Positions 1-64,000 of a stretch of 64,000 bases of DNA are shown here, one piece after another. The notes below the pieces were generated by a model. That model ran no database searches. It had not been told where the DNA came from and saw nothing but the letters and a program-made list of their open reading frames with translations. The translations under genes and the position numbers were made by a program. Every line of letters begins with the position of its first letter. The stretch's first letter is position 1. Origin of the DNA: an uncultured Coriobacteriaceae bacterium (GTDB lineage Bacteria > Actinomycetota > Coriobacteriia > Coriobacteriales > Atopobiaceae); the NCBI GenBank assembly GCA_902788705.1, contig CADALE010000001.1:1-64000 (forward strand). The letters run 5' to 3'.

Positions 1-1
1 G

Positions 2-328
2 GCCATGAAGGACCAGCTTCCCTACACCGAGTGCCTGAAGGACTCCATCGCCCGCGCTTGGCCGTACTTCCAGGACGAGATCGCCCCGCAGCTCAAGGCT
101 GGCAAGCGCGTCCTCATCGCTGCCCACGGCAACTCGCTGCGCTCGCTCGTCATGATGTTCGAGCACCTCACCCCCGAGCAGATCCTCGAGGTCAACATCC
201 CGACCGCCATTCCTCTGTCCTACACCTTCGACCAGGACTGGAACGTCGTGGACAAGCACTACATCGGCGACCCCGACGTGATCGCCGCCAAGATCGACGC
301 CGTCGCCAACCAGGGCAAGGCCAAGTAG
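2..328 (+). CDS. gpmA: 2,3-bisphosphoglycerate-dependent phosphoglycerate mutase, C-terminal part (5' end outside window)
   Basis: This is the last ~109 codons of a glycolytic phosphoglycerate mutase, which interconverts 3- and 2-phosphoglycerate in the cytosol. The reading frame is open to the left edge of the window, so the N-terminal RHG phosphohistidine motif is not visible. The visible part has the second catalytic histidine in the motif HGNSLR (about residue 41 of the visible fragment), followed by a stretch ending in SYTFDQDW that is typical of the dPGM C-terminal half. The product ends in a Lys/Ala-rich tail, NQGKAK. The last 41 bp of the gene are repeated 123 bp downstream, after a hairpin. 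I am confident of the family; cofactor dependence is inferred from the family. Confidence 0.9.
   Translation, partial: AMKDQLPYTECLKDSIARAWPYFQDEIAPQLKAGKRVLIAAHGNSLRSLVMMFEHLTPEQILEVNIPTAIPLSYTFDQDWNVVDKHYIGDPDVIAAKIDAVANQGKAK
288..328 (+). repeat. Direct repeat, copy 1 (3' end of gpmA including stop)
   Basis: These 41 bp encode the last 12 residues and the stop codon of gpmA. They are repeated identically at 411-451. The two copies are 123 bp apart, and each is followed by a GC-rich hairpin. Confidence 0.95.
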
Positions 329-375
329 GAGTGCTTTCCGCATAACGCTTCCGCCAAGGTGCGATCTTGGCGGCG

Positions 376-408
376 GAGGCCGCGCGCTCCCTGCGCGGCC
401 TCTTCCTA
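376..408 (+). terminator. Hairpin/terminator after gpmA
   Basis: Perfect 10-bp stem (376-385 with 393-402, GAGGCCGCGC and its complement) with a 7-nt loop, followed by a weak pyrimidine run TTCCT. It lies between the two copies of the gpmA tail. Confidence 0.7.
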
Positions 409-410
409 AT

Positions 411-451
411 CCAAGATCGACGCCGTCGCCAACCAGGGCAAGGCCAAGTAG
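411..451 (+). repeat. Direct repeat, copy 2 (duplicated gpmA tail)
   Basis: Identical to 288-328, including the TAG stop, but with no gene in front of it. It looks like a remnant of a tandem duplication of the gpmA 3' end and terminator. Confidence 0.95.
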
Positions 452-477
452 TCTTCCGCGCAATACGCAATGGCTTC

Positions 478-512
478 GAGGGGCGTCTCCGAGAGGGGGC
501 GCCCCTCGTCTT
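478..512 (+). terminator. Second hairpin/terminator after duplicated gpmA tail
   Basis: Stem GAGGGGCG (478-485) pairs with CGCCCCTC (500-507) across a 14-nt loop, followed by GTCTTGT. It occupies the same place after repeat copy 2 as the 376-402 hairpin does after copy 1. Confidence 0.55.
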
Positions 513-517
513 GTGGG

Positions 518-546
518 GTACCAAAGGGGAGTATCCCTTTTGGTAC
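518..546. repeat. GGTACC-ended inverted repeat
   Basis: The imperfect palindrome runs from GTACCAAAGGGG to CCCTTTTGGTAC with a short central loop. Other GGTAC...GTACC palindromes occur at 10479, 10543, 14994 and 20251. From here to the oppB start I see no gene. Confidence 0.6.
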
Positions 547-679
547 GGTATGGTCGGACGATGGCGGGGGAAGGTGCCAAATGCCGCACATCATGTTTGC
601 AACGATGCCGGCCGCGTTTGCCCCCACGTTACGACACGATGCCCAAGTGGGCCCTTCCCCGTACGCAGTACCAGATTGG

Positions 680-688
680 TGCTATTCT
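680..688 (+). promoter_or_regulatory. Possible extended -10 promoter for opp operon
   Basis: TGCTATTCT matches an extended -10 (TGnTATnnT) about 120 bp before oppB. I see no convincing -35. The stretch 547-806 otherwise contains no gene that I can support. Confidence 0.3.
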
Positions 689-806
689 TATCCGCTAGTG
701 TTCGTGCAAGCCATGCGCACAGCCCCCACCACATGACCTGGCGCCAGCGCGCCTCATGCCGGAAGGCCGTGCCGCATGGGCAGTCATTCGAGAAGGTAGG
801 CAGGAG

Positions 807-1733
807 ATGGACTCAAAGACCTTGCGTTACATTGCCAAGCGCATCGTGATGGCAATCGTAACGCTATGGGCGGTCATCACCGTGACGTTCTTCGTCATGA
901 AGGCCGTTCCCGGCGACCCCTTCGCGTCCGAGAAGGCAGTCACCCCGGCAGCGCGGGCGGCGCTGGAGGCTAAGTACGGCCTCGACAAGCCGCTCATGGA
1001 GCAGTACAAGAACTATCTCGTCGGTGCGTTGCACTTCGACTTCGGCCCGTCGCTTAAGGTGCGCGGCCGCGAGGTCACGGCCATCATCCTTGACGGCATG
1101 CGCACCTCCGCCAAGCTTGGCATCATCGCCCTGCTCATCGCCACGGTAACGGGCATCGTGCTGGGGTCCATCGCCGCGCTTCGGCGCAACACCATCTTCG
1201 ACAAGTTCATCATGGTCATCACCACGGCCTTCGTGTCCATGCCGTCGTTCATCATGGGTTCGTTGCTGCTCATCCTATTTGCCATCAAGCTCAAGTGGCT
1301 TCCCGCAAACGGCGCGCAGCCTGGCGGCCTCATCCTCCCCGTGATCACGCTGTCGCTGTACCCGATGTCCTACATCACGCGCCTCACGCGCTCCTCGATG
1401 CTTGACGTGCTGGGCCAGGACTACATCCGCACCGCCAAGGCCAAGGGCGTCTCCGAGCGCAACGTCATCATGAAGCACGCGCTCAAGAACTCCCTCATCC
1501 CGGTCATCACCTACTTTGGTCCCGAGCTTGCCTACATCGTGACGGGTTCGCTCGTGGTCGAGCAGATCTTCGCCGTGCCGGGCATCGGCCGCTACTTCGT
1601 GAGCTCCATCACGGGCCGCGACTACCCACTGATCATGGGCACCACCATCGTTCTGGCGTCCCTCATCGTCATCATGAACCTCGTGAGCGACATCATGTAC
1701 AAGGTTGTCGACCCGCGCATCAACCTGGAGTAG
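807..1733 (+). CDS. oppB: Oligopeptide/dipeptide ABC transporter permease OppB
   Basis: 308-residue inner-membrane subunit of a peptide importer. An N-terminal helix (about residues 10-30) is followed by a periplasmic-side loop containing PGDPF, then five further hydrophobic helices. The EAA-type cytoplasmic loop that contacts the ATPases is visible around DYIRTAKAKGVSERNVIMKH. The C-terminus ends VDPRINLE, as usual for the DppB/OppB family. The reading frame is open further upstream, but the ATG at 807 has a GAAGG ribosome site and matches the family N-terminus. It is the first gene of a tight oppBCDF operon, with oppC starting 12 bp after its stop. Peptide specificity is by family, not shown here. 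Confidence 0.93.
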   Translation: MDSKTLRYIAKRIVMAIVTLWAVITVTFFVMKAVPGDPFASEKAVTPAARAALEAKYGLDKPLMEQYKNYLVGALHFDFGPSLKVRGREVTAIILDGMRTSAKLGIIALLIATVTGIVLGSIAALRRNTIFDKFIMVITTAFVSMPSFIMGSLLLILFAIKLKWLPANGAQPGGLILPVITLSLYPMSYITRLTRSSMLDVLGQDYIRTAKAKGVSERNVIMKHALKNSLIPVITYFGPELAYIVTGSLVVEQIFAVPGIGRYFVSSITGRDYPLIMGTTIVLASLIVIMNLVSDIMYKVVDPRINLE

Positions 1734-1745
1734 GAGGTGAGCCAC

Positions 1746-2807
1746 ATGGACATCAAGAATCCCCTCAGCATGCACGTCAACGCCGAGGACTTCCTCCCCG
1801 CAAGCGAGGAGGAGAAGGCCTACATGGTGCAGATGCGCCCGTCAACCACGTTCTTCCGCGATGGCTGCAGGCGCCTGTACAAGAACAAGGTGGCCTTCGT
1901 GAGCATGCTGGTCATCATCGCGATCACCGTGGCCTCCATCGTCCTGCCGATGGTGTGGCCCTACCGATACGAGCAGCAGCTGGGCGTGCAGCCCGGCAAG
2001 CCCGTGGACGCCTCGTTCCTCAACCTCGCGCCCATGGAGTACTCCAGCACCGAGCAGGCCCGCATCGACGCGGGCGAGAGCGTGTTCCCGCACCTCTTCG
2101 GCACTGATGCCGCGGGCCGCGACTACTTTATCCGCGTGGTGTACGGCACCCGCATCAGCCTTGCCGTGGGCTTCTTCGCCTCCATCATCGTGCTGGTGGT
2201 GGGCATGACGCTCGGGTCCATCGCCGGCTTCATGGGAGGCCGCGTCGACATGGTCATCATGCGCATCGTGGACATCATCTACTCGCTGCCCGACATGCTC
2301 ATGGTCATCCTGCTGGCCGCCGTCATGCGCGAGACCATCGGCACCTCGCTGGAGGGCACTGTGCTTGCCAACATCGGCGCCAACATCATCTCGCTCTTCA
2401 TCATCTTCGCGCTGCTGTACTGGTGCTCGATGGCGCGCCTCATCCGCGGCCAGATCCTGTCGCTGCGCGAGCAGGAGTACGTGCTGGCCGCCCAGGCCAC
2501 CGGTGCCGGCGCCCGCTGGATCATCGTCAAGCACCTCATCCCCAACTGCATCTCGGTGGTCATCATCTCCACGGCGCTGCAGATCCCCTCGGCCATCTTC
2601 ACCGAGTCGTTCCTCTCGTTCCTGGGCCTGGGCGTCAACGCCCCCATGCCGTCGCTTGGCAGTCTTGCCTCCGACGCGCTCAACGGCATCACCAGCTACT
2701 CGTATCGCCTCGTGATCCCGGCCATCGTCATCTCGCTCATCGTGCTGTCCCTCAACCTCTTTGGCGACGGCCTGCGCGATGCGTTCGACCCCAAGCTCAA
2801 CCAGTAA
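1746..2807 (+). CDS. oppC: Oligopeptide/dipeptide ABC transporter permease OppC
   Basis: 353-residue second permease subunit, partner of OppB. It has the OppC_N-type first helix (about residues 53-73), a long extracytoplasmic segment containing FGTDAAGRDYFIRVVYGTR, which is typical of DppC/OppC, and five more helices. The EAA loop is at about LREQEYVLAAQATGAGARWI. The C-terminus GDGLRDAFDPKLNQ is a family hallmark. A GTG at 1737 is in frame, but the GGAGGTGA ribosome site at 1733-1740 fits the ATG at 1746. It lies 15 bp before oppD. Confidence 0.93.
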   Translation: MDIKNPLSMHVNAEDFLPASEEEKAYMVQMRPSTTFFRDGCRRLYKNKVAFVSMLVIIAITVASIVLPMVWPYRYEQQLGVQPGKPVDASFLNLAPMEYSSTEQARIDAGESVFPHLFGTDAAGRDYFIRVVYGTRISLAVGFFASIIVLVVGMTLGSIAGFMGGRVDMVIMRIVDIIYSLPDMLMVILLAAVMRETIGTSLEGTVLANIGANIISLFIIFALLYWCSMARLIRGQILSLREQEYVLAAQATGAGARWIIVKHLIPNCISVVIISTALQIPSAIFTESFLSFLGLGVNAPMPSLGSLASDALNGITSYSYRLVIPAIVISLIVLSLNLFGDGLRDAFDPKLNQ

Positions 2808-2822
2808 GGAAGGAGGCACCAC

Positions 2823-3937
2823 ATGGCACTTTTGGAGGTAACCGACCTGCACACGTCGTTCTTCACCGACGCGGGCGAGGTCAAGGCAGTGAACGGCGTC
2901 TCCTTCGCCCTCGAGCGTGGCAAGACGCTGGGCATCGTGGGCGAGTCGGGCTCGGGCAAGTCGGTCACGGCATATTCCATCATGCAGATCCTGGCGTCCA
3001 CCGGAAAGATCGTCTCGGGCTCCATCAAGCTTGACGGCCAGGAGCTGGTCGGCGCGGGCGAGAAGGCCATGCGCGACGTGCGCGGCAACAAGATCAGCAT
3101 CATCTTCCAGGACCCGATGACCTCGCTGAACCCCACCTACACCATCGGCCACCAGCTCATCGAGGCCATCACCCTGCACACCAACCGCAACAAGCAGGAG
3201 GCGTGGGACCGCGCGGTCGAGATGCTGCGCCTCGTGGGCATCAACGAGCCCGAGAAGCGCATGAAGCAGTACCCGCACGAGCATTCCGGCGGCATGCGCC
3301 AGCGCATCATGATCGCCATGGCGCTTGCCTGCGAGCCTGACATCCTGATTGCCGACGAGCCCACCACGGCCCTTGACGTGACCATCCAGGCCCAGATCCT
3401 CGAGCTCATGCAGAAGCTCCAGGAGGAGATGGGCATGGCCATCATCATGATCACGCACGACCTGGGCGTCGTGGCGCAGATGTGCGACGAGATCGTGGTC
3501 ATGTACGCCGGCAGCTACTGCGAGCGTGGCACGGCCGAGGAGATCTTCTACAACCCGCGCCACGAGTACACCAAGGGCCTGCTGCGCTCCATCCCCACGA
3601 TGGACACGATGGGCCAGAAGCTGCAGCCCATCACGGGAACGCCCATCGACCTGCTCAACCTGCCGGCGGGCTGCCCCTTTGCCCCGCGCTGCGACAACGC
3701 CATGAAGATCTGCATCCGCCAGGCTCCCGAGAGCATGGTCATCAACGACGACCACAAGGCCTCGTGCTGGATGAACGTGAAGGACCTGTTCGAGGCCCAG
3801 CAGGCCGAGGCCACGCCGGAGCCCAAGGCCACGCCGGAGCCCAAGGCGCCGCTTGCGCCGGAGGACGTGGTGGACGAGATCTTTGCCCAGGAGGTCGCGG
3901 CAGCCGAGCGCGGCGCGGCCCAGGAAGGCGGTGAGGC

Positions 3938-3941
<4 letters not shown>
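2823..3941 (+). CDS. oppD: Oligopeptide/dipeptide ABC transporter ATP-binding protein OppD
   Basis: 372-residue ATPase. Visible motifs are Walker A GESGSGKS (about 40), the ABC signature HSGGMRQR, Walker B ILIADEPTTALD and the switch His in MITHDLG. The C-terminal oligopeptide/dipeptide domain contains GCPFAPRC and two further Cys, a four-Cys set also seen in OppF. After it comes a ~45-residue Pro/Glu/Ala tail that includes two copies of ATPEPK and ends in an acidic stretch, longer than usual for DppD. The gene starts after AAGGAGG and overlaps oppF by 4 bp (ATGA), indicating translational coupling. Confidence 0.93.
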
Positions 3942-4933
<992 letters not shown>

Positions 4934-4960
4934 CGACGTCGCCCGACGCAAGAGCATGAC

Positions 4961-4999
4961 GCGGGGCCGGAGGGGCTTTCCTTCCGGCCCCGCCTTGTT
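4961..4999 (+). terminator. Rho-independent terminator after oppF
   Basis: Perfect 11-bp GC stem (GCGGGGCCGGA at 4961-4971 with its complement at 4983-4993), then TTGTT. It separates oppBCDF from oppA, so oppA probably has its own promoter. Confidence 0.85.
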
Positions 5000-5112
5000 A
5001 TGCGAGTATCGGAAGTGCGGCGTACCCTCGTCACTTCCAACGTCGGCAGGGCCGTCGCCGCGAGTCACAACTCTGTCAAACGATTTGCAGGAGGTGTGAC
5101 AATCGGTGCGCG

Positions 5113-5141
5113 GTTGTTATGTGTATGTGATGTAGTGATAC
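5113..5141 (+). promoter_or_regulatory. Possible promoter of oppA
   Basis: TTGTTA, a 17-bp spacer, then GATACC, ending about 50 bp before the oppA start. It lies downstream of the oppF terminator. The -10 is poor, so this is tentative. Confidence 0.4.
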
Positions 5142-5192
5142 CATCTTCGGGCCTTGCGTTTTTTGTCACTGTTTTTTGGAAGGAGCAACATC

Positions 5193-7034
5193 ATGTCCAA
5201 CCTTACTCGTAGGGATATGCTGCGTGCCTTCGGCGTCGTGAGCGCCACCAGCATGCTGGCCGCTTGCGGCGGCAGCAACGGCGGCAGCAACGGCGGCGAC
5301 AACGCCGACGGCGCTGCCGACGGCGGCGAGGCCGCTGCAGCGCAGTCCATCGCGGTCTGCCTGTCCTCCGAGCCCGACAACATCGACCCCGCCCTCAACT
5401 CCGCGGTCGACGGCGCCACGATGATCGTGCACCTGTTCGCCGGCCTGGCCAAGTGGGAGAAGGACGGCGAGGCCTTCGTCATCGCCCCCGACTGCGCCAC
5501 CGAGCTGCCCGAGCCCGTTGACAACGGCGACGGCACCTACACCTACACCTACACCCTGCGTGACGGCCTGAAGTGGTCGGACGGCCAGGACCTCACCGCT
5601 GCCGACTTCGAGTTCGCCATGAAGCGCGCCTCCAGCGCTGACCTCGGCGCCGACTATGGCTACCTCTATGAGGTTGTCGACGGCTACTCCGAGGATGGCT
5701 CCTCCGAGATCAACGTCACCGCTGTTGACGAGAAGACCCTCCAGATCGTCACCACCGTCGTGGTTCCTTACTGGGACGAGCTGCTTGCCTTCCCCACCTT
5801 CTTCCCCGTGCGCGAGGATGTCGTGGCCAACGAGGCTTGGGCAACCGATCCTTCCACCTACATCTCCAACGGCGCCTACACCATGACCGGCTGGGACCAC
5901 AACTCGGTCATCACCGTCGAGAAGAACCCCAACTACTACGACGCTGACGCCATCACCATGGACAAGATCGAGTTCTACCTGTCCGACGACGCCAACAACA
6001 TGCTGGCCAACTTCGAGAACGGCACCTGGCAGCTGATCGACGACGTTCCCACCAACGAGATCGCCGCCCTCAAGGAGAAGTACCCCGAGGAGTTCGTGGT
6101 TGCTGGTCAGATCGGCACCTACTACGTGAACTGGAACGTCAACAAGAACATCCTGCCTGCTGGCTCCACCCTCACCGGCGTCGAGGCCGAGAACGCCCGG
6201 GCCGAGATCCGTCGTGCCATCGGCCTGCTGTTCGACCGTAACTACATCGTCGAGGAGATCGGCCAGGCTGGCCAGGTTCCCGCCTCCTCCTTCGTGTCCA
6301 TGGGCCTCACCGAGCCCGACGGCTCCGAGTTCTATGAGAACGCCGGCGACGCCGCTGCCAACGGCTATGTGGGCTACTACGACGTGTCCGCCGACGCCCT
6401 CGAGTCCAACTTCAACCAGGCCGTCGAGACCCTCAAGAAGTACTACACCTTCGACGAGGCCACGGGCATGTTCACCGACTTCCCGACCATCGACTACCTG
6501 TACAACACCTCCGAGGGCCACAAGGCCATCGGCGAGTACCTCGCTTCCGCGTTGGCTCAGGTGGGCATCACGATGAACCTCGAGAACCAGGAGTGGAACA
6601 CCTTCCTGAACACCCGTAAGGCCGGCGACTACACGGTGGCCCGCAACGGCTGGCTGTGCGACTACAACGACCCCATCTCCATGCTCGACATGTGGGTGTC
6701 CAACTCCGGCAACAACGACTGCCAGTTCGGCAAGGGCGACCACGCCTCCGTCGCTGCCTACAGCATCGACTGCACCGACCTTGGCTATGACCTCAAGGTC
6801 GAGAACGGCACCTGGGCTGACACCTTCGACGCCGTCATCGCGCTCGTCAAGTCCGAGGGCGACAACTCCAAGCGCATGGCCCTCATGCACAAGGCCGAGG
6901 ACCTGCTCATGAGCACCGGTGCCATCTGCCCGCTGTACTTCTACACCGACCTCTACATGATCTCGCAGTCCGTCCAGGGCTTCTTCAGCATTCCTCTGGG
7001 CTACAAGTTCTTCCACTACACCACCGTTGCCTAA
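5193..7034 (+). CDS. oppA: Peptide ABC transporter substrate-binding lipoprotein OppA
   Basis: 613-residue SBP_bac_5 family protein that captures oligopeptides outside the cell for the OppBCDF importer. The N-terminus has both a twin-arginine-like motif (TRRDML) and a lipobox (MLAAC, lipidated Cys about 25), so Tat export followed by lipidation is possible. A Gly/Ser/Asn/Asp linker follows. The body has the family pattern EPDNIDPALNS, then a long LRDGLKWSDG segment. An in-frame ATG lies 13 codons upstream, but GGAAGGAG at 5178-5185 supports 5193. Its separation from oppBCDF by a terminator would allow the excess of binding protein usual in such systems. The exact peptide range is unknown. Confidence 0.92.
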   Translation: MSNLTRRDMLRAFGVVSATSMLAACGGSNGGSNGGDNADGAADGGEAAAAQSIAVCLSSEPDNIDPALNSAVDGATMIVHLFAGLAKWEKDGEAFVIAPDCATELPEPVDNGDGTYTYTYTLRDGLKWSDGQDLTAADFEFAMKRASSADLGADYGYLYEVVDGYSEDGSSEINVTAVDEKTLQIVTTVVVPYWDELLAFPTFFPVREDVVANEAWATDPSTYISNGAYTMTGWDHNSVITVEKNPNYYDADAITMDKIEFYLSDDANNMLANFENGTWQLIDDVPTNEIAALKEKYPEEFVVAGQIGTYYVNWNVNKNILPAGSTLTGVEAENARAEIRRAIGLLFDRNYIVEEIGQAGQVPASSFVSMGLTEPDGSEFYENAGDAAANGYVGYYDVSADALESNFNQAVETLKKYYTFDEATGMFTDFPTIDYLYNTSEGHKAIGEYLASALAQVGITMNLENQEWNTFLNTRKAGDYTVARNGWLCDYNDPISMLDMWVSNSGNNDCQFGKGDHASVAAYSIDCTDLGYDLKVENGTWADTFDAVIALVKSEGDNSKRMALMHKAEDLLMSTGAICPLYFYTDLYMISQSVQGFFSIPLGYKFFHYTTVA

Positions 7035-7062
7035 GCGCGGCGTAGCGGCACTGTGATCATGG

Positions 7063-7093
7063 GGCGCCTCGGCTTTTGCCGGGGCGCCTTTTT
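7063..7093 (+). terminator. Terminator after oppA
   Basis: 11-bp stem (7063-7073 with 7078-7088, one G-U pair) followed by TTTTT. Confidence 0.85.
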
Positions 7094-7201
7094 CGTGTGC
7101 GGTAAGCGGGGCAAGGGGATGGGAGAGCTGTCGTGCCAGCCGCCGGCCTGCAGGCAGTCGGCAGCCACACTCACGCAACGCCAACATTTTCAAATTCTCG
7201 C

Positions 7202-7230
7202 TTGCATCAAAAGGTGAGTCTGCTAGTATA
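7202..7230 (+). promoter_or_regulatory. Promoter of tRNA-Leu
   Basis: TTGCAT (-35) and TAGTAT (-10) are 17 bp apart, ending 17 bp before the tRNA. The sequence just upstream (7184-7200, CCAACATTTTCAAATTC) is nearly the same as that before the tRNA-Gly promoter, suggesting a conserved UP-like element. Confidence 0.75.
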
Positions 7231-7247
7231 TCCCTTGCGCTAATCTT

Positions 7248-7337
7248 GTCGGAGTGGCGGAATTGGCAGACGCGCTAGCTTGAGGTGCTAGTGCCTAATC
7301 AACGGGCGTGCGGGTTCAAGTCCCGCCTCCGACACCA
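7248..7337 (+). tRNA. tRNA-Leu (anticodon GAG)
   Basis: The acceptor stem GTCGGAG pairs with CTCCGAC, followed by discriminator A and an encoded CCA. The anticodon stem CTAGC/GCTAG encloses the loop TTGAGGT (anticodon GAG, reading CUC). A long variable arm and a T-loop GTTCAAGTC complete a class II tRNA. Confidence 0.95.
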
Positions 7338-7345
7338 CGAAAACC

Positions 7346-7367
7346 ACGGGCCCACGGGCCCGTTTTT
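7346..7367 (+). terminator. Terminator after tRNA-Leu
   Basis: Palindromic ACGGGCCC...GGGCCCGT directly followed by TTTTT, 8 bp after the tRNA CCA. Confidence 0.8.
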
Positions 7368-7479
7368 CGTATCGAGGCACTGTTCCCGCGTGGCGGTCTG
7401 GCGCCCCGGTGGCCGTGCCAGGTGGCGGCGCCTGCCCGCCTCGGCGGCAACCGCGCACGCGCTATCCCAAGGAGCGGCA

Positions 7480-9306
7480 ATGGCAAACACAGACGACATG
7501 GTGCCGCGGGTCGAGCACGAGCGCGTGGTGAGCGAGCTCAGGCGTGCCAACCACCGGCTTTCGGGCACCATCAACATCGTTCTGGCCACGCTTGACTCCG
7601 AGGACGTGGGCACGCTGTTCACGCGCGTGCTGGAGGAGATAACCGACACCATCGAGGCCACGGGAACCCTGGTGTACCTGGCCGAGCCCGACGGATACCA
7701 CCTGCGGGGCGCCAGTAAGGGCGTGGGCGGCCTGCGCGTGCCGCGCTTCATTCCCTTCGACCGTGCGATCGACTCGGTGACCACGCAGGCACGCGGTGCT
7801 GTGCGTCTTCGCGTGCAGACGCCCGACCGCGAGCAGCTGCGCCAGGGGCGCCTGAGCGAGCGCGAGGTGCTGGACGAGGGGTCCCAGCTTTCGCAGCGCA
7901 TCCCCGTTGACCTGCTGCCTCCCTTCGCGAGCTTCTATGCCGTGCCCGTGTGGTTTGGCAGCCAGGTGGTGGCCCTCATCGAGGTGGGGTGGACGCGCCA
8001 GCACCCGCTTGCGCAGGATGACGCCGACCTGCTGGACTCGGTAGCCCACTACCTGTCGGTGCAGCTTGTGGGTGCGTTCTCGGCCTTTCGCACCCAGCGA
8101 GAGGGGCGTCTGCGCGAGGCGTCCTCGCAGATCCGTGAGGAGCTGCTGGCCCACGACGAGCTAGCCGAGGGCGATGTGCAGCTTGCCTTTGCCCATGCCG
8201 CCACCATGGTTTCGGCGGTTGCCGTGCCCCTGCACGAGAACGCCTACCAGCGCATCATGATGGCCGACCTGCCAAACAGCGGCTCCCAGGTGGTGCCCCT
8301 CGACCTGTCTGGGCTTGCGCCCAACGGTGGCGAGGCCGAAGGCGTGGGCATCGCGCCAATAACGGATGGCTCGAGCCTTCATGAGTGGCTGCACGGCCTT
8401 GGCGAGCCCTGCATCGGCGCCGTGGTGGACGCGGGCAAGGTTGCCGGCGCTCGCCGGGCCTGCATGTTTCTGCGCGCTGCCGACGACGAGCCCTTCGACG
8501 ACCTTGACCTTGCCTTCCTCCAGGGCGTGGCGCACGACCTCGTGGTGGCAGCGGCGGGGGAGGAGGCCCGCTCGCACGACAGGCGCATCTCGCAGGCGCT
8601 GCAGACGGGCATGAAGAACCAGCTGCAACGGGTTGACGGCATCACGTCCGAGGGCCTGTACTCGTCGGCCACTGCCGCGGCCACGGTCGGGGGCGACTTC
8701 TACGACCTCATCCGGCTGCCGGGACGCCGTGCCTGCGTGATCATGGGCGATGTGTCGGGCAAGGGCGTCGAGGCCGCGTCGGTGTCAGCCGCGGTGCGCA
8801 CGGCGCTGGGCGCCTACTCGTGGGAGGGCCTGCGGCCGGCCCACATGGTTCGTCTGCTGAACGACTTCCTGCTGGGCTTCTCGCGCCTGGAGACGTTTGC
8901 CACCCTGTTCGTGGGCATGATCGACCTGGACAAGGCGTCGCTCACCTACTGCTCGGCTGGGCATCCGCCTGCGCTGCTGCTGCGCGCCGCTGAGGCCGAG
9001 CTCGTGCCGCTGGATGTGCAGTCGGGCGTGGTGGGCGCCTTCCCCGAGATGCGCTATCGCGATGGGCATACCACCCTGACGAACGGTGACGTGCTGCTGC
9101 TGTACACCGACGGCACCACCGAGGCCCGCGCGACCGACGGCCGCTTCTTTGGCGAGGACGGCCTGCGCGACGCCGTGATGCGCCACGCCTCCGATGGGGT
9201 GCCGGGCATCTGCCAGGCGCTGCTGGGTGAGCTTGACGCCTTTACCGACCGCACGCTGGAGGACGACGTGGCGCTCGTGGCGCTGCGCTTCGACGAGGTG
9301 GGCTAG
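7480..9306 (+). CDS. SpoIIE/RsbU-type PP2C serine phosphatase with GAF-like sensor regions
   Basis: 608-residue protein predicted to dephosphorylate a STAS-domain anti-sigma antagonist. The N-terminus (about 10-30) looks like a short coiled coil. Two GAF-like regions follow (about 35-200 and 220-385), and the C-terminal ~210 residues are a PPM/SpoIIE phosphatase. Metal-binding motifs visible there are GGDFYD, GDVSGKG, YTDGTTEA and DDVALVALR. The frame is open upstream through the tRNA, but the ATG at 7480 follows AAGGAG and matches where the protein-like sequence begins. The next gene, 81 bp downstream, encodes a STAS-HATPase fusion, its likely substrate or partner. What signal the GAF regions sense is not evident. 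No sigma factor gene is nearby. Confidence 0.85.
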   Translation: MANTDDMVPRVEHERVVSELRRANHRLSGTINIVLATLDSEDVGTLFTRVLEEITDTIEATGTLVYLAEPDGYHLRGASKGVGGLRVPRFIPFDRAIDSVTTQARGAVRLRVQTPDREQLRQGRLSEREVLDEGSQLSQRIPVDLLPPFASFYAVPVWFGSQVVALIEVGWTRQHPLAQDDADLLDSVAHYLSVQLVGAFSAFRTQREGRLREASSQIREELLAHDELAEGDVQLAFAHAATMVSAVAVPLHENAYQRIMMADLPNSGSQVVPLDLSGLAPNGGEAEGVGIAPITDGSSLHEWLHGLGEPCIGAVVDAGKVAGARRACMFLRAADDEPFDDLDLAFLQGVAHDLVVAAAGEEARSHDRRISQALQTGMKNQLQRVDGITSEGLYSSATAAATVGGDFYDLIRLPGRRACVIMGDVSGKGVEAASVSAAVRTALGAYSWEGLRPAHMVRLLNDFLLGFSRLETFATLFVGMIDLDKASLTYCSAGHPPALLLRAAEAELVPLDVQSGVVGAFPEMRYRDGHTTLTNGDVLLLYTDGTTEARATDGRFFGEDGLRDAVMRHASDGVPGICQALLGELDAFTDRTLEDDVALVALRFDEVG

Positions 9307-9387
9307 CGCGATCTTTCGCGACGACGCGCGCATGCAGAGTGTGTGACCAAGGTGCATAGCCTGCGCCAAGTTGGGAACAAACCCTGT

Positions 9388-10113
9388 ATGGCCAACTCGT
9401 CCCACATAGCACTCGTGCCCATCGACGGCGACCTTGACGTGACCACCGTGCCAACGGTGCGGCACACGCTTGACTCCCTCATTGACTCGGGGTGCCGACG
9501 CATCGTACTGAACCTGGCTGCCACCACCTATGTCGACTCTGCGGGCATGGGGCTCATTGTGGGCGTGGTGCGACGGATGCGGCAGCGCGGGGGGCTGGTG
9601 TCGCTTACCAACGTGTCGGCGTCGGTGGCCAGGGCGCTCTCCATCGCGCGCATCGTCGACTTCGTTCCCATCTCCGAGCTGGGAAGCCATCCACAGGTTC
9701 CCGAGCTGGCTGTGGGCACGCTGCCCATATGGCGCACCGTGCTGCGCATAGACCCCCACAACCTCTCGAAGACGCGTGCCCATGTGGCGCACCTGATCGA
9801 CCGCATGCCCTTCACTGCCGACGAGGCCTTCGACCTTGGGCTGGCCGTAGGCGAGGCCATCGGCAACGCGGTTGACCATGCCGGCGGGTTCGCGCTGGTG
9901 GAGGTCTCGTGCTTCCGTGACCGCGCGGTCATCGAGGTGAGCGACTGTGGGCAGGGATTTGACACGCGGCAGTGCGCGAAGGCTGTCGAGCCCGATGCCG
10001 AGCGGGGGAGGGGCATCTCGCTGATGCGCCTGCTTGCCGACTCGGTGGAGATTGCCCCCAAGCCGTCGGGAGCGGGCACCTGCGTGCGCATCGTGAAGCT
10101 ACTGCCGCGATAA
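9388..10113 (+). CDS. STAS anti-sigma-factor antagonist fused to RsbW/SpoIIAB-type HATPase kinase
   Basis: 241-residue two-domain protein. Residues 1-100 are a STAS domain of the RsbV/SpoIIAA type with the phosphoacceptor region YVDSAGMG. Residues about 110-241 are a GHKL ATPase of the RsbW type: N-box EAIGNAVDHAG, G1 box DCGQGFD and G2 box GRGISL. In the classical module these are separate proteins, the kinase phosphorylating the antagonist. Here both are in one chain next to a PP2C phosphatase gene. A GTG at 9343 is in frame, but the ATG at 9388 sits right before the STAS fold. It may control a sigma factor encoded elsewhere or a non-sigma target; neither is shown by the sequence. Confidence 0.85.
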   Translation: MANSSHIALVPIDGDLDVTTVPTVRHTLDSLIDSGCRRIVLNLAATTYVDSAGMGLIVGVVRRMRQRGGLVSLTNVSASVARALSIARIVDFVPISELGSHPQVPELAVGTLPIWRTVLRIDPHNLSKTRAHVAHLIDRMPFTADEAFDLGLAVGEAIGNAVDHAGGFALVEVSCFRDRAVIEVSDCGQGFDTRQCAKAVEPDAERGRGISLMRLLADSVEIAPKPSGAGTCVRIVKLLPR

Positions 10114-10165
10114 CAAGCCCGCTACCTGCGGTCTTCAGAATTGGCCAACAATTTGAAATTCATGC

Positions 10166-10194
10166 TTGCATCAGGGGGCGATATGAGGCATACT
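10166..10194 (+). promoter_or_regulatory. Promoter of tRNA-Gly/tRNA-Cys
   Basis: TTGCAT, a 17-bp spacer, then CATACT, 13 bp before tRNA-Gly. The upstream stretch from 10144 (CCAACAATTTGAAATTC) resembles that of the tRNA-Leu promoter. Confidence 0.7.
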
Positions 10195-10207
10195 ACTCCT
10201 TGCGTTC

Positions 10208-10283
10208 GCGGGCTTAGCGCAGTTGGTAGCGCGCCACCTTGCCAAGGTGGAGGTCGCGGGTTCGAACCCCGTAGCCCGCTCCA
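10208..10283 (+). tRNA. tRNA-Gly (anticodon GCC)
   Basis: Acceptor stem GCGGGCT/AGCCCGC, anticodon loop TTGCCAA (GCC), T-loop GTTCGAACC, discriminator T and encoded CCA. Confidence 0.96.
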
Positions 10284-10294
10284 TGCATCACCAC

Positions 10295-10368
10295 GGCGAC
10301 GTGGCCAAGTGGTAAGGCAGAGGCCTGCAAAGCCTTCATCTCCAGTTCGAATCTGGACGTCGCCTCCA
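10295..10368 (+). tRNA. tRNA-Cys (anticodon GCA)
   Basis: Acceptor stem GGCGACG/CGTCGCC, anticodon loop CTGCAAA (GCA), T-loop GTTCGAATC, discriminator T and encoded CCA. It is 11 bp after tRNA-Gly and probably co-transcribed with it. Confidence 0.96.
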
Positions 10369-10377
10369 AGATGGTTC

Positions 10378-10412
10378 AGGGCCGGAAGCAAAAGCTTCCG
10401 GCCCTGCTTCGT
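10378..10412 (+). terminator. Terminator after tRNA-Gly/tRNA-Cys
   Basis: Perfect 12-13-bp stem (CAGGGCCGGAAGC and its complement) with an AAAA loop, then CTTCGT. Confidence 0.85.
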
Positions 10413-10472
10413 ATGTCGGACTAGTGGCAGATGGCTGTGCCCGCTCCGAGCACTTCCACCACATTCCAGATC

Positions 10473-10498
10473 CGTTAGGGTACGGCTGTGGACGTACC
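10473..10498. repeat. 26-bp direct repeat copy 1, with GGTACG...CGTACC palindrome
   Basis: The repeat starts CGTTAGGGTACGGCTGT and differs from the copy at 10537-10562 by two bases. Positions 10479-10498 form an inverted repeat GGTACG/CGTACC. The surrounding stretch 10413-10799 contains no gene I can support. Confidence 0.7.
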
Positions 10499-10536
10499 AT
10501 AGCGGCCAGAAGGACCCTAAATCGGCCTACGTGCCT

Positions 10537-10562
10537 CGTTAGGGTACGGCTGTAGATGTACC
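10537..10562. repeat. 26-bp direct repeat copy 2
   Basis: Second copy of the 10473-10498 element, 64 bp further on. Its palindrome (10543-10562) is GGTAC/GTACC. Confidence 0.7.
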
Positions 10563-10799
10563 CCATGACCCACATGTCGCCCCTAGGGTGGGGACTGTGG
10601 GCCACATCCCAAATGTGTGTGAGATTTGAAGGGCGCATGTCCCGAAAGACCGAAGCTTCAAGGAATCGCGGATGTGCGGTGATGGCGTGATGCCCTCGCT
10701 GCCAGCGGCTGCGCTTCCAAACTTGCAGGCAAGACGAGCGCCCCCGCCAGTTATGGGTCAGCCAGGTGCCAAAGAAATGCAAGGTCAGGTGGCTATGCT

Positions 10800-10828
10800 T
10801 TGAGGTCGCACGCGATGTCCGATATCTT
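10800..10828 (+). promoter_or_regulatory. Possible promoter of the AbiEi-like gene
   Basis: TTGAGG, a 17-bp spacer, then TATCTT. The ATG at 10843 is only 14 bp beyond the -10, so the transcript would have a very short leader. Confidence 0.45.
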
Positions 10829-10842
10829 AGGGGGCACCTCAC

Positions 10843-11877
10843 ATGCCGACACACAATACCTTGCCCGCCGTTACGAACAACGCGAGTATTCCCTGTGTCC
10901 CACGCCGGTCGACACCGTCAATCGGCGTCTCCCGCCGCTGCGTGCGTCCCGCCTCGAACGCGGAGCGCAGACGGCTTGAACGCCAGGTGCAGCAGGGCAA
11001 CTACGTGGTGCCAGCAAGGGGTATGTTCGCCCCATCCCAAGAGTGGGAGCAGGCTACGAAGGCAGACCAGGTGCGCTGCATCATCCGAACGCTGGCTGAC
11101 GACCATCCAAGCTGGGTATTCTGTCTTTTCTCGGCAGCCCTTGCCTATGGTTTGGACGCAGGCTGCGGCGACATCGTGCCCGTTCACGTGTGCGTGAAAA
11201 GAAATGGCAGGTCTAAGGGAAGCACTCTCGTCCAGCGACATACCATCCAGTGCGCCAGCCCCACCGTGGTTGACGGGGTGATGCTTACCCCTGCCGCGCA
11301 GACAGTTGCAGACTGCCTCTGCCAACTACCGTTTCCGCAGGCCCTTGCCCTTGCCGACTCGGCCCTGAGGGTGCTTGGGCTTGCGAGGGAGGAGCTGTAT
11401 GCCCAGCTGGGTGACGCGGGTGATGGGCTGGAAGGGCAGATTGCACGCTGGGCGGTGGTGTGGGCGGATGCGCGTGCGGCAAATGCTGACGAGTCGGCCG
11501 CGCGTGCAGCGATGATCGAGGAGGGGTTCATGCTTCCCGAGCTGCGATGCTTCATCGACGACCCCTTCATGGAGGAGGGTGGGATTTGGGTCACCTTTGC
11601 GTGGAGGCTGGCCGATGAGGTGGTCATGGCTGCGCAGTTGGAGGAAGATGACCTCGACGCGCGTGCCAAGGCGCCGAATGCCGGTGCCGCGCAAGAGGGG
11701 CAGCACGTTGACCCACCGCATGTTGAGCGCGTCACCTCGAGGCGCTTGCGCCTTCTGCGCCTCACACCCCAAGACGTGGCAGACCGGTCACGATTCGTGC
11801 AGATGCTCCAGCTGCTTGGCGTGCCGCGCGGGGCATCGCGCCACCCGGTGCGCTATCCTGTTTGTGCAATGCCGTAG
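10843..11877 (+). CDS. AbiEi-like antitoxin/regulator with degenerate nuclease-like C-terminus (tentative)
   Basis: 344-residue protein. The N-terminal half contains an Arg-rich segment, then a region around GNYVVPARGMFA and an Ala/Leu-rich core (SAALAYGLDAG, LTPAAQTVADCL). This resembles actinobacterial AbiEi-type transcriptional regulators of type IV toxin-antitoxin systems. The C-terminus (RLLRLTPQDVADRSRFVQML, then LLGVPR) resembles the end of DUF559/Vsr-like endonuclease domains commonly fused to them, but I see no clear catalytic Asp/Glu-X-Lys set. No AbiEii toxin gene lies beside it. It follows the tRNA-Gly/Cys unit, a common integration region. Function is uncertain; the family call is from motif resemblance only. 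Confidence 0.5.
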   Translation: MPTHNTLPAVTNNASIPCVPRRSTPSIGVSRRCVRPASNAERRRLERQVQQGNYVVPARGMFAPSQEWEQATKADQVRCIIRTLADDHPSWVFCLFSAALAYGLDAGCGDIVPVHVCVKRNGRSKGSTLVQRHTIQCASPTVVDGVMLTPAAQTVADCLCQLPFPQALALADSALRVLGLAREELYAQLGDAGDGLEGQIARWAVVWADARAANADESAARAAMIEEGFMLPELRCFIDDPFMEEGGIWVTFAWRLADEVVMAAQLEEDDLDARAKAPNAGAAQEGQHVDPPHVERVTSRRLRLLRLTPQDVADRSRFVQMLQLLGVPRGASRHPVRYPVCAMP

Positions 11878-11896
11878 CCCTGAAGCGAAGGACCCT

Positions 11897-13126
11897 ATGC
11901 CCGCACAGCCTGCCATGTCAACACCTCCTGCCGCATCGAGCATGCCAGCACACGAGGCATACCTCGACTATGCCGCTGCGACACCCATGGACCCGCAGGT
12001 GGTGCAGGCCATGCTGCCCTACCTGTCCGAGCGATTTGAGAACCCCTCGGCACCCTATGCACGCGCACGCCAGGCGCGCGTGGCACTTGAGGAGGCCCGT
12101 GCCACGCTTGCGCACCTCATCGGTGCAAGGCCGGGCAACGTGGTGCTTACCGCAGGTGCCACCGAGGCGAACAACCTGGCCTTTGCCGCCACCGATGGCC
12201 CGGTGCTGGTTGACGCCATCGAGCACGAGAGCGTGCTGGCCTGTGCACAGGCACGCGGAGCGGTGGTTGTGCCCGTCACCTCAGACGGCCGCGTAGATCC
12301 GCGCGACGTGCAGGCCGCGCTCACCTCCGAGGTGACCCTCGTGTCAATAGAGCTCGCAAATGGCGAGATTGGTACCATCCAGCCCATCCGCGAGATTGCC
12401 AACGTGGTTGCCGCCGAGCGTGACCGTCGTCTGCGCAATGGGGAGCGCACCCCGCTCTACCTGCATGCCGATGCCTCACAGGCGGCACCCGTCCTCTCGG
12501 TCAACGTGAGCAGCCTTCGGGTTGACCTGCTCACCCTCTCGGCGGCCAAGTTGTATGGCCCCAAACAGGTGGGCCTTCTGTGGGCGGCCGACGGCGTGCC
12601 GCTGCGGCCGCTGGTGCGCGGGGGTGGCCAGGAGTCGGGCGTGCGCTCGGGTACCGAGAACGTGGCGGGCGCCGTAGCGTTCGCCCGTGCCTTGCAACTG
12701 GCCAGCGAGCTGCGTGCGCAGGAGGCGCGTCGCCTTGCCCAGCTGCGCGACCAGCTTGAGCGGTCCCTTCGCGAGCAGATTCCTTGGATGATCACCCCGG
12801 GTCCCAGAAGCGCCGCCCGCCGACTGCCTGGCCTGCTCAGCGTGTCGTTTCCGGGCCTCGAGGCGCGTCGCCTGGTGGTCCTGCTTGAGCGTCAGGGCGT
12901 GTCGGTGGGCACGGGCAGCGCATGCGCGGCAAGCCGCATGCGCGTGAGCCACGTGCTTCAGGCCATCGGGCTGAGCGAGGAGGAGGCGGCGGGCAGCCTG
13001 CGCATCACCTTGGGCAGGCCCACCACCAGCGACGACATTGTCTATGCGGCGCAGGCCATCGTTGCCTGCGTCCACGAGGAGTGCCAGCGCGTAGGCCTTG
13101 ACGCCCAGACGGGAGGTCGGTCATGA
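11897..13126 (+). CDS. Cysteine desulfurase (NifS/IscS family)
   Basis: 409-residue PLP enzyme that takes sulfur from cysteine as a persulfide. The N-terminal EAYLDYAAATPMDP is a family hallmark. The PLP Lys lies in SAAKLYGPKQVG. The catalytic Cys is in GTGSACAAS (about residue 343), a short-loop position typical of NifS-like class I enzymes. The last 4 bp overlap the start of mnmA (ATGA), so the two are translationally coupled. The enzyme is therefore likely to be the sulfur donor for tRNA thiolation, perhaps also for Fe-S clusters. The frame is open well upstream; the ATG at 11897 follows GAAGGA and begins the family-like sequence. Iron-sulfur scaffold genes are not adjacent. Confidence 0.9.
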   Translation: MPAQPAMSTPPAASSMPAHEAYLDYAAATPMDPQVVQAMLPYLSERFENPSAPYARARQARVALEEARATLAHLIGARPGNVVLTAGATEANNLAFAATDGPVLVDAIEHESVLACAQARGAVVVPVTSDGRVDPRDVQAALTSEVTLVSIELANGEIGTIQPIREIANVVAAERDRRLRNGERTPLYLHADASQAAPVLSVNVSSLRVDLLTLSAAKLYGPKQVGLLWAADGVPLRPLVRGGGQESGVRSGTENVAGAVAFARALQLASELRAQEARRLAQLRDQLERSLREQIPWMITPGPRSAARRLPGLLSVSFPGLEARRLVVLLERQGVSVGTGSACAASRMRVSHVLQAIGLSEEEAAGSLRITLGRPTTSDDIVYAAQAIVACVHEECQRVGLDAQTGGRS

Positions 13127-14211
13127 GCGCGCGGGAAACGGGCGGTCGCGTCTTCCTGGGAATGAGCGGTGGCGTCGACTCGTCCTTGGCGGCGGCGCTG
13201 CTGCTTGAGCAGGGCTATGACGTGCGAGGCATCTACATGCGCAACTGGTCGCGAGACCTACCCGGCTTTCGGTGCCCGTGGGCCGACGAGCTGGCGGATG
13301 CCGAGCGCGTGGCCGTAACCCTGGGCATCCAGCTGGACGTCTGGGACTGCGAGGCCGAGTACAAGGCCACCGTGGTGGACTACCTGGTGGATTCGTACGC
13401 GCGTGGCTATACGCCCAACCCCGACGTGATGTGCAACCAGACGGTGAAGTTTGGCACGTTTGCCCAGCGCGCCTTTGCCGAGGGTGCCGACTACGTAGCC
13501 ACGGGCCACTATGCCCGCGTGCGGCATGGCAAGGACGGTCGCCCTGCGCAGCTGTATCGAGCCTGCGACGAGCACAAGGACCAGACCTACTTCCTGTGGC
13601 GCGTGGACGGGCACGTGTTCAACCGTGCGCTCTTTCCCGTGGGAGACATCCAGAACAAGGCCGAGGTGCGCCGCATGTGCGCGGAGCGTGGCCTGGGAAT
13701 AGAGAACAAGCCCGACTCCGACGGTATCTGCTTCATCGGCCCGGTCGGCCTGCGCACGTTTCTGCTGGACGCGCTCGAGCGCAGGTCGGGTGACGTGGTG
13801 GAGTGGGAGACGGGCAAGGTGCTGGGCCACCACGACGGCGCGTTCCTCTTCACGGTGGGGCAGCGTCGCGGGCTTAACCTGGGTGGTGGGCCAGCGCGCT
13901 ACGTGGTCTCCACCGACACGCAGGAAAACGTGGTGTACGTCACGGCAGACCGCGACTGCCCGGCGCTCTGGACGACCGAGCTATCGCTCGAGGACTGCCG
14001 CTGGATTGCGGGCGAGGCGCCTGCTGCGGGATCGTACCTAGTGCGGACCCGTCATACGGGCACGTTGCGCCGCGCTCATGTCGAGCCGGCAGGGGAGGGC
14101 AGCTGCCACCTGGCGCTGGACGAGCCCATGCGCACGGTGGCGCCTGGCCAAAGCGCCGTGGTGTACGATGGCCTGGCGTGCCTTGGCGGGGGCCTGATAG
14201 CCCGCACGTAG
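13123..14211 (+). CDS. mnmA: tRNA-specific 2-thiouridylase MnmA
   Basis: 362-residue enzyme that makes 2-thiouridine at wobble position 34 of Lys, Glu and Gln tRNAs. The ATP PP-loop is FLGMSGGVDSS (about 11-21). The first catalytic Cys lies in DVMCNQTVKFG (Cys 104) and the second in SDGICFIG (about 203). The central domain with a GQRRGLNLGG motif and a C-terminal beta-barrel follow, as in the family. It is coupled to the upstream cysteine desulfurase by an ATGA overlap, which fits sulfur relay directly to MnmA. Length is normal. Confidence 0.95.
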   Translation: MSARETGGRVFLGMSGGVDSSLAAALLLEQGYDVRGIYMRNWSRDLPGFRCPWADELADAERVAVTLGIQLDVWDCEAEYKATVVDYLVDSYARGYTPNPDVMCNQTVKFGTFAQRAFAEGADYVATGHYARVRHGKDGRPAQLYRACDEHKDQTYFLWRVDGHVFNRALFPVGDIQNKAEVRRMCAERGLGIENKPDSDGICFIGPVGLRTFLLDALERRSGDVVEWETGKVLGHHDGAFLFTVGQRRGLNLGGGPARYVVSTDTQENVVYVTADRDCPALWTTELSLEDCRWIAGEAPAAGSYLVRTRHTGTLRRAHVEPAGEGSCHLALDEPMRTVAPGQSAVVYDGLACLGGGLIART

Positions 14212-14316
14212 GCGCCGCTGGCGAGACCCTCGCCCTTCGCAGCTGCGCTATACTCTGCACGTCGCCTCGTTTTGTTGGACACCCGATATGTCGCTGGGAC
14301 GTCGGAAGGGACCCTC

Positions 14317-14658
14317 ATGGCCGGCTTCTCCATCGTGATGCTCATACTGCTCTTCTTCTGGCCCGTCGCGCTTGCCGTCGCGGTGCTGTACCTCGCGTTC
14401 GAGGCGGCGGCCCTCGTCATAACCAGCCCGGCGTTTCCGTTGCTGGTCATCGCCATGCTGGCGTGCGTGCTGGGCTGTGCCAACGCCGCACTAGTCATGT
14501 GGCGCCGCTTCCGTGACCCAGAGGGCCACCCCATAACGCTGCGTGCGTTTCGCTGGACCCTCGTGCTGTTTGGCGTGTCGTTCGTGGCCTTGTGCCTAGG
14601 CACCTGGCAGGCGGGTGTGGCGCTGCTGGGCCTCTGGCGCTCGGTCGATGGGGGCTAG
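14317..14658 (+). CDS. Small integral membrane protein, unknown function
   Basis: 113 residues, not recognised. Nearly the whole protein is hydrophobic: helices at about 4-32, 36-57 and 80-105, with a charged loop (RRFRDPEGHP) between the second and third. The ATG at 14317 follows GGAAGGGA. A TATACT at 14249-14254 could be its -10. The downstream small ORF (14703) begins 44 bp after its stop, and the two may be co-transcribed. Membrane location is inferred from hydrophobicity alone. Confidence 0.65.
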   Translation: MAGFSIVMLILLFFWPVALAVAVLYLAFEAAALVITSPAFPLLVIAMLACVLGCANAALVMWRRFRDPEGHPITLRAFRWTLVLFGVSFVALCLGTWQAGVALLGLWRSVDGG

Positions 14659-14702
14659 CAGCCCCATCGCTCTTGCGCAATGCCGGTGGCCTCGAGCGCA
14701 CG

Positions 14703-14891
14703 GTGACCGTGTACGACGAGCACGGCGACGTGCTGCAGGAGTGGCACGGCACCTTCGACCTCGATAACAACGACCAGGAGATCTACTTCGACGTTGAGGG
14801 CAGGCGCGTCGTCATCCAGGGCGGCATCGTCATCGTGCAGGAGGAGACCGAGGAGGAGTGGCAGGCCCGCGTGGCCCAGCGCAACGGCTAG
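14703..14891 (+). CDS. Small acidic protein, unknown function
   Basis: About 62 residues from the GTG at 14703; a TTG at 14673 would add ten. The sequence is beta-rich and acidic (YDEHGDVLQEWHGTFDLD, IQGGIVIVQEETEEEW). The alternating pattern looks like a real small folded protein rather than noise. I do not recognise a family. It sits behind the small membrane protein and before a terminator at 14948, so the pair may form one unit. The start codon is uncertain because no strong ribosome site is visible. Confidence 0.55.
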   Translation: MTVYDEHGDVLQEWHGTFDLDNNDQEIYFDVEGRRVVIQGGIVIVQEETEEEWQARVAQRNG

Positions 14892-14947
14892 CCACAAGGA
14901 TGGACTGGCCGAGGGGAGTAAGCGCCCCCTGGCTTCTAGGCAGGCGA

Positions 14948-14980
14948 GGGGCCGAGGGGACACCACCCTTCGGCCCCTTT
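14948..14980 (+). terminator. Terminator before VanZ-like gene
   Basis: 12-bp stem (14948-14959 with 14966-14977, one G-U pair), 6-nt loop, then TTT. Confidence 0.8.
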
Positions 14981-14993
14981 CCCATGGTGACGT

Positions 14994-15007
14994 GGTACAG
15001 TCGTACC
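14994..15007. repeat. GGTAC(AGTC)GTACC palindrome at VanZ start
   Basis: A 5-bp inverted repeat directly abuts the ATG at 15008 and contains TACAGT (14996-15001), a possible -10. If that is the -10, the transcript is close to leaderless. Confidence 0.5.
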
Positions 15008-15568
15008 ATGGTCACGATTTCCTTCATACAGGGTGAGGTGCTGTTTGCCGTGGCATGGCTTGCCGTGCGCGTTGCAGTCTGCATGCGCCGGCACCGCGTG
15101 GACTGGGGGCACGAGGCGCGCTTGCTGCTCATGTACGTGAACCTGGCGGTGATCCTACGCTTCACCTTCTTTCCGTTCTCAAGGGTGGATGGCCGGGTGC
15201 AGCCGCTTGTTTTCGACCTTGCCGAGATGCTTCCGCTACGGCTGAACCTCGTACCGTTCAAGCAGCTGCTGTGGTATGAGACCACGAGGGACCTGCTGAT
15301 AAACCTCATAGGCAACGTCGCGATGTTCGTGCCCACGGGTATCGTCCTGCCCATCGTGTGGCCGAGGCTTGACCGGTTCTGGAAGGTCGTGCCTGCGGGC
15401 ATGCTCGTGTCGCTGTGCATCGAGGTGCTGCAGCTTCCCTTCAGCTCACGCGGAACCGACGTGGATGACCTGCTGCTCAACACGCTGGGTGTGACCATCG
15501 GCTACGTGCTGTTTTCGCTCGCGCGCGGGCTTCGGGCCAAAGGGGCTTCGAGCTGCAAATTGAATTAA
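15008..15568 (+). CDS. VanZ-like membrane protein
   Basis: 186 residues with a VanZ-family pattern: LRFTFFPF, NLVPFKQLLWYE, then LINLIGNVAMFVPTGI, and SLCIEVLQLPFSSRGTDVDD, followed by NTLGVTIGY. About four to five membrane helices are visible. VanZ proteins are associated with low-level teicoplanin resistance in enterococci, but most members have no known role. An upstream in-frame ATG (14984) would place the start inside the preceding terminator region, so 15008 is preferred. Nothing nearby points to a glycopeptide-resistance cluster. Confidence 0.85.
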   Translation: MVTISFIQGEVLFAVAWLAVRVAVCMRRHRVDWGHEARLLLMYVNLAVILRFTFFPFSRVDGRVQPLVFDLAEMLPLRLNLVPFKQLLWYETTRDLLINLIGNVAMFVPTGIVLPIVWPRLDRFWKVVPAGMLVSLCIEVLQLPFSSRGTDVDDLLLNTLGVTIGYVLFSLARGLRAKGASSCKLN

Positions 15569-15590
15569 TGTCCGGTGAGCGTGATAGGCT
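15562..15590 (+). promoter_or_regulatory. Shared 29-bp element, copy 1
   Basis: GAATTAATGTCCGGTG followed by a 13-bp half ending TAGGCT. It matches 16958-16986 at 25 of 29 positions. Both copies lie 34-74 bp upstream of an ATG on the same strand, so a common promoter or operator is likely. Confidence 0.55.
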
Positions 15591-15663
15591 CGCCCTTGAG
15601 GGAAGCCGTACCTAGCCGGCTTGCCCGCGACAACGTGTGCGCTGGGCGAAAGGACGAGTCACG

Positions 15664-16233
15664 ATGGACAACGTGTTTGAGATGGCGACGGGCCCGTACA
15701 TCCCGAAGGAGCACGAGGCGTATGGCTTGCTGCCCAGGCTGCAGGCGCATGGCGGGGAGGTGTTCTCGTACCCACCCGAGCTCAACGAGGTTGAGCAGGC
15801 GTTGTTCGAGGCAGAGGGCATCGTGGACGACGGTCAGCGGGCGTCGCTTATCATTCCCTACGGCATGTCCAGCTATGCGGAGTACTTTGCCCTGCTTGAT
15901 GGGTATGCCCAGAAGCATCGTGCCACGCGGCCCGATCTTGTTGGCGCGCTTGAGCGGCTGGCCGCAACCATCCGCCGCATGAACGTGAAGGAAGACTGGT
16001 CGGTGGTGCGCTATGTGGGCCACGAGTACGACAGCGACCCGCTGCGCTTCGGCCTTACGCGCGGTCGGTGCTACTACTGGCCCTGCAGCAAAGAGCAGCC
16101 CATCTACGAGGGCGTCATTGACGACGAGGAGTTCACCTCATATTGGTATCCATGCAATCCCGCAAGCTGGGAGGTCGTGCTGGACCCCACGGGCATGGCT
16201 ACGCGCACCCTTGCTGGCCAGGCCAGCGCCTAA
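15664..16233 (+). CDS. Hypothetical protein, 189 residues
   Basis: Not recognised. The sequence looks soluble and mixed alpha/beta, rich in aromatic residues (YGMSSYAEYFALLDGYAQ, then RGRCYYWPC and YWYPCNPASWEVV). There is no signal peptide or membrane helix. Four Cys/Trp-rich short segments lie in the C-terminal third. The start at 15664 follows AAAGGACGAG. A 29-bp element shared with the 17020 region sits about 75 bp upstream. It stands alone between the VanZ-like gene and two small minus-strand ORFs. Confidence 0.65.
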   Translation: MDNVFEMATGPYIPKEHEAYGLLPRLQAHGGEVFSYPPELNEVEQALFEAEGIVDDGQRASLIIPYGMSSYAEYFALLDGYAQKHRATRPDLVGALERLAATIRRMNVKEDWSVVRYVGHEYDSDPLRFGLTRGRCYYWPCSKEQPIYEGVIDDEEFTSYWYPCNPASWEVVLDPTGMATRTLAGQASA

Positions 16234-16260
16234 AGGGGCGGCGCCAAGGGATCGCATGCG

Positions 16261-16461
16261 CTACGAGCCGCTCCTGCGCTTGAGGCCGACGCAGTCCCTG
16301 TCGGCGTGCAGGATGCGACGGTACGCCTTGGTGGCGCGTCCGCTGGTGGCAACCAGCACGTCGTCGGCGCCGTCAAGGTAGTCGTGCGTGCGCAGGGCAG
16401 ACCTGCGCACGATGTGGTTCATCTCGGTTCGGTAATCCTTCATTGCATGCGATGCGCTCAC
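16261..16461 (-). CDS. Small hypothetical protein
   Basis: 66 residues from a GTG at 16461 (or 60 from the ATG at 16443). Basic, with the C-terminal segment ILHADRDCVGLKRRSG, which recalls short His/Cys tail motifs in unrelated proteins but is not enough for a family call. A GGAAGG lies upstream of the GTG. It is downstream of, and on the same strand as, the 16544-16804 ORF. It may be a real small gene, but I cannot exclude chance. Confidence 0.4.
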   Translation of the reverse strand: MSASHAMKDYRTEMNHIVRRSALRTHDYLDGADDVLVATSGRATKAYRRILHADRDCVGLKRRSGS

Positions 16462-16543
16462 GGGTGGCGCCTTCCACCGGAGGTTGCTCCTACGACGCCA
16501 GCATCATAGAGACCGCCTAGGCGCATCCGTTGCGAAAGCCGCG

Positions 16544-16804
16544 TTACCTCACGTCAACCCGAATCGACACGATGGACGAGACGGGAATGATGTGGCACGT
16601 CGTGCCGTACGTGTTTTTAATGCGATGGACAAGCAGGTACGGAGAGGCTTTGGTCAGGTCTTCAAGAAGCTGCTGGGCACGACACTCATTTGAGCGGTAC
16701 TGGGCTCCGTCGTTTATCGCCACTATGTTGATCTGCCACTCTCTGCTCTTGTTGGTCATGGAAACTGCCAGATTTGCCGCCGCCTTGAACTCCTCGATGT
16801 TCAT
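16544..16804 (-). CDS. Small hypothetical protein
   Basis: 86 residues, unrecognised. It begins MNIEEFKAAANLAVSMTNKS and has a balanced composition with beta-like C-terminal stretches (YLLVHRIKN, HIIPVSSIVSIRVDV). A strong ribosome site (GGAGGG, 5 bp before the ATG) supports it. A 7-bp hairpin (16833-16853) lies in its leader. Codon use is less GC-biased than that of the neighbours, which may mark acquired DNA. It probably heads a small minus-strand unit with the 16261 ORF. Confidence 0.6.
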   Translation of the reverse strand: MNIEEFKAAANLAVSMTNKSREWQINIVAINDGAQYRSNECRAQQLLEDLTKASPYLLVHRIKNTYGTTCHIIPVSSIVSIRVDVR

Positions 16805-16957
16805 GTTCCCTCCTTACCGTCCGACTCCCTGATGCTGCCGTCGACAGGCAGCAGTTTCACGTGTCTATAGGGTAGCTGTTCCGAGCGCGTCGCGTTCCCC
16901 TCGAAGGGCTACGGACGCGTCGCGTGCCTTCGAGCGAATCCCTCGGAATGCTTTTAG

Positions 16958-16986
16958 GAATTAATGTCCGGTGGCCTTGTTAGGCT
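16958..16986 (+). promoter_or_regulatory. Shared 29-bp element, copy 2
   Basis: Second copy of the element at 15562-15590, 34 bp before the ATG at 17020. Confidence 0.55.
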
Positions 16987-17019
16987 TTCAGCAGGCTGAA
17001 TCCAACAGGGGAGGTAGGG

Positions 17020-17202
17020 ATGGCAACCCTATTGCCGCAGGTAAAGCGTCTGCTTGAGGGTCTATCCATGTCGCGCGCCCCGGCCGGCGAAGGCATGCCC
17101 TGGCATGGCCTGTATCGCCCGCCAGCCAGGGGTCTTGGTATAAAATCTACCAGTAAGGCGTTAGGCGTTTGTACACAAGGAGGGTCGAATGAGCATCGAT
17201 GA
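17020..17202 (+). CDS. Possible small ORF upstream of the zinc-ribbon membrane protein
   Basis: 60 codons with an excellent ribosome site (GGGGAGGTAGGG). It overlaps the next gene by 14 bp in another frame. Its start follows the 29-bp shared element. The first 20 residues look protein-like, the rest less so, and a separate -10 for the next gene (TATAAAAT, 17139) lies inside it. It may be a leader peptide or a truncated gene. Confidence 0.35.
   Translation: MATLLPQVKRLLEGLSMSRAPAGEGMPWHGLYRPPARGLGIKSTSKALGVCTQGGSNEHR
17139..17146 (+). promoter_or_regulatory. Probable -10 for the 17189 gene
   Basis: TATAAAAT is the strongest -10-like sequence in the area, 42 bp before the ATG at 17189. The -35 is unclear. 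Confidence 0.45.
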
Positions 17203-18496
17203 CTACACCAACGAGGATCAAGGCGAGAACGTCTCTGGCTACGAGGGCCCGGAAGAGCCTTCGCAGCAGCTAGAGGCTCCAGACGTGAGTGACGCTGCCG
17301 ACGAGGGGTCTGGTGGTCCTGACCGGTCAGAGCCCGAAGAGACGGAGACCGTGGGGACCGAGGGGGTTGAGGTCGAGACCCCGATGGCTCCTGCTGACGA
17401 GACGATTGCCCAGCCTGTTGCCATTGAGTTCTCCCAGTATCAGGATGCTGCAGCGCAGCCTGCAGCCCCTATGCCGGAAGCAGGCGTTGGTGGCGGGGCT
17501 CAGCCGGGCGCAAAGGGCGGCTTCTTTGCACGGTTGCTCTCATCGAACACGGGCCGCATCGGGTTGGGTGTCGTGGCGGCGGCGCTCGTGATGGCTGTGC
17601 TGTTCGGCACGCATGTCATCTGCTTCCACGAGTGGTCAGAGCCAACCTGCACCGAGCCATCCATCTGCTCTATTTGCGGTCGAACCCAAGGTGAGCCGTT
17701 AGGTCACGACTGGAAGGAGGCAACCTGCACCGAGGCCAAGACGTGCCAGCGCTGCCACGAGACCGAAGGCGAGGCGCTGGGCCACAGCGTCACGAAGTGG
17801 GTGGTCACTACCGAGGCCACCTGCACGAAGGCTGGTGTCGAGTCGGGTGAGTGCGACCGATGCGGCCAGGCTCAGACTCGCGAGATACCGATGGTTGACC
17901 ATGAGTTTGGCGACTGGCACACCACCAAGGAGGCAACCTGCACGGAGAAGGGCGAGCGCGCAAGGGAGTGCAAGAACTGCGGCAAGACCGAGACCGAGGC
18001 CCTCGACATGGTCGACCACACCCCCGGTGACTGGGTGGTAACCAAGCAGGCCGAGCCTACGCTTGGCGGTGGGTCCACCGAGGGCGAGAGGACCAGGAGC
18101 TGCACGGTCTGTGGGAAGGTGCTTGATACCGAGACCTACACCCTTTCGGACGAGGAGCTGAGGTCCAGCTACGTCGCCTCGTGCGAGTCTCCTTCGTTTG
18201 AGGATGTCGCTCGCTACCCGGATGACTGGGAGGGCAGGAAGGCCAAGTTTACCGGCGAGGTCATCCAGGTGATGCAGGATGGCAACGAGTACACCCTGCG
18301 CGTGAACGTCACCGACACCGGGTACTACTGGACTGACACCATCATGGTCTACTACGAGGCGTCCGACGGCTCTCCCCGCATCCTTGAGGATGACGTCATG
18401 ACGTTCTACGGCGTGATGTCGGGCATGCATTCATATGAGTCGGTGCTTGGCGCAACGATTACCGTGCCGCTCATGCTTGCCGTGTATGCCGAATAG
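17189..18496 (+). CDS. Membrane protein with repeated zinc-ribbon-like CxxC units and OB-like C-terminal domain
   Basis: 435 residues. Residues 1-110 are acidic and disordered-looking with no signal peptide. A single membrane helix lies at about 122-144. Residues 145-310 hold five CxxC pairs (160/163, 186/189, 222/225, 261/264, 305/308) in repeats of the form EATCT...C..CG with His-Asp-Trp segments between them. The last ~108 residues resemble the OB-fold domain found at the end of some Gram-positive membrane and lipoproteins (YPDDWEGRKAKFTGEVIQV...YESVLGATITVP). The topology is probably N-in, with the Cys repeats outside. Metal binding is inferred. A ribosome site AAGGAGGG precedes the start. 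Confidence 0.75.
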   Translation: MSIDDYTNEDQGENVSGYEGPEEPSQQLEAPDVSDAADEGSGGPDRSEPEETETVGTEGVEVETPMAPADETIAQPVAIEFSQYQDAAAQPAAPMPEAGVGGGAQPGAKGGFFARLLSSNTGRIGLGVVAAALVMAVLFGTHVICFHEWSEPTCTEPSICSICGRTQGEPLGHDWKEATCTEAKTCQRCHETEGEALGHSVTKWVVTTEATCTKAGVESGECDRCGQAQTREIPMVDHEFGDWHTTKEATCTEKGERARECKNCGKTETEALDMVDHTPGDWVVTKQAEPTLGGGSTEGERTRSCTVCGKVLDTETYTLSDEELRSSYVASCESPSFEDVARYPDDWEGRKAKFTGEVIQVMQDGNEYTLRVNVTDTGYYWTDTIMVYYEASDGSPRILEDDVMTFYGVMSGMHSYESVLGATITVPLMLAVYAE

Positions 18497-18535
18497 CGCC
18501 TAGGCCAACGGGCCACAGAGCCACAGAACCCAAGA

Positions 18536-18570
18536 AAGGCGCATCCTCTTGCATGGGGATGCGCCTTCTT
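18536..18570. terminator. Bidirectional terminator between convergent genes
   Basis: Perfect 11-bp stem AAGGCGCATCC (18536-18546) with its complement (18557-18567), followed by CTT on the plus strand and by a T-rich side on the minus strand. Confidence 0.8.
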
Positions 18571-18599
18571 CCTGCGTGGGTTGCTGCTGGACTTGAAGC

Positions 18600-19313
18600 C
18601 TACGCGGCGGCCTCCTGCGCCTTGAGGCTTGCCAGCAGGTCGGCCAGGCCGCCACAGCGCTCGGCGATGCTTGCCTTGCACGGCGGCTCCCTCAGCGCGT
18701 GCCGCAACTCCTCCTGAACCCTGGCGCGATGCTGGGCGCACTCGCCGGTAGCCATCATGCGAAAGACCTCTGCCGTGATCTGTGCATCGTACAGGGCGCG
18801 ATGGGCCGACGTGTGGTCGGTGGTGATGCCAAACCACTCGGCGGCGTCAGACAACGCGACCATCCGGCCCCGGCTCAGACCCATGAGGTGCGTGTACAGG
18901 CGCTGGATGTCCATCCACCTGCTTGGCAGGGGCACGTCGATGCCCTTGGCGGCACACTCCTCGCGTATCTGCCTGAGGTCGCTTTTGCTCCAGGTGACCA
19001 TGCGGGCCCTTTCGGGGCCGATCCATGCGCTCAGTGCTTGGAGCACCGCACCGATGGGACGTGCGCACGCAACGTCCCTGTTGCCAATGCCGGTGAGGCG
19101 AAATACCTCTCCCGCGACGCTGGGTGCCAGCGTGGGCCTGACCATGTGGGAGAACTCGCCCGCGACGACACCGCTGGGGTCAAGCTTTACGGCGCCCACC
19201 TCGATGATCTCGTGGCGAAGGCCCTGTCGCCAGTACTGCCTGGGAACTGGCGTGAACTCAAGGTCGATGACGACGTTGCATGCATACGTGCCGTTGGTGT
19301 CCATGTTGCCCAT
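18600..19313 (-). CDS. DEDD 3'-5' exonuclease (DnaQ/RNase T-like)
   Basis: 237 residues with the exonuclease fold: Exo I VVIDLEFTP, then HEIIEVGAVKLD, Exo II around VTWSKSDLRQI and Exo III HRALYDAQITAEV (an HxAxxD motif of the DEDDh class). The C-terminal ~60 residues are Ala/Glu/Leu-rich and unassigned. Several ATGs are close together; 19313 has GAGAGG at good spacing. Such stand-alone proteins may trim DNA or RNA ends; the substrate is unknown. It is not next to polymerase genes. Confidence 0.85.
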   Translation of the reverse strand: MGNMDTNGTYACNVVIDLEFTPVPRQYWRQGLRHEIIEVGAVKLDPSGVVAGEFSHMVRPTLAPSVAGEVFRLTGIGNRDVACARPIGAVLQALSAWIGPERARMVTWSKSDLRQIREECAAKGIDVPLPSRWMDIQRLYTHLMGLSRGRMVALSDAAEWFGITTDHTSAHRALYDAQITAEVFRMMATGECAQHRARVQEELRHALREPPCKASIAERCGGLADLLASLKAQEAAA

Positions 19314-19425
19314 GCCCATCCTCTCTTGGTCGTGCAATTGGGAGAAGCATAGGGGAGCGACCAGACACAAATTGCGAAACGCGTGCGATGCGCAGGCCAG
19401 CTGACCTGCTTATCCGAGCATGCCG

Positions 19426-20172
19426 CTAGGGCACGTCCACGATGATGACGGGACGGATGCCATAGTGCCCCTGGATGGGGAAGCTCAGGAGATGGTTGCC
19501 GTCATCGTCATTCAAGCCGGAGATTGGCGTGCCGCTCTCGCTGATCAGCATGACCGACGTGGGCCGCTCCTCGAGCGTCTCGCGCAGCACCCAGGCTTGG
19601 CCGATGCGGTCTTCAAAGGCCTTCCATATCTCGCCATCCTCGCCCTCGTACGAGATGCTGCGCAGCGACTCGGCATAAGGGGTGTACGTGGCTCCGTACT
19701 GGTCTTCGGACAAGTACTCGAGCACCTCCGACTGCCCGGGCAGGAACACCTTGTATTCGCCGGCATCGTCCGAGAGCGTCTCGATGGCTGCCTGCTCCTC
19801 CTCGGTGAATGCGGTCCCATAGAAGAGGTTGCCGTTCAGCACCTCTCGGATCTGGCTGCTCTTCCAAGGCTCCTCGGGATCGGTGTACTCCGTATAGTCA
19901 TCCGCGTAGGCATAGGGTGCATACAGCACGATGTCCTTGGTCAGAAGGAACAGGCGGTTGTCCTCGTTGGCAAGCACGATCCACTCGAGGTCGTCCAGCT
20001 CATCGTCGGTATCGACGAAGTACTGGCCATAGGTGATGACGTCGCCCGGCTTTGCGGTTGCCAGCGTGGGCTCGGACGAGCTGCAGCCAAGGCTGCACAG
20101 AACGGCGAGGCCAAGCAGCGAGGCAAGGCATATCTTGGCGATGAACGAGGCTCGGATGCGTGGGTTGCGCAT
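19426..20172 (-). CDS. Lipoprotein with DUF6273-like domain
   Basis: 248 residues. The N-terminus is a lipoprotein signal peptide ending in LCSLGC (Cys about 30). The mature part starts with GDVITYGQYF, followed by LEWIVLANEDNRLFLLTKDIV, the pattern of DUF6273, a domain frequent in Firmicutes/Actinobacteria surface proteins, and ends with GIRPVIIVDV. The start at 20172 is supported by GGAGGAG. The protein should sit on the outer face of the membrane. Function is unknown. It lies alone between an exonuclease gene and tRNA-Val. Confidence 0.75.
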   Translation of the reverse strand: MRNPRIRASFIAKICLASLLGLAVLCSLGCSSSEPTLATAKPGDVITYGQYFVDTDDELDDLEWIVLANEDNRLFLLTKDIVLYAPYAYADDYTEYTDPEEPWKSSQIREVLNGNLFYGTAFTEEEQAAIETLSDDAGEYKVFLPGQSEVLEYLSEDQYGATYTPYAESLRSISYEGEDGEIWKAFEDRIGQAWVLRETLEERPTSVMLISESGTPISGLNDDDGNHLLSFPIQGHYGIRPVIIVDVP

Positions 20173-20250
20173 GGTGGCTCCTCCAAAGGCTCGGGCCAAA
20201 ATGGCACAAAGCTCCTGCTACTGCGCCTGATTATATAGCTGCGCCGCTGG

Positions 20251-20270
20251 GGTACGTCCCGAGACGTACC
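20251..20270. repeat. Perfect GGTACGTC/GACGTACC palindrome
   Basis: 8-bp inverted repeat with a CCGA loop, upstream of the lipoprotein gene (minus strand). It resembles the palindromes at 10479 and 10543. A nearby direct repeat TGTGGTGCCA (20290 and 20302) has no obvious role. Confidence 0.6.
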
Positions 20271-20310
20271 ATAGGGGGCTGGGGCCAATGTGGTGCCAGA
20301 TGTGGTGCCA

Positions 20311-20346
20311 AACGAAAACAGGCCAGAGCTTTAAGCCTCTGACCTG
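20311..20346 (-). terminator. Terminator after tRNA-Val
   Basis: 10-bp stem (20319-20328 with 20337-20346, one G-U pair) and, on the minus strand, TTTTCGTT immediately after. Confidence 0.75.
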
Positions 20347-20354
20347 CGAAAATT

Positions 20355-20429
20355 TGGTGGGCGCTACAAGATTTGAACTTGTGACCTCTTCCGTGTCAGG
20401 GAAGCGCTCTCCCCCTGAGCTAAGCGCCC
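20355..20429 (-). tRNA. tRNA-Val (anticodon GAC)
   Basis: On the minus strand the acceptor stem is GGGCGCT/AGCGCCC, with anticodon loop CTGACAC (GAC), T-loop GTTCAAATC, discriminator A and encoded CCA. Confidence 0.96.
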
Positions 20430-20461
20430 TTAGTTTGGGGGCTGCGTTGGCAGCAAAGGAA

Positions 20462-20490
20462 ACTATAGTCTAAGTTGCCGCTCGATGCAA
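20462..20490 (-). promoter_or_regulatory. Promoter of tRNA-Val
   Basis: On the minus strand, TTGCAT, a 17-bp spacer, then TATAGT. The -35 and spacer length are the same as in the tRNA-Leu and tRNA-Gly promoters. Confidence 0.75.
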
Positions 20491-20694
20491 CTGCCAATCT
20501 GGGCATTTTCACAGCTTCACATGTGATGGCGCAATCTGCCAGCTCGTGGGCCCCGGAAGGCCACGAACGTGTGCATCCGACTGTGGCGTCGCCACATGTG
20601 ACGCACGCCGGATTTGGACACGTGTCTCACCGTACATGCGCCACGTCCCGTATCATTTGTCCTATGCACATAAGTCACGCCCGGGGAGGTTGCC

Positions 20695-22152
20695 ATGTCC
20701 AAGCACATCACCATCCTGCACAACAACGACATGCATGGCGACTTCCTGCCCCATGTCGAGGACGGGCGCGAGGTCGGTGGCCTCGCACGCCTTGCGGGCT
20801 TCGTGAAGCAGGCGCGCATGGAGGAGGACCACGTCCTCTACGCGCTGGCAGGCGACATGTTCCGTGGCTCCATCATCGACTCGGAGTACCTGGGCCTCTC
20901 CACCATCGACCTCATGAACCTGCTGGCTCCCGACGTCACCACCGTCGGCAACCACGAGGTGGACTACGGCCTTGCCCATCTGCTGTTCCTTGAGAAGTGC
21001 GCCACCTTTCCCATCATCAACGCCAACCTCTTCGTCACCTTCAACAACACGCGCCTGTTCGTGCCGTACCGCACCGTGCGCATCGGAGGCATGAAGGTGC
21101 TGTTCATCGGCATCCTCACCGAGGAGGTCATCGCGTCCACCAAGCAGGAGAAGGTGATCGGCACCTTCGTGGACGTGCGTGAGGCGGCACGCGAGGTGGG
21201 CGTCATCTGCGACAACTACCGCAATCGCGACGCCGACCTCACCGTGCTGCTCACCCACATCGGCATCGAGAAGGACCGCGAGCTGGCAGCTCAGCTGCGC
21301 CCCGCCTGGGGAGTGGACCTCATCATCGGCGGGCATTCGCATACCTTCATGGACCAGATGGAGGTGGTGAACGGCGTGCCCATCGTGCAGGTGGGGAAGG
21401 GCACCAGCCAGATCGGGCGCTTCGACATCGAGGTCGACAACGTGGAGCACGAGGTTCTGGACGTGCAGTGGCGCTGCGAGCCCATCGACGAGACCACGGC
21501 CCCAACCGACACCGTGATGGCGGACCTTCTCGACCACTACCGCTCCGAGACCGACGCCAAGTACAAGCGCGTCATCACCTACTTCGCACGCGAGCTGACC
21601 CATCCCGAGCGCAACCAGGAGACCGAGATGGGCAACCTCTATGCCGACATCATGCAGGTCGACTCAAGCTTCGACATCATGTTCATGGGCTCGGGCGCCA
21701 TCCGCAAGCAGGCGATGGGCCCGGTGGTTGAGGTTCAGGACATGATGGAGAACACCCCCTTTGACGATGCCATATGGATGGTGAAGGTGACGGGCGCCCA
21801 GCTCAGGCGCATCGTCACGCACATCTGCCGAGACGACGCCTGGCTGGGGCACACCGAGTTCTACCAGGTGTCGCGCGGGTTCCACTTCACTTGGCGCAAG
21901 TCCACGCACACGCTCGAGGAGCTCACGTGGCAAGGTGAGGCCATCCGCGACGACCAGATGCTGACCATCGCGCTGCAGGAGTACCACTTCGCGAACTTCG
22001 ACGAGTTCCTGGGCGTGCCCTTCGATGAGGTGGAGCCCAACATGAGGCCCTGCGTGGTGGCGAGCTCATTCCTGAACATAGTGGAGGAGTACTTCTCAAC
22101 GCACCAGAACCTGGATGCGCACGTCGAGGGCCGCATGCAGATACTTGACTAG
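20695..22152 (+). CDS. 5'-nucleotidase/metallophosphoesterase family protein (UshA/YfkN-like)
   Basis: 485 residues. The N-terminal metallophosphatase domain has HNNDMHGDF, GDMFRGS, VGNHEVDYG and IIGGHSHTF, the Asp-His/Asn metal ligands of the family. The C-terminal 5'-nucleotidase domain starts near NLYADIMQVD. It lacks a signal peptide, unlike periplasmic UshA, so a cytosolic role in nucleotide or sugar-phosphate hydrolysis is likely. The start follows GGGGAGG. It is monocistronic, ending at a hairpin at 22161. Substrate is unknown. Confidence 0.88.
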   Translation: MSKHITILHNNDMHGDFLPHVEDGREVGGLARLAGFVKQARMEEDHVLYALAGDMFRGSIIDSEYLGLSTIDLMNLLAPDVTTVGNHEVDYGLAHLLFLEKCATFPIINANLFVTFNNTRLFVPYRTVRIGGMKVLFIGILTEEVIASTKQEKVIGTFVDVREAAREVGVICDNYRNRDADLTVLLTHIGIEKDRELAAQLRPAWGVDLIIGGHSHTFMDQMEVVNGVPIVQVGKGTSQIGRFDIEVDNVEHEVLDVQWRCEPIDETTAPTDTVMADLLDHYRSETDAKYKRVITYFARELTHPERNQETEMGNLYADIMQVDSSFDIMFMGSGAIRKQAMGPVVEVQDMMENTPFDDAIWMVKVTGAQLRRIVTHICRDDAWLGHTEFYQVSRGFHFTWRKSTHTLEELTWQGEAIRDDQMLTIALQEYHFANFDEFLGVPFDEVEPNMRPCVVASSFLNIVEEYFSTHQNLDAHVEGRMQILD

Positions 22153-22160
22153 CGCGTCGC

Positions 22161-22190
22161 GGGCAGCCCACCGCGAGGTGGGCTGCCCTG
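22161..22190 (+). terminator. Hairpin after 5'-nucleotidase-like gene
   Basis: Perfect 12-bp stem GGGCAGCCCACC (22161-22172) with its complement (22177-22188), GCGA loop. It lacks a T run. Confidence 0.6.
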
Positions 22191-22238
22191 TGCCTGGGGT
22201 CGCGCCGCAACAAGGCGAGGCGTCCCAGACGCCCGTGC

Positions 22239-22883
22239 TCAGACGTAGGTCTCCACGCTCAGGATGGTGTCCCGCAGGTCCCCCTCATGGCCGTAGAGCA
22301 GCCGTACGTTCTCGATGAAGGCGTAGCGGTCGTGGATGCCCCTGCCCATGGGATATGCCGATGCGGGACCGGGCTCGCTTGCCGCATTGTCGTGCAGGCT
22401 GAGCCTGCCGACGCTGCGCCATTCGTCGTTTACGCAGGCCAGGCGGGTGCCAAGCGTGCCCGTTGCCCAGCGCGGCTGGTTGGCGATATGGTGGGAGTGC
22501 ACCTCGAAGTCCTCGTGCGTGCGCAGGTCGCGCAGCACGCTCACGTCGTGCTCCGGGTCTTGCGAAATCACCCAGAACCTCGAGAAGAACTGCGTGGTGA
22601 CAAAGTCGACCAGCGACGCGTCCATATGGGCCATGCGCTCCAGCACGCTATATCCCAGCCCCAGGTCATAGTCAAACAGCACCCACTCCGAAAACGCCAT
22701 GTTGCAGCGGTCGCAATCCTCCTTGGAGGGGTCCTCCTCATGGGCCACCTCGGGATCGACGACCTCGCTGAACAGCTCGGATGCCTTCTCGAACAGCACG
22801 GTGTCGTTGAGCTTGATGGCCCCGAGTATCCCTGCGAGCTCCTCGGTGGATGGCCAGCGCTGGATGATGTCGTCGTACAGCAT
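22239..22883 (-). CDS. Hypothetical protein, 214 residues
   Basis: Unrecognised soluble protein. An N-terminal helical part (LYDDIIQRWPSTEELAGILG) is followed by an acidic region with a CDRC pair near residue 60 and several aromatic and His residues (EVHSHHIANQPRW). The start at 22883 follows GAAAGGGG; an ATG 24 codons upstream has no ribosome site. Its upstream region contains three copies of a TTAACTGGC-type motif (see findings), so it may be regulated. No partner gene is evident. Confidence 0.65.
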   Translation of the reverse strand: MLYDDIIQRWPSTEELAGILGAIKLNDTVLFEKASELFSEVVDPEVAHEEDPSKEDCDRCNMAFSEWVLFDYDLGLGYSVLERMAHMDASLVDFVTTQFFSRFWVISQDPEHDVSVLRDLRTHEDFEVHSHHIANQPRWATGTLGTRLACVNDEWRSVGRLSLHDNAASEPGPASAYPMGRGIHDRYAFIENVRLLYGHEGDLRDTILSVETYV

Positions 22884-22965
22884 GTATGCCCCTTTCGTTT
22901 TGGTCACGAACGTAGGGGCCATGATGGGTGAGGGAGCTTGCACGAAACTTGCCAATTACTGACGC

Positions 22966-23054
22966 CTAACTGGCCAAGGCACTCGGTTTTGTGCCAGTTA
23001 ACGCATGTTTTCCCAGCATCGACTTGAACCGCTTTGCGAAATGCGCCAGCTAAC
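22966..23054. promoter_or_regulatory. Cluster of three TTA[AG]CTGGC motifs
   Basis: CTAACTGGCCA at 22966-22976 on the plus strand, and GTTAACTGGCACA (22990-23002) and GTTAGCTGGCGCA (23042-23054) on the minus strand. The minus copies are 52 bp apart and each is preceded by GAAAAC. Inverted copies at 22967-22974 and 22993-23000 form an 8-bp palindrome. Confidence 0.45.
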
Positions 23055-23118
23055 TAAGTTTTCGAGTGAGGAAGGGTTCACGAATCCTGCACATTGGGCC
23101 CGTGAGCCGGGCCTTGCG

Positions 23119-23811
23119 TCAGAAGTCCTCGAGGTAGCGCACGTACTCAAGGTCACGCAGGGACTCAACCACCGAATCGCGCTGAGCCACCCGGTCAGAC
23201 TGGCACGAGAGCATTACGATGGGCCCGTCACCAGGGGCCGCGCTCTTGGTGAAGCGCACGTTGGTGTAGCTGACGTCCATGCGGCGCAGCTCGTGCAGGA
23301 AGTGCTTCACGTTGTGGTTCTCGTCAATCTCGACGTAGAGGTCGAAGTCTCGGGACAGGCGGTTGAGCGCCTTGTCGAAGTAGCGCAGCACAAGCAGGGT
23401 GAACATCACGTAGAGCATGGCCACCAGCACGCCCGCGATGAAGCCGGCGCCAGCCGCCAGTCCGATGCAGGCGCATGCCCACAGGCCTGCCGCGGTGGTG
23501 AGGCCGCGCACCCCGCGGTTTTCCGTCGAGATGATGGTGCCCACGCCAAGGAAGCCCACGCCCGACACGACGCTCGAACCGATGCGCGTGATGTCGGCCG
23601 ACCCGGGAATCTGCAGGTACACGTACTGTCCCACCAGCATGCAAAGCGCCGATCCAACGCACACCAGCACATGCGTCTTGATGCCGGCACCCTTGTTGCG
23701 GGCGTCGCGCTCGATACCCACGAGACCGCCCGCCATGCAGGCCATGCCCAGGCGCACGAAGATGCCGAACGTGGTGAACTGGCTTGCGGCCGCTATGATG
23801 TCGTGAGGCAT
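23119..23811 (-). CDS. MgtC/SapB family membrane protein
   Basis: 230 residues. The N-terminal MgtC domain has four to five helices with the typical GLVGIERDARNKGAGIKTHVLVCVG, SGVGFLGVGTII and RGLTTAAGLW motifs. The C-terminal ~85 residues are a cytoplasmic ACT-like/regulatory domain. MgtC proteins in pathogens help survival in low magnesium by acting on ATP synthase; here only the family is seen. The start at 23811 follows GGGGGA. It stands alone and divergent from the M18 aminopeptidase gene. Confidence 0.88.
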   Translation of the reverse strand: MPHDIIAAASQFTTFGIFVRLGMACMAGGLVGIERDARNKGAGIKTHVLVCVGSALCMLVGQYVYLQIPGSADITRIGSSVVSGVGFLGVGTIISTENRGVRGLTTAAGLWACACIGLAAGAGFIAGVLVAMLYVMFTLLVLRYFDKALNRLSRDFDLYVEIDENHNVKHFLHELRRMDVSYTNVRFTKSAAPGDGPIVMLSCQSDRVAQRDSVVESLRDLEYVRYLEDF

Positions 23812-24016
23812 GACGTTCCCCCAAGATGGTTGGATGCGCCGAAGGAAGGCGCCTGCAACCATAAAGGATACGCTGATGCATGAGCAATTCAAGCAAATCG
23901 CCGCAATCGGGCTGATGAGGGCGCCTGTGCAACCGGCAAAACGCTACGCTGGCAGGAGCACTGAAGATTGCTGCAGCACGTGCGACGGTACGTCCCGCCG
24001 TACAGGAAGGACCACC

Positions 24017-25336
24017 ATGGACCACCTAGCCACCACTCGCGACCTGCTTGCGTTCATCGGGTCAAGCCCCAGCATGTTCCACACGGCGGCCACCATACGC
24101 CGCGAGCTTGACGCTGCTGGCTTTACCTATCTGCCCGAGCACAGGCCCTGGACCATGGAGCCCGGCGGCTCGTACTACACCGTGCGAAACGGCTCCAGCG
24201 TGGTGGCCCTGAAGGTGGGCTCGTCGCTGGACAGCTACCACTTCCAGATGGTGGCGGCGCACGGCGACTCTCCCTCGTTCAAGGTGAAGGCCGCCCCCGA
24301 GCTCTCTGGCCCCGAGGGCTACCTGCGCCTGAACGTCGAGCCCTACGGAGGCATGATCGACTACACCTGGCTTGACCGGCCGCTGTCGGTGGCAGGCCGC
24401 GTGATGGTGGAGCAGGATGGCCACGTGGAGAGCCGTCTTCTGTACCCCAACCGCGACGTGGCCCTCATCCCCAGCGTGGCCATCCACATGAACCGCGCGG
24501 TCAACGATGGCTTCGCCTTCAACCACCAGGTTGACCTGTGCCCCCTCTTCTCGGCGGGCGAGCTGGGCAAGGGTGCCTTCGTGGCCATGCTGGCAGACGA
24601 GCTGGGCGTAAGCCCCGACCAGGTGCTTTCGTGGGACCTCTTCCTGGTGAACCGGCAGGCGCCCAGCGTGTGGGGCGTTGCCCAGGAGTTCGTATCGGCG
24701 CCGCACCTGGACGACCTCCAGTGCGCCTTCGCGGGCCTGCGCGCATTCCTTGCGTCCCAGAACGACCACGACGTGTCGGTCTTCGTGTGCTTCGACAACG
24801 AGGAGGTGGGGTCGGGCACCAAGCAGGGGGCCAAGTCAACCCTTCTGCATGACACGCTGGTGCGCGCAAACGCGGCCCTGGGCAGGGGAGAGGCGGACTA
24901 CCTGCAGGCCATTGCCATGTCGTTCTTGGTGAGCGCGGACAACGCCCATGCGGTGCATCCCAACCACCCCGAGCATGCCGACGAGCGAAACCGTCCTAGG
25001 CTGAACGGGGGCGTGGTGATCAAGGAGCACGCCATGCAGCGCTATACCACCGACGCCTTTAGCCGGGCCGCGTTTGCCGCGATCTGCCGCGAGGCGGGCG
25101 TGCCGGTGCAGGCCTTTGCCAACCGCAGCGACAAGGAGGGTGGGTCGACCCTGGGCAACCTGTCCAACCTGCAGGTGAGCGTGCATGGCGTGGACATCGG
25201 CCTGCCGCAGCTGGCCATGCACTCGTCCTACGAGACCGCTGGCGTGCGCGACACCATGTGGGGCATCGAGGCCCTAAGCGCGTTCTATCGCTCGAACCTC
25301 CTGATAGAGGGTGCTGACCGGCTGACGATCGCCTAG
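24017..25336 (+). CDS. M18 family aminopeptidase
   Basis: 439-residue zinc aminopeptidase of the aspartyl-aminopeptidase type. Motifs visible are VAAHGDSPSFKVK (a zinc-ligand His and Asp), the FDNEEVGSGTKQGA segment (catalytic Glu-Glu and a zinc Asp nearby) and an C-terminal QLAMHSSYETAG region with the last metal His. The frame is open upstream, but the ATG at 24017 follows AGGAAGG. It probably trims cytosolic peptides, which fits the Opp importer and C69 dipeptidase in the same window. Monocistronic, with two hairpins after it. Confidence 0.92.
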   Translation: MDHLATTRDLLAFIGSSPSMFHTAATIRRELDAAGFTYLPEHRPWTMEPGGSYYTVRNGSSVVALKVGSSLDSYHFQMVAAHGDSPSFKVKAAPELSGPEGYLRLNVEPYGGMIDYTWLDRPLSVAGRVMVEQDGHVESRLLYPNRDVALIPSVAIHMNRAVNDGFAFNHQVDLCPLFSAGELGKGAFVAMLADELGVSPDQVLSWDLFLVNRQAPSVWGVAQEFVSAPHLDDLQCAFAGLRAFLASQNDHDVSVFVCFDNEEVGSGTKQGAKSTLLHDTLVRANAALGRGEADYLQAIAMSFLVSADNAHAVHPNHPEHADERNRPRLNGGVVIKEHAMQRYTTDAFSRAAFAAICREAGVPVQAFANRSDKEGGSTLGNLSNLQVSVHGVDIGLPQLAMHSSYETAGVRDTMWGIEALSAFYRSNLLIEGADRLTIA

Positions 25337-25340
25337 CGCG

Positions 25341-25371
25341 GTGGCGGCTTTGCTGGTAGCAGAGCCGCCAC
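25341..25371 (+). terminator. Hairpin after M18 aminopeptidase
   Basis: 14-bp stem (25341-25354 with 25358-25371, one G-U pair) but only a 3-nt loop and no T run. Confidence 0.5.
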
Positions 25372-25420
25372 GGGCATCTGGCCGACCAACCGCGGACCAA
25401 ATAGAAAAAACCTGACGACG

Positions 25421-25444
25421 AGGCCTCCACAACGGAGGCCTTTT
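25421..25444 (+). terminator. Terminator after M18 aminopeptidase
   Basis: 8-bp stem AGGCCTCC/GGAGGCCT (25421-25428 with 25434-25441) running into TTTT. An A-rich run precedes it. Confidence 0.75.
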
Positions 25445-25471
25445 GCTATCATGTTGCGGCGAGGGTATAAC
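25443..25471 (+). promoter_or_regulatory. Promoter of RelB/DinJ-like antitoxin
   Basis: TTGCTA, a 17-bp spacer, then TATAAC, followed by the small palindrome TACTAAGTA (25478-25486), a possible autoregulatory operator. Confidence 0.6.
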
Positions 25472-25514
25472 AAAAACATACTAAGTAATACCGCAAACGC
25501 AGCAAAAGGGACTC

Positions 25515-25700
25515 ATGAGCGAGAAGATGACCCCAATCGTCGCCAAGGTGCTCCCCACCGAGAAGGACCGGTTCTTCGAGGCGACAGAACTCATAGGCAC
25601 CACACCCTCAAACGCGATTCGCATGTTCATCACGGCTTTCAACCGTGCGGGCACGTTTCCGTTCGAGATCATGCCTCCCGAGACGAAGGGCAAGGTGTAG
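25515..25700 (+). CDS. RelB/DinJ family antitoxin (no toxin partner seen)
   Basis: 61 residues. The ribbon-helix-helix pattern is TPIVAKVLPTEKDRFFEATELIGTTPSNAIRMFITAF, ending with a short PFEIMPP segment as in DinJ antitoxins. Such proteins bind their own promoter as dimers and neutralise a YafQ/RelE mRNase. The expected toxin gene does not follow: 25701-26079 contains only a short unlikely ORF and a hairpin. It may be an orphan or a remnant. The C-terminal toxin-wrapping part is short. The promoter at 25443 is good. Confidence 0.75.
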   Translation: MSEKMTPIVAKVLPTEKDRFFEATELIGTTPSNAIRMFITAFNRAGTFPFEIMPPETKGKV

Positions 25701-25822
25701 CACACGATGCGCGCAGAGATGAGATGGGGCGCCATGAGGCTTGCCATCTGGCTGTCTAGGGCCATGCCCTGCTCCTTCACCGAGCGCCTGCGCAACGCAA
25801 GCGTGAGCAGCTGCATGCGCAT

Positions 25823-25842
25823 GACCTGGCACTAGCCAGGTC
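25823..25842. other. Perfect hairpin in the gap after the antitoxin
   Basis: GACCTGGC and its complement with an ACTA loop. It lies in the ~380-bp stretch (25701-26079) between the antitoxin and paaK, which otherwise holds no gene I can support. No T run on either side. Confidence 0.45.
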
Positions 25843-25982
25843 GCTCGGTCCAGCATCCATGCGCTGCGCCAGGGCTGCGGCGCAGATGGGCGCATGCCTG
25901 GCGCAGGCGGCCCTCTGGCATGCCGTGGCGTCCATCCCGTAACGTCGCGGACCCAACTAGACAAATCCCGCTTACCAAGCAT

Positions 25983-26012
25983 TTGCCGTGCCGTAACATT
26001 CGCGGGTTACTA
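25983..26012 (+). promoter_or_regulatory. Possible promoter of paaK
   Basis: TTGCCG, an 18-bp spacer, then TTACTA, 67 bp before the ATG at 26080. Confidence 0.35.
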
Positions 26013-26079
26013 TGTCTCGGACGCGCAGGGGGCGCGTTCCCTTCCGGGGGATTTCCCCAAACATTTGAAAGGTAGGACC

Positions 26080-27387
26080 ATGAAGAAGCCTCAGGACATC
26101 CTTACGATGCCCCACGAGCAGCTGGAGCAGCTCCAGCTCGAGGGCGTCAAGAAGACCGTGATCGCGTGCTACGAGAACGTGCCGTTTTATCACGACCTCT
26201 TTGACGAGGCAGGCTTTGACCCCTACGCCGTCGAGTCCCTGGACGACCTTGCGAAGGCGCCCTTCACCACCAAGCAGGACCTGCGTGACAACTACCCCTA
26301 CGGCTTCTTTGCCGTGCCCATGAAGGACATCCGCGAGATCCACATGAGCTCCGGCACCACCGGCATCGCCACTGTGGGCGGCTACACCGAGCACGACCTC
26401 GAGATCTGGAGCGATTGCTTTGCCCGCGGCATCTGGTATGCCGACGGCGGCCCCGACGACATCGCCCATATCTGCTACGGCTATGGTCTCTTCACCGGCG
26501 GCCTGGGTGCGCACTACGGCTGCGAGCAGGCAGGCTGCACCACCATCCCCATGAGCGCCGGCAACACCGAGCGCCAGATTCGCGTGCTTCGCGAGATGGG
26601 TTCCACCATCCTGTGCTGCACGCCCAGCTACGCCATGCACATCGCCGACACGGCCATCGCGATGGGCCTCGACCCCAAGAAGGACTTCCACCTGCGCGCG
26701 GGCATCCACGGTGCCGAGGCCTTCTCCGACAACTTCCGCGCCGAGCTCGAGCAGAAGCTCGACTACAAGGTGCTCGACGTGTACGGCCTCACCGAGACCA
26801 TGGGACCGGGCGTGGCGGTGGAGTGCCTGGAGCAGAACGGCCTGCACCTGGCCGAGGACCACTTTGTAGCCGAGATCATCGACCCCGAGACCGGCGAGGT
26901 CCTGCCCGACGGCGAGTGGGGCGAGCTGGTGATTACCACGGTTGACCGCGAGGCCACGCCCGTCGTGCGCTACCGCACCCGCGACATCACCCGCATCATC
27001 CCCGGCGAGTGCCCCTGCGGCCGCACGCACCGCCGCATTGACCGCCTGCATGGACGCACCGACGACATGCTCATCATCCGCGGCGTCAACGTGTTCCCGA
27101 GCCAGATCGAGGACGTCATGAAGACGTTCCCGCAGGTGGCCAGCTGGTACCAGATCGAGCTTACCCGCAAGAACCACCTCGACGTGGTCACCCTCAAGGT
27201 GGAGGTGAACCCCGACTTCGACTTCGACCAGATCAGCGCCATCGAACAGCTGCAGAAGGACATCCAGTCGCGGCTCAAGACAGCTCTGTCCGTGGGCATC
27301 CGTGTTAAGCTGGTGGAACCGAAGACCATCGCCCGCAGCGAGGGCAAGGCCAAGCGCGTCATCGACCTGAGGGGAGACGATAAGTAA
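26080..27387 (+). CDS. paaK: Phenylacetate-CoA ligase (PaaK family)
   Basis: 435-residue acyl-adenylate enzyme. The AMP-binding motif is SSGTTGIATVGGYT (about 90-103), preceded by PFTTKQDLRDNYPYG, which is characteristic of PaaK. Later motifs are DVYGLTETMGPG and a C-terminal RGVNVFPSQIEDV with the C-terminal Lys region (IARSEGKAKRV). It activates phenylacetate or another aryl acid with ATP and CoA. In anaerobes, PaaK is commonly linked with aromatic amino acid fermentation and is often followed by an ACT protein, as here (TAATG overlap). The start follows GGTAGGA; an ORF open upstream is not protein-like. No paa degradation genes are present. Confidence 0.9.
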   Translation: MKKPQDILTMPHEQLEQLQLEGVKKTVIACYENVPFYHDLFDEAGFDPYAVESLDDLAKAPFTTKQDLRDNYPYGFFAVPMKDIREIHMSSGTTGIATVGGYTEHDLEIWSDCFARGIWYADGGPDDIAHICYGYGLFTGGLGAHYGCEQAGCTTIPMSAGNTERQIRVLREMGSTILCCTPSYAMHIADTAIAMGLDPKKDFHLRAGIHGAEAFSDNFRAELEQKLDYKVLDVYGLTETMGPGVAVECLEQNGLHLAEDHFVAEIIDPETGEVLPDGEWGELVITTVDREATPVVRYRTRDITRIIPGECPCGRTHRRIDRLHGRTDDMLIIRGVNVFPSQIEDVMKTFPQVASWYQIELTRKNHLDVVTLKVEVNPDFDFDQISAIEQLQKDIQSRLKTALSVGIRVKLVEPKTIARSEGKAKRVIDLRGDDK

Positions 27388-27815
27388 TGATTATGCAGCT
27401 CACCGTGTTCCTCGAGAACACCGAGGGACGCCTTGCGGCGCTGTGCCGCACCCTGGCTGACGCCAACATCAACATGAGCGCGCTCACCATCGCCGAGACC
27501 AGCGACTACGGCATCGTGCGCATCATCTGCAACGACGTGTTCCGCGCCGTCGACGTGCTGGAGGACGCAGGCTTCCGCGCCACCAAGACCAAGGTGCTGG
27601 CCGTTGAGGTGCCTGACCGTCCGGGCGCCCTGGCCGAGCTCCTTGAGGCGCTGGGCTCGACCAACGTGAACATCGAGTACGGCTACTGCTTCCTGTCCGA
27701 CGGCAACAAGGCCATCGACGTGCTGAAGATCAAGCCGGAGGACCGCACCGCGGCAGAGGACGCCATCTCGGGTGCCGGCTTCAAGCTGCTGCACTGGAAC
27801 GACATCGCGTCGTAG
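27387..27815 (+). CDS. Tandem ACT domain protein
   Basis: 142 residues holding two ACT domains (about 1-66 and 70-140). Typical phrases are NTEGRLAALCRTLADANINM and PDRPGALAELLEAL. ACT domains bind amino acids to regulate enzymes. The start overlaps the paaK stop by one base, so the two are translated together, and a branched-chain or aromatic amino acid probably regulates PaaK. This PaaK-ACT pair recurs in anaerobes. It ends at a strong terminator at 27838. Confidence 0.88.
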   Translation: MIMQLTVFLENTEGRLAALCRTLADANINMSALTIAETSDYGIVRIICNDVFRAVDVLEDAGFRATKTKVLAVEVPDRPGALAELLEALGSTNVNIEYGYCFLSDGNKAIDVLKIKPEDRTAAEDAISGAGFKLLHWNDIAS

Positions 27816-27837
27816 GCAAAAGCGCAGGAAACGCCTG

Positions 27838-27876
27838 GAGGGCCAGAAGGGGAGCCGTTTCCCTTCTGGCCCTCTT
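27838..27876 (+). terminator. Terminator after paaK-ACT
   Basis: Perfect 14-bp stem (27838-27851 with 27861-27874), then TTG. Confidence 0.75.
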
Positions 27877-27914
27877 GCATAGACGGCGGCCCTGCTCAGA
27901 TCGCTTCCGCCGCA

Positions 27915-27954
27915 GCAAAGAAAGGGCCAGCGGGGAGACGTCCCCACTGGCCCT
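27915..27954 (-). terminator. Terminator of the L,D-transpeptidase gene
   Basis: A 12-bp stem GGGCCAGCGGGG/CCCCACTGGCCC region (27924-27935 with 27942-27953), followed on the minus strand by TTTCTTT. Confidence 0.75.
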
Positions 27955-27975
27955 GTTGCTCGTTGTAGGCGTTGG

Positions 27976-29415
27976 CTACCAGTGCACGACCACCTTGTCG
28001 CCCACGTGCACCAGGTTGAACAGCTGCTCGGCCTGCTCGTAGGGCAGGTTTATGCAGCCATGGCTGCCGTTGTAGGTGTAGGTGTCGCCGCCAAACTCGC
28101 TGTCCCAGCGCCAGGTGGCGTCATGCAGGCCGTAGTCGTTGCCGATGAAGCACATCCAGTAGTTCACGTAGCTATTGTAGTAGTCCTCGGGCTTGGGCTC
28201 CTCGCCCTCCTCAAGCACCACGCCGTCGTTCAGGCCTGACAGCACCACGCCCGTCTCCATCGAGTTGATCTCGAACTCGCCGGTGGGGGTGCCGTGACCC
28301 ATGGCCGTGTTGCCCGACACGATGTACGAGCGCCACAGGACGTTGCCGTTCTCGTCGTACAGGCGGGCGTACTGCGTGGTCAGGTTCACGTCGATGTGGC
28401 GGCCGCGCTCGCGGGCGCCCTCCGACTCCTCGGGACGCGTCTGCGTGAGGTTGACGGGTGCCTCCACCGTGCCGCCGTTTGCCTCGAGCACCTGCGCGGT
28501 GAGGTCGGTTGCCAACGCCGCGTTGTCCAGCTGCCAGTCGTGCACCTCGTCCGAGCCGCTCAGGCCGCCAAGGTTCTCGCCAACCCAGTTGCCGATGTTG
28601 CCACGGCTTACCACCATGTGCGTGCCCGTGTCGTCGGAGTCCACGCTTACCCAGTCGCTCAGCAGGTCCTTGTCGGCCGTGGCAACTTCGGACCCGTCGC
28701 GTGTGATGACGATGGGGTTGGAGATGGCCTGGTTGGCGTAGGCCGTGGCCTCCTGCAGCTGCTCGTCGTCCTTGGTGATGGTGGGCTGCAGCAGCTGGTC
28801 GTTGGTAAGCGCGGTGGCACCCCTCAGCTCGAGCAGCGACTGGGAGACCGCCTGCTGGACGGCGGCCGTGTCAAGCTGCGTGCCCAGGGCGTCGGGCACG
28901 ATTACGAAGGCGCCCTGCTCGGTGTCGTAGGTGGCCGTGGCGTTGGTGGGCGGCTCGGCCGTCTCGTTGAAGGCGGCCACCTCCTGGGCAACGCACTCGT
29001 CAAGCAGCCCCTCGTCGAAGGACACGCCCAGCTCGGGGTTGACCGCCCGTCGCGCCATGGCGTCGAACGGCCACAGGCGCGCGTCGTAGAGGGCAAGCGC
29101 CTCGTTGGCGTAGGAGGTGCTGTCTACCGTGAGGGCCACGTCGGGGGCCGAGATGGTGAAGTCGGCGCCAAATCCCACCACGCGCGTGGAGTAGGAGGGC
29201 ACCTCCTGGTCGACGAGGGCGGCCAGCTGCTCGGCGGAGAGCCACGAGGCGTTGACGCCGCCCACGGTGGCGCCGGGCACGAAGTGACTGGAGAAGTAGC
29301 CTACGCCGATGCCGTACACCAAGGCCACGGCTGCGACGGCGCCGCCGATGGCGATGCCCAGTCTCTTGCGGTTAGCCCCCCGCTCAGGGGAGTCGGCGTA
29401 CATGTGAAGAGCCAA
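27976..29415 (-). CDS. L,D-transpeptidase (YkuD) with N-terminal membrane anchor
   Basis: 479-residue envelope enzyme that makes 3-3 peptidoglycan crosslinks or attaches proteins. One membrane helix lies at about 18-42. The middle (about 55-330) contains two repeated PG-binding-like regions with the phrase TVGGVNASWLSAEQ. The C-terminal YkuD domain (about 340-479) ends with the catalytic SHGCINLPYEQAEQL, where Cys is the nucleophile. No ATG has a ribosome site: the TTG at 29415 follows GGAGATGA at 6-7 bp, while the ATG at 29403 does not, so the TTG is preferred. It is divergent from the MBOAT acyltransferase gene. Confidence 0.88.
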   Translation of the reverse strand: MALHMYADSPERGANRKRLGIAIGGAVAAVALVYGIGVGYFSSHFVPGATVGGVNASWLSAEQLAALVDQEVPSYSTRVVGFGADFTISAPDVALTVDSTSYANEALALYDARLWPFDAMARRAVNPELGVSFDEGLLDECVAQEVAAFNETAEPPTNATATYDTEQGAFVIVPDALGTQLDTAAVQQAVSQSLLELRGATALTNDQLLQPTITKDDEQLQEATAYANQAISNPIVITRDGSEVATADKDLLSDWVSVDSDDTGTHMVVSRGNIGNWVGENLGGLSGSDEVHDWQLDNAALATDLTAQVLEANGGTVEAPVNLTQTRPEESEGARERGRHIDVNLTTQYARLYDENGNVLWRSYIVSGNTAMGHGTPTGEFEINSMETGVVLSGLNDGVVLEEGEEPKPEDYYNSYVNYWMCFIGNDYGLHDATWRWDSEFGGDTYTYNGSHGCINLPYEQAEQLFNLVHVGDKVVVHW

Positions 29416-29595
29416 TGGTGGTCATCTCCCGTGTATGATTTGGCTTGCCCACGTCAGTTTTTCGAGCTTCCTATTCTAGCGTATGCCGACATTCGCGTGT
29501 CCAAGTGCGCCGTTTCACCATCGCTTTGTTACCATATATGCACGTGGCTTCGCGTTGCCTTCCGATACCCGAGCAACTAGGGGGCAAGTCCCGCA

Positions 29596-31011
29596 ATGGT
29601 CTTCTCGAGTCTTGCGTTTCTCTTCATATTCCTTCCGGTCACCCTGGCCGCCTACCACCTCGTTCCCACGAGGTATCGCAACGTGGTGCTGCTGGTGTCG
29701 TCGCTGGTGTTCTACGCTTGGGGCGGCCCGCGCTATCTGCCGCTGCTGGCAGGCGAGGCGCTGGTAAGCTGGGCCTTGGCGCTGCTCATTCAGACGGCCC
29801 GCACCGAGCGCGAGAAGTCGCTGCTGCTGGCGCTGGAGTGCGTGGTGCTGCTGGGGCTTCTGGCCTTCTTCAAGTACACGGGCTTCATCCTGGCCAACGT
29901 GCAGGCGCTGACGGGCGGCGAGGGCGACGTGTTCTCGCCGGTGTTGCCCATCGGCATCTCGTTCTACACCTTCCAGCTGATCAGCTACGTGGCCGACGTG
30001 CGCCGCGGCACCGTGGCGGCACAGCCGCGTTATTGGAAGCTGCTGTTGTACTGCTCGTGCTTCCACCAGTGCATCGCCGGCCCCATCGTGCGCTACGAGA
30101 CGGTGGCCAACGAGATAGACCACCGCAGCGCCACGGCCAACGACGTGTACCTGGGCGTCCGTCGCTTCTGCTGTGGCCTGGCCAAGAAGGCCGTGCTTGC
30201 CAACTCGTGTGCCAACGTGGCTGACGCGCTCATTCCCGTGGGCGCCCTGGGTCCGCAGTCGGTGTCGGGGTACTGGCTGGGCATGGTGTTCTACACGCTG
30301 CAGATCTACCTTGACTTCTCGGCCTACTCCGACATGGCCATCGGGCTTGGCCGCATGGTGGGGTTCCACTACCTCGAGAACTTCGATCATCCCTACCAGG
30401 CCCATTCGGTGCAGGACTTCTGGCGCCGCTGGCACATCTCGCTGTCCAGCTTCTTCCGCGACTACGTGTACATCCCCCTGGGCGGCAGCCGCTGCTCGAC
30501 TCCGGCATACGTGCGCAACATGGCGGTGGTGTGGCTGCTCACGGGCCTTTGGCATGGCGCTAGCTGGAACTATGTTCTGTGGGGTGCCTACTACCTTGCC
30601 TTCCTGCTGTTCGAGAAGTTCGTGGTACGCGGCCGCATGCCGCGCGTGCTTGGCCACCCGTTCACGCTGCTGGTGGTGATGGTGGGCTGGGTGCTGTTTA
30701 GGTTCGAGAACTTCGGCGAGCTGGGGCAGGTGCTTGCGGGCATGGTAGGCATCGGGGCCAAGGGCCTCACGTCGCTGTCGGTGCGCACCACGCTTCTTCA
30801 GAATGCCTACCTGCTGGTGCTGAGCATCGTTGCCTGCACGGGCCTTGGCACGTGGCTCCATCGCACCATCGGCATGAAGGCGCGCTCCAACGAGGCAATC
30901 TTCACGGCCTACAGCATCGGCGAGATGGTCCTGCCGGCGGTGCTGCTGCTTGTTTCGGTGGTGGCGCTGGCTGGTGCAAGCTACAACCCGTTCATCTACT
31001 TCCAGTTCTGA
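29596..31011 (+). CDS. MBOAT family O-acyltransferase (AlgI/DltB-like)
   Basis: 471-residue multi-pass membrane protein. It opens MVFSSLAFLFIFLPVTL, as AlgI does, and carries the MBOAT core HSVQDFWRRWHISLSSFFRDYVYIPLGG and the catalytic His in LTGLWHGASWNYVLWG. It transfers acyl (usually acetyl) groups across the membrane to a surface polymer. The next gene, 22 bp on, encodes a DHHW-type partner, the usual arrangement for exopolysaccharide or wall glycopolymer acetylation. Which polymer is unknown; alginate genes are absent. The ribosome site is weak. Confidence 0.9.
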   Translation: MVFSSLAFLFIFLPVTLAAYHLVPTRYRNVVLLVSSLVFYAWGGPRYLPLLAGEALVSWALALLIQTARTEREKSLLLALECVVLLGLLAFFKYTGFILANVQALTGGEGDVFSPVLPIGISFYTFQLISYVADVRRGTVAAQPRYWKLLLYCSCFHQCIAGPIVRYETVANEIDHRSATANDVYLGVRRFCCGLAKKAVLANSCANVADALIPVGALGPQSVSGYWLGMVFYTLQIYLDFSAYSDMAIGLGRMVGFHYLENFDHPYQAHSVQDFWRRWHISLSSFFRDYVYIPLGGSRCSTPAYVRNMAVVWLLTGLWHGASWNYVLWGAYYLAFLLFEKFVVRGRMPRVLGHPFTLLVVMVGWVLFRFENFGELGQVLAGMVGIGAKGLTSLSVRTTLLQNAYLLVLSIVACTGLGTWLHRTIGMKARSNEAIFTAYSIGEMVLPAVLLLVSVVALAGASYNPFIYFQF

Positions 31012-31033
31012 TTTGCCTGAGAGGGGTTTGGGC

Positions 31034-32623
31034 ATGGCAGACGAAAGCCTTGAAACTACTTCGCAGATGCGCGCCCTGCGGGCTGACGACGTCCGGCAGG
31101 ATGGCACAGGAGCCGACGCTACCGCCGTGATGCCGGCTGCCCCGGCGACGCGGCGTCAGGCTACGGGGCAGCGCGCGGCAACGAGGCGCTCGCCCGTCGC
31201 CCACTCTGCCCAGGCCCAGCAGCATCAGGCAGAAAGGCCCGCCGGCGCTGTACGGAAGGCCCCGGCTGGCCCTCGCGACGCCTCGCTCACGCGCCGCGGT
31301 CGCACCCTGGCTCGGCGTCGCCAGCTGGCCGTGCAGGCCTGTGGCGCCCTCCTTGCGTTGGGATGCCTTGTGGGGCTGCTGTTCTTTGCGCGTCCCACCA
31401 CCTCCGAGCTTGAGAAGCGCGAGCTGACGCCCTTTCCGGAGCTAAGCGTTGCGCGCTTCCTTGACGGCTCGTTCTTCTCTGACCTCTCGCTGTGGTATGG
31501 CGACACCTATCCGCTGCGCGAGGTGCTGGTGGGAGCCGGCAACCGCATGAAGTCGCTCTATGGCATCCAGCCCAAGACCCAGCTGGTGGGGGGCAATGTC
31601 GAGGCGGACGACCTTCCTGCCGAGGGGCAGCACACCAAGCGTGACGAGGGCCCGGTTGAGGTGCCCACCGAGCGCGCCATGGCCGAGGCCATCCAGGACC
31701 AGATCATGAAGGGCCTCTATGTGGACGGCGGCGCGGCCTACAACATCTACTACTTCAGCCAGGAGTCGGTCGAGCTGTACGCCGAAGCCATAAACACCTG
31801 TGCCGCAAACGTGGGCGACCAGGCCACTGTGTACTCCATCATCGCCCCCACCAGCGCCGGCGCCGTGCTTGACGAGCAGACCCTCGCGGACCTGGGCGGC
31901 ACCGACCAGCGCCAGGCCATCCGCTACTTCATCAGCCTGTATGACGACTCCGTGCACGGCATCAACGTATACGACACCCTGCGCGAGCACAACGACGAGT
32001 ACATCTACTTCCGCACCGACCACCACTGGACCGAGCTGGGCGCCTACTACGCCTACCTGGCGTTCTGCGAGGATAAGGGCGTCGAGCCATCCGACATCAT
32101 GGGCCGCGAGCGCCTAACCTTCGATGGGTTCCTGGGCACCTTCTACTCGGAGGTGGGCAACTACGAGATGGAGCTCAACCCCGACTACGTGGACGCCTAC
32201 GTTCCCAACTCGACCAACCGCATGACCGTCTGGGACGAGGAGGGCAACGAGCTGGACGTGGACGTCATCACCGACGTGAGCGAGTGGGCTGACTTCTCCA
32301 AGTACAACTGCTTCATCTCGGGCGATCGCCCGCTTAGCAAGATCGTGAACCCCAACAAGCAGGACGGCTCGACGTGCCTGGTGGTCAAGGACTCGTATGG
32401 CTGCGCCTTCGTGCCGCTTCTAGTGGACGACTACGAGACCACGTGGGTCATCGACTTCCGCTACAGCAGCCAGTCGATTCCCGACTTTGTGCTGGAGAAC
32501 GACGTGGACGACGTGATCTTCCTCAACGCCATCGTGCTGGCGGGAACCGACCCGGTGGCAAGCGCGCTGCTGGCACAGGTGCAGGGAGGCCTTTCGGCCC
32601 AGGGCGAGGCAGCCCAGGGCTAG
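31034..32623 (+). CDS. DHHW family acyltransferase partner (AlgJ/AlgX-like)
   Basis: 529 residues. The first ~95 residues are cytoplasmic, basic and low in complexity. A membrane helix follows at about 98-118. The extracytoplasmic domain has the DHHW motif in YFRTDHHWTELGAY and a SGNH-type Ser in VVKDSYGCAFVP. Such proteins complete the acyl transfer begun by MBOAT. Expression with the MBOAT gene is very likely (22-bp gap). The Arg/Gln/Ala-rich N-terminal extension is longer than usual for the family. The start follows GAGGGG. Confidence 0.85.
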   Translation: MADESLETTSQMRALRADDVRQDGTGADATAVMPAAPATRRQATGQRAATRRSPVAHSAQAQQHQAERPAGAVRKAPAGPRDASLTRRGRTLARRRQLAVQACGALLALGCLVGLLFFARPTTSELEKRELTPFPELSVARFLDGSFFSDLSLWYGDTYPLREVLVGAGNRMKSLYGIQPKTQLVGGNVEADDLPAEGQHTKRDEGPVEVPTERAMAEAIQDQIMKGLYVDGGAAYNIYYFSQESVELYAEAINTCAANVGDQATVYSIIAPTSAGAVLDEQTLADLGGTDQRQAIRYFISLYDDSVHGINVYDTLREHNDEYIYFRTDHHWTELGAYYAYLAFCEDKGVEPSDIMGRERLTFDGFLGTFYSEVGNYEMELNPDYVDAYVPNSTNRMTVWDEEGNELDVDVITDVSEWADFSKYNCFISGDRPLSKIVNPNKQDGSTCLVVKDSYGCAFVPLLVDDYETTWVIDFRYSSQSIPDFVLENDVDDVIFLNAIVLAGTDPVASALLAQVQGGLSAQGEAAQG

Positions 32624-32729
32624 GGGCGTACGTGGCACCGCGGCAGTCGCGGCTGCGGGGCTTGGCACAGGGAACGAGGCGCCGTTGCGCGCCATGACTT
32701 AGCCAAAGGCAAGGCAGAAGGGATGGGCA

Positions 32730-33542
32730 ATGGGAAGCTGGACCGATTTGCCGCTCGTGGGGGAGACCTGCGACCTGTGCTACAAGATGTGGGAGAAGGG
32801 CTGGACCCCTGGCGGAGGCGGCAACGTGTCGGTGATCCTTGCCGACGACGAGGTCGCGGCGCTTGGGTATGAGCCGGGAACCGGCCGGGTAGTGCCCTTT
32901 GAGGGCATTCCTGACGGCGTGCGTGGCCGCTACATATTGGTCACGGCCACAGGCTCGGCGTTTCGCGCGCTGAAGGATGATCCCGACCACCTGCTTGGCG
33001 TGATCTACGTGCCTCATGAGGGCGACTGCTACGAGGTGGCTGCCGGCTTTGTGGGAGGACGGCCCACCGGCGAGCTTGACTCGCACCTTGCGGCTCATGC
33101 GGTTCGCCTTGAGGCCGACCCCCAGCATCGCGTGATCATGCACAACCATGCGCGCGCCATCCTCGAGATGACGCATGTGGGGCCGCTTGACGAGCGCGAG
33201 TTCAACCTGGCCCTGTGGCGCATGATTCCCGAGGCCAGCCTGTTCTTGCCCGATGGGCTGGGGCTGGTTGACTGGTGCGTGCCCTGCACGCGCGAGATGG
33301 CGGCGCTCACCCTGGACAAGATGCGCGACCACCGCATCGTGGTCTGGGCGTTCCATGGCATCTTTGGCTCGGGGCGAACGCTTCCCGAGCTCTTTGGCAA
33401 CCTCGAGCTGGCGGAGCTGTGCTGCCAGGCATGGCTGAACGTGCAGCTGTATCCCTCGCGCCATGCGGGCATTCCCGACGAGGGCATCCGTGGCATCTGG
33501 GAGCGGTTCCACGTGACGGAGCACGCCAACTACCTTGACTGA
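32730..33542 (+). CDS. rhaD: Rhamnulose-1-phosphate aldolase (class II aldolase/adducin family)
   Basis: 270 residues, close to the 274 of E. coli RhaD. Motifs visible are GGGGNVSV near the start and the zinc-ligand region HNHARAILEMTH, followed by AFHGIFGSG with the third His. It splits L-rhamnulose-1-phosphate into dihydroxyacetone phosphate and lactaldehyde. RhaA and RhaB are not in the window, so it is isolated here. The ribosome site AGAAGGGA precedes the ATG. Other class II aldolases (fuculose, ribulose) are possible but the length and the residues after the His ligands favour RhaD. Confidence 0.85.
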   Translation: MGSWTDLPLVGETCDLCYKMWEKGWTPGGGGNVSVILADDEVAALGYEPGTGRVVPFEGIPDGVRGRYILVTATGSAFRALKDDPDHLLGVIYVPHEGDCYEVAAGFVGGRPTGELDSHLAAHAVRLEADPQHRVIMHNHARAILEMTHVGPLDEREFNLALWRMIPEASLFLPDGLGLVDWCVPCTREMAALTLDKMRDHRIVVWAFHGIFGSGRTLPELFGNLELAELCCQAWLNVQLYPSRHAGIPDEGIRGIWERFHVTEHANYLD

Positions 33543-33567
33543 CGCTGTGCCCTAACTGGCATGAGGT

Positions 33568-33606
33568 GGACCCGTGCGGTGCCGCAGGCACTGCGCGGGT
33601 CCTCCT
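33568..33606 (+). terminator. Terminator after rhaD
   Basis: 16-bp stem (33568-33583 with 33587-33602) including two wobble pairs and a GCA loop, then TCCTAAT. Confidence 0.7.
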
Positions 33607-33752
33607 AATAGGGCGGTTTATCTGCGCTTATGTGCGACTTGTGGCATCGGGGGCGCCTTCGCGCCTCCGCGAATCCTTTCGGGTAATATACCTCAGTCCG
33701 GTTGAGCAATCCACCGGATAAAAAGAGCCGTTAGACCGAAAGGATATTGACA

Positions 33753-33980
33753 ATGAAGAACGTTAGCGCTATGTGCAACCGTGAGATCAAGGTTTGCGAG
33801 TCCGTCCGCAACGGATGGTACATGAGTGGCCTGTATCGTGCCCTGGTGGACGAGCACGAGCGGTACTTCGAGGCCGACAGCCCCGGAATCCTCTTCAACG
33901 AGGTTGACGGGTGGTTCCTCTCGCATGAGCGAAACCATGCCGACTCGCACCTGCTGGTGAAGTGCGTCGAGGTTCGCTAG
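33753..33980 (+). CDS. Small hypothetical protein
   Basis: 75 residues, unrecognised. Sequence like NREIKVCESVRNGWYMSGLYRALVDEHERYFEADS looks genuine, and GAAAGGAT precedes the ATG. No signal peptide or membrane helix. A short inverted repeat TCCGGT...ACCGGA (33697-33719) lies upstream and could be an operator. It is flanked by terminators, so it is its own transcript. Confidence 0.65.
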   Translation: MKNVSAMCNREIKVCESVRNGWYMSGLYRALVDEHERYFEADSPGILFNEVDGWFLSHERNHADSHLLVKCVEVR

Positions 33981-34009
33981 CCTCCATCCAGGCTTCGTCC
34001 CATAACGCA

Positions 34010-34048
34010 AAGCGCGCCCCATGGCTCATCCCATGGGGCGCGCTTGCT
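34010..34048. terminator. Bidirectional terminator
   Basis: 14-bp perfect stem AGCGCGCCCCATGG and its complement, shared by the small plus-strand gene and the minus-strand sulfatase gene. Confidence 0.8.
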
Positions 34049-34078
34049 ATCTGCGCGTGAAAGCCGACGGGTCTTAAC

Positions 34079-36295
34079 CTAGCCGATGAGCCTCACCTTA
34101 GACCCGAAGTTGGAGTAGTTTATCAGGCCAATCTGCCGATATAGCTCGAGGTAGTCGGACTGCTCGTCGGGGTCGTACCAGACGCGGTCGGCCCCTTGGT
34201 ACCCAAAGAGGTTGAGGGCGGGGACGTCGCGTCGCGCGGCGATCTGCGCCTTCTGATACGACGAGAGCGGCGCCCCTATGAGGTCAAGCGTGAGGGCCGC
34301 CAACATGTCGGCGCTCACGTCGTCTGCCGCGCTTGCCTGGTCGATGCCTGCCACGTCGTAGTTTGCCCAGATGAAGTAGCTTGTCTGGTATTGCCTCTGC
34401 TTGTGGTCCTGCTCGCGGTCGTCGGTCATGAGGAGGTCGTTGAGGCTTGGGGCGAAGGACGGCTGGTGGTCGCCGAAGAACACGAGCACCACCTTGCGGT
34501 CAAGCTTGGAGAGCTCGCCCATGAAGGCCTCGAGGTCGCGGTCGGACGCGTCGATGCAGCTGAGGTACTCGTTGAGCTCCTTCACCGTCTCCTCGTCGAC
34601 ATCTGCCGTGGGCCGGTAGCTGGTCAGCAGCTCCTCGGGGATGTCGTCCATGCCGTATCCGCCGTGGTTTTGCAGGGTGACGTCAAAGATGAACTGCGGG
34701 CGGATGTCAAGCTTGAGCAGCTCGAGCACCTTGTTATAGGTGGCCGCATCGGTGGCGCCCATGTGCAGCACGGGCGCCTCCTCAAACTCAGAGCCGTCGT
34801 GGAAGTTCTGGAAGCCCATGTCCTCGTACACCTCGAGGCGGTTCCAGTTGGTGGGGTCGGCGGGGTGCACCGCATGGGTGATGTAGCCCAGGTTGCCCAG
34901 CTGCTTGGCGAGGTTGTCGCCCTTCATGCGGTAGACCGCATAGGGATACTTGCCCGCGCCAACGAAGGCAAGCGAGCTGCCCGTGAGGAACTCGAACTCG
35001 GTGTTGCACGTTCCCCCGCCCACTACCGATACCGCCAAGTTGCCGCGACACAGAGCGTCGCTGATGGAGCGGAAGTACGTGGGGCCCTCATAGCCTGCCG
35101 TGAGGCCGTCGTAGACAGAGAGGTCGGAGAAGGTCTCGTTCATGACCACGATGATGGTGGGCTTCTCGGCATCAAACTGGGCGGTGGCCGCCTGGCGCCG
35201 CTCGCTTGGGCCAATCTCGGCGTCGTAGAGCTCGGTGAGCGCCACATGGGCCTCGGCTGCCTTTGCGCGCGTGTAGCCCTCGGGAGCCTTGATGGGGAAG
35301 TCCTGGGCTGCGGCGACGAAGGCGGTGAGGAACCCGTTGGCCTTGTAGCTGTCGACGGTGTGCCAATAGTCAAGCTCGACGCCGAGGTCGTCCATGTAGT
35401 TGGGCACGATGACGGCGGCTGACACGCCGGCAGCCAAGGCAAGGCCGATGGCAAGGTTGGCCAGTGCGCGCAGCACGCGAGCGAGCCTTCGAGGCTTGGC
35501 GGTGGCCTGCTGCTGGTTGCCAGCAAGGTGGGCAGAATGCCGTGCCCGGGCGATGTGCGGCAAGTCGGTGCGCGGGGCGGCGGGCCGCCCAAGCAGCGAG
35601 AGCGCGCAGAGGCCAAGACACGCCGTGAGGGGCCCCATCAGGCACCGTCCGTCAATGGCAAGGCTGTATGTCTCCCTCACGCGGAAGGCGGTAGGCACGG
35701 CCAGCAGGTCGCTTGGCAAAAGCGACACGCCCTTGAACCGGATGAGGCAGTACTCCACGATTCCTGCCAGCGAGGCCAGGATCACCACGAGGGCTGATAG
35801 GCCACCCGTGCGCTGCCCCAGAAAGTACAGCGAGCAGACCAGGCCGGCAACCAGGGCGCACTCGATGGCGAGGGAGGTGGGGTGGAGGAGGGGGAAGGTG
35901 TCGTTCCACGGGAGCTCGAGCGTGAGCACGCTGCACACGATGGCGACGAGCAGGCAGGCGACGTCGCGTACCACGACGCGCGTTCCGTCGCCCTCGGCAT
36001 AGGCCCACGAGACGACCACATCGCGGCGTGATGCCACCAGGCCCCCCGCGAGGGCGACGACAGAGGCAGCAATCAGGGGAAGAAGCGTTCCCTCGTACTT
36101 GCCCAGCGCGCACCATACGGCCATGAGGGCAAGCGCGATGCCAAAGGGCGCGGGCCATACGTGCGTGCCGTGCGAGCGGCCGTGCATGGTGTCGAAGTCG
36201 TCGTCCGACGAGCCCACCGAGGCAAAGGCAAGCAAGGCGAAGGCAGCGACGGGTATCGCCGCGTACCAGATGGGCATGGTGATGCGTTCGTCCAT
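34079..36295 (-). CDS. LTA synthase family sulfatase (LtaS-like)
   Basis: 738 residues. About ten hydrophobic helices fill the N-terminal half, more than the five of LtaS. The extracellular sulfatase-like domain has IIVVMNETFSDLSVYDG, the nucleophile Thr in GGGTCNTEFEFLTG, and metal ligands in VLVFFGDHQPSF. Such enzymes transfer glycerol-phosphate or phosphoethanolamine groups to envelope lipids. The start at 36295 follows GAAGGGA; the upstream in-frame ATGs lack a ribosome site. Its exact substrate (teichoic acid or other) is not shown. Confidence 0.88.
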   Translation of the reverse strand: MDERITMPIWYAAIPVAAFALLAFASVGSSDDDFDTMHGRSHGTHVWPAPFGIALALMAVWCALGKYEGTLLPLIAASVVALAGGLVASRRDVVVSWAYAEGDGTRVVVRDVACLLVAIVCSVLTLELPWNDTFPLLHPTSLAIECALVAGLVCSLYFLGQRTGGLSALVVILASLAGIVEYCLIRFKGVSLLPSDLLAVPTAFRVRETYSLAIDGRCLMGPLTACLGLCALSLLGRPAAPRTDLPHIARARHSAHLAGNQQQATAKPRRLARVLRALANLAIGLALAAGVSAAVIVPNYMDDLGVELDYWHTVDSYKANGFLTAFVAAAQDFPIKAPEGYTRAKAAEAHVALTELYDAEIGPSERRQAATAQFDAEKPTIIVVMNETFSDLSVYDGLTAGYEGPTYFRSISDALCRGNLAVSVVGGGTCNTEFEFLTGSSLAFVGAGKYPYAVYRMKGDNLAKQLGNLGYITHAVHPADPTNWNRLEVYEDMGFQNFHDGSEFEEAPVLHMGATDAATYNKVLELLKLDIRPQFIFDVTLQNHGGYGMDDIPEELLTSYRPTADVDEETVKELNEYLSCIDASDRDLEAFMGELSKLDRKVVLVFFGDHQPSFAPSLNDLLMTDDREQDHKQRQYQTSYFIWANYDVAGIDQASAADDVSADMLAALTLDLIGAPLSSYQKAQIAARRDVPALNLFGYQGADRVWYDPDEQSDYLELYRQIGLINYSNFGSKVRLIG

Positions 36296-36560
36296 GGTTG
36301 CAGGTCCCTTCATCGCGAGGTTGGCATCGGAGCTGCGAATATATGGACGATTGTATATAAGCAGGCGGACGTTTTCATTCGAGGAGCCATTGTACGCACA
36401 AATGGCGGACACCATGACGCCCGCCTGCTGGACTCTTTGCGCAGGATATCAATAATGCATGCACTTACCTGAACGCCTTTCCAAGGCATGCGCGCTACCG
36501 TTTGTCGATTTTTCCCCGAAGGCGTTTTGCAAACGTCCACTATGAACTCATCCGTAAGGT

Positions 36561-36581
36561 TGCGTGCGTGCTACGCACGCA
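36561..36581 (+). other. Leader hairpin before the Fbp-type binding protein
   Basis: Perfect 9-bp stem TGCGTGCGT and its complement with a GCT loop, 7 bp before the ribosome site AAGGGAGAG. It could stabilise the mRNA or control translation. Apart from this, the 305-bp divergent gap 36296-36600 shows no other feature I can support. Confidence 0.5.
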
Positions 36582-36600
36582 GTAAGCAAGGGAGAGTACT

Positions 36601-37734
36601 ATGCATAACGTTTCTCGTAGGGACTTCCTGGGCGCTTCCGCTCTGGCCGGCCTCGCGCTTGCGGGCTGCGGCGGTGGCGGGTCCGATTCCGATGCTCCCG
36701 CTTCTGACGGTGGCGCCGCTGGCGTCGAGGGTTACGACGCCGACCTCGTCGCGGCTGCCCAGGCCGAGGGCGAGCTCGTGGTGTACGGCACCTGCGAGGA
36801 GCCCTACATCATCGCCGCATGCGACAAGTTCACCGAGCTCTTTGGCATTACCACCAGCTGGCAGCGCCTGGGCGGCGGCGAGGTCCTCGCCAAGATCCAG
36901 GAGGAGAACGGCCACCCGTCGGCAGACGTGTGGTTCGGCGGCGGCTGCACGTCCTACGTGCAGGCAGCCAACGGCGGCCTGCTCATGAAGGCCTCGCCGG
37001 CCAACCTGAGCCACATCACCAACCCCAACTTCACCTCCACTGACGGCACCTGGGTGGGCATCTACATGGGCATTCTGGGCTTCCTCACCAACAACGAGGA
37101 GCTCGAGGCCAAGGGCATCGAGGGCCCGACCGACTGGCCCGACCTGCTTGACCCCAAGTACCAGGGCCTCATCTGGAGCTCCAACTACAACACCGCCTCC
37201 ACGGCCGAGCTGATCCTCAACACCGTCATCCAGAAGTACGGCCACGATGAGGGCATCCAGTTCCTGGTCGACCTCGACAAGAACATCGCCCAGTACACCA
37301 AGTCGGGCGGCGGCCCCTCCAAGTCGATTGGCATCGGCGAGTGCACCATCGGCATCAACTTCCTGCACGACGGCATCTACCAGATCGTGGACAACGGCTA
37401 TGACAACATCGGCCTCGTTGCCCCGAGCTCGGGTGCCTCCTACGAGGTTGGCGCCTCCGCAGGCCTCGAGGGCTGCGCTCACCCCAACGCGGCCCAGCTG
37501 TGGCTTGAGTACGTGCTCACCCCCGAGTGCGTCAACCAGGCCAAGGAGGTTGGCTCCTACCAGTTCCTGGTCATCGACAACGCCGAGCAGCCGCAGATCG
37601 CCATCGACATGGGTGTCGACCCCGACAACGTGATGGACTTCGACTTCGCCGACATGATGGCCAACACTGCCACCTACAAGGAGGAGGTCATGGCGGCCCT
37701 CGGCGGCGGCGACGACCGTTTCAAGACCGAGTAG
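36601..37734 (+). CDS. ABC transporter extracellular solute-binding lipoprotein (Fbp/Afu type)
   Basis: 377 residues. The N-terminus has a twin-arginine motif (SRRDFLG) and a lipobox (LALAGC), so Tat export and lipidation are expected. The mature part starts with GELVVYGTCEEPYIIAACDKF, the family-1 fold of Fe(III)-, thiamine- and phosphonate-binding proteins, with ADVWFGGGCTSYVQAANGGLL. The paired Tyr of bacterial transferrins (YY near the C-terminus) is not evident, so iron is not certain. A permease (two fused domains) and an ATPase follow in the same operon. A stem-loop at 37784 after it probably acts as attenuator. Confidence 0.82.
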   Translation: MHNVSRRDFLGASALAGLALAGCGGGGSDSDAPASDGGAAGVEGYDADLVAAAQAEGELVVYGTCEEPYIIAACDKFTELFGITTSWQRLGGGEVLAKIQEENGHPSADVWFGGGCTSYVQAANGGLLMKASPANLSHITNPNFTSTDGTWVGIYMGILGFLTNNEELEAKGIEGPTDWPDLLDPKYQGLIWSSNYNTASTAELILNTVIQKYGHDEGIQFLVDLDKNIAQYTKSGGGPSKSIGIGECTIGINFLHDGIYQIVDNGYDNIGLVAPSSGASYEVGASAGLEGCAHPNAAQLWLEYVLTPECVNQAKEVGSYQFLVIDNAEQPQIAIDMGVDPDNVMDFDFADMMANTATYKEEVMAALGGGDDRFKTE

Positions 37735-37783
37735 GTACCCATCGAGCTGCGCTTTGCTAGTGCCGCAGTTTGAGTTTTGATGG

Positions 37784-37824
37784 GGAGCGGGCGATGGGAA
37801 CCCCCATCCGTCCGCTCCTTCTTT
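37784..37824 (+). terminator. Intercistronic attenuator/terminator
   Basis: A long imperfect stem (37784-37798 with 37803-37818) followed by TTCTTTAT, between the binding protein and the permease. Partial termination would give more binding protein than membrane subunits. Confidence 0.65.
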
Positions 37825-37852
37825 ATCAGCCATCGATGAGAGGGGACGCCCT

Positions 37853-39565
37853 ATGGCAACTGCTCAAGGTGCGTCGTTGGATCGTAAGAAGCTCTTGGCC
37901 GACCCCATTATGGTGACGACCATCGTGGTGCTTGTCACGTTCCTGGCGCTCTTCATCCTCTACCCGCTCGCCATCCTGCTGGTCGACAGCCTGGTCAGCG
38001 ACACGGGCGGAATCACCCTGTCCACCTTCCAGAAGGTCCTGGCCAAGCCTGACTTCAAGATGGCCATCGTCAACACCCTCGAGATCGGTGCGGTGACCGG
38101 TGTGCTGTCCACGCTCATCGGCCTTCTGTTTGCCTACGTCGAGGAGTACGTGCAGCTGCGCACCAAGTTCATGAGCGGCCTGTTCAAGGTGGTCTCCATC
38201 TTGCCGGTCGTGTCGCCGCCGTTCGTGCTGTCGTTGTCCATGATTCTGCTGTTCGGCCGCTCGGGCATCATCTCCAAGACGCTGCTGGGCATCCAGGACT
38301 CCAACATCTACGGCATGCCCTCCATCATCCTCATCCAGACTATGACCTTCTTCCCGGTCTGCTACATGATGCTGAGGGGCTTGCTCAAGAACATCGACCC
38401 CTCGCTCGAGGAGGCCGCGCGTGACATGGGCGCCACGCGCTGGCAGGTGTTCACCACCGTCACGTTCCCGCTGCTGCTTCCTGGCCTGGGCAACGCCTTC
38501 CTGGTAACCGTGATGGAGTCCATCGCCGACTTCGCCAACCCCATGATGATCGGCGGCAACGTCGATACGCTGGCCACCGCCATCTACATGCAGATCACGG
38601 GCAACTACGACAAGAAAGGCGCCGCGGCCATGGCCGTCGTGCTGCTGTCCATCACGTTCGTGATGTTCTTTGTGCAGAAGTACGTGCTCGAGGCCAAGGC
38701 CACGGCCACGCTCTCGGGCAAGGCCAGCCGCCAGCGCATGCTCATCACCGACACGTCGGTGCGCGTGCCGCTCACCATCATGTGCTCGGCCATCGCCATC
38801 TTCGTCATCGCCATGTACATCTGCGTGCCGTATGGCTCGGTCATCACCACGTGGGGCCGCAACTACACCCTCACCAACAAGTGGTACCTCAAGGTGTTCA
38901 ACAACTACCGCGGTGCCGACGCCTTCACCGACTCGTTCATCATGGCGTTCATCGCAAGCCCCATCACCTCGCTGCTCTCGATGATCATCTCCTACCTGGT
39001 GGTCAAGAAGAAGTTTGCCCTGCGTGGCTTCATCGAGTTCACCTCGATGCTGGCCATGGCCGTGCCGGGCACCGTCCTTGGCGTCGGCTTCGTGCGCGGC
39101 TACTCCAACGGCCTCTTCCACACCGGCGTCCTGCAGTGGCTGTACGGCACGGCCGCCATCCTCATCATCGTGTTCGTGGTGAGGTCGCTGCCCACCGGCA
39201 CGCGCTCGGGCATCTCGGCGCTGCGCCAGATCGACAAGTCCATCGAGGAGTCGGCCTACGACATGGGCGCCAACAGCTTCGAGGTCTTCATGACCGTCAC
39301 GCTGCCGCTCATCAAGGACTCGTTCCTCTCCGGCCTCGTCACGGCGTTCGTGCGCTCGATCACGGCAATCTCGGCCGTCATCCTGGTCGTGAACCCCAAG
39401 ATCCTGCTCATCACCGTGCAGATCAACGAGTACGCCAACCGTGGCGAGTATGCCGTGGCGTGCGCGTTCTCCACGGTCCTGATTCTTATCACCTACACCG
39501 CCGTGCTGGGAATGAACATCTTCATCAAGTACTTCGGCACGAGCAAGGCACAAGAGGAGGCCTAA
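37853..39565 (+). CDS. ABC transporter permease with two fused membrane domains (FbpB type)
   Basis: 570 residues with about twelve helices in two halves, each with an EAA loop: SLEEAARDMGATRWQVF (about 183-200) and SIEESAYDMGANSFEVF (about 463-480). This fused layout is typical of FbpB/HitB/PotBC-like importers for iron, 2-aminoethylphosphonate or thiamine. It lies between the binding protein and the ATPase gene, one base before the latter. Substrate follows that of the binding protein, which is unsettled. Confidence 0.88.
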   Translation: MATAQGASLDRKKLLADPIMVTTIVVLVTFLALFILYPLAILLVDSLVSDTGGITLSTFQKVLAKPDFKMAIVNTLEIGAVTGVLSTLIGLLFAYVEEYVQLRTKFMSGLFKVVSILPVVSPPFVLSLSMILLFGRSGIISKTLLGIQDSNIYGMPSIILIQTMTFFPVCYMMLRGLLKNIDPSLEEAARDMGATRWQVFTTVTFPLLLPGLGNAFLVTVMESIADFANPMMIGGNVDTLATAIYMQITGNYDKKGAAAMAVVLLSITFVMFFVQKYVLEAKATATLSGKASRQRMLITDTSVRVPLTIMCSAIAIFVIAMYICVPYGSVITTWGRNYTLTNKWYLKVFNNYRGADAFTDSFIMAFIASPITSLLSMIISYLVVKKKFALRGFIEFTSMLAMAVPGTVLGVGFVRGYSNGLFHTGVLQWLYGTAAILIIVFVVRSLPTGTRSGISALRQIDKSIEESAYDMGANSFEVFMTVTLPLIKDSFLSGLVTAFVRSITAISAVILVVNPKILLITVQINEYANRGEYAVACAFSTVLILITYTAVLGMNIFIKYFGTSKAQEEA

Positions 39566-39566
39566 G

Positions 39567-40643
39567 ATGGCAAAGGAAAAGAAGGGCGTCAAGATCGAGC
39601 ACGTCTCCAAGATCTACCAGGACCCCAAGACCGGCAAGGACTTCTATGCCGTGCATGACGCCAACATCGACATCGCGCCGGGCGAGTTCATCTGCCTGCT
39701 TGGCCCCTCGGGCTGCGGCAAGACCACGATCCTGCGTATGATCGCCGGCTTCGAAAGCCCCGACGAGGGCGAGATCTACCTGGGTGGCGAGCCCATCAAC
39801 GAGCTCACGCCCAACAAGCGCGACACGGCTATGGTGTTCCAGAGCTACGCCCTGCTGCCGCACTACAACATCTTTGACAACGTGGCCTATGGCCTGAAGC
39901 TGCGCAAGATGGACGAGGCCACCATCAAGCAGAAGGTGACCAACATCTTGAGCCTGGTTGGCCTGGAGGGCATGGAGAACCGCATGACCAACCAGCTGTC
40001 CGGTGGCCAGCAGCAGCGCGTCGCGCTTGCCCGCGCCCTGGTCATCGAGCCGGGCGTGCTGCTGTTCGACGAGCCGCTGTCCAACCTGGACGCCAAGCTT
40101 CGCGTTGACATGCGCAACGAGATCCGCCGCATCCAGCAGGAGGCCGGCATCACGGCCGTGTACGTCACGCACGACCAGTCCGAGGCCATGGCAATCTCCG
40201 ACCAGATCATCATCATGAAGAAGGGTGTCGTCGACCAGATTGGTACCCCGCACGAGGTGTACTACCGCCCGATTGACGAGTTCGTGGCCGACTTCATCGG
40301 CGAGTCCAACTTCCTGCGCGGCAAGCTGACCCAGAAGGACGGCAACGCGGGCGTCGCCGATATCGAGGGGCATCAGGTGGAGATCGCCGATGTCGCGAAG
40401 CATCAGATTGGCGATGACGTGGTGCTCGTGCTGCGTCCTGAGTCTGCCACCCTGGCCGACGAAGGTGCGCTGCGCTGCAAGGTCACGCTGTCCCGCTTCA
40501 TGGGCAACTACCAGAACTATCAGGTGATGGTTGGCGGCACGCTGGTCAAGATCACCGACTTCAACCCCAAGAACCACAAGATCTATGAGGTGGGCGACAC
40601 CGCCTACGTGCAGTTCGGGCCCAAGGACGTGCACGTCCTGTAG
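39567..40643 (+). CDS. ABC transporter ATP-binding protein (FbpC/PotA type)
   Basis: 358 residues. Walker A GPSGCGKTT, Q-loop VFQSYALLPH, signature LSGGQQQR, Walker B VLLFDEPLSNLD and switch His THDQSEA are all present. The C-terminal TOBE domain (about 275-358) marks the MOI/PotA family. It powers the two-domain permease encoded just before it. The operon ends at the 40664 terminator. Confidence 0.9.
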   Translation: MAKEKKGVKIEHVSKIYQDPKTGKDFYAVHDANIDIAPGEFICLLGPSGCGKTTILRMIAGFESPDEGEIYLGGEPINELTPNKRDTAMVFQSYALLPHYNIFDNVAYGLKLRKMDEATIKQKVTNILSLVGLEGMENRMTNQLSGGQQQRVALARALVIEPGVLLFDEPLSNLDAKLRVDMRNEIRRIQQEAGITAVYVTHDQSEAMAISDQIIIMKKGVVDQIGTPHEVYYRPIDEFVADFIGESNFLRGKLTQKDGNAGVADIEGHQVEIADVAKHQIGDDVVLVLRPESATLADEGALRCKVTLSRFMGNYQNYQVMVGGTLVKITDFNPKNHKIYEVGDTAYVQFGPKDVHVL

Positions 40644-40663
40644 GCTTTGACGCTGCATCCAGC

Positions 40664-40708
40664 TGGGGCGGCTCCCGTGGCAACGTGCCAGGGGAGCCGC
40701 CCCATTTG
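40664..40708 (+). terminator. Terminator of the Fbp-type operon
   Basis: 13-bp perfect stem TGGGGCGGCTCCC (40664-40676) with its complement (40692-40704), then ATTTG. Confidence 0.8.
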
Positions 40709-40773
40709 CCTTGGCAGGGGCGATGCAAGGGCGGGAGCCTGCCACTTTGGGTTGGCGTCAGCTAGATGTACGA

Positions 40774-40803
40774 TTGATGCCTGTCTTGACGGTGGGGTAC
40801 ACT
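40774..40803 (+). promoter_or_regulatory. Possible promoter giving a leaderless transcript
   Basis: TTGATG, an 18-bp spacer, then TACACT. The ATG at 40811 begins 7 bp after the -10, and no ribosome site is seen, so translation could start on a leaderless mRNA. Confidence 0.45.
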
Positions 40804-40810
40804 GGTATGC

Positions 40811-42475
40811 ATGACTATGAAGCGTGAACATACTCTCATGTGGTTGGTGCTGGCCCTCACGGTGGCCCTGTCGGTGGCGACCTCGCACCCGCAGGCTGCC
40901 TGGGCAAAGCAGGCCAATGCGGCGTCCAGCCAGACTGCCGAGGCTGAGTCCGCCGCGGATGATGCGTCATCCGATGATGACCCTGACGGCTCCGATGACA
41001 CCTCTGGCGATGAAAAGTCCGGCGACGACGACACCGGTGACGGCAACGGCGACGACACTGGTGATGACACCGGCGAGCAAGAAGAGCCCTCCTCTCCCGT
41101 CACGATCGTGTACGAGGCGACGGACGAGACCATCGAGGGCTACATGGACCCCCAGACGATAGAGGCTGGCGGCAGCACCACACTGGCTCCCAACGGATAC
41201 TCTCGTCCCGGCTACCACTCCGTCGGATGGGTGGACCAGCAGGGCACCTTCTATGCCGACGGTGCCACGATCCTTGCGAGCGACATATCCGTCGACCTAC
41301 TCATCCTGTACCCCGTATGGGAGGCGAACACCTACACGATCCTGCTTGATCCCGCGGGTGGATCGGTGGAGTCCGGCTCCATCCAGTGCGCCTTCGGCGA
41401 GTCGGTGCCGCTGCCCACGCCCTCGTGGCTGGGGCATACGTTCACCGGGTGGGTCACCGACCTTCCCAGCCTCTCCTCCGACACGCGCCTCTTCGACATA
41501 GGCACCATGCCTCCTGCCGCGAACGGCTCGGTGTTCAACTTCACGGCCACCTGGACGGCCACACCCATCACGGCGAGCTTCGATCCCCTCTATCCCGAGG
41601 GGGCGGGCGAGGCGCCCGCATCGGCCTCGCTGGAGTATGGCGTGAGCGAGGTCGCCCTGCCCGAGCTTGCCTGCGAGGGGTACGTTTTCCTTGGCTGGGA
41701 GGTCCGTGGCGGGCTGGTGCTGGCTCCCGGTGCGTACAACAGCGCCGAGGTGCTTGGCGACGACTCGTCCAACATCGTTCTGTATGGCGTGTGGCGGCGC
41801 AACTCCTACACGCTCTCGTATGACCTGGCAGGCGGCGCGCTGGTGATTGGCGACGCGACGGTCTCCAAGCCTCCTGCCGACCAGCTTGAGGTGGGCACGC
41901 ATATCGTGATCCCCAGCCCGGTGCGCGACGGGTACCTGTTCGTTGGCTGGCAGGACGACGATGGCAACGTGCACGCCCCGGGCTCAGTGTTGGACAGCCT
42001 TGCCAGCGAGGACGGGGAGCACGTGACCCTGACCGCCCTGTGGGAGAAGGACCCTGCCGCGCAGGAGGAACCTGCCAAGCCCGAGGCGCCGAAGGACGAG
42101 ACAGAGGAGAACGACACGTCGGCCGTCGATGCCAGCGACGAGACGCAGCAGACAGCCGACCAGACCGAGGAGCCGCTCGAGGACGAGCAGGACTCGGACA
42201 AGTTGCCAGCCGACACGGAGGAGTTCGAGAGAGAGAAGCAGCGCAAGGAGGATTCTGCTGACGTTGCGCTTGTTGGCGGGGTGGCCATCCCGCTCTCCAC
42301 GGTCCCCCAAGGCCCCTTCGAGGACGTGCTGCCGCCCGTGGAGGAGGTGCGTGACGACTCGCGCGTCGAGGTCATCTTGGTGCTGCTTGGCGCCATCGCC
42401 ACCGCGATCGTGGTCATCGTGGCGCTTCGCATGTTCGACGCCCGCAGCGGCGGGGCAAGGAGGAGGTCTTCATGA
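40811..42475 (+). CDS. Surface protein with InlB/Flg_new-type beta-grasp repeats
   Basis: 554 residues. A signal peptide (cleavage near AWA-KQA) is followed by a Asp/Glu/Gly-rich disordered segment to about 95. Residues 96-420 hold about four Listeria-Bacteroides (Flg_new) repeats with the pattern GY.F.GW, e.g. RPGYHSVGWVDQQG, GYVFLGWEV and RDGYLFVGWQDDDG. An acidic linker comes next, then a C-terminal helix (about 521-542) and the basic tail GGARRRSS. No LPxTG motif is seen, so it is anchored by the helix. It probably projects from the cell for adhesion or binding. The stop overlaps the sixA start (ATGA), an unexpected pairing. Confidence 0.82.
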   Translation: MTMKREHTLMWLVLALTVALSVATSHPQAAWAKQANAASSQTAEAESAADDASSDDDPDGSDDTSGDEKSGDDDTGDGNGDDTGDDTGEQEEPSSPVTIVYEATDETIEGYMDPQTIEAGGSTTLAPNGYSRPGYHSVGWVDQQGTFYADGATILASDISVDLLILYPVWEANTYTILLDPAGGSVESGSIQCAFGESVPLPTPSWLGHTFTGWVTDLPSLSSDTRLFDIGTMPPAANGSVFNFTATWTATPITASFDPLYPEGAGEAPASASLEYGVSEVALPELACEGYVFLGWEVRGGLVLAPGAYNSAEVLGDDSSNIVLYGVWRRNSYTLSYDLAGGALVIGDATVSKPPADQLEVGTHIVIPSPVRDGYLFVGWQDDDGNVHAPGSVLDSLASEDGEHVTLTALWEKDPAAQEEPAKPEAPKDETEENDTSAVDASDETQQTADQTEEPLEDEQDSDKLPADTEEFEREKQRKEDSADVALVGGVAIPLSTVPQGPFEDVLPPVEEVRDDSRVEVILVLLGAIATAIVVIVALRMFDARSGGARRRSS

Positions 42476-42948
42476 TTCGCAAGCTCGTACTGGTTCGTCA
42501 CGGTGACGCCGAGTTCTATGGCCCGGAGGGTACCGACGAGTCACGTCGGCTCACGACGAGGGGCCTCGAGGCGCTCAAGTCGGCCTATCCCCGCATCTTC
42601 GCGGCGCTTCGCGACGAGCCTAACGTATCGCTGTGGGTGAGCCCGGCCGTCCGCGCCCTGCAGACGGCGGAGGTCGCAGGGGAGGCCCTGGGCATCGACC
42701 CCGATGAGTTTGCCCTGCATGACAGCCTGTACGAGCAGGATGACGACGAGTTCCTGGCCGAGCTCTCCGCGGAGGGCGAGGGAATCGTGGTGGCCGTGGG
42801 CCACATCCCCTTCATGCGGGAGATGCTGTATCAGCTTACCGGAGAGGACCTGCCCTTCAAGAAGGGCGCGGTCGCCTGCATAGCCATCACTGACAATGAC
42901 CGCTTCCATGGCACTTTGGAGTGGTTCGAGACGGCGCCGAAGCGCTGA
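42472..42948 (+). CDS. Histidine phosphatase SixA-like
   Basis: 158 residues of the branch-2/SixA histidine phosphatase family. The phosphohistidine motif is LVLVRHGDAEFYG and the second His is in VVAVGHIPFM. E. coli SixA acts on a phospho-His in the PTS-related NPr; the substrate here is unknown, though an HPr gene is elsewhere in the window. It overlaps the surface-protein gene by 4 bp, so the two are translationally linked, with no functional reason apparent. Confidence 0.85.
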   Translation: MIRKLVLVRHGDAEFYGPEGTDESRRLTTRGLEALKSAYPRIFAALRDEPNVSLWVSPAVRALQTAEVAGEALGIDPDEFALHDSLYEQDDDEFLAELSAEGEGIVVAVGHIPFMREMLYQLTGEDLPFKKGAVACIAITDNDRFHGTLEWFETAPKR

Positions 42949-42953
42949 GGACT

Positions 42954-42988
42954 AACGATAAGGGCAACGATAAGGGTAACGATAAGGG
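42954..42988. repeat. Three tandem 12-bp units
   Basis: AACGATAAGGG is repeated three times with C or T as the twelfth base, directly before a terminator stem. Confidence 0.85.
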
Positions 42989-43019
42989 CCGGAGGGAACG
43001 CTTCCTCCGGCCCTTTCTG
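42984..43019. terminator. Terminator between sixA and larC (convergent)
   Basis: 12-bp stem AAGGGCCGGAGG (42985-42996 region) with its complement ending at 43015, then TCT. It can serve both strands. Confidence 0.75.
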
Positions 43020-43042
43020 CTCGTGAGGTTAGGTTCGTGCGG

Positions 43043-44389
43043 TTAGTGGGTCTGGGCTGCGGCGATGACCGCGCGGTAGACCTCTTGGTACGACGCCCCT
43101 GACCCCTGTGCCAGCTGTGCCACCGAGGCGTACTCCGGATACGTCCTGCGCTCGCCCGTGGGAAGCACCACGGCCTTTCCCAGCGCTGTGCCATAGGGGG
43201 TCTCGAGGGTCACAGCCTCGCGCGGCAGCGCGGTGCGCCATAGCGGGCTGCGGCGGATGCCGATGGTGGTGGTGTCCTCAAAGATGACCTGCTCAAGCGC
43301 CGGTATGTTGCGCTCGGCGCACAACACCTCTATCTGGTAGCCCGGGCGCCCCTTCTTCATGAAGACGGGCAGGTAGTGCGCCTCGAGCGCCCCAGCGGCG
43401 TACAGCGACTCGAGCGCGTGGGCCAGTGCCTCGCCGGTGCAGTCGTCAACCTCGGTCTCGAGCTTCCAAAGGTGCGGCTCCTCGATGGCCCAGGTGGTGG
43501 GGGAGGGAGCGACCTCGGCATCCTCCATGATCATGGCGCGGACCGTGCTGGGAGGGTTGTAGGCGCGCTTGCCCGCGCCGGTGCCCGTGGCCACGATGCG
43601 ATAAGAGGCGGGCAGCTGGTCGGTGGTGCGGAAGGCGGCGGCGATGGCGGCACCCGTCGGGGTGACCAGCTCGCCCTCTATGTCCTTGCGCGTGAGAACG
43701 AGCCCCTGGTCAGCCACGATGTGGGCGACCGCCGGCACAGGGATGGGCAGCACGCCGTGCTGGGAGCGCACGCGGCCATGACCCTCGGCGAGCGGCGAAA
43801 CCACCACCTGGTCCACGCCAAGGTCGACGAGGCACCAGGCCGCAGCCACGACGTCAACGATGGAGTCGACCGCGCCCACCTCGTGGAAGTGCACCTGGTC
43901 GACGGGAATGCCGTGTGCCTTCGACTCGGCCTTTGCCACGATGTCAAAGATGCGGTGCGACAGCTCTTGGACGCTGGCAGGAAGGTTGGCGGCATCGATG
44001 ATAGCGTAGATCTCGTTGGGTCCGCGGTGCTCGTGATGGTGGTGGTGGGCGTGGCCGTGGCCGTGGTCATGATGGTGCTCGTGCTCGTGGTCATGATGAT
44101 GCTCGTGGTCATGATGGTGCTCGTGCCCGTCCTCGCCATCGAGGTCGCCATACAGCCACTCCATGTCGTGGTCATGGCCATCGTGCTCGGCATCCAACAC
44201 GACGTCGAAGTCGCACACGTCAAGAGCCGACACGGTGCGTCGCGACACGCGCACCTCGAAGCCGTCCACGCCCAGCCCCGAAAGCGCGGCACGCAGGCCC
44301 TCCTCGCTTGCACCCGCGTCAAGCAGCGCCGCCACCACCATGTCGCCGCTGATGCCAGCCGAGCAGTCCAGATACAGCGTCCTTCCCAT
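43043..44389 (-). CDS. larC: Nickel-pincer cofactor metallochelatase LarC (single intact ORF)
   Basis: 448 residues. It begins MGRTLYLDCSAGISGDM, the LarC hallmark, and shows HFHEVGAVDSIVDV and the later ETEVDDCTGE. Residues about 80-130 are extraordinarily rich in His, with Asp/Glu, which suits the Ni insertion that LarC catalyses with CTP. In Lactobacillus plantarum larC is made through a programmed frameshift; here the frame is continuous. The start follows GGAGGAAG. It is in a minus-strand unit with larB, 32 bp apart. No larA racemase gene is present nearby. Confidence 0.92.
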   Translation of the reverse strand: MGRTLYLDCSAGISGDMVVAALLDAGASEEGLRAALSGLGVDGFEVRVSRRTVSALDVCDFDVVLDAEHDGHDHDMEWLYGDLDGEDGHEHHHDHEHHHDHEHEHHHDHGHGHAHHHHHEHRGPNEIYAIIDAANLPASVQELSHRIFDIVAKAESKAHGIPVDQVHFHEVGAVDSIVDVVAAAWCLVDLGVDQVVVSPLAEGHGRVRSQHGVLPIPVPAVAHIVADQGLVLTRKDIEGELVTPTGAAIAAAFRTTDQLPASYRIVATGTGAGKRAYNPPSTVRAMIMEDAEVAPSPTTWAIEEPHLWKLETEVDDCTGEALAHALESLYAAGALEAHYLPVFMKKGRPGYQIEVLCAERNIPALEQVIFEDTTTIGIRRSPLWRTALPREAVTLETPYGTALGKAVVLPTGERRTYPEYASVAQLAQGSGASYQEVYRAVIAAAQTH

Positions 44390-44421
44390 GCTTCCTCCTC
44401 CTGTCACGCGTACGCCCGGTG

Positions 44422-45213
44422 CTAGCGGTCGCACCTGTTCCCGTCGCATCCCACGTGGTCGATGAGCGCCGCCTGGTAGCCGGCGCCAAACCCGTTGTCG
44501 ATGTTCACCACCGACACGCCGCTCGCGCACGAATTGAGCATCGAGAGCAGCGCCGCGATACCGCCTAGCGAGGCTCCGTATCCCACACTGGTAGGGCAGG
44601 CTATCACGGGACAGGGCACCAGGCCGCCGATTACGCTTGCCAGCGCACCCTCCATCCCGGCGATGGCCACGATGGCGGTGGCGCCGCGCAGCTCGTCCGT
44701 GTGCACAAGCAGCCGGTGAAGCCCAGCCACGCCAACGTCGTAGAGGCGCGTCACGCGACTTCCCAGCATCTCTGCCGTAAGGGCCGCCTCCTCGGCGCAG
44801 TACAGGTCGCTGGTGCCCGCCGCGCACACAGCGATGTACCCCTGGCCATCAGGCGTGGGAATGCCACCCACGATGCCGAGGCGTGCCAGCTCGTGGTAAT
44901 CGAACTCATCGGCGTCGGCCGGGTCAAGAAGCTCCGAGAGCTCCTGGGCCTTCGAGGCGTCTAGGCGCGTGACCAGCAGATGGTTGTTGCCGCCTGCCCT
45001 GAGCGAGCGCACGATGCCGGCAATCTGTGCCGCCGTCTTTCCCGCGCCGTAGATCACCTCCGAGACGCCCTGCCTGCGTGCCCGGTCAAGATCGGGTTTG
45101 GCGTAGCCAAGGTCGTCGAACGTGGCCTGCGAAAGGCGGTGCTCGGCGTCAGCCACCGAGATCGTCCCCTCCCTGACCGCGGCAAGAAGCCCATGAAGGT
45201 CTTGGTGTTCCAT
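44422..45213 (-). CDS. larB: Pyridinium-3,5-biscarboxylic acid mononucleotide synthase LarB
   Basis: 263 residues of the PurE-related LarB family. LarB carboxylates and hydrolyses NaAD to start nickel-pincer cofactor synthesis. Visible motifs are EVIYGAGKTAAQI, VAIAGMEGALASVIGGL and CPTSVGYGASLGGIAALL, the AIR-carboxylase-like core, and a Cys-rich end. It lies just upstream of larC on the minus strand and is divergent from larE. An ATG at 45219 is adjacent; 45213 has GGAGGG at better spacing. Confidence 0.92.
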   Translation of the reverse strand: MEHQDLHGLLAAVREGTISVADAEHRLSQATFDDLGYAKPDLDRARRQGVSEVIYGAGKTAAQIAGIVRSLRAGGNNHLLVTRLDASKAQELSELLDPADADEFDYHELARLGIVGGIPTPDGQGYIAVCAAGTSDLYCAEEAALTAEMLGSRVTRLYDVGVAGLHRLLVHTDELRGATAIVAIAGMEGALASVIGGLVPCPVIACPTSVGYGASLGGIAALLSMLNSCASGVSVVNIDNGFGAGYQAALIDHVGCDGNRCDR

Positions 45214-45304
45214 GCTCATCCCTCCATTTCCTAGGCCCCATTGTGGCACTTGCGCACCTTCTTGTCATACAATGTCGCACCAACGTATCAGATAGGGGGT
45301 GGCT

Positions 45305-46120
45305 ATGACCGACTTGGAGAGCAAGCGCGCGAGGCTCGAGGGCATCCTTCGCGAGATGGGTGGCGTTGCTGTGGCCTACTCGGGTGGGGTCGACTCCACG
45401 CTGCTGGCATGCATCGCCCACGACGTGCTTGGCGACCGCATGGTGGCGGTCACGTCGTCGGGCCACGTGGTGCCGAGGCGCGACGTCGACCGTGCACATG
45501 AGCTGTGCGTCCAGCGTGGCATGAGGCACGTGGTGGTGCAGGTGGACGAGCTCACGTTTCCCCATTTTGCGGAGAACCCTCCCGACCGCTGCTACCACTG
45601 CAAGAAGGAGATATTCACAGCCTTGTCCAAGGTTGCCGAGGAAGAGGGCATCCACTGCCTGGTGGATGGGTCCAACGTGGACGACGAGGGAGACTACCGT
45701 CCGGGCATCCGCGCCCTCGCCGAGCTGGGGGTTAGGAGCCCCCTTCGCGAGGCGGGCCTCACCAAGGCAGACATTCGCGAGCTGTCTCGTCAGATGGGGC
45801 TTGAAACCTGGGACATGCCCTCGGCGGCCTGCCTCGCGTCACGCTTCGCCTACGGCAACGTGATAACCTCGCAGCTGCTTGAGAGGGTGGAGCAGGCCGA
45901 GGACTTCCTGCACGACCTCGGGTTCGTGCAGCTGCGCGTCCGCGTGCACGGGGCAAGGGGAGACCTTGCGCGCATCGAGGTGCCGACAGGCGACGTGGCA
46001 CGGCTGGCGCAGGACGAGCTGCGCATGCAGGTGGTCGGACGGCTCAAGGAGCTTGGGTTTGCGTATGTGGCGCTTGACCTCGAGGGATTTCGCTCTGGCG
46101 CCATGAACGAGGTGCTGTAG
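45305..46120 (+). CDS. larE: ATP-dependent sacrificial sulfur transferase LarE
   Basis: 271 residues. The PP-loop is AYSGGVDST (about 24-32). LarE thiolates the pincer precursor. Three Cys stand out: C96 and C99 in DRCYHCKK and C176 in SAACLASR, the position of the sacrificial Cys in the Lactobacillus enzyme. Some LarE proteins with three Cys hold an Fe-S cluster instead, which fits an anaerobe. It starts 91 bp from the divergent larB start, with TACAAT at 45268 as possible -10. The start codon ATG 45305 follows AGGGGG. Confidence 0.92.
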   Translation: MTDLESKRARLEGILREMGGVAVAYSGGVDSTLLACIAHDVLGDRMVAVTSSGHVVPRRDVDRAHELCVQRGMRHVVVQVDELTFPHFAENPPDRCYHCKKEIFTALSKVAEEEGIHCLVDGSNVDDEGDYRPGIRALAELGVRSPLREAGLTKADIRELSRQMGLETWDMPSAACLASRFAYGNVITSQLLERVEQAEDFLHDLGFVQLRVRVHGARGDLARIEVPTGDVARLAQDELRMQVVGRLKELGFAYVALDLEGFRSGAMNEVL

Positions 46121-46289
46121 GGCTTCTGGCTGGCGTGGCCGTGGGATGTCGCAATTGGCTACCACGGTAGCGGAACGCGACACGAATATGCCTAAGTGCG
46201 CCCTTTCATGGGCCTTGGGCCCTTGTCCGTGCGTCTTGGCGGTTGCTATGCTGGGTTTCCCATCAATGACGGCCGCCGGAGGTGCAGAC

Positions 46290-47006
46290 ATGCTGAGTAC
46301 CCTTTCGTTTCCGTGCGCTCTGATGGCGATCGGGGCCGCTTCGGGTAGCCTGGCGCACGCTGTCGCCGGGCGGCTGATTGCCCAACGGCTGGGCGGTGCG
46401 TCCCAGGACATGCCTGTACCTCGGTGGATGGCCGTGATGGCATGCTCGGCTGCCTACGTGGCGCTTGGCATGTGCTACGGGCCAAGCGCCGAGGCGCTCC
46501 AGCTGATGGGCTTGGCATTCGTGCTGCTGGTGGCGTCGCTTACCGACCTCGCGGCATGGGTCATCCCGCGCGAGTGCATAGCGGCGGCGCTCCTCATTCG
46601 CCTTGTCTACCTGCTGTTTGTTTGGTTTCGGCAGGGCCTTGGGCCATCCGCGTCCCTCCTTGCCTTCTCGCTGGCTGGTATCGTGGCCCTGGTGGTGCCG
46701 CTGCTTCTTTTGGTGGTCGTGCTCGATGGCCTTCTGGGTACCGAGAGCATGGGTGGGGGAGACCTCAAGCTGTTTGCCGTGGGCGGCGCGTTCTTTGGGT
46801 GGATGCGCGGGGCGTACCTCGTGATGGTGGCATGTGTGCTGGGCATCGCCTGGTACCTGCTTTCGCCTCTTCGCAGCCAAGGCGCGCCGCAGTCGTCACG
46901 CAGGTCGCGCCATGCCTTTCCCTTTGGGCCGGCCATCTCGGTGGCCTTCGTGGTGACGGCAACCATCGGTGGGCCAACGATGCAAAGGCTCATGGGCCCG
47001 TGGTAG
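46290..47006 (+). CDS. Type IV prepilin peptidase (A24 family)
   Basis: 238-residue membrane aspartic protease that cleaves prepilins or pseudopilins. Catalytic Asp residues are in SLTDLAAWVIPRE and in the GxGD motif GGGDLKLFAVGGAFFG. Around seven helices are visible. The frame is open upstream, but the ATG at 46290 follows GGAGGTG. The N-terminal methylase Cys pair of PilD is missing, so it is the short TadV/CpaA or ComC-like form. No pilin or secretion genes are in the window. Confidence 0.88.
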   Translation: MLSTLSFPCALMAIGAASGSLAHAVAGRLIAQRLGGASQDMPVPRWMAVMACSAAYVALGMCYGPSAEALQLMGLAFVLLVASLTDLAAWVIPRECIAAALLIRLVYLLFVWFRQGLGPSASLLAFSLAGIVALVVPLLLLVVVLDGLLGTESMGGGDLKLFAVGGAFFGWMRGAYLVMVACVLGIAWYLLSPLRSQGAPQSSRRSRHAFPFGPAISVAFVVTATIGGPTMQRLMGPW

Positions 47007-47135
47007 CTGCTTTCGCCGTGGCCCTCTGGACGGCCTTGAGCGTCTTCATATGCCTTTCAAGCCTGTGCAGGGCCTCTGTCCATTGGCTGAAGAATCGATG
47101 GACGGCAACGAGGCTGGCCTACGATGGGTACCTTA

Positions 47136-47187
47136 CTGCACGTGCAGGATGCCGAAGGGCGTCCAAGGGGAGCCGCTTTCCTTGGAC
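47136..47187 (+). other. Palindrome and hairpin in the 47.0-47.3 kb gap
   Basis: The 302-bp gap between the prepilin peptidase and the CHAP hydrolase contains a 12-bp perfect palindrome CTGCACGTGCAG (47136-47147) and a GTCCAAGG/CCTTGGAC hairpin (47161-47187). TGGTATCAT (47223-47231) may be an extended -10 for the next gene. Confidence 0.4.
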
Positions 47188-47309
47188 TCGTGGTTGCGAG
47201 TGGCGTGGTCTTTCAGGCTACGTGGTATCATGAGACCTTGCGGCTGCCCGGACGCAGCCAAGGGGAATCTCGACAGCCCAGGCATACCTTCAACGAACGA
47301 GGGGATGAC

Positions 47310-48566
47310 GTGAAACCCAAGACGCAGGAAAAGACACTCACTCGCCGCGAGGCGCTCAAGCTGCTTCTGGCCGCTGGCTCGCTGCTTGCGGCACCTCATC
47401 AGGCAATCGCCGAGACCGAGGCAGAGCTGCAGGCAAAGGCCGACCAGACCCAGGCGCAGCTCGAGGCTGCCCAGGCCGAGGCCGACGCCGTCGAGGCCGA
47501 GCTGCGCGAGCTTGCAGCGCAGGTGGAGCAGCTGATGATCGAGCAGTCCCAGACGCTCGACCAGATCTACCAGACACAGGAGCAGAAGCTTCAGATTGAG
47601 GAGCAGATCCGGCAGACGCAGGAGCTGATCGACCAGACCGAGGCCGAGATCGCCGAGAAGGAGGCACAGCTTGCCGCCAAGCAGCAGGTGCTGTCCCGTC
47701 GCATCTCGAGCGCCTACAAGTCGGGTGCCCCCGACTTCATCGAGATCCTCCTCTCTGCCTCGTCGTTCGAGGAGCTTGAGTCCAACATCTACTACCTGGA
47801 CAAGATCAGCCAGAACGACACGCGCATGATCGCGGACATCCGCAGCCTCAAGGAGGAGCTTGAGGAGAAGAAGGCCCAGCTCGAGGAGCAGAGGGCCCAG
47901 CTCGAGGCACAGCAGGCCGAGCTTGAGCAGCGCATCGCCGAGCTCGAGGAGCTCAACTCCCTGCAGCAACAGCAGATTGATGCCACCAACGCCGCGAAGG
48001 CAGAGGTGTCAGACCGCCTCGCAAGCCTGAGCGACCAAGTGCTTTCGCTGATTGCCCAGCACGACGACGAGCTGCTTGCGGTTGAGCGCGAGCGCGAGCG
48101 CGCGGCCGCTGCTGCGGCAGCCGCTGCCGCAGCCTCCTCTTCGGGCGGCACCTATGTTGACCCCAGCAACTTCACGCAGGGTGCCACGGGTTCGCAGCAG
48201 GCAGTCATCAACGCCTGCTACTCCACGCCCTCGCCAGGCGCCGGCCTCTGCGCGTGGTGGGTCGAGGACGTGTTCGAGAACGCGGGCATCGGCTCGTGGG
48301 GCGGTAACGCCTGCGACCTCTACTACTCCTACTGCTACCTGTCCGACATGAGCGCCATCGAGCCCGGCATGATCGTGGCCGTGTCCACGTATCCCACGGG
48401 CGGCCTTGGCGCCATCTACGGACATGTGGGAGTATATATTGGAGGCGGCATGGTGATGGAGAACATCGGCTACATCAACACGACCAGCCTCAGCAACTGG
48501 GTTGCCAACTACAGCGGTTCGGTCACGCCCCGCTGGGGGTGGATGGGAGGCGTTGCGCTGGCGTAG
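47310..48566 (+). CDS. CHAP/NlpC-like peptidoglycan hydrolase with coiled-coil N-terminus
   Basis: 418 residues from a GTG start (GAGGGGA ribosome site). The signal peptide contains a twin-arginine (TRREALKLLL) and ends near AHQAIA. Residues 38-270 are a long PcsB/EnvC-like coiled coil rich in Gln/Glu/Ala. An Ala-rich linker leads to a CHAP-type domain: the catalytic Cys in GLCAWWVEDV, His in IYGHVGVYIGGGMVM. Hydrolases of this layout act in cell separation and are usually regulated by FtsEX. It stands alone in the window. A Tat-type signal is unusual for this class. Confidence 0.85.
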   Translation: MKPKTQEKTLTRREALKLLLAAGSLLAAPHQAIAETEAELQAKADQTQAQLEAAQAEADAVEAELRELAAQVEQLMIEQSQTLDQIYQTQEQKLQIEEQIRQTQELIDQTEAEIAEKEAQLAAKQQVLSRRISSAYKSGAPDFIEILLSASSFEELESNIYYLDKISQNDTRMIADIRSLKEELEEKKAQLEEQRAQLEAQQAELEQRIAELEELNSLQQQQIDATNAAKAEVSDRLASLSDQVLSLIAQHDDELLAVERERERAAAAAAAAAAASSSGGTYVDPSNFTQGATGSQQAVINACYSTPSPGAGLCAWWVEDVFENAGIGSWGGNACDLYYSYCYLSDMSAIEPGMIVAVSTYPTGGLGAIYGHVGVYIGGGMVMENIGYINTTSLSNWVANYSGSVTPRWGWMGGVALA

Positions 48567-48597
48567 GCGGCGTCTTTGTCTGAGAGGAGTGAGTGCC

Positions 48598-49161
48598 ATG
48601 GCAATCGACAGGAACTCGACGGCGGTCCTGGTCATCGACGTGCTGGTCACGGAGGGCACGGACACGGTGTACAACCCCACGCCCGACGAGGAGCGCGTGG
48701 TGCGCAACTCCGCTCGCGTGGTGGACGCGGCGCGCGCGGCTGGCATGCCTGTCATCTTCTGTGACGACGCCCATATCCCGGGGGTCGACAAGGAGCTCGA
48801 GCTGTGGGGCGATCACGGCATCAAGGGCCTCGCCGTTCCCAACCCCGCCCTTAGGGCTGGCTCGGGCGAGCGCGACTTCATCGTTCCCAAGCGCCGCTAC
48901 AGCGGCTTCTTTGGCACCAGCCTCGACCTGTTGCTGCGCGAGCTGGGCGTGACGACCCTCGTCGCGGTAGGCGAGGACACCAACATCTGCGTGCTGCACA
49001 CGCTGGCCGACGCTTACTACCTGGGCTACGAGACCATCGTGGTGGAGGATGCGACGCGCACCTTCCTATGCGGCACCCAAGAGGCGGGCATCGAGCACTT
49101 CGTGAAGTGCTATGGCTCGCGCATCGCCTCCACCGACGAGGTGGTTGCCGAGCTGGCGTAG
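48598..49161 (+). CDS. Isochorismatase/cysteine hydrolase family protein
   Basis: 187 residues with the catalytic triad of the family: D14 in VLVIDVLV, K98 in VPKRRYSGFFGT and C131 in EDTNICVLHT. Such enzymes hydrolyse nicotinamide, N-carbamoyl-amides or similar compounds. GAGAGGAG precedes the ATG. It follows the CHAP gene by 31 bp but probably has its own function. Substrate unknown. Confidence 0.88.
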   Translation: MAIDRNSTAVLVIDVLVTEGTDTVYNPTPDEERVVRNSARVVDAARAAGMPVIFCDDAHIPGVDKELELWGDHGIKGLAVPNPALRAGSGERDFIVPKRRYSGFFGTSLDLLLRELGVTTLVAVGEDTNICVLHTLADAYYLGYETIVVEDATRTFLCGTQEAGIEHFVKCYGSRIASTDEVVAELA

Positions 49162-49263
49162 GCAAGCAGAGGCGTAAGAACATGTGACGTCGCATCCGCT
49201 CCCGTCGCTGAGGAGGGTGGGTGCGGCGTCCGTTGCGTTATAGAGGGCCAAGTGGGAGGTGCC

Positions 49264-51627
49264 ATGCGCAGGACCATAGAGCTGGACCAGGGATGGACGC
49301 TGTACCGTAGCAGCGACGACTTTCAGGTGGGAAAGGCCGTGCGGGTGCCACACGACGCCATGCTCTCGGAGGAGCGCTCGGCACAGGCGGTGACGGGAAA
49401 CGCCGGTGCATACTTCCCGGGTGGCACGTATCGCTACGAGCGCGTGATCGACGTGGACCCAAAGTGGGCCGACAAGGTGGTGACCCTCGAGCTTGAGGGC
49501 GTGTACCAGAAGGCTAGCGTGCTGGTTGACGGCACGGAGGTCGCACACAACGACTACGGTTACACCGGCTTCTACGTCAACCTCACGCCGCATCTTACGC
49601 CAGGTGGCCGCAACGTCCTGACGGTGGTTGCCGACAACTCCCACCAGCCCAACTCGCGATGGTACTCGGGCAGCGGCCTGTACCGTCCGGCACGGCTGTA
49701 CGTGCAGGAGCAGGACCACATCGCCCTTGGGGGCGTGCGGGTAACCACGGAATCCACCGAGGTGGCCCAGGTTCGCGTGCTCACGCAGCTTGAGGGCGAG
49801 GGAGATGTGCTGGTGTCGGTGTGGCGCGACGGCGTGAAGGTGGCCGCAGGGCAGGGCACGGACGTGGTGCTGGCCATCCCCGACGCACGGCTGTGGAGCG
49901 CCGAGGAGCCTAACCTCTACGAATGCCGCGTCAGCCTGAGATGGGGCCGTGCCGTGGTGGACGAGGAGCGCCTGGCCTTTGGCATCCGCGACGTGACGTG
50001 GGGGCCCTTCGGACTTCGCGTGAATGGCCGCGAGGTGCTGCTGCGCGGTGGCTGCGTGCACCACACGCAGGGCATCCTTGGTGCAGCCGAGCCCGCCGAG
50101 GCGGCATGGCGCGAGGTGGCCCTGCTTAAGGAGCATGGGTTCAACGCCATCAGGTCGGCGCACAACCCCATCTCGAAGGCGATGCTTGATGCCTGCGACC
50201 ATCTGGGCATGTACGTGATGGACGAGTTTGCCGACATGTGGTACGAGCACAAGAACCCCTGCGACTACGCAAGCGACTTCGAGACCTCGTGGGAGGCCGA
50301 TCTTGCCGCCATGGTGCGCAAGGACATGAGTCACCCAAGCGTGCTCATGTACTCCATCGGCAACGAGAATGCCGAGCCTCGCGACGAGCGCGGCGTTGCC
50401 TGCGCCCGCATGCTTGCGGAACGCGTGCACGAGCTTGACCCCTCGCGTCCGGTGACGGCTGGCGTCAACCCCACCATCCTGTTTGCCACGAGCCTTGGCA
50501 TGGGCTCGTTCAACGGCGACGGTAAGGAAGGCGAGCAGGCTGGCAACGCCGACGGCGGCGTGGGTGGCAACGCCAGCCTCCTGTACAACACCTACGTGTC
50601 CAAGATGGGGCAGGTCATGGACCTCATCTCGCGCACGCCCATGGTGGGTGCCGCAAACGCTCCGTTCTTTGACTGCCTTGACCTGGCGGGCTACAACTAC
50701 GCTTCCGGACGCTATCGCAGCGACCTACAGCGCAATCCCAGCCGACCCGTGATGGGCTCCGAGACGATGCCCTACGACCTGGCCCGCAACTGGCGTCTGG
50801 TGGAGGGCATACCGCAGGTGGTGGGTGACTTCATGTGGACGGCCATCGACTATCTGGGCGAATGCAGCCTGGCGGGCTGGTCGGATGACCCTGATCCCGT
50901 GAACAAGCCCTTCCCCTGGCTTTGCGCCGACACCGGCGCGCTTGACCTGATTGGCAATCCCAACGGCGAAGGCGCGCTTGCCGACGTGGTGTGGGAAGTG
51001 GCCGACCCGCTTCTGTACGTGCGGCCCTGCACCCTGCCCCACCCAGTCAAGGCCCCATGGCGCGGTACCAACTCGGTGCCCTGCTGGAGCTGGCGCGGCT
51101 GCACGGGCACGCCCACGGTGGTGGAGGTGTACACGCGGGCACCGTTTGCCAAGCTGTACCTTAACGGCAGGCATGTGGGCACGAAGCGGGTTAGGGACTG
51201 TCTGGCCACCTTCAAGGTCAACTACGATCCGGGCACGCTTGTGGCCCTTGCGTGCGACCGCGACGGCCATACGGTGGGTCGCGCCGACCTGCGAAGCGCT
51301 GGCGAGCCCGTTGGCCTGCGCCTCACGCGCGAGCCACGACATATGCCCGGTCAGGACGGACCGGGCTCGGTGGTGTTCGTGGACGTGTGCGCCTGCGACC
51401 CGGAGGGCATCGTTGAGGGCGGCGTCGACCGCGAGGTGAGCGTGAGCGTGGAGGGCGGCGAGCTGCTGTCGTTTGGCAGTGCGGCCCAGAAGTCCGAGCG
51501 GTCATATCTGGAGGGGACGTTTTCCCTCAGGCATGGCCGCGCGCTTGCGGTGGTGCGGCTGGGGGAGGGGCCCTGCACCTTGCGCGCGCAGGCAAGCGGG
51601 CTGCTTCCGGCCGAGCTCACGCTGTAG
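49264..51627 (+). CDS. Glycoside hydrolase family 2 (beta-galactosidase-like)
   Basis: 787 residues. A galactose-binding-like sandwich domain (1-165), an Ig-like domain (about 170-260), the TIM-barrel (about 265-560) and C-terminal Ig-like domains. The acid/base Glu is in IGNENAE and the nucleophile in VMGSETMP. No signal peptide, so it is intracellular, and it should cleave imported beta-galactosides or beta-glucuronides. A GTG four codons upstream is in frame; GGGAGGT fits the ATG at 49264. A sugar transporter is not adjacent. Confidence 0.88.
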   Translation: MRRTIELDQGWTLYRSSDDFQVGKAVRVPHDAMLSEERSAQAVTGNAGAYFPGGTYRYERVIDVDPKWADKVVTLELEGVYQKASVLVDGTEVAHNDYGYTGFYVNLTPHLTPGGRNVLTVVADNSHQPNSRWYSGSGLYRPARLYVQEQDHIALGGVRVTTESTEVAQVRVLTQLEGEGDVLVSVWRDGVKVAAGQGTDVVLAIPDARLWSAEEPNLYECRVSLRWGRAVVDEERLAFGIRDVTWGPFGLRVNGREVLLRGGCVHHTQGILGAAEPAEAAWREVALLKEHGFNAIRSAHNPISKAMLDACDHLGMYVMDEFADMWYEHKNPCDYASDFETSWEADLAAMVRKDMSHPSVLMYSIGNENAEPRDERGVACARMLAERVHELDPSRPVTAGVNPTILFATSLGMGSFNGDGKEGEQAGNADGGVGGNASLLYNTYVSKMGQVMDLISRTPMVGAANAPFFDCLDLAGYNYASGRYRSDLQRNPSRPVMGSETMPYDLARNWRLVEGIPQVVGDFMWTAIDYLGECSLAGWSDDPDPVNKPFPWLCADTGALDLIGNPNGEGALADVVWEVADPLLYVRPCTLPHPVKAPWRGTNSVPCWSWRGCTGTPTVVEVYTRAPFAKLYLNGRHVGTKRVRDCLATFKVNYDPGTLVALACDRDGHTVGRADLRSAGEPVGLRLTREPRHMPGQDGPGSVVFVDVCACDPEGIVEGGVDREVSVSVEGGELLSFGSAAQKSERSYLEGTFSLRHGRALAVVRLGEGPCTLRAQASGLLPAELTL

Positions 51628-51664
51628 GCGGGCAAGGCAGGCGCAACAGATGCCAGCTAGACGA

Positions 51665-51690
51665 AGGGCGCCCCGCAGGGCGCCCTCTCA
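51665..51690. terminator. Bidirectional terminator between GH2 and dipeptidase genes
   Basis: AGGGCGCC/GGCGCCCT stem with a short loop, then CTCT on the plus strand and CTTCGT on the minus strand. Confidence 0.7.
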
Positions 51691-51712
51691 TGCTGCGGTT
51701 ATGTGGCCCCGC

Positions 51713-53230
51713 CTAGCCGTCCGACCGTCCGAATGAGTTGCGCATGCCAAGGCTTGCCGCAAATAGCACCTTGTCAAGCAGCGCGTCGGTCTCGGTGCGC
51801 AGTAGCGCCGCGATGCGCTGGTTGGCCTGCGCAAGCTCGGGCGCCGCCTCGTCGTAGCCCATGCCGCGGGCCTTGCGGGTGGCCTCGTTGGCCAGGGCCT
51901 GCATAGACGCCCCCGCGTGCAGCTGGTAGCGCTCGATGTGCGCGCAGCACTCGTTGAAGTGCGGGTCGGCAAGGGCCGCCACCAGGCGGTTTGCCCAGTA
52001 GAAGCTCTCGGTGGACACCTGTGCCGTGGTGTTGCACAGGTACTCGGGCATCTCGTCCACGTTGGCGAAGAGCGGCACCAGCACGTTGAAGGGGTTCGAG
52101 CCGAAGGCCATCCACTGAATGGCGCGCGTGGCCTCGCCCTCGTAGGGCCGCAGCTGGATGGCGGCAAGCTGGCCGTTGCGGTTGATGCCGATGGGACGGT
52201 AGTGGCCACGGGTGGCGTCGCTGCCCGCGCGTCCGTAGGGGTCGAAGGGTGTGCCCTGGTAGTGCAGCGAGAGAGCCCGCTTCACGTCCTCCATGGTGAT
52301 CTTGCGCTCGGGCGTGCGGCACCAGGGGATGTCGTCGTCCTCGGGGCGCAGGTCGGCGTCGGGCCCGTCCCACAGGTTGGAGCGCGGGTTGAGGAGGCGC
52401 TGCATGGCCCAGGCGCGAGGCGTGTTGTACACGTGGTCAGCGTCGCTCGCGCTGCCAAAGGCCTCGCGCGGGTTGAAGACGTCGGCCGGCTCGCCCTCGT
52501 CGCGCAGGGTGAGGTCAAGGTGGTGCTCGGTCATCCATGCGCGCAGGTCGGCGCTTGCCATGCACTCCACCTGGGCGCCCTCGGCGTCCGCGAGGTCGAA
52601 GGCGTCGATGCCCAGCTGGTTGGGCATGGTCACATAGCAGTCGTCAGGTACCCGGCGGGCAATCCAGTGGTGGCCGCCTACCGTCTCCATCCACCAGATC
52701 TCGTCCACGTCCGAAAACGCGATGCCATTCATCTCGTAGGTGCCGTGCTGCTCGAGCAGCGCGCCAAGGCGGCGAACACCGTCGCGGGCGCTCGTGGCGT
52801 AGGGAAGCACGAGGGTGACCATGTCCTCCTCGCCGATGCCGCCGGGCACCTCGGGCACGTAGTCTGCCTCGCCCGGCGTGCCCTTGCCCGGGCGCAGCTC
52901 AACCATCGGGTCGGCGGCCAGCACGCGCTCGTTGGTGGTGAGGGTCTCGGTGGCGCTCATGGCCACGTTGCGCTCGTTCACACCTGCCTCGGCCCACACG
53001 CCCTCGTTGTCCAGCGCGTTGGGAACCGACGTGTAGCGCATCGGGGTTTCGCCAAGCTGCAGCTCGAGGTGCGAGAGCACGCTGCGGTAGGTGCGCGGTT
53101 GCTGGTCGGGGTGGATGACAGCCAGCTTCTTGGGGGTGAACTCCCCGTCGGGCGAGTCCTCGTTGCGGGCGATGATGGTGGATCCGTCGTAGCTCGCGCT
53201 CTTTCCGACGAGTAGGGTGGTGCAGGGCAT
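51713..53230 (-). CDS. C69 family dipeptidase (PepD-like)
   Basis: 505 residues. It begins MPCTTLLVGKSASYDGSTI, with Cys3 as the Ntn-hydrolase nucleophile exposed after processing, and continues ARNEDSPDGE, the usual C69 start. The body has QLGIDAFDLAD and a C-terminal part rich in Ala/Arg helices. Such dipeptidases act on a broad range of dipeptides. GAGGAGG precedes the ATG. An open frame extends 368 codons further upstream but is antisense to the lactate permease gene and not protein-like. It fits the peptide uptake theme of this window. Confidence 0.92.
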   Translation of the reverse strand: MPCTTLLVGKSASYDGSTIIARNEDSPDGEFTPKKLAVIHPDQQPRTYRSVLSHLELQLGETPMRYTSVPNALDNEGVWAEAGVNERNVAMSATETLTTNERVLAADPMVELRPGKGTPGEADYVPEVPGGIGEEDMVTLVLPYATSARDGVRRLGALLEQHGTYEMNGIAFSDVDEIWWMETVGGHHWIARRVPDDCYVTMPNQLGIDAFDLADAEGAQVECMASADLRAWMTEHHLDLTLRDEGEPADVFNPREAFGSASDADHVYNTPRAWAMQRLLNPRSNLWDGPDADLRPEDDDIPWCRTPERKITMEDVKRALSLHYQGTPFDPYGRAGSDATRGHYRPIGINRNGQLAAIQLRPYEGEATRAIQWMAFGSNPFNVLVPLFANVDEMPEYLCNTTAQVSTESFYWANRLVAALADPHFNECCAHIERYQLHAGASMQALANEATRKARGMGYDEAAPELAQANQRIAALLRTETDALLDKVLFAASLGMRNSFGRSDG

Positions 53231-53485
53231 GGTGCCTCCTCTTGCTTGGTTGTGCTGCCGGATAAGGATACGCCATTGTGGGGACGGTGGCGGGGGAGTG
53301 CCCAAGAACCCCACGACGACTTGGGCTTCGCATGGCGCTAGGCTTGACGGCACAAGCCATTCTTGCCCCAAGCAGATCCGATGCCGCCACGTGCCCAATC
53401 GCAGCCGCTTGTGGTTGCGACCCCTTTGCCGTGGCCCCGTAACGCTACGATGGGAAGGTACGCCCGCGCAAACAAAGGAGGCCGC

Positions 53486-55033
53486 ATGCTTCAGTCGTTC
53501 GGCTTGTTCGTGCTTGCCCTGTCGCCCATCATCTGGCTCATCATCGCGCTCATCGCCCTCAAGCAGCAGGCCTGGATGGCCAGCTTCGAGTCGCTTGCCG
53601 TCGCGGTGGTCGTGTCGATGGCGCTCTGGCACATGAAGGTTGGCGAGGTGGCCACCGCCGCGCTTGAGGGCTGCCTCTTTGCCCTGTGGCCCATCGTCAT
53701 CGTCATCATCGCCGCCGTCTTCACCTACAACCTCACCGTGTGCACGCACGCCATGGACAAGATCAAGGGCATGCTCACCTCGGTGTCGTCCGACCGCCGC
53801 GTGCTCACCCTGCTTATCGTGTGGTGCTTCGGCAACTTCATGGAGGGCATGGCGGGCTTTGGCACCGCCGTCGCCATCCCCGCCAGCATGCTCATGGCGC
53901 TGGGCATCGACCCGATCGTCGCCATCCTCGCGTGCCTCATCGCCAACGGCACCCCCACCATGTTCGGATCCATCGGCATTCCCACCACCACGCTGGCCTC
54001 CATCACGGGCATCGTCGAGACCGACCTCGCCTTCACGCAGGCCCTGCAGGTGTTCCCGTTCGTCATCGCGTGCCCCTTCCTGATGGTCATGCTGGTGGGC
54101 GGCGGCCCCAAGGCGCTGAAGGGCGTGGTGCCCATCACGCTGGTGGCAGGCCTCTCGTTTGCCATCCCCGAGCTTGTCGCTGCGCGCTTCATCGGCGCCG
54201 CACTGCCCGACGTGGTGGGCGCCGTCTGCTCGCTGGCCTGCACCTTCCTCATGGCGCTGCGCATGAAGGGAACGCCCGTGCCCGAAAGCGAGCGCCTGAA
54301 GGTTGCCGCGGGCCGTGGTCCCATCACGCTGCACGACGCGCTGGTGGCATGGTCGCCCTTCATCCTCATCTTCGTGGTGCTGCTGCTTACCAGCTCTCTG
54401 GTGCCCTTCATCTCGCAGCCGCTCTCGGCCATCAAGACACAGGTGCAGGTGTACTCGGGCGAGAATCCGGCCACGCTCACCTTCTCGTGGGTCAACACGC
54501 CCGGCGTCCTCATCCTGCTGTGCGGCATCGCCGGCGGCTTCATCCAGGGCTGCCCGGTCAGGCAGATGGTGTCGGTGCTGGGGGCCACCGTCAAGCAGAT
54601 GTCCAAGACCATCCTCACCATGCTGGGCGTGCTCTCGGTGGCCAAGATCATGGGCTACTCGGGCATGATCGCTAGCATCGCGGCCTTCTTCGTGAGCTCG
54701 CTTGGCGGGCTGTACCCGCTGGTAGCGCCGTTCCTGGGGGCTCTGGGCACCTTCGTGACGGGTTCGGGCACCTCCAGCGAGGTGCTGTTTGGCAACGTGC
54801 AGCTGCAGGCGGCGCAGTCCATCGGCGTCGACCCCACGTGGCTTGTGGCGTCCAACTCGCTGGGCATCTCGGCGGGTAAGATGATCTCGCCGCAGAACGT
54901 GGCCATCGGCTGTGCGGCCTGCGACCTCTCGGGCAAGGACGGCGAGATCATCGGCAAGATTGCCCCGTACGCCTTCGCGTTTTTGGTGCTGATGATGGCC
55001 ATGACCTACGGCGGGGCGATGATGGGCCTCTGA
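53486..55033 (+). CDS. L-lactate permease (LctP/LldP family)
   Basis: 515-residue membrane protein with about twelve helices. Family motifs are GNFMEGMAGFGTAVAIPAS and the C-terminal TGSGTSSEVLFGNVQ and NSLGISAGKMISPQNVAIG. It moves lactate or glycolate with protons. AAAGGAGG precedes the ATG. It is about 8 kb from the lar genes, which support lactate racemisation. It has its own terminator. Confidence 0.9.
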   Translation: MLQSFGLFVLALSPIIWLIIALIALKQQAWMASFESLAVAVVVSMALWHMKVGEVATAALEGCLFALWPIVIVIIAAVFTYNLTVCTHAMDKIKGMLTSVSSDRRVLTLLIVWCFGNFMEGMAGFGTAVAIPASMLMALGIDPIVAILACLIANGTPTMFGSIGIPTTTLASITGIVETDLAFTQALQVFPFVIACPFLMVMLVGGGPKALKGVVPITLVAGLSFAIPELVAARFIGAALPDVVGAVCSLACTFLMALRMKGTPVPESERLKVAAGRGPITLHDALVAWSPFILIFVVLLLTSSLVPFISQPLSAIKTQVQVYSGENPATLTFSWVNTPGVLILLCGIAGGFIQGCPVRQMVSVLGATVKQMSKTILTMLGVLSVAKIMGYSGMIASIAAFFVSSLGGLYPLVAPFLGALGTFVTGSGTSSEVLFGNVQLQAAQSIGVDPTWLVASNSLGISAGKMISPQNVAIGCAACDLSGKDGEIIGKIAPYAFAFLVLMMAMTYGGAMMGL

Positions 55034-55060
55034 CCTGCGGTTGGTTTAACCTAGCGCATT

Positions 55061-55096
55061 GAGGGGCAGGACCTGCGTGGACCTGCCCCTCGTCTG
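55061..55096 (+). terminator. Terminator after lactate permease
   Basis: Perfect 10-bp stem GAGGGGCAGG (55061-55070) with its complement (55082-55091), then GTCTGT. Confidence 0.7.
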
Positions 55097-55146
55097 TGTG
55101 CGGATGTTCCCGCGTGGGGGATGTGCTCCGAGCGCCTCCGCCTTTC

Positions 55147-56010
55147 CTAGCGGGCAAGCAGCACGTTGGTCAGCACCTGCAGCGCCACGCTGTCAGGCGC
55201 AAGGCGCGGCAGGCTGTGGCCCACGGCCGGCACCACCACCAGCCGCGCGCCGGGGATGGCGTCGGCTATGGCGTGGGTCTCCTCCTGGGTGATGCAGTCG
55301 TGCTCGCCCACCAGCACGCACGTGGGGCAGCTGATGCTGCCAAGCGAGGCGGCCTCGATGTGCGGGTGGTCCAGCATCAGCTGGAGGAGCTCGCCCGAGA
55401 GCTGGGCCTCCTGCGCGCTGGGAAGCAGCGTCGCGTCAATTTCGGCAGGAATTTGCCCCTCTGCCATGTAGGCTGCCCAGGCGAGGTTGGTGGCAGCCGA
55501 CCCGGGCGTGTCCCAGGCGGGGTCGTCAATCACGCCCTCGGGCGTGAGGTTGGCCCCTCCCGCCACGATGGACAGCACACGGTCGGCATGGTCGCGTGCC
55601 AGCAGCAGTGCCTCGATGCCACCGTCAGAGTGGCCGACCACGTGGACGCCCTGCACGCCGAGAGCATCCAGCACGCAGAGGGCATCCTCGGCCAGAAGCT
55701 CGTAGGTAAGCGGCAGCGTGCCGCGGCTGGATTGTCCCTGGGCACGGGAGTCCACGGCAATGACGCCCAGGCCAGCCGTGCACAGCGCGTCGATGACGCG
55801 CACGAAGCTGCCGTGGCTTCCGCCGTTGCCGTGCAGGGCAAGCACGGGGTCGTTGTCCAGCAGCTCCCGCAGCGACCTGCCTGCCGGTCCATACACGAAG
55901 GTGGCAATCTGTGCCCCGTCGGGTGTGGCGATGCGCCGCGCCAGATGCAGCGGCGCCGTCGGGCGGCCGTAGGCGGTGGTGCGGTAGGGTGTGGGCACCC
56001 TTGGGATCAT
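55147..56010 (-). CDS. Alpha/beta hydrolase
   Basis: 287 residues. The oxyanion segment is LALHGNGGSHGSF, the nucleophile Ser 128 in VVGHSDGGIEALL, a likely acidic residue near VLVGEHDCIT and the His in VPAVGHSLPRL. No signal peptide. AGGAGAGG precedes the ATG. It follows the MetRS-like gene on the same strand by 51 bp. Substrate unknown. Confidence 0.88.
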   Translation of the reverse strand: MIPRVPTPYRTTAYGRPTAPLHLARRIATPDGAQIATFVYGPAGRSLRELLDNDPVLALHGNGGSHGSFVRVIDALCTAGLGVIAVDSRAQGQSSRGTLPLTYELLAEDALCVLDALGVQGVHVVGHSDGGIEALLLARDHADRVLSIVAGGANLTPEGVIDDPAWDTPGSAATNLAWAAYMAEGQIPAEIDATLLPSAQEAQLSGELLQLMLDHPHIEAASLGSISCPTCVLVGEHDCITQEETHAIADAIPGARLVVVPAVGHSLPRLAPDSVALQVLTNVLLAR

Positions 56011-56061
56011 GGCACGTCCTCTCCTTGCATAGAAGTCCTTGGCGCAGGCGCTGACGATTCG

Positions 56062-58077
56062 CTACTTCTGGCTCTCGTGCTTCTTGAAGAAGTCGAAGCG
56101 TGGCGGCAGCGCCACCACGGCGTGCTGCTCGGGCGTCTGCCCCAGGAGGGCGGCGAGCTGCGCCGGGGTGTCGAAGGCGTGCTCCCAGCTAAAGAAGAGG
56201 TCCTTCTCAAAGCCCAGGTACTCGCAGATGAGCTCGCAGCCGAAGGGCACGGCGGGGTGCATGAGCAGCGTGACCGTGCGCAGGGCGGCAAACGCGTCGG
56301 CAAGCGCCTGGTCGTAGGCCTCGTCGTCACCCTTGGCGGCCTTGCTCGCGTCGCCCCAGCGCTTGTTCTGCGCGCGGGCAAACTCCTCGGCCACGGCAAG
56401 GGCACCATGCGCGTCGAAGCCGTGGGCACAGCGCTCAAAGGCTAGCGTGGCCTCGCGGCACTCCTCGACCACCTCGGGGTGCGGCTGCGACACGGGCAGG
56501 TGCCCATCGCAGGCGTTGGCCACGCCATAGAGGCAGCTGCGGGCAAGGCGGTTGAAGATGTTGGTGAGGAAGGCGCTCTCCTTGAGGGCGGGGTCAACCA
56601 CGCGGGGGTCGTCGCGCACCAGCACGTCCTGGCCGGTCTTCTTGTCCTTGTGGCTGACGCTTGTGTCGAACGCCTTGGGCGAGAACGAGACGGCCTTCTG
56701 GTCAAGCCCAAGCGAGAGCCAGTGGCAGCGCAGCTGCTCGGCGGTGTAGTGGTCAAGCAGCTCGGCGGCCATGGGCGGCTTGATCTGGCCCGAGCTGGAG
56801 GCCTTCTTGTTCATGAACAGGATGTGGTAGTTGGCCACGGGGGTGTCCTGGAAGAGGCCCCAGCCAAGCGCCTTCCACATGGCGGGCTGCGCGATGCAGT
56901 AGAAGTAGATGTTGTCCTGGCCGATGAACTGGAACACGCGCGCGTCGTCGGCGCACCACCAGTCGCGCCAGTCGGTGGAGCTGTAGCGGCCCTCGGGAGC
57001 CGTGGCAAGCGCGGTCTGCGTAAAGGAGATGGGCGCCCACAGGCTCTCGGGCCACACCCACACGGTGAGACCGGTCACGTCCTCAAGGTCAGGCGCGGGC
57101 ACACCCCAGTCGATGTTGCCGGTAAGGCGGAAGGGCAGCAGCGTCTTGCCGGTGCGGAAGCGAACGCCAGCACCCTCGAGCACCTCGCGGGCCGCGTCGC
57201 GGTCCTGCCAGTTGGCGAAGGCCACCTGGAACGACGACTGGTTGCCCTCGGCCTCGGTTAGCGTGTGCGGCGGCAGCTGGTCCGCCACGGCGTCGAAGGC
57301 CTCGCGGAACTTGCCCTGCACATAGATGACCGGGTCTACCAGCGACTCGCGCACCGTCTGCGTGACGATGGCGCGCACCTGCGGGTCGGCGTCCCACTCG
57401 TCCATGAGCGCCTCGAGGTCGTCGCGGAAGGCGGGTAGGTCGAAGTACCAGTTGTCAACGGGCCGCAGCTCGGGCCTGGTGCCAGTAAGCTGGCTTACCG
57501 GCGAGATGAGCTCCTCGGGATCAAACTGGTGGCCCAGGTCGCACTCGTCGGCGTAGGCCTTCTCGCTCTTGCAGCCCTGCACGGGGCAGCGACCAACCAC
57601 CTGGCGGCCGTTCAGGAACTGCTGCGCCTCGACGTCATAGAACTGTCTGGTGGACATCTTGCGCAGGTAGCCGCGCTCGTACAGGCGGGAGATGAGGTCG
57701 TGGCTGAGCTGGGCGTGGAAGGGCTTGGCCGGCTCGAGCCCCGAGCCCGAGTAGATGTCGAGCGAGATGCCATAGGCGTCCAGCGCCTCCTTCTGGAGGT
57801 CGTGGTTGGCGCGCACGTAGTCGGTGATGGAGCCCTCGTAGCCCTCCTCGGCCACCTTCTTGCGGTAGCCCTCCATGATGGGCGATCCATAGCAGTCGGT
57901 GCCCGAGACGAACAGCACGTTCTCGCGGCCGATGCGGTCGCGCAGGAAGCGCGCGAAGAAGTCGGCCGGGACGAAGACGCCGCCAATGTGGCCGAAGTGC
58001 AGGTTCTTGTTGCCATAGGGCATGCCGCCCGTGATGATGGCGCGTGCGGGGAAGCTGGGACGGTTGTCGGAGGACAT
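56062..58077 (-). CDS. MetRS-like class I aminoacyl-tRNA synthetase with degenerate KMSKS
   Basis: 671 residues. The HIGH motif is HFGHIGG, after ITGGMPYGNKNL, and GTDCYGSPI stands where canonical MetRS has GTDxHGTP. A zinc-knuckle-like insertion has CPVQGC and ECDLGH. The region that should hold KMSKS reads MNKKASSSGQIKPP, so the ATP-activating loop is degenerate. The anticodon-binding half follows (SAFLTNIFNRLARSCL). No C-terminal tRNA-binding (Trbp111-like) domain is seen. It may be a second, divergent MetRS or a relative with another role. Annotated as metG by similarity only. Confidence 0.75.
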   Translation of the reverse strand: MSSDNRPSFPARAIITGGMPYGNKNLHFGHIGGVFVPADFFARFLRDRIGRENVLFVSGTDCYGSPIMEGYRKKVAEEGYEGSITDYVRANHDLQKEALDAYGISLDIYSGSGLEPAKPFHAQLSHDLISRLYERGYLRKMSTRQFYDVEAQQFLNGRQVVGRCPVQGCKSEKAYADECDLGHQFDPEELISPVSQLTGTRPELRPVDNWYFDLPAFRDDLEALMDEWDADPQVRAIVTQTVRESLVDPVIYVQGKFREAFDAVADQLPPHTLTEAEGNQSSFQVAFANWQDRDAAREVLEGAGVRFRTGKTLLPFRLTGNIDWGVPAPDLEDVTGLTVWVWPESLWAPISFTQTALATAPEGRYSSTDWRDWWCADDARVFQFIGQDNIYFYCIAQPAMWKALGWGLFQDTPVANYHILFMNKKASSSGQIKPPMAAELLDHYTAEQLRCHWLSLGLDQKAVSFSPKAFDTSVSHKDKKTGQDVLVRDDPRVVDPALKESAFLTNIFNRLARSCLYGVANACDGHLPVSQPHPEVVEECREATLAFERCAHGFDAHGALAVAEEFARAQNKRWGDASKAAKGDDEAYDQALADAFAALRTVTLLMHPAVPFGCELICEYLGFEKDLFFSWEHAFDTPAQLAALLGQTPEQHAVVALPPRFDFFKKHESQK

Positions 58078-58275
58078 GGAACCCCTCTCGTGGTAGCGTG
58101 CGTAACCTATCTAGTATCCCACAAACCGGGCAGCTTGGCGCAGACATCGTGTGGGCCTTGCCGTCATCAAGGAGGGGCGGTGTCGCCGGTGTCGGGCGGG
58201 AGGGTGGGTGCTGGTCGTGCCGTGTCGGGCGGCTGCGCTACAATGGCGTGACGGCGAGATGGGGGAGGAGGCACC

Positions 58276-58884
58276 ATGGACCGCACGCCGCTTTTGTTGC
58301 ACGCCTGTTGTGGGCCCTGCTCGCTGGAGCCCGTGCGGCTCCTGCGCGAGGAGGGCTTCGAACCCATCATCTGCTGGACCAACCCAAACATCCAGCCGAT
58401 TGCCGAGCATGACCTCAGGCTGCGCACGCTTCAGGCATGGGCCGACGACGTGGCCCACGTCCAGGTGGTCGTGGCCGGAGACGACCGCGAGGCCTGGGAG
58501 CGTGGGGTGGCGCCCCACGGGTTCGACCGCGAGGCCCGCTGCCGGGCTTGCTATGCCCTGCGCCTTGCCGAGAGCTGCCGCAAGGCATGCGAGCTGGGCA
58601 TCGAGCACATATCGACGACGCTCGTGGTGTCGCCGTACCAGCTCTTTGACGTGTGTGGCGAGGTGCTGCACGCGCTTGCGCAGGCCCATGGCCTGACGCC
58701 TGTGTGGCGCGACTTCAGGCCGCACTATCCCGAGGCCACCACCCGCTCGCGCGAGCTGGGCATGTATCGCCAGAACTACTGCGGCTGCCGGTTCTCGGCC
58801 GCCGAGGCCGCCATCGAACGGCACGAGGCGCGCGACGAGCGCAAGGCGGCGCGGTCCGCGCGGGCGGCGGCCCATGCAGGCTGA
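58276..58884 (+). CDS. queH: Epoxyqueuosine reductase QueH
   Basis: 202 residues with the QueH (DUF208) Cys sets: HACCGPC at 9-15, RCRACYALR in the middle and QNYCGC near the end. QueH replaces the cobalamin enzyme QueG in reducing epoxyqueuosine to queuosine in tRNA. It stands just before queA, and tgt is 3.3 kb on, so three steps of Q34 modification are clustered. GGGGGAGGAGG precedes the ATG. Confidence 0.93.
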   Translation: MDRTPLLLHACCGPCSLEPVRLLREEGFEPIICWTNPNIQPIAEHDLRLRTLQAWADDVAHVQVVVAGDDREAWERGVAPHGFDREARCRACYALRLAESCRKACELGIEHISTTLVVSPYQLFDVCGEVLHALAQAHGLTPVWRDFRPHYPEATTRSRELGMYRQNYCGCRFSAAEAAIERHEARDERKAARSARAAAHAG

Positions 58885-58942
58885 GCAGCCGGCTACGCCC
58901 GCAAGCCAAGGCATGGTGCTTCGGTTTGGTGCGCGTCGCACC

Positions 58943-58972
58943 TTGGGCAGCGGAGCCCACGCGCTATACAAT
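58943..58972 (+). promoter_or_regulatory. Possible promoter of queA
   Basis: TTGGGC, a 16-bp spacer and TATACA (or 18 bp to TACAAT), about 37 bp before the ATG at 59009. Confidence 0.5.
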
Positions 58973-59008
58973 CAAGCACGCAACAGTACGAGGACCCTTT
59001 GGAGCAAC

Positions 59009-60172
<1,164 letters not shown>

Positions 60173-60174
60173 GG

Positions 60175-61596
60175 CTACCTGCGGAAGCCAAAGAACCACA
60201 CAAGCAGGATGACCAGGAGCACGAGTGCGATGAGCGCCGCGAAGAAGGCGATGCGCCGCGTGCGCGTGGCCTTGCGCAGGCGCTTCTCCGACTGTGCAAG
60301 CTCGTGGACCTCCTGCTCGCGCTGCTCCACCTCGGCCTGCTGCGCCTGTACCTGCTCGGCAAGCTGGGCCGTCACCTCGGGGGTGGAGTGGATGTCGACG
60401 GCCTCGTCGATCACGTCCTGGGCGGCTGAGATGCGCGACGCGATGTCGGCCTGGTTGCGCTGGGAGGCGGCTATCGACTTGTCGCGTGCGTCCATGGCGT
60501 CAGAGATCTGGTCCTCCTGGGCCTTGGCCTGCTTGTGCAGGCGCTCGTACTCCTGGCGCTTGGATGCAGCCTCGGCCTTCGCGTCCTCGGCCTGGCGCTC
60601 GGCGGTGGCCAGCACCTGCCTGTGGGCGGCTAGCTGGGCCTGGGCCGTGTCCACCATCTGCTGGCACTCAGCCGTCACGCGGCTCACGTCCTCGCGTGCC
60701 GTGTCAAGGTGCGCACGCTCGGCGGCAAGCTCGTCGCGCATCTTGGGCAGCGCGGTGGTGGGGGCGTCGGGATCGCCCTGCAGCTTGTCAATCTCGGCTT
60801 GCACGCGGCGTAGGCGCTCCTGGGCGTTCTCCACCGTGCGGTTGGCCGAGGCGAGGCGCTGGTCGCGGCGGCGCGTGGCGTCGCTCAGCTGCGTCTCTGC
60901 CGAGCGCACCGTGCGCCTGGCCTCGGTGAGCGCAGCTGCCGCGTCGTCAGCACGTCCTCTGGCGGCGTCCATCGAGTTCTTGTAGGGACGGAGCTCCTCC
61001 TCGTTTCGGGCGCGCGTGGCCTGCAGCTGGTCGAAGAGCTGGGAGCGCTCGGCCTGGAGTGCCTCGGCGTCTGCCTGGGCCTCGGCAAGCTCGGCCTGGG
61101 CCGCCTGAAGCTGCGACGTCGACTCGGCCACGATGCGCTCGTAGTCGCCGTCTATCTGCAGGCGGTGCTGTAGGATGCCCTGGCGGTCGGCGAGGTCGGC
61201 CTTGAGTGCCTTGAGCTCGGTCTGGGCGGTGGAGCGCTGGCGAGCGGCGGTTCTCACGTCGCGAATGGCGGCGAATCCCTCGGCAACGTGGCGTGCGGCG
61301 CCTGCCGCGGCCACGGCCGCGCCCTTGCCTGCCTTGGCGAAGGACGCTGCCGCATCCTCGCGTGCGGGGGGCTCCTCAGGCACAGCGGGCTCCTCGGGGA
61401 TGGTGGCCTCCTCAGGTGGAGCTGCCTCTTGGGGCACGGCGGCCTCCCCAGCGTCCTGGGCAGCCTCCTCCTGGATGGGGCTGGGCTCGGGAGCGGCCTC
61501 GACCTCAACCTCGGCCTCCTTGACGGCCTCCAAGCCCACTTCGACGGTCTCGACAGCCTCGTCCATCGGCATCTCGGTCACGTCGCTCTCGTCCAT
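60175..61596 (-). CDS. Coiled-coil protein with C-terminal membrane anchor
   Basis: 473 residues. An acidic Glu/Pro/Ala-rich N-terminus (1-85), an Ala-rich linker, then about 330 residues of heptad coiled coil with many Ala/Gln/Glu/Arg, and a C-terminal helix (about 449-469) followed by FGFRR. It therefore looks tail-anchored with the coil in the cytosol. GAAGGGAGG precedes the ATG at 61596. I know no family. It could be a scaffold or envelope-spanning spacer; nothing in the context decides. Confidence 0.75.
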   Translation of the reverse strand: MDESDVTEMPMDEAVETVEVGLEAVKEAEVEVEAAPEPSPIQEEAAQDAGEAAVPQEAAPPEEATIPEEPAVPEEPPAREDAAASFAKAGKGAAVAAAGAARHVAEGFAAIRDVRTAARQRSTAQTELKALKADLADRQGILQHRLQIDGDYERIVAESTSQLQAAQAELAEAQADAEALQAERSQLFDQLQATRARNEEELRPYKNSMDAARGRADDAAAALTEARRTVRSAETQLSDATRRRDQRLASANRTVENAQERLRRVQAEIDKLQGDPDAPTTALPKMRDELAAERAHLDTAREDVSRVTAECQQMVDTAQAQLAAHRQVLATAERQAEDAKAEAASKRQEYERLHKQAKAQEDQISDAMDARDKSIAASQRNQADIASRISAAQDVIDEAVDIHSTPEVTAQLAEQVQAQQAEVEQREQEVHELAQSEKRLRKATRTRRIAFFAALIALVLLVILLVWFFGFRR

Positions 61597-61799
61597 CGTG
61601 GCCTCCCTTCGGCAGGACACGTCTTCTCTCAGTGGTGAAAAGTTGGTGCCATTTTCTCACATGGGCGGCGAATGGGTACCGCAGAGGGGATGGACGGACT
61701 AAAAACCGTCCATGTCCGTGACGATGTTTGCTACTATGTTCGCTAGCTTCGGGAGTTAAGCGTGGTTTGCTCCCACCGACCGACAAGAAGGAGTGCAGC

Positions 61800-62072
61800 A
61801 TGGTTTCCAAGCAGACTAAGATCATCAACCAGACCGGCCTTCACGCCCGTCCCGCTTCCGTCTTCGTGGCCGAGGCCAAGAAGTATGGCTGCGCTGTCAC
61901 CGTCAAGAACCTTGACAAGGACACCGCCCCCGTCAACGCCAAGTCGATCATGATGATCCTGGCTGCTGGCCTCGGCTGCGGCACCAACGTCGAGATCGCG
62001 TGCGACGGCGACGACGAGCAGGCCGCCCTCGACGCCCTCATCGCCCTCGTTGACAACGGCTTCGGCGAGTAG
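61800..62072 (+). CDS. ptsH: Phosphocarrier protein HPr
   Basis: 90 residues. His15 lies in GLHARPAS and the regulatory Ser is in NAKSIMM (Ser49, three residues later than Ser46 of Bacillus HPr because of a short insertion around LDKDTAPVN). HPr carries phosphate from EI to sugar-specific EII proteins; the Ser site implies HPr kinase control as in low-GC Gram-positives. AGAAGGAG precedes the ATG. EI is not adjacent. It has two terminators after it. Confidence 0.93.
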   Translation: MVSKQTKIINQTGLHARPASVFVAEAKKYGCAVTVKNLDKDTAPVNAKSIMMILAAGLGCGTNVEIACDGDDEQAALDALIALVDNGFGE

Positions 62073-62104
62073 ACTCACGTCACCTCTGATCAGATGACCT
62101 GACG

Positions 62105-62144
62105 GGAGAGGGTCCTGCGCACCGGCGCGGGGCCCTCTCTTTTG
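62105..62144 (+). terminator. Terminator after ptsH
   Basis: Stem GAGAGGG/CCCTCTC around a long loop, then TTTTG. Confidence 0.75.
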
Positions 62145-62151
62145 TGTGAGG

Positions 62152-62184
62152 GAAGGCGCGTCCCCATCCGGAGGCGCGCCTTCT
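62152..62184 (+). terminator. Second hairpin before tgt
   Basis: AAGGCGCG pairs with CGCGCCTT, followed by CTTG; it may add to the ptsH terminator or act in the tgt leader. Confidence 0.5.
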
Positions 62185-62236
62185 TGCGTTACGCTAGGAC
62201 GGCTGGCGAGGACGGCCGGCGCGACGAGGAGGACGC

Positions 62237-63433
62237 ATGGACAGACCGACGTACGAGCAGTTTGACCACGAGGACCACGGTGCCACGGCGCCTGACGGCC
62301 GCCCTTGGTTTGCCTATGACATCGTGGCCCAGGATGAGGCCACGCACGCGCGCGCCGGCGTGCTGCACACCCCCCACGGCGACGTGCCCACGCCCATCTT
62401 CATGCCGGTGGGCACGAAGGCAACCGTAAAGGGCCTGCTTACCGACACGCTCCATGACCTTGGCACCAAGATTCTGTTGGCCAACACCTACCACCTGTCC
62501 ATGCGGCCGGGGGCCGAGCTGGTGGCCGAGATGGGCGGACTCCATCCGTTCATGCGCTGGGATGGGCCCATCCTTACCGACTCGGGCGGCTTCCAGGTGT
62601 TCAGCCACGGCGACTACGTGAAGCTGTCCAACGAGGGCGTCGAGTTCCGCGCCGTGGACTACGACGGCAGCCACGTGTTCTGGACGCCCGAGGAGAACAT
62701 GCGCATCGCCCAGCTGCTGGGCGCCGACATCGTGATGCAGCTTGACCAGTGCCCCGGCTACCCCTCGCCGCGTCCCTTCGTGGAGCGGGCCGTCGAGCTG
62801 TCCAGCATGTGGGCCGAGCGCTGCTGGCAGGCGCACACCAGACCTGACCAGGCGCTCTTTGGCATCGTGCAGGGCGGCATGGACCTTGGCCTTCGCCTGC
62901 GGTCGCTTTCGCAGCTGCAGTCGTGCGGCGACTTCCCGGGCTTTGGCATCGGCGGCTACTCGGTGGGGGAGAGCCACGAGGTGATGTTCGAGACGCTGGC
63001 CCCCCTTGTGTCCGAGCACATGCCCAAGGACAAGCCGCGCTACCTCATGGGCGTGGGCAACCCCACCACGCTCGTGCGCGGCGTGGCCTGCGGCATCGAC
63101 ATGTTTGACTGCGTGCTGCCCACGCGCACGGCGCGCATGGGCTCGGCCTTCTCGAGCCAGGGCAGGCTCAACTTCAAGAACGCCTGCCATGCCCACGACC
63201 ACGGCCCGCTTGACGCGGCGTGCACCTGCCCGGTATGCACGGGGGGCTACACGCGCGCCTACCTGCACCACCTGGTGCGACAGAAGGAGATGCTGGGGTC
63301 CATCCTGCTGTCCATGCATAACATCTACTACCTGCTTGACCTCATGCGCCGCGCACGTACGGCCATCATCGAGGGCCGCTACGGCGAGTTCGTGTCGCAG
63401 TGGATGGACAGCCCCGCCGCCAAGGACTGGTAA
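62237..63433 (+). CDS. tgt: Queuine/preQ1 tRNA-guanine transglycosylase Tgt
   Basis: 398 residues. The Tgt pattern has TDSGGFQVFS with the catalytic Asp region, FGIVQGG, the nucleophile Asp in DMFDCVLPTRTAR and zinc ligands in CTCPVCTGGYTRAYLHHL. It exchanges G34 for preQ1 in Tyr, His, Asn and Asp tRNAs, before QueA and QueH act. An N-terminal extension of about 25 residues precedes the core. The start follows GAGGAGGA. It is separated from queA by the coiled-coil and ptsH genes. Confidence 0.95.
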   Translation: MDRPTYEQFDHEDHGATAPDGRPWFAYDIVAQDEATHARAGVLHTPHGDVPTPIFMPVGTKATVKGLLTDTLHDLGTKILLANTYHLSMRPGAELVAEMGGLHPFMRWDGPILTDSGGFQVFSHGDYVKLSNEGVEFRAVDYDGSHVFWTPEENMRIAQLLGADIVMQLDQCPGYPSPRPFVERAVELSSMWAERCWQAHTRPDQALFGIVQGGMDLGLRLRSLSQLQSCGDFPGFGIGGYSVGESHEVMFETLAPLVSEHMPKDKPRYLMGVGNPTTLVRGVACGIDMFDCVLPTRTARMGSAFSSQGRLNFKNACHAHDHGPLDAACTCPVCTGGYTRAYLHHLVRQKEMLGSILLSMHNIYYLLDLMRRARTAIIEGRYGEFVSQWMDSPAAKDW

Positions 63434-63438
63434 GGGCG

Positions 63439-63471
63439 GCGCGCGAACGGCGTGCGAACGGCGCGCGAGCG
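63439..63471. repeat. Three tandem 11-bp units after tgt
   Basis: GCGCGCGAACG, GCGTGCGAACG and GCGCGCGAGCG in a row, 5 bp past the tgt stop and overlapping its terminator. Confidence 0.8.
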
Positions 63472-63488
63472 AGGGCGGCCGTTTTTTT
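63457..63488 (+). terminator. Terminator of tgt
   Basis: AACGGC (63457-63462) pairs with GCCGTT (63478-63483), running into a 7-T tract. Confidence 0.75.
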
Positions 63489-63528
63489 CTCGCACATAAC
63501 TGCACATGTGTCTGCCAAGACTGGTACA

Positions 63529-63548
63529 CTCGTGTTGATAAACACGAG
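63529..63548 (+). other. Leader hairpin before the recJ small ORF
   Basis: Perfect 8-bp stem CTCGTGTT/AACACGAG with a GATA loop, downstream of TACACT (63525-63530). Confidence 0.5.
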
Positions 63549-63588
63549 GGCGCCTGTGCGCCCATGCCTTGACAAGGGATGATTCCCC

Positions 63589-63693
63589 ATGATCTCGACA
63601 ACGATGGCCCACAGGGTCGCATCGCGCATAGGCGCGTTTGCCGTAGGGGCGCCTGCATGCGCCGCCAGCCTCCCGTCTTGGGTGGGGGAGTAG
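63589..63693 (+). CDS. 34-codon ORF just upstream of recJ
   Basis: A small ORF of 34 residues (MISTTMAHRVASRIGAFA at the start, VGE at the end), with AAGGGA before the ATG. Its stop lies 2 bp before the recJ ATG, and its last codons carry the recJ ribosome site (GGGGGAG), so recJ translation may be coupled to it. I see no known family. It could be a leader peptide or chance; the tight spacing favours function. Confidence 0.45.
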   Translation: MISTTMAHRVASRIGAFAVGAPACAASLPSWVGE

Positions 63694-63695
63694 CT

Positions 63696-64000
63696 ATGGC
63701 GGGCCTTCTTGAGAGCAGGCGCTGGGAGCTGCTGCCGCAGGACCCGGAGGCCGAGCAGAGGCTTGCCCAGCACCTAGGCGTCGCACCGCTTGTGGCGCGC
63801 GTGCTGGTGGCGCGGGGCATCTGTGACCCCGACGAGGCCGAACGCTTCCTGTCGCCCTCCCTCGAGCGCGACTGGGCCAACCCGCTGGACATCCCCGGCA
63901 TGGCCGACGCCGCCGACCGCGTGGAGCGCGCCTTGGCTGCGGGCGAGCGCATCGCGGTGTTTGGCGACTTCGACGTGGACGGAATGACGGCCACCTGCCT
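63696..64000 (+). CDS. recJ: Single-stranded-DNA exonuclease RecJ, N-terminal part (3' end outside window)
   Basis: The first ~101 codons of RecJ, a 5'-3' ssDNA exonuclease of recombination and repair. The start MAGLLESRRWELLPQDPEAE leads to DPDEAERFLSPSLERDW, then the first DHH-family motif VFGDFDVDGMTATCL, where the Asp residues bind Mn/Mg. It is cut off at the window edge. Its ribosome site lies inside the preceding small ORF. Confidence 0.9.
   Translation, partial: MAGLLESRRWELLPQDPEAEQRLAQHLGVAPLVARVLVARGICDPDEAERFLSPSLERDWANPLDIPGMADAADRVERALAAGERIAVFGDFDVDGMTATC

Follow-up and report, generated by a model that had tools for sequence, protein, structure and literature searches.

Two neighbouring genes of an uncultured Coriobacteriaceae bacterium raise the question of what a partner switch controls when its antagonist and its kinase form one protein and no sigma factor is encoded beside them. 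In the window, the whole 64,000-nucleotide stretch of DNA that was analysed, two intact plus-strand genes occupy positions 7480 to 10113: a GAF-GAF-PP2C phosphatase gene of the SpoIIE/RsbU type (7480 to 9306; ATG start, 608 amino acids), with AGGAG just 5' of its ATG, and directly downstream of it a gene that joins antagonist and kinase in a single STAS-HATPase chain (9388 to 10113; 241 amino acids). The first possible start of the fusion is a GTG at 9343, from which fusion residues are numbered here. However, the ATG at 9388 appears better placed, because relatives start there and a conserved element lies upstream of it. The gene pair is framed by tRNA genes: tRNA-Leu(GAG) (7248 to 7337) closely precedes the phosphatase gene, and tRNA-Gly(GCC) (10208 to 10283) and tRNA-Cys(GCA) (10295 to 10368) closely follow the fusion. 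About 14 nt inside the fusion gene, a stretch of rare codons, CATAG(C) (approximately 9402 to 9409), was kept at the DNA level in 28 of 32 aligned Coriobacteriales loci, in an alignment anchored on CATAG(C) itself.

Both parts of the fusion carried the residues expected of a working switch protein. The STAS domain (9397 to 9675, plus strand) matched PF01740 (5.3e-17, 63.9 bits) and the anti-sigma antagonist family TIGR00377 (6.9e-19, 67.7 bits against a cut-off of 53.45), and the solved sequences closest to it were those of SpoIIAA. The Asp-Ser codons of its phospho-acceptor motif V-D-S-A-G lie at 9535 to 9540 (plus strand), with the codon of S66 at 9538 to 9540, and D65-S66 was invariant in 50 of 50 fusions from across the class. 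With a profile score over the cut-off and the D-S motif in place, the domain is predicted to be an antagonist of the RsbV/SpoIIAA type. Likewise, the HATPase_c_2 domain (9751 to 10098, plus strand; PF13581, 2e-18, 68.8 bits against a cut-off of 27.4) has a complete N box (EAIGNAVDH), G1 (DCGQG) and G2 (GRG), and is a predicted kinase of the RsbW/SpoIIAB type. The possibility that this kinase is dead was rejected, as every motif residue (E171, N175, H179, D201, G203, G205 and G222-R223-G224) was invariant in 50/50 fusions. The fusion was modelled with AlphaFold at a mean pLDDT of 88.6 and a pTM of 0.71; the model does not fix how the two domains sit with respect to each other. In it, the kinase superimposed on Bacillus subtilis RsbW with a Z score of 16.5 and an rmsd of 1.3 over 101 residues, and on the kinase domain of Mycobacterium tuberculosis Rv1364c with a Z score of 14.2.

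The upstream gene product matched GAF_2 (1.4e-8) and, far more strongly, the SpoIIE/PP2C family (2.9e-47, 161.5 bits against a cut-off of 25). The metal-ligand motifs of PPM phosphatases were all found (GGDFYD, GDVSGKG, TDG and EDD), and D406, D424, D544, D595 and D596 were invariant among 16 relatives. A SpoIIE match over the cut-off, together with these metal-binding Asp residues, points to an RsbU/SpoIIE-type PPM phosphatase. The AlphaFold model placed a second GAF-like domain at residues 230 to 360, before a long helix leading into the phosphatase domain, and Foldseek alignments to proteins with several GAF domains likewise extended over about 400 columns. Among solved structures, the best Foldseek match of the phosphatase domain was the RsbU domain of Rv1364c (3ke6). 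An earlier, sequence-only reading of this DNA had described an RsbW-type kinase with its ATPase residues, fused to a STAS domain and lying beside a GAF/PP2C phosphatase. That description held on each count: Pfam and the open reading frames put both domains in a single uninterrupted frame, the kinase residues are conserved as given above, and the SpoIIE gene is immediately upstream, with a SpoIIE gene lying upstream in the relatives read as well.

The survey of Coriobacteriia that the same reading had suggested was carried out on 197 genomes of the class. The fusion protein was found in 152 of them at E ≤ 1e-5, and about 146, or roughly three quarters, were counted as carriers (matches at E of about 3e-18 or better). 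A scan of named genomes located it in Olsenella, Atopobium, Thermophilibacter, Tractidigestivibacter, Collinsella and Anaerosomatales. The idea that a sequencing error or a frameshift had merged two genes was rejected, because the fusion occurs over the whole class. A tree of 32 fusions tracked the families overall, with f3 sitting inside f1, as expected for mainly vertical inheritance. In every branch read, a SpoIIE phosphatase gene lay upstream of the fusion, and its sensor domains varied (GAF-GAF or PAS-GAF in Coriobacteriales, HAMP plus three GAF domains in deep families). No other neighbour was conserved over the whole class at the fusion loci read. In two genomes of different families, a gene of the cation-efflux (CDF) type lies between phosphatase and fusion (L072:6500-7429 and L078:4002-4937); the CDF-type domain was confirmed by Pfam in the former only.

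As for the output of the switch, the sequence-only reading had noted that no sigma factor is linked to the pair, and had proposed searching the genome for one of the SigB or SigF type. None is indeed encoded locally, but the search found one elsewhere in the genome: of three matches to sigma region 2, one belongs to the SigB/SigF/SigG family (TIGR02980, 2.5e-86, 289 bits against a cut-off of 234.35) and lies on contig C6. In this respect the genome appears to hold what a canonical SigB/SigF switch has, a sigma factor of the SigB/SigF/SigG family. The factor belongs to a cluster recognisable in other families, rarA-DUF948-rsbW'-sigma-(permease)-alaS, in which rsbW' is the small gene before sigma. 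No locus read showed linkage of the fusion to sigma.

Fusion and sigma factor nevertheless occur together. At thresholds of E ≤ 1e-17 for the fusion and E ≤ 1e-60 for sigma, 142 of the same 197 genomes encoded both and 47 neither, with four carrying only the fusion and four only sigma (Fisher p of about 8e-36, a value that ignores shared descent). The joint absences comprised mainly all 32 genomes of family f2, which by elimination is probably Eggerthellaceae, plus f6, f7 and one f4 genome; the association thus rests largely on one clear joint absence, that in f2, with these few others. Among the exceptions, genome G061 has rarA and the permease gene 128 bp apart with nothing between them, and an intact fusion and phosphatase (L180, L182); this is a true, clean loss of sigma and RsbW' with the fusion kept. 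The fusion-only genomes G121 and G125 are 85% and 74% complete, respectively. Genome G130 was rejected as a case of sigma loss: rarA is absent too, and the assembly therefore probably lacks this stretch. In G017, sigma and RsbW' are present and the fusion is absent. From the overall pattern, the fused switch probably controls the cell's single stress-type (SigB/F-type) sigma factor.

A second connection to sigma may lie in front of the fusion gene itself. Of 30 Coriobacteriales loci, 29 had the element GGG[AC]A[CTG][ACT]A at a fixed distance from the fusion ATG, where 0.06 would be expected, and 21 of the 29 had [AT]TA 14 to 16 nt upstream of the GGG element, with almost none at other distances. 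Promoters of the SigB family have the form GTTTAA-N12-14-GGG(A/T)A(A/T), and that of SCO5749 in Streptomyces coelicolor (SCO5749p) reads GTGTAG-N14-GGGAAC (PMC8346170). The site in the window, GCATA-N14-GGGAACAA (9354 to 9380, plus strand, about 10 nt before the fusion ATG), matches both the family consensus and SCO5749p and is a putative SigB-type promoter; if it is used, the transcript would be near-leaderless. The motif was not found at the sigma operon, nor before the fusion in deep families, and a genome-wide count of the pattern in the bacterium's own genome gave two matches against two in the control. With the own-genome count equal to the control and the motif not found at the sigma operon or in deep families, the case for this promoter is wholly one of comparative conservation. 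A regulon prediction from the pattern was dropped, because the count equalled the control and the second match was not convincingly placed before a gene.

These results bear on the suggestion, made in the sequence-only reading, that the output may be something different. Several partner switches outside Gram-positive bacteria have non-sigma outputs, and the STAS domain here might likewise control an enzyme, a transporter or a cyclase. The lack of a sigma factor linked to the fusion, the retention of an intact fusion and phosphatase in G061, which has no SigB-type sigma, and the cation-efflux gene found between phosphatase and fusion in two genomes would all fit such an output. However, the co-occurrence of fusion and sigma over 197 genomes, the SigB-type promoter before the fusion and the want of any other neighbour conserved class-wide speak against it, and we consider an output other than sigma very unlikely. 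The suggestion is weakened by the co-occurrence and the promoter, and it keeps some force through G061, given which there may be another output, or one additional to sigma.

If sigma is the target, an anti-sigma factor has to be accounted for. The product of rsbW' (L056:5831-6217 on contig C6; 128 amino acids) scored 17.6 bits against HATPase_c_2, below the cut-off, while its family profile matched B. subtilis RsbW at 1.1e-12. It was encoded immediately before sigma in all 41 sigma loci examined (L056, L084-L103 and L106-L125). In every one of them the N-box Asn was replaced (by Tyr in 34, Phe in 5, Leu in 1 and Gln in 1) and neither a G1 nor a G2 motif was found; the Glu at the catalytic position was kept in 41/41. 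The ordinary reading of such a protein is an anti-sigma factor unable to act as a kinase, an apparent pseudokinase. By alignment, the M. tuberculosis anti-SigF chain 8jzt_B is also without the N-box Asn. RsbW' thus seems to have lost its kinase motifs, a loss that does not prove loss of kinase activity or nucleotide binding, since a 2008 paper on the mycobacterial protein announces novel nucleotide binding in its title. Because RsbW' lacks the N-box Asn and the G boxes, the likeliest enzyme for the phosphorylation step is the fused kinase. In the canonical switch one protein, encoded beside sigma, is both anti-sigma factor and active kinase; the predicted arrangement here is a different one, because RsbW' is without the motifs and the intact kinase lies in the unlinked fusion.

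The fused HATPase could instead be the anti-sigma factor itself, holding sigma for as long as the attached STAS carries its phosphate, and giving it up when the dephosphorylated STAS displaces sigma; RsbW' would then be a chaperone or a heterodimer partner, like RsbW3 of Mycobacterium smegmatis. Indeed, the kinase domain aligns best with the true anti-sigma kinases RsbW and SpoIIAB, and it keeps an invariant Arg, R145 (position by alignment), in the helix through which SpoIIAB contacts sigma. Rv1364c is also reported to bind SigF in vitro. Against this, it is RsbW' that stands directly before sigma in 41/41 loci, the usual place of a cognate anti-sigma factor, whereas the fusion was unlinked at the loci read, and G061 keeps the fusion without sigma. 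An anti-sigma role of the fused HATPase is therefore judged unlikely, and RsbW' is preferred as the protein that would hold sigma.

Further switch proteins are encoded in the same genome. A stand-alone STAS protein of the RsbV type lies on contig C17, between a TPR-type gene and tat genes and unlinked to the fusion. Every sampled genome of f1 and f3 has such a gene and those of f2 have none, which is the pattern shown by fusion and sigma within Coriobacteriales. The C17 protein could be the real antagonist of RsbW'. A second partner-switch set is present on contig C2 (L053:5710-9861), with a SpoIIE-HATPase fusion of 873 amino acids, a STAS protein of 100 amino acids and a protein of 393 amino acids combining STAS with an APH-type phosphotransferase domain. 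On contig C32, a stand-alone HATPase_c_2 protein of 141 amino acids with complete motifs (L054:9867-10292) is encoded downstream of a lysyl-tRNA synthetase-like gene.

The stand-alone STAS protein allows yet another scheme, in which the fusion is an upstream kinase acting in trans on it and the fusion's own STAS domain is a sensor or docking part. This would agree with the shared family distribution of the two proteins and with CapK, which has the same STAS-then-kinase order and a substrate in trans (PMC13373217). However, the D-S motif of the fusion STAS is invariant, although a domain with only a sensory role could do without it, and the C17 gene is unlinked to the fusion; a trans kinase of this sort appears quite unlikely. 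What is shared with the CapK/CapS system is a STAS domain joined to the N-terminal side of a SpoIIAB-type kinase (PMC13373217). In contrast, CapK (HTH-STAS-GHKL) begins with an HTH and acts on a DNA-binding STAS protein encoded apart from it (CapS, a STAS-wHTH repressor), and the system sits with immune operons and is not paired with a phosphatase as here. No HTH was found in the fusion and no CapS-like neighbour at its locus. A role as an anti-phage defence regulator was rejected, PADLOC having given no match.

Among sigma-directed switches, the domain families and residues are the same as in RsbU/RsbV/RsbW/SigB and SpoIIE/SpoIIAA/SpoIIAB/SigF of B. subtilis. There, however, RsbW or SpoIIAB is kinase and anti-sigma factor at once, and antagonist and kinase come from separate genes, both beside sigma. 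Rv1364c of M. tuberculosis (PAS-PP2C-RsbW-RsbV in one chain) is closer in having kinase and STAS in one polypeptide with the phosphatase in the same unit, and it is reported to autophosphorylate and autodephosphorylate its STAS domain (PMC7693655, PMC10950880). In architecture, the locus appears to resemble it in that one chain holds both kinase and STAS and a PP2C phosphatase goes with it. The order PP2C-kinase-STAS within one protein is not found here: STAS comes ahead of the kinase in the fusion, and the phosphatase, with its GAF sensors, has a gene of its own. In the SigF switch of M. smegmatis, the anti-sigma factor RsbW1, encoded beside sigF, is distinct from RsbW2, the kinase of the antagonist; rsbW2 shares an operon with rsfB, which encodes the antagonist and comes first (PMC7693655). 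The roles are split as proposed here, and rsfB (STAS) followed by rsbW2 (kinase) is the same order as in the fusion; the difference is that RsfB and RsbW2 are separate, whereas here they correspond to one chain, class-wide, with no kinase gene beside sigma.

Taken together, we lean slightly towards reading the gene pair as the regulatory half of a partner switch for the SigB/F-type sigma factor, in which the fusion captures the dead-kinase RsbW' and sigma is freed. At rest, the fusion HATPase would phosphorylate the conserved STAS serine S66, its own or that of a dimer partner; phosphorylation of its own STAS in cis is plausible, with Rv1364c as a precedent. The phosphorylated STAS would be unable to bind the anti-sigma factor. 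The kinase activity is placed in the fusion because RsbW' has lost the ATP-binding motifs. On a signal detected by the GAF sensors of the phosphatase, the PP2C domain would remove the STAS phosphate, and the free STAS would then capture RsbW' and release sigma. Sigma would in turn raise transcription of the fusion through the SigB-type promoter, forming a feedback loop. The full scheme, a class-wide switch with a dead-kinase anti-sigma factor, a self-phosphorylating antagonist-kinase that captures RsbW' according to its STAS phosphate state, and SigB-type feedback on its own gene, is put forward more tentatively, at somewhat less than an even chance.

Chains containing kinase and STAS are known from Rv1364c and CapK, as is the split between anti-sigma factor and kinase from M. 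smegmatis. The combination of a class-wide STAS-kinase fusion, an unlinked sigma factor with a motif-less RsbW and their joint absence from a family was not found in the literature searched, and these searches returned no description of a general stress switch in Coriobacteriia (Collinsella, Olsenella, Atopobium). Members of this class are common in the gut and the mouth. If the proposal is true, they would offer a simple natural case in which the roles of kinase and anti-sigma factor are fully separated and the encounter of kinase and antagonist is fixed by covalent linkage, and the dependence of partner switching on competition between free proteins would become testable. It would likewise provide a concrete gene list for finding the sigma regulon, and would explain why one family of the order, probably Eggerthellaceae, lacks both sigma factor and switch.
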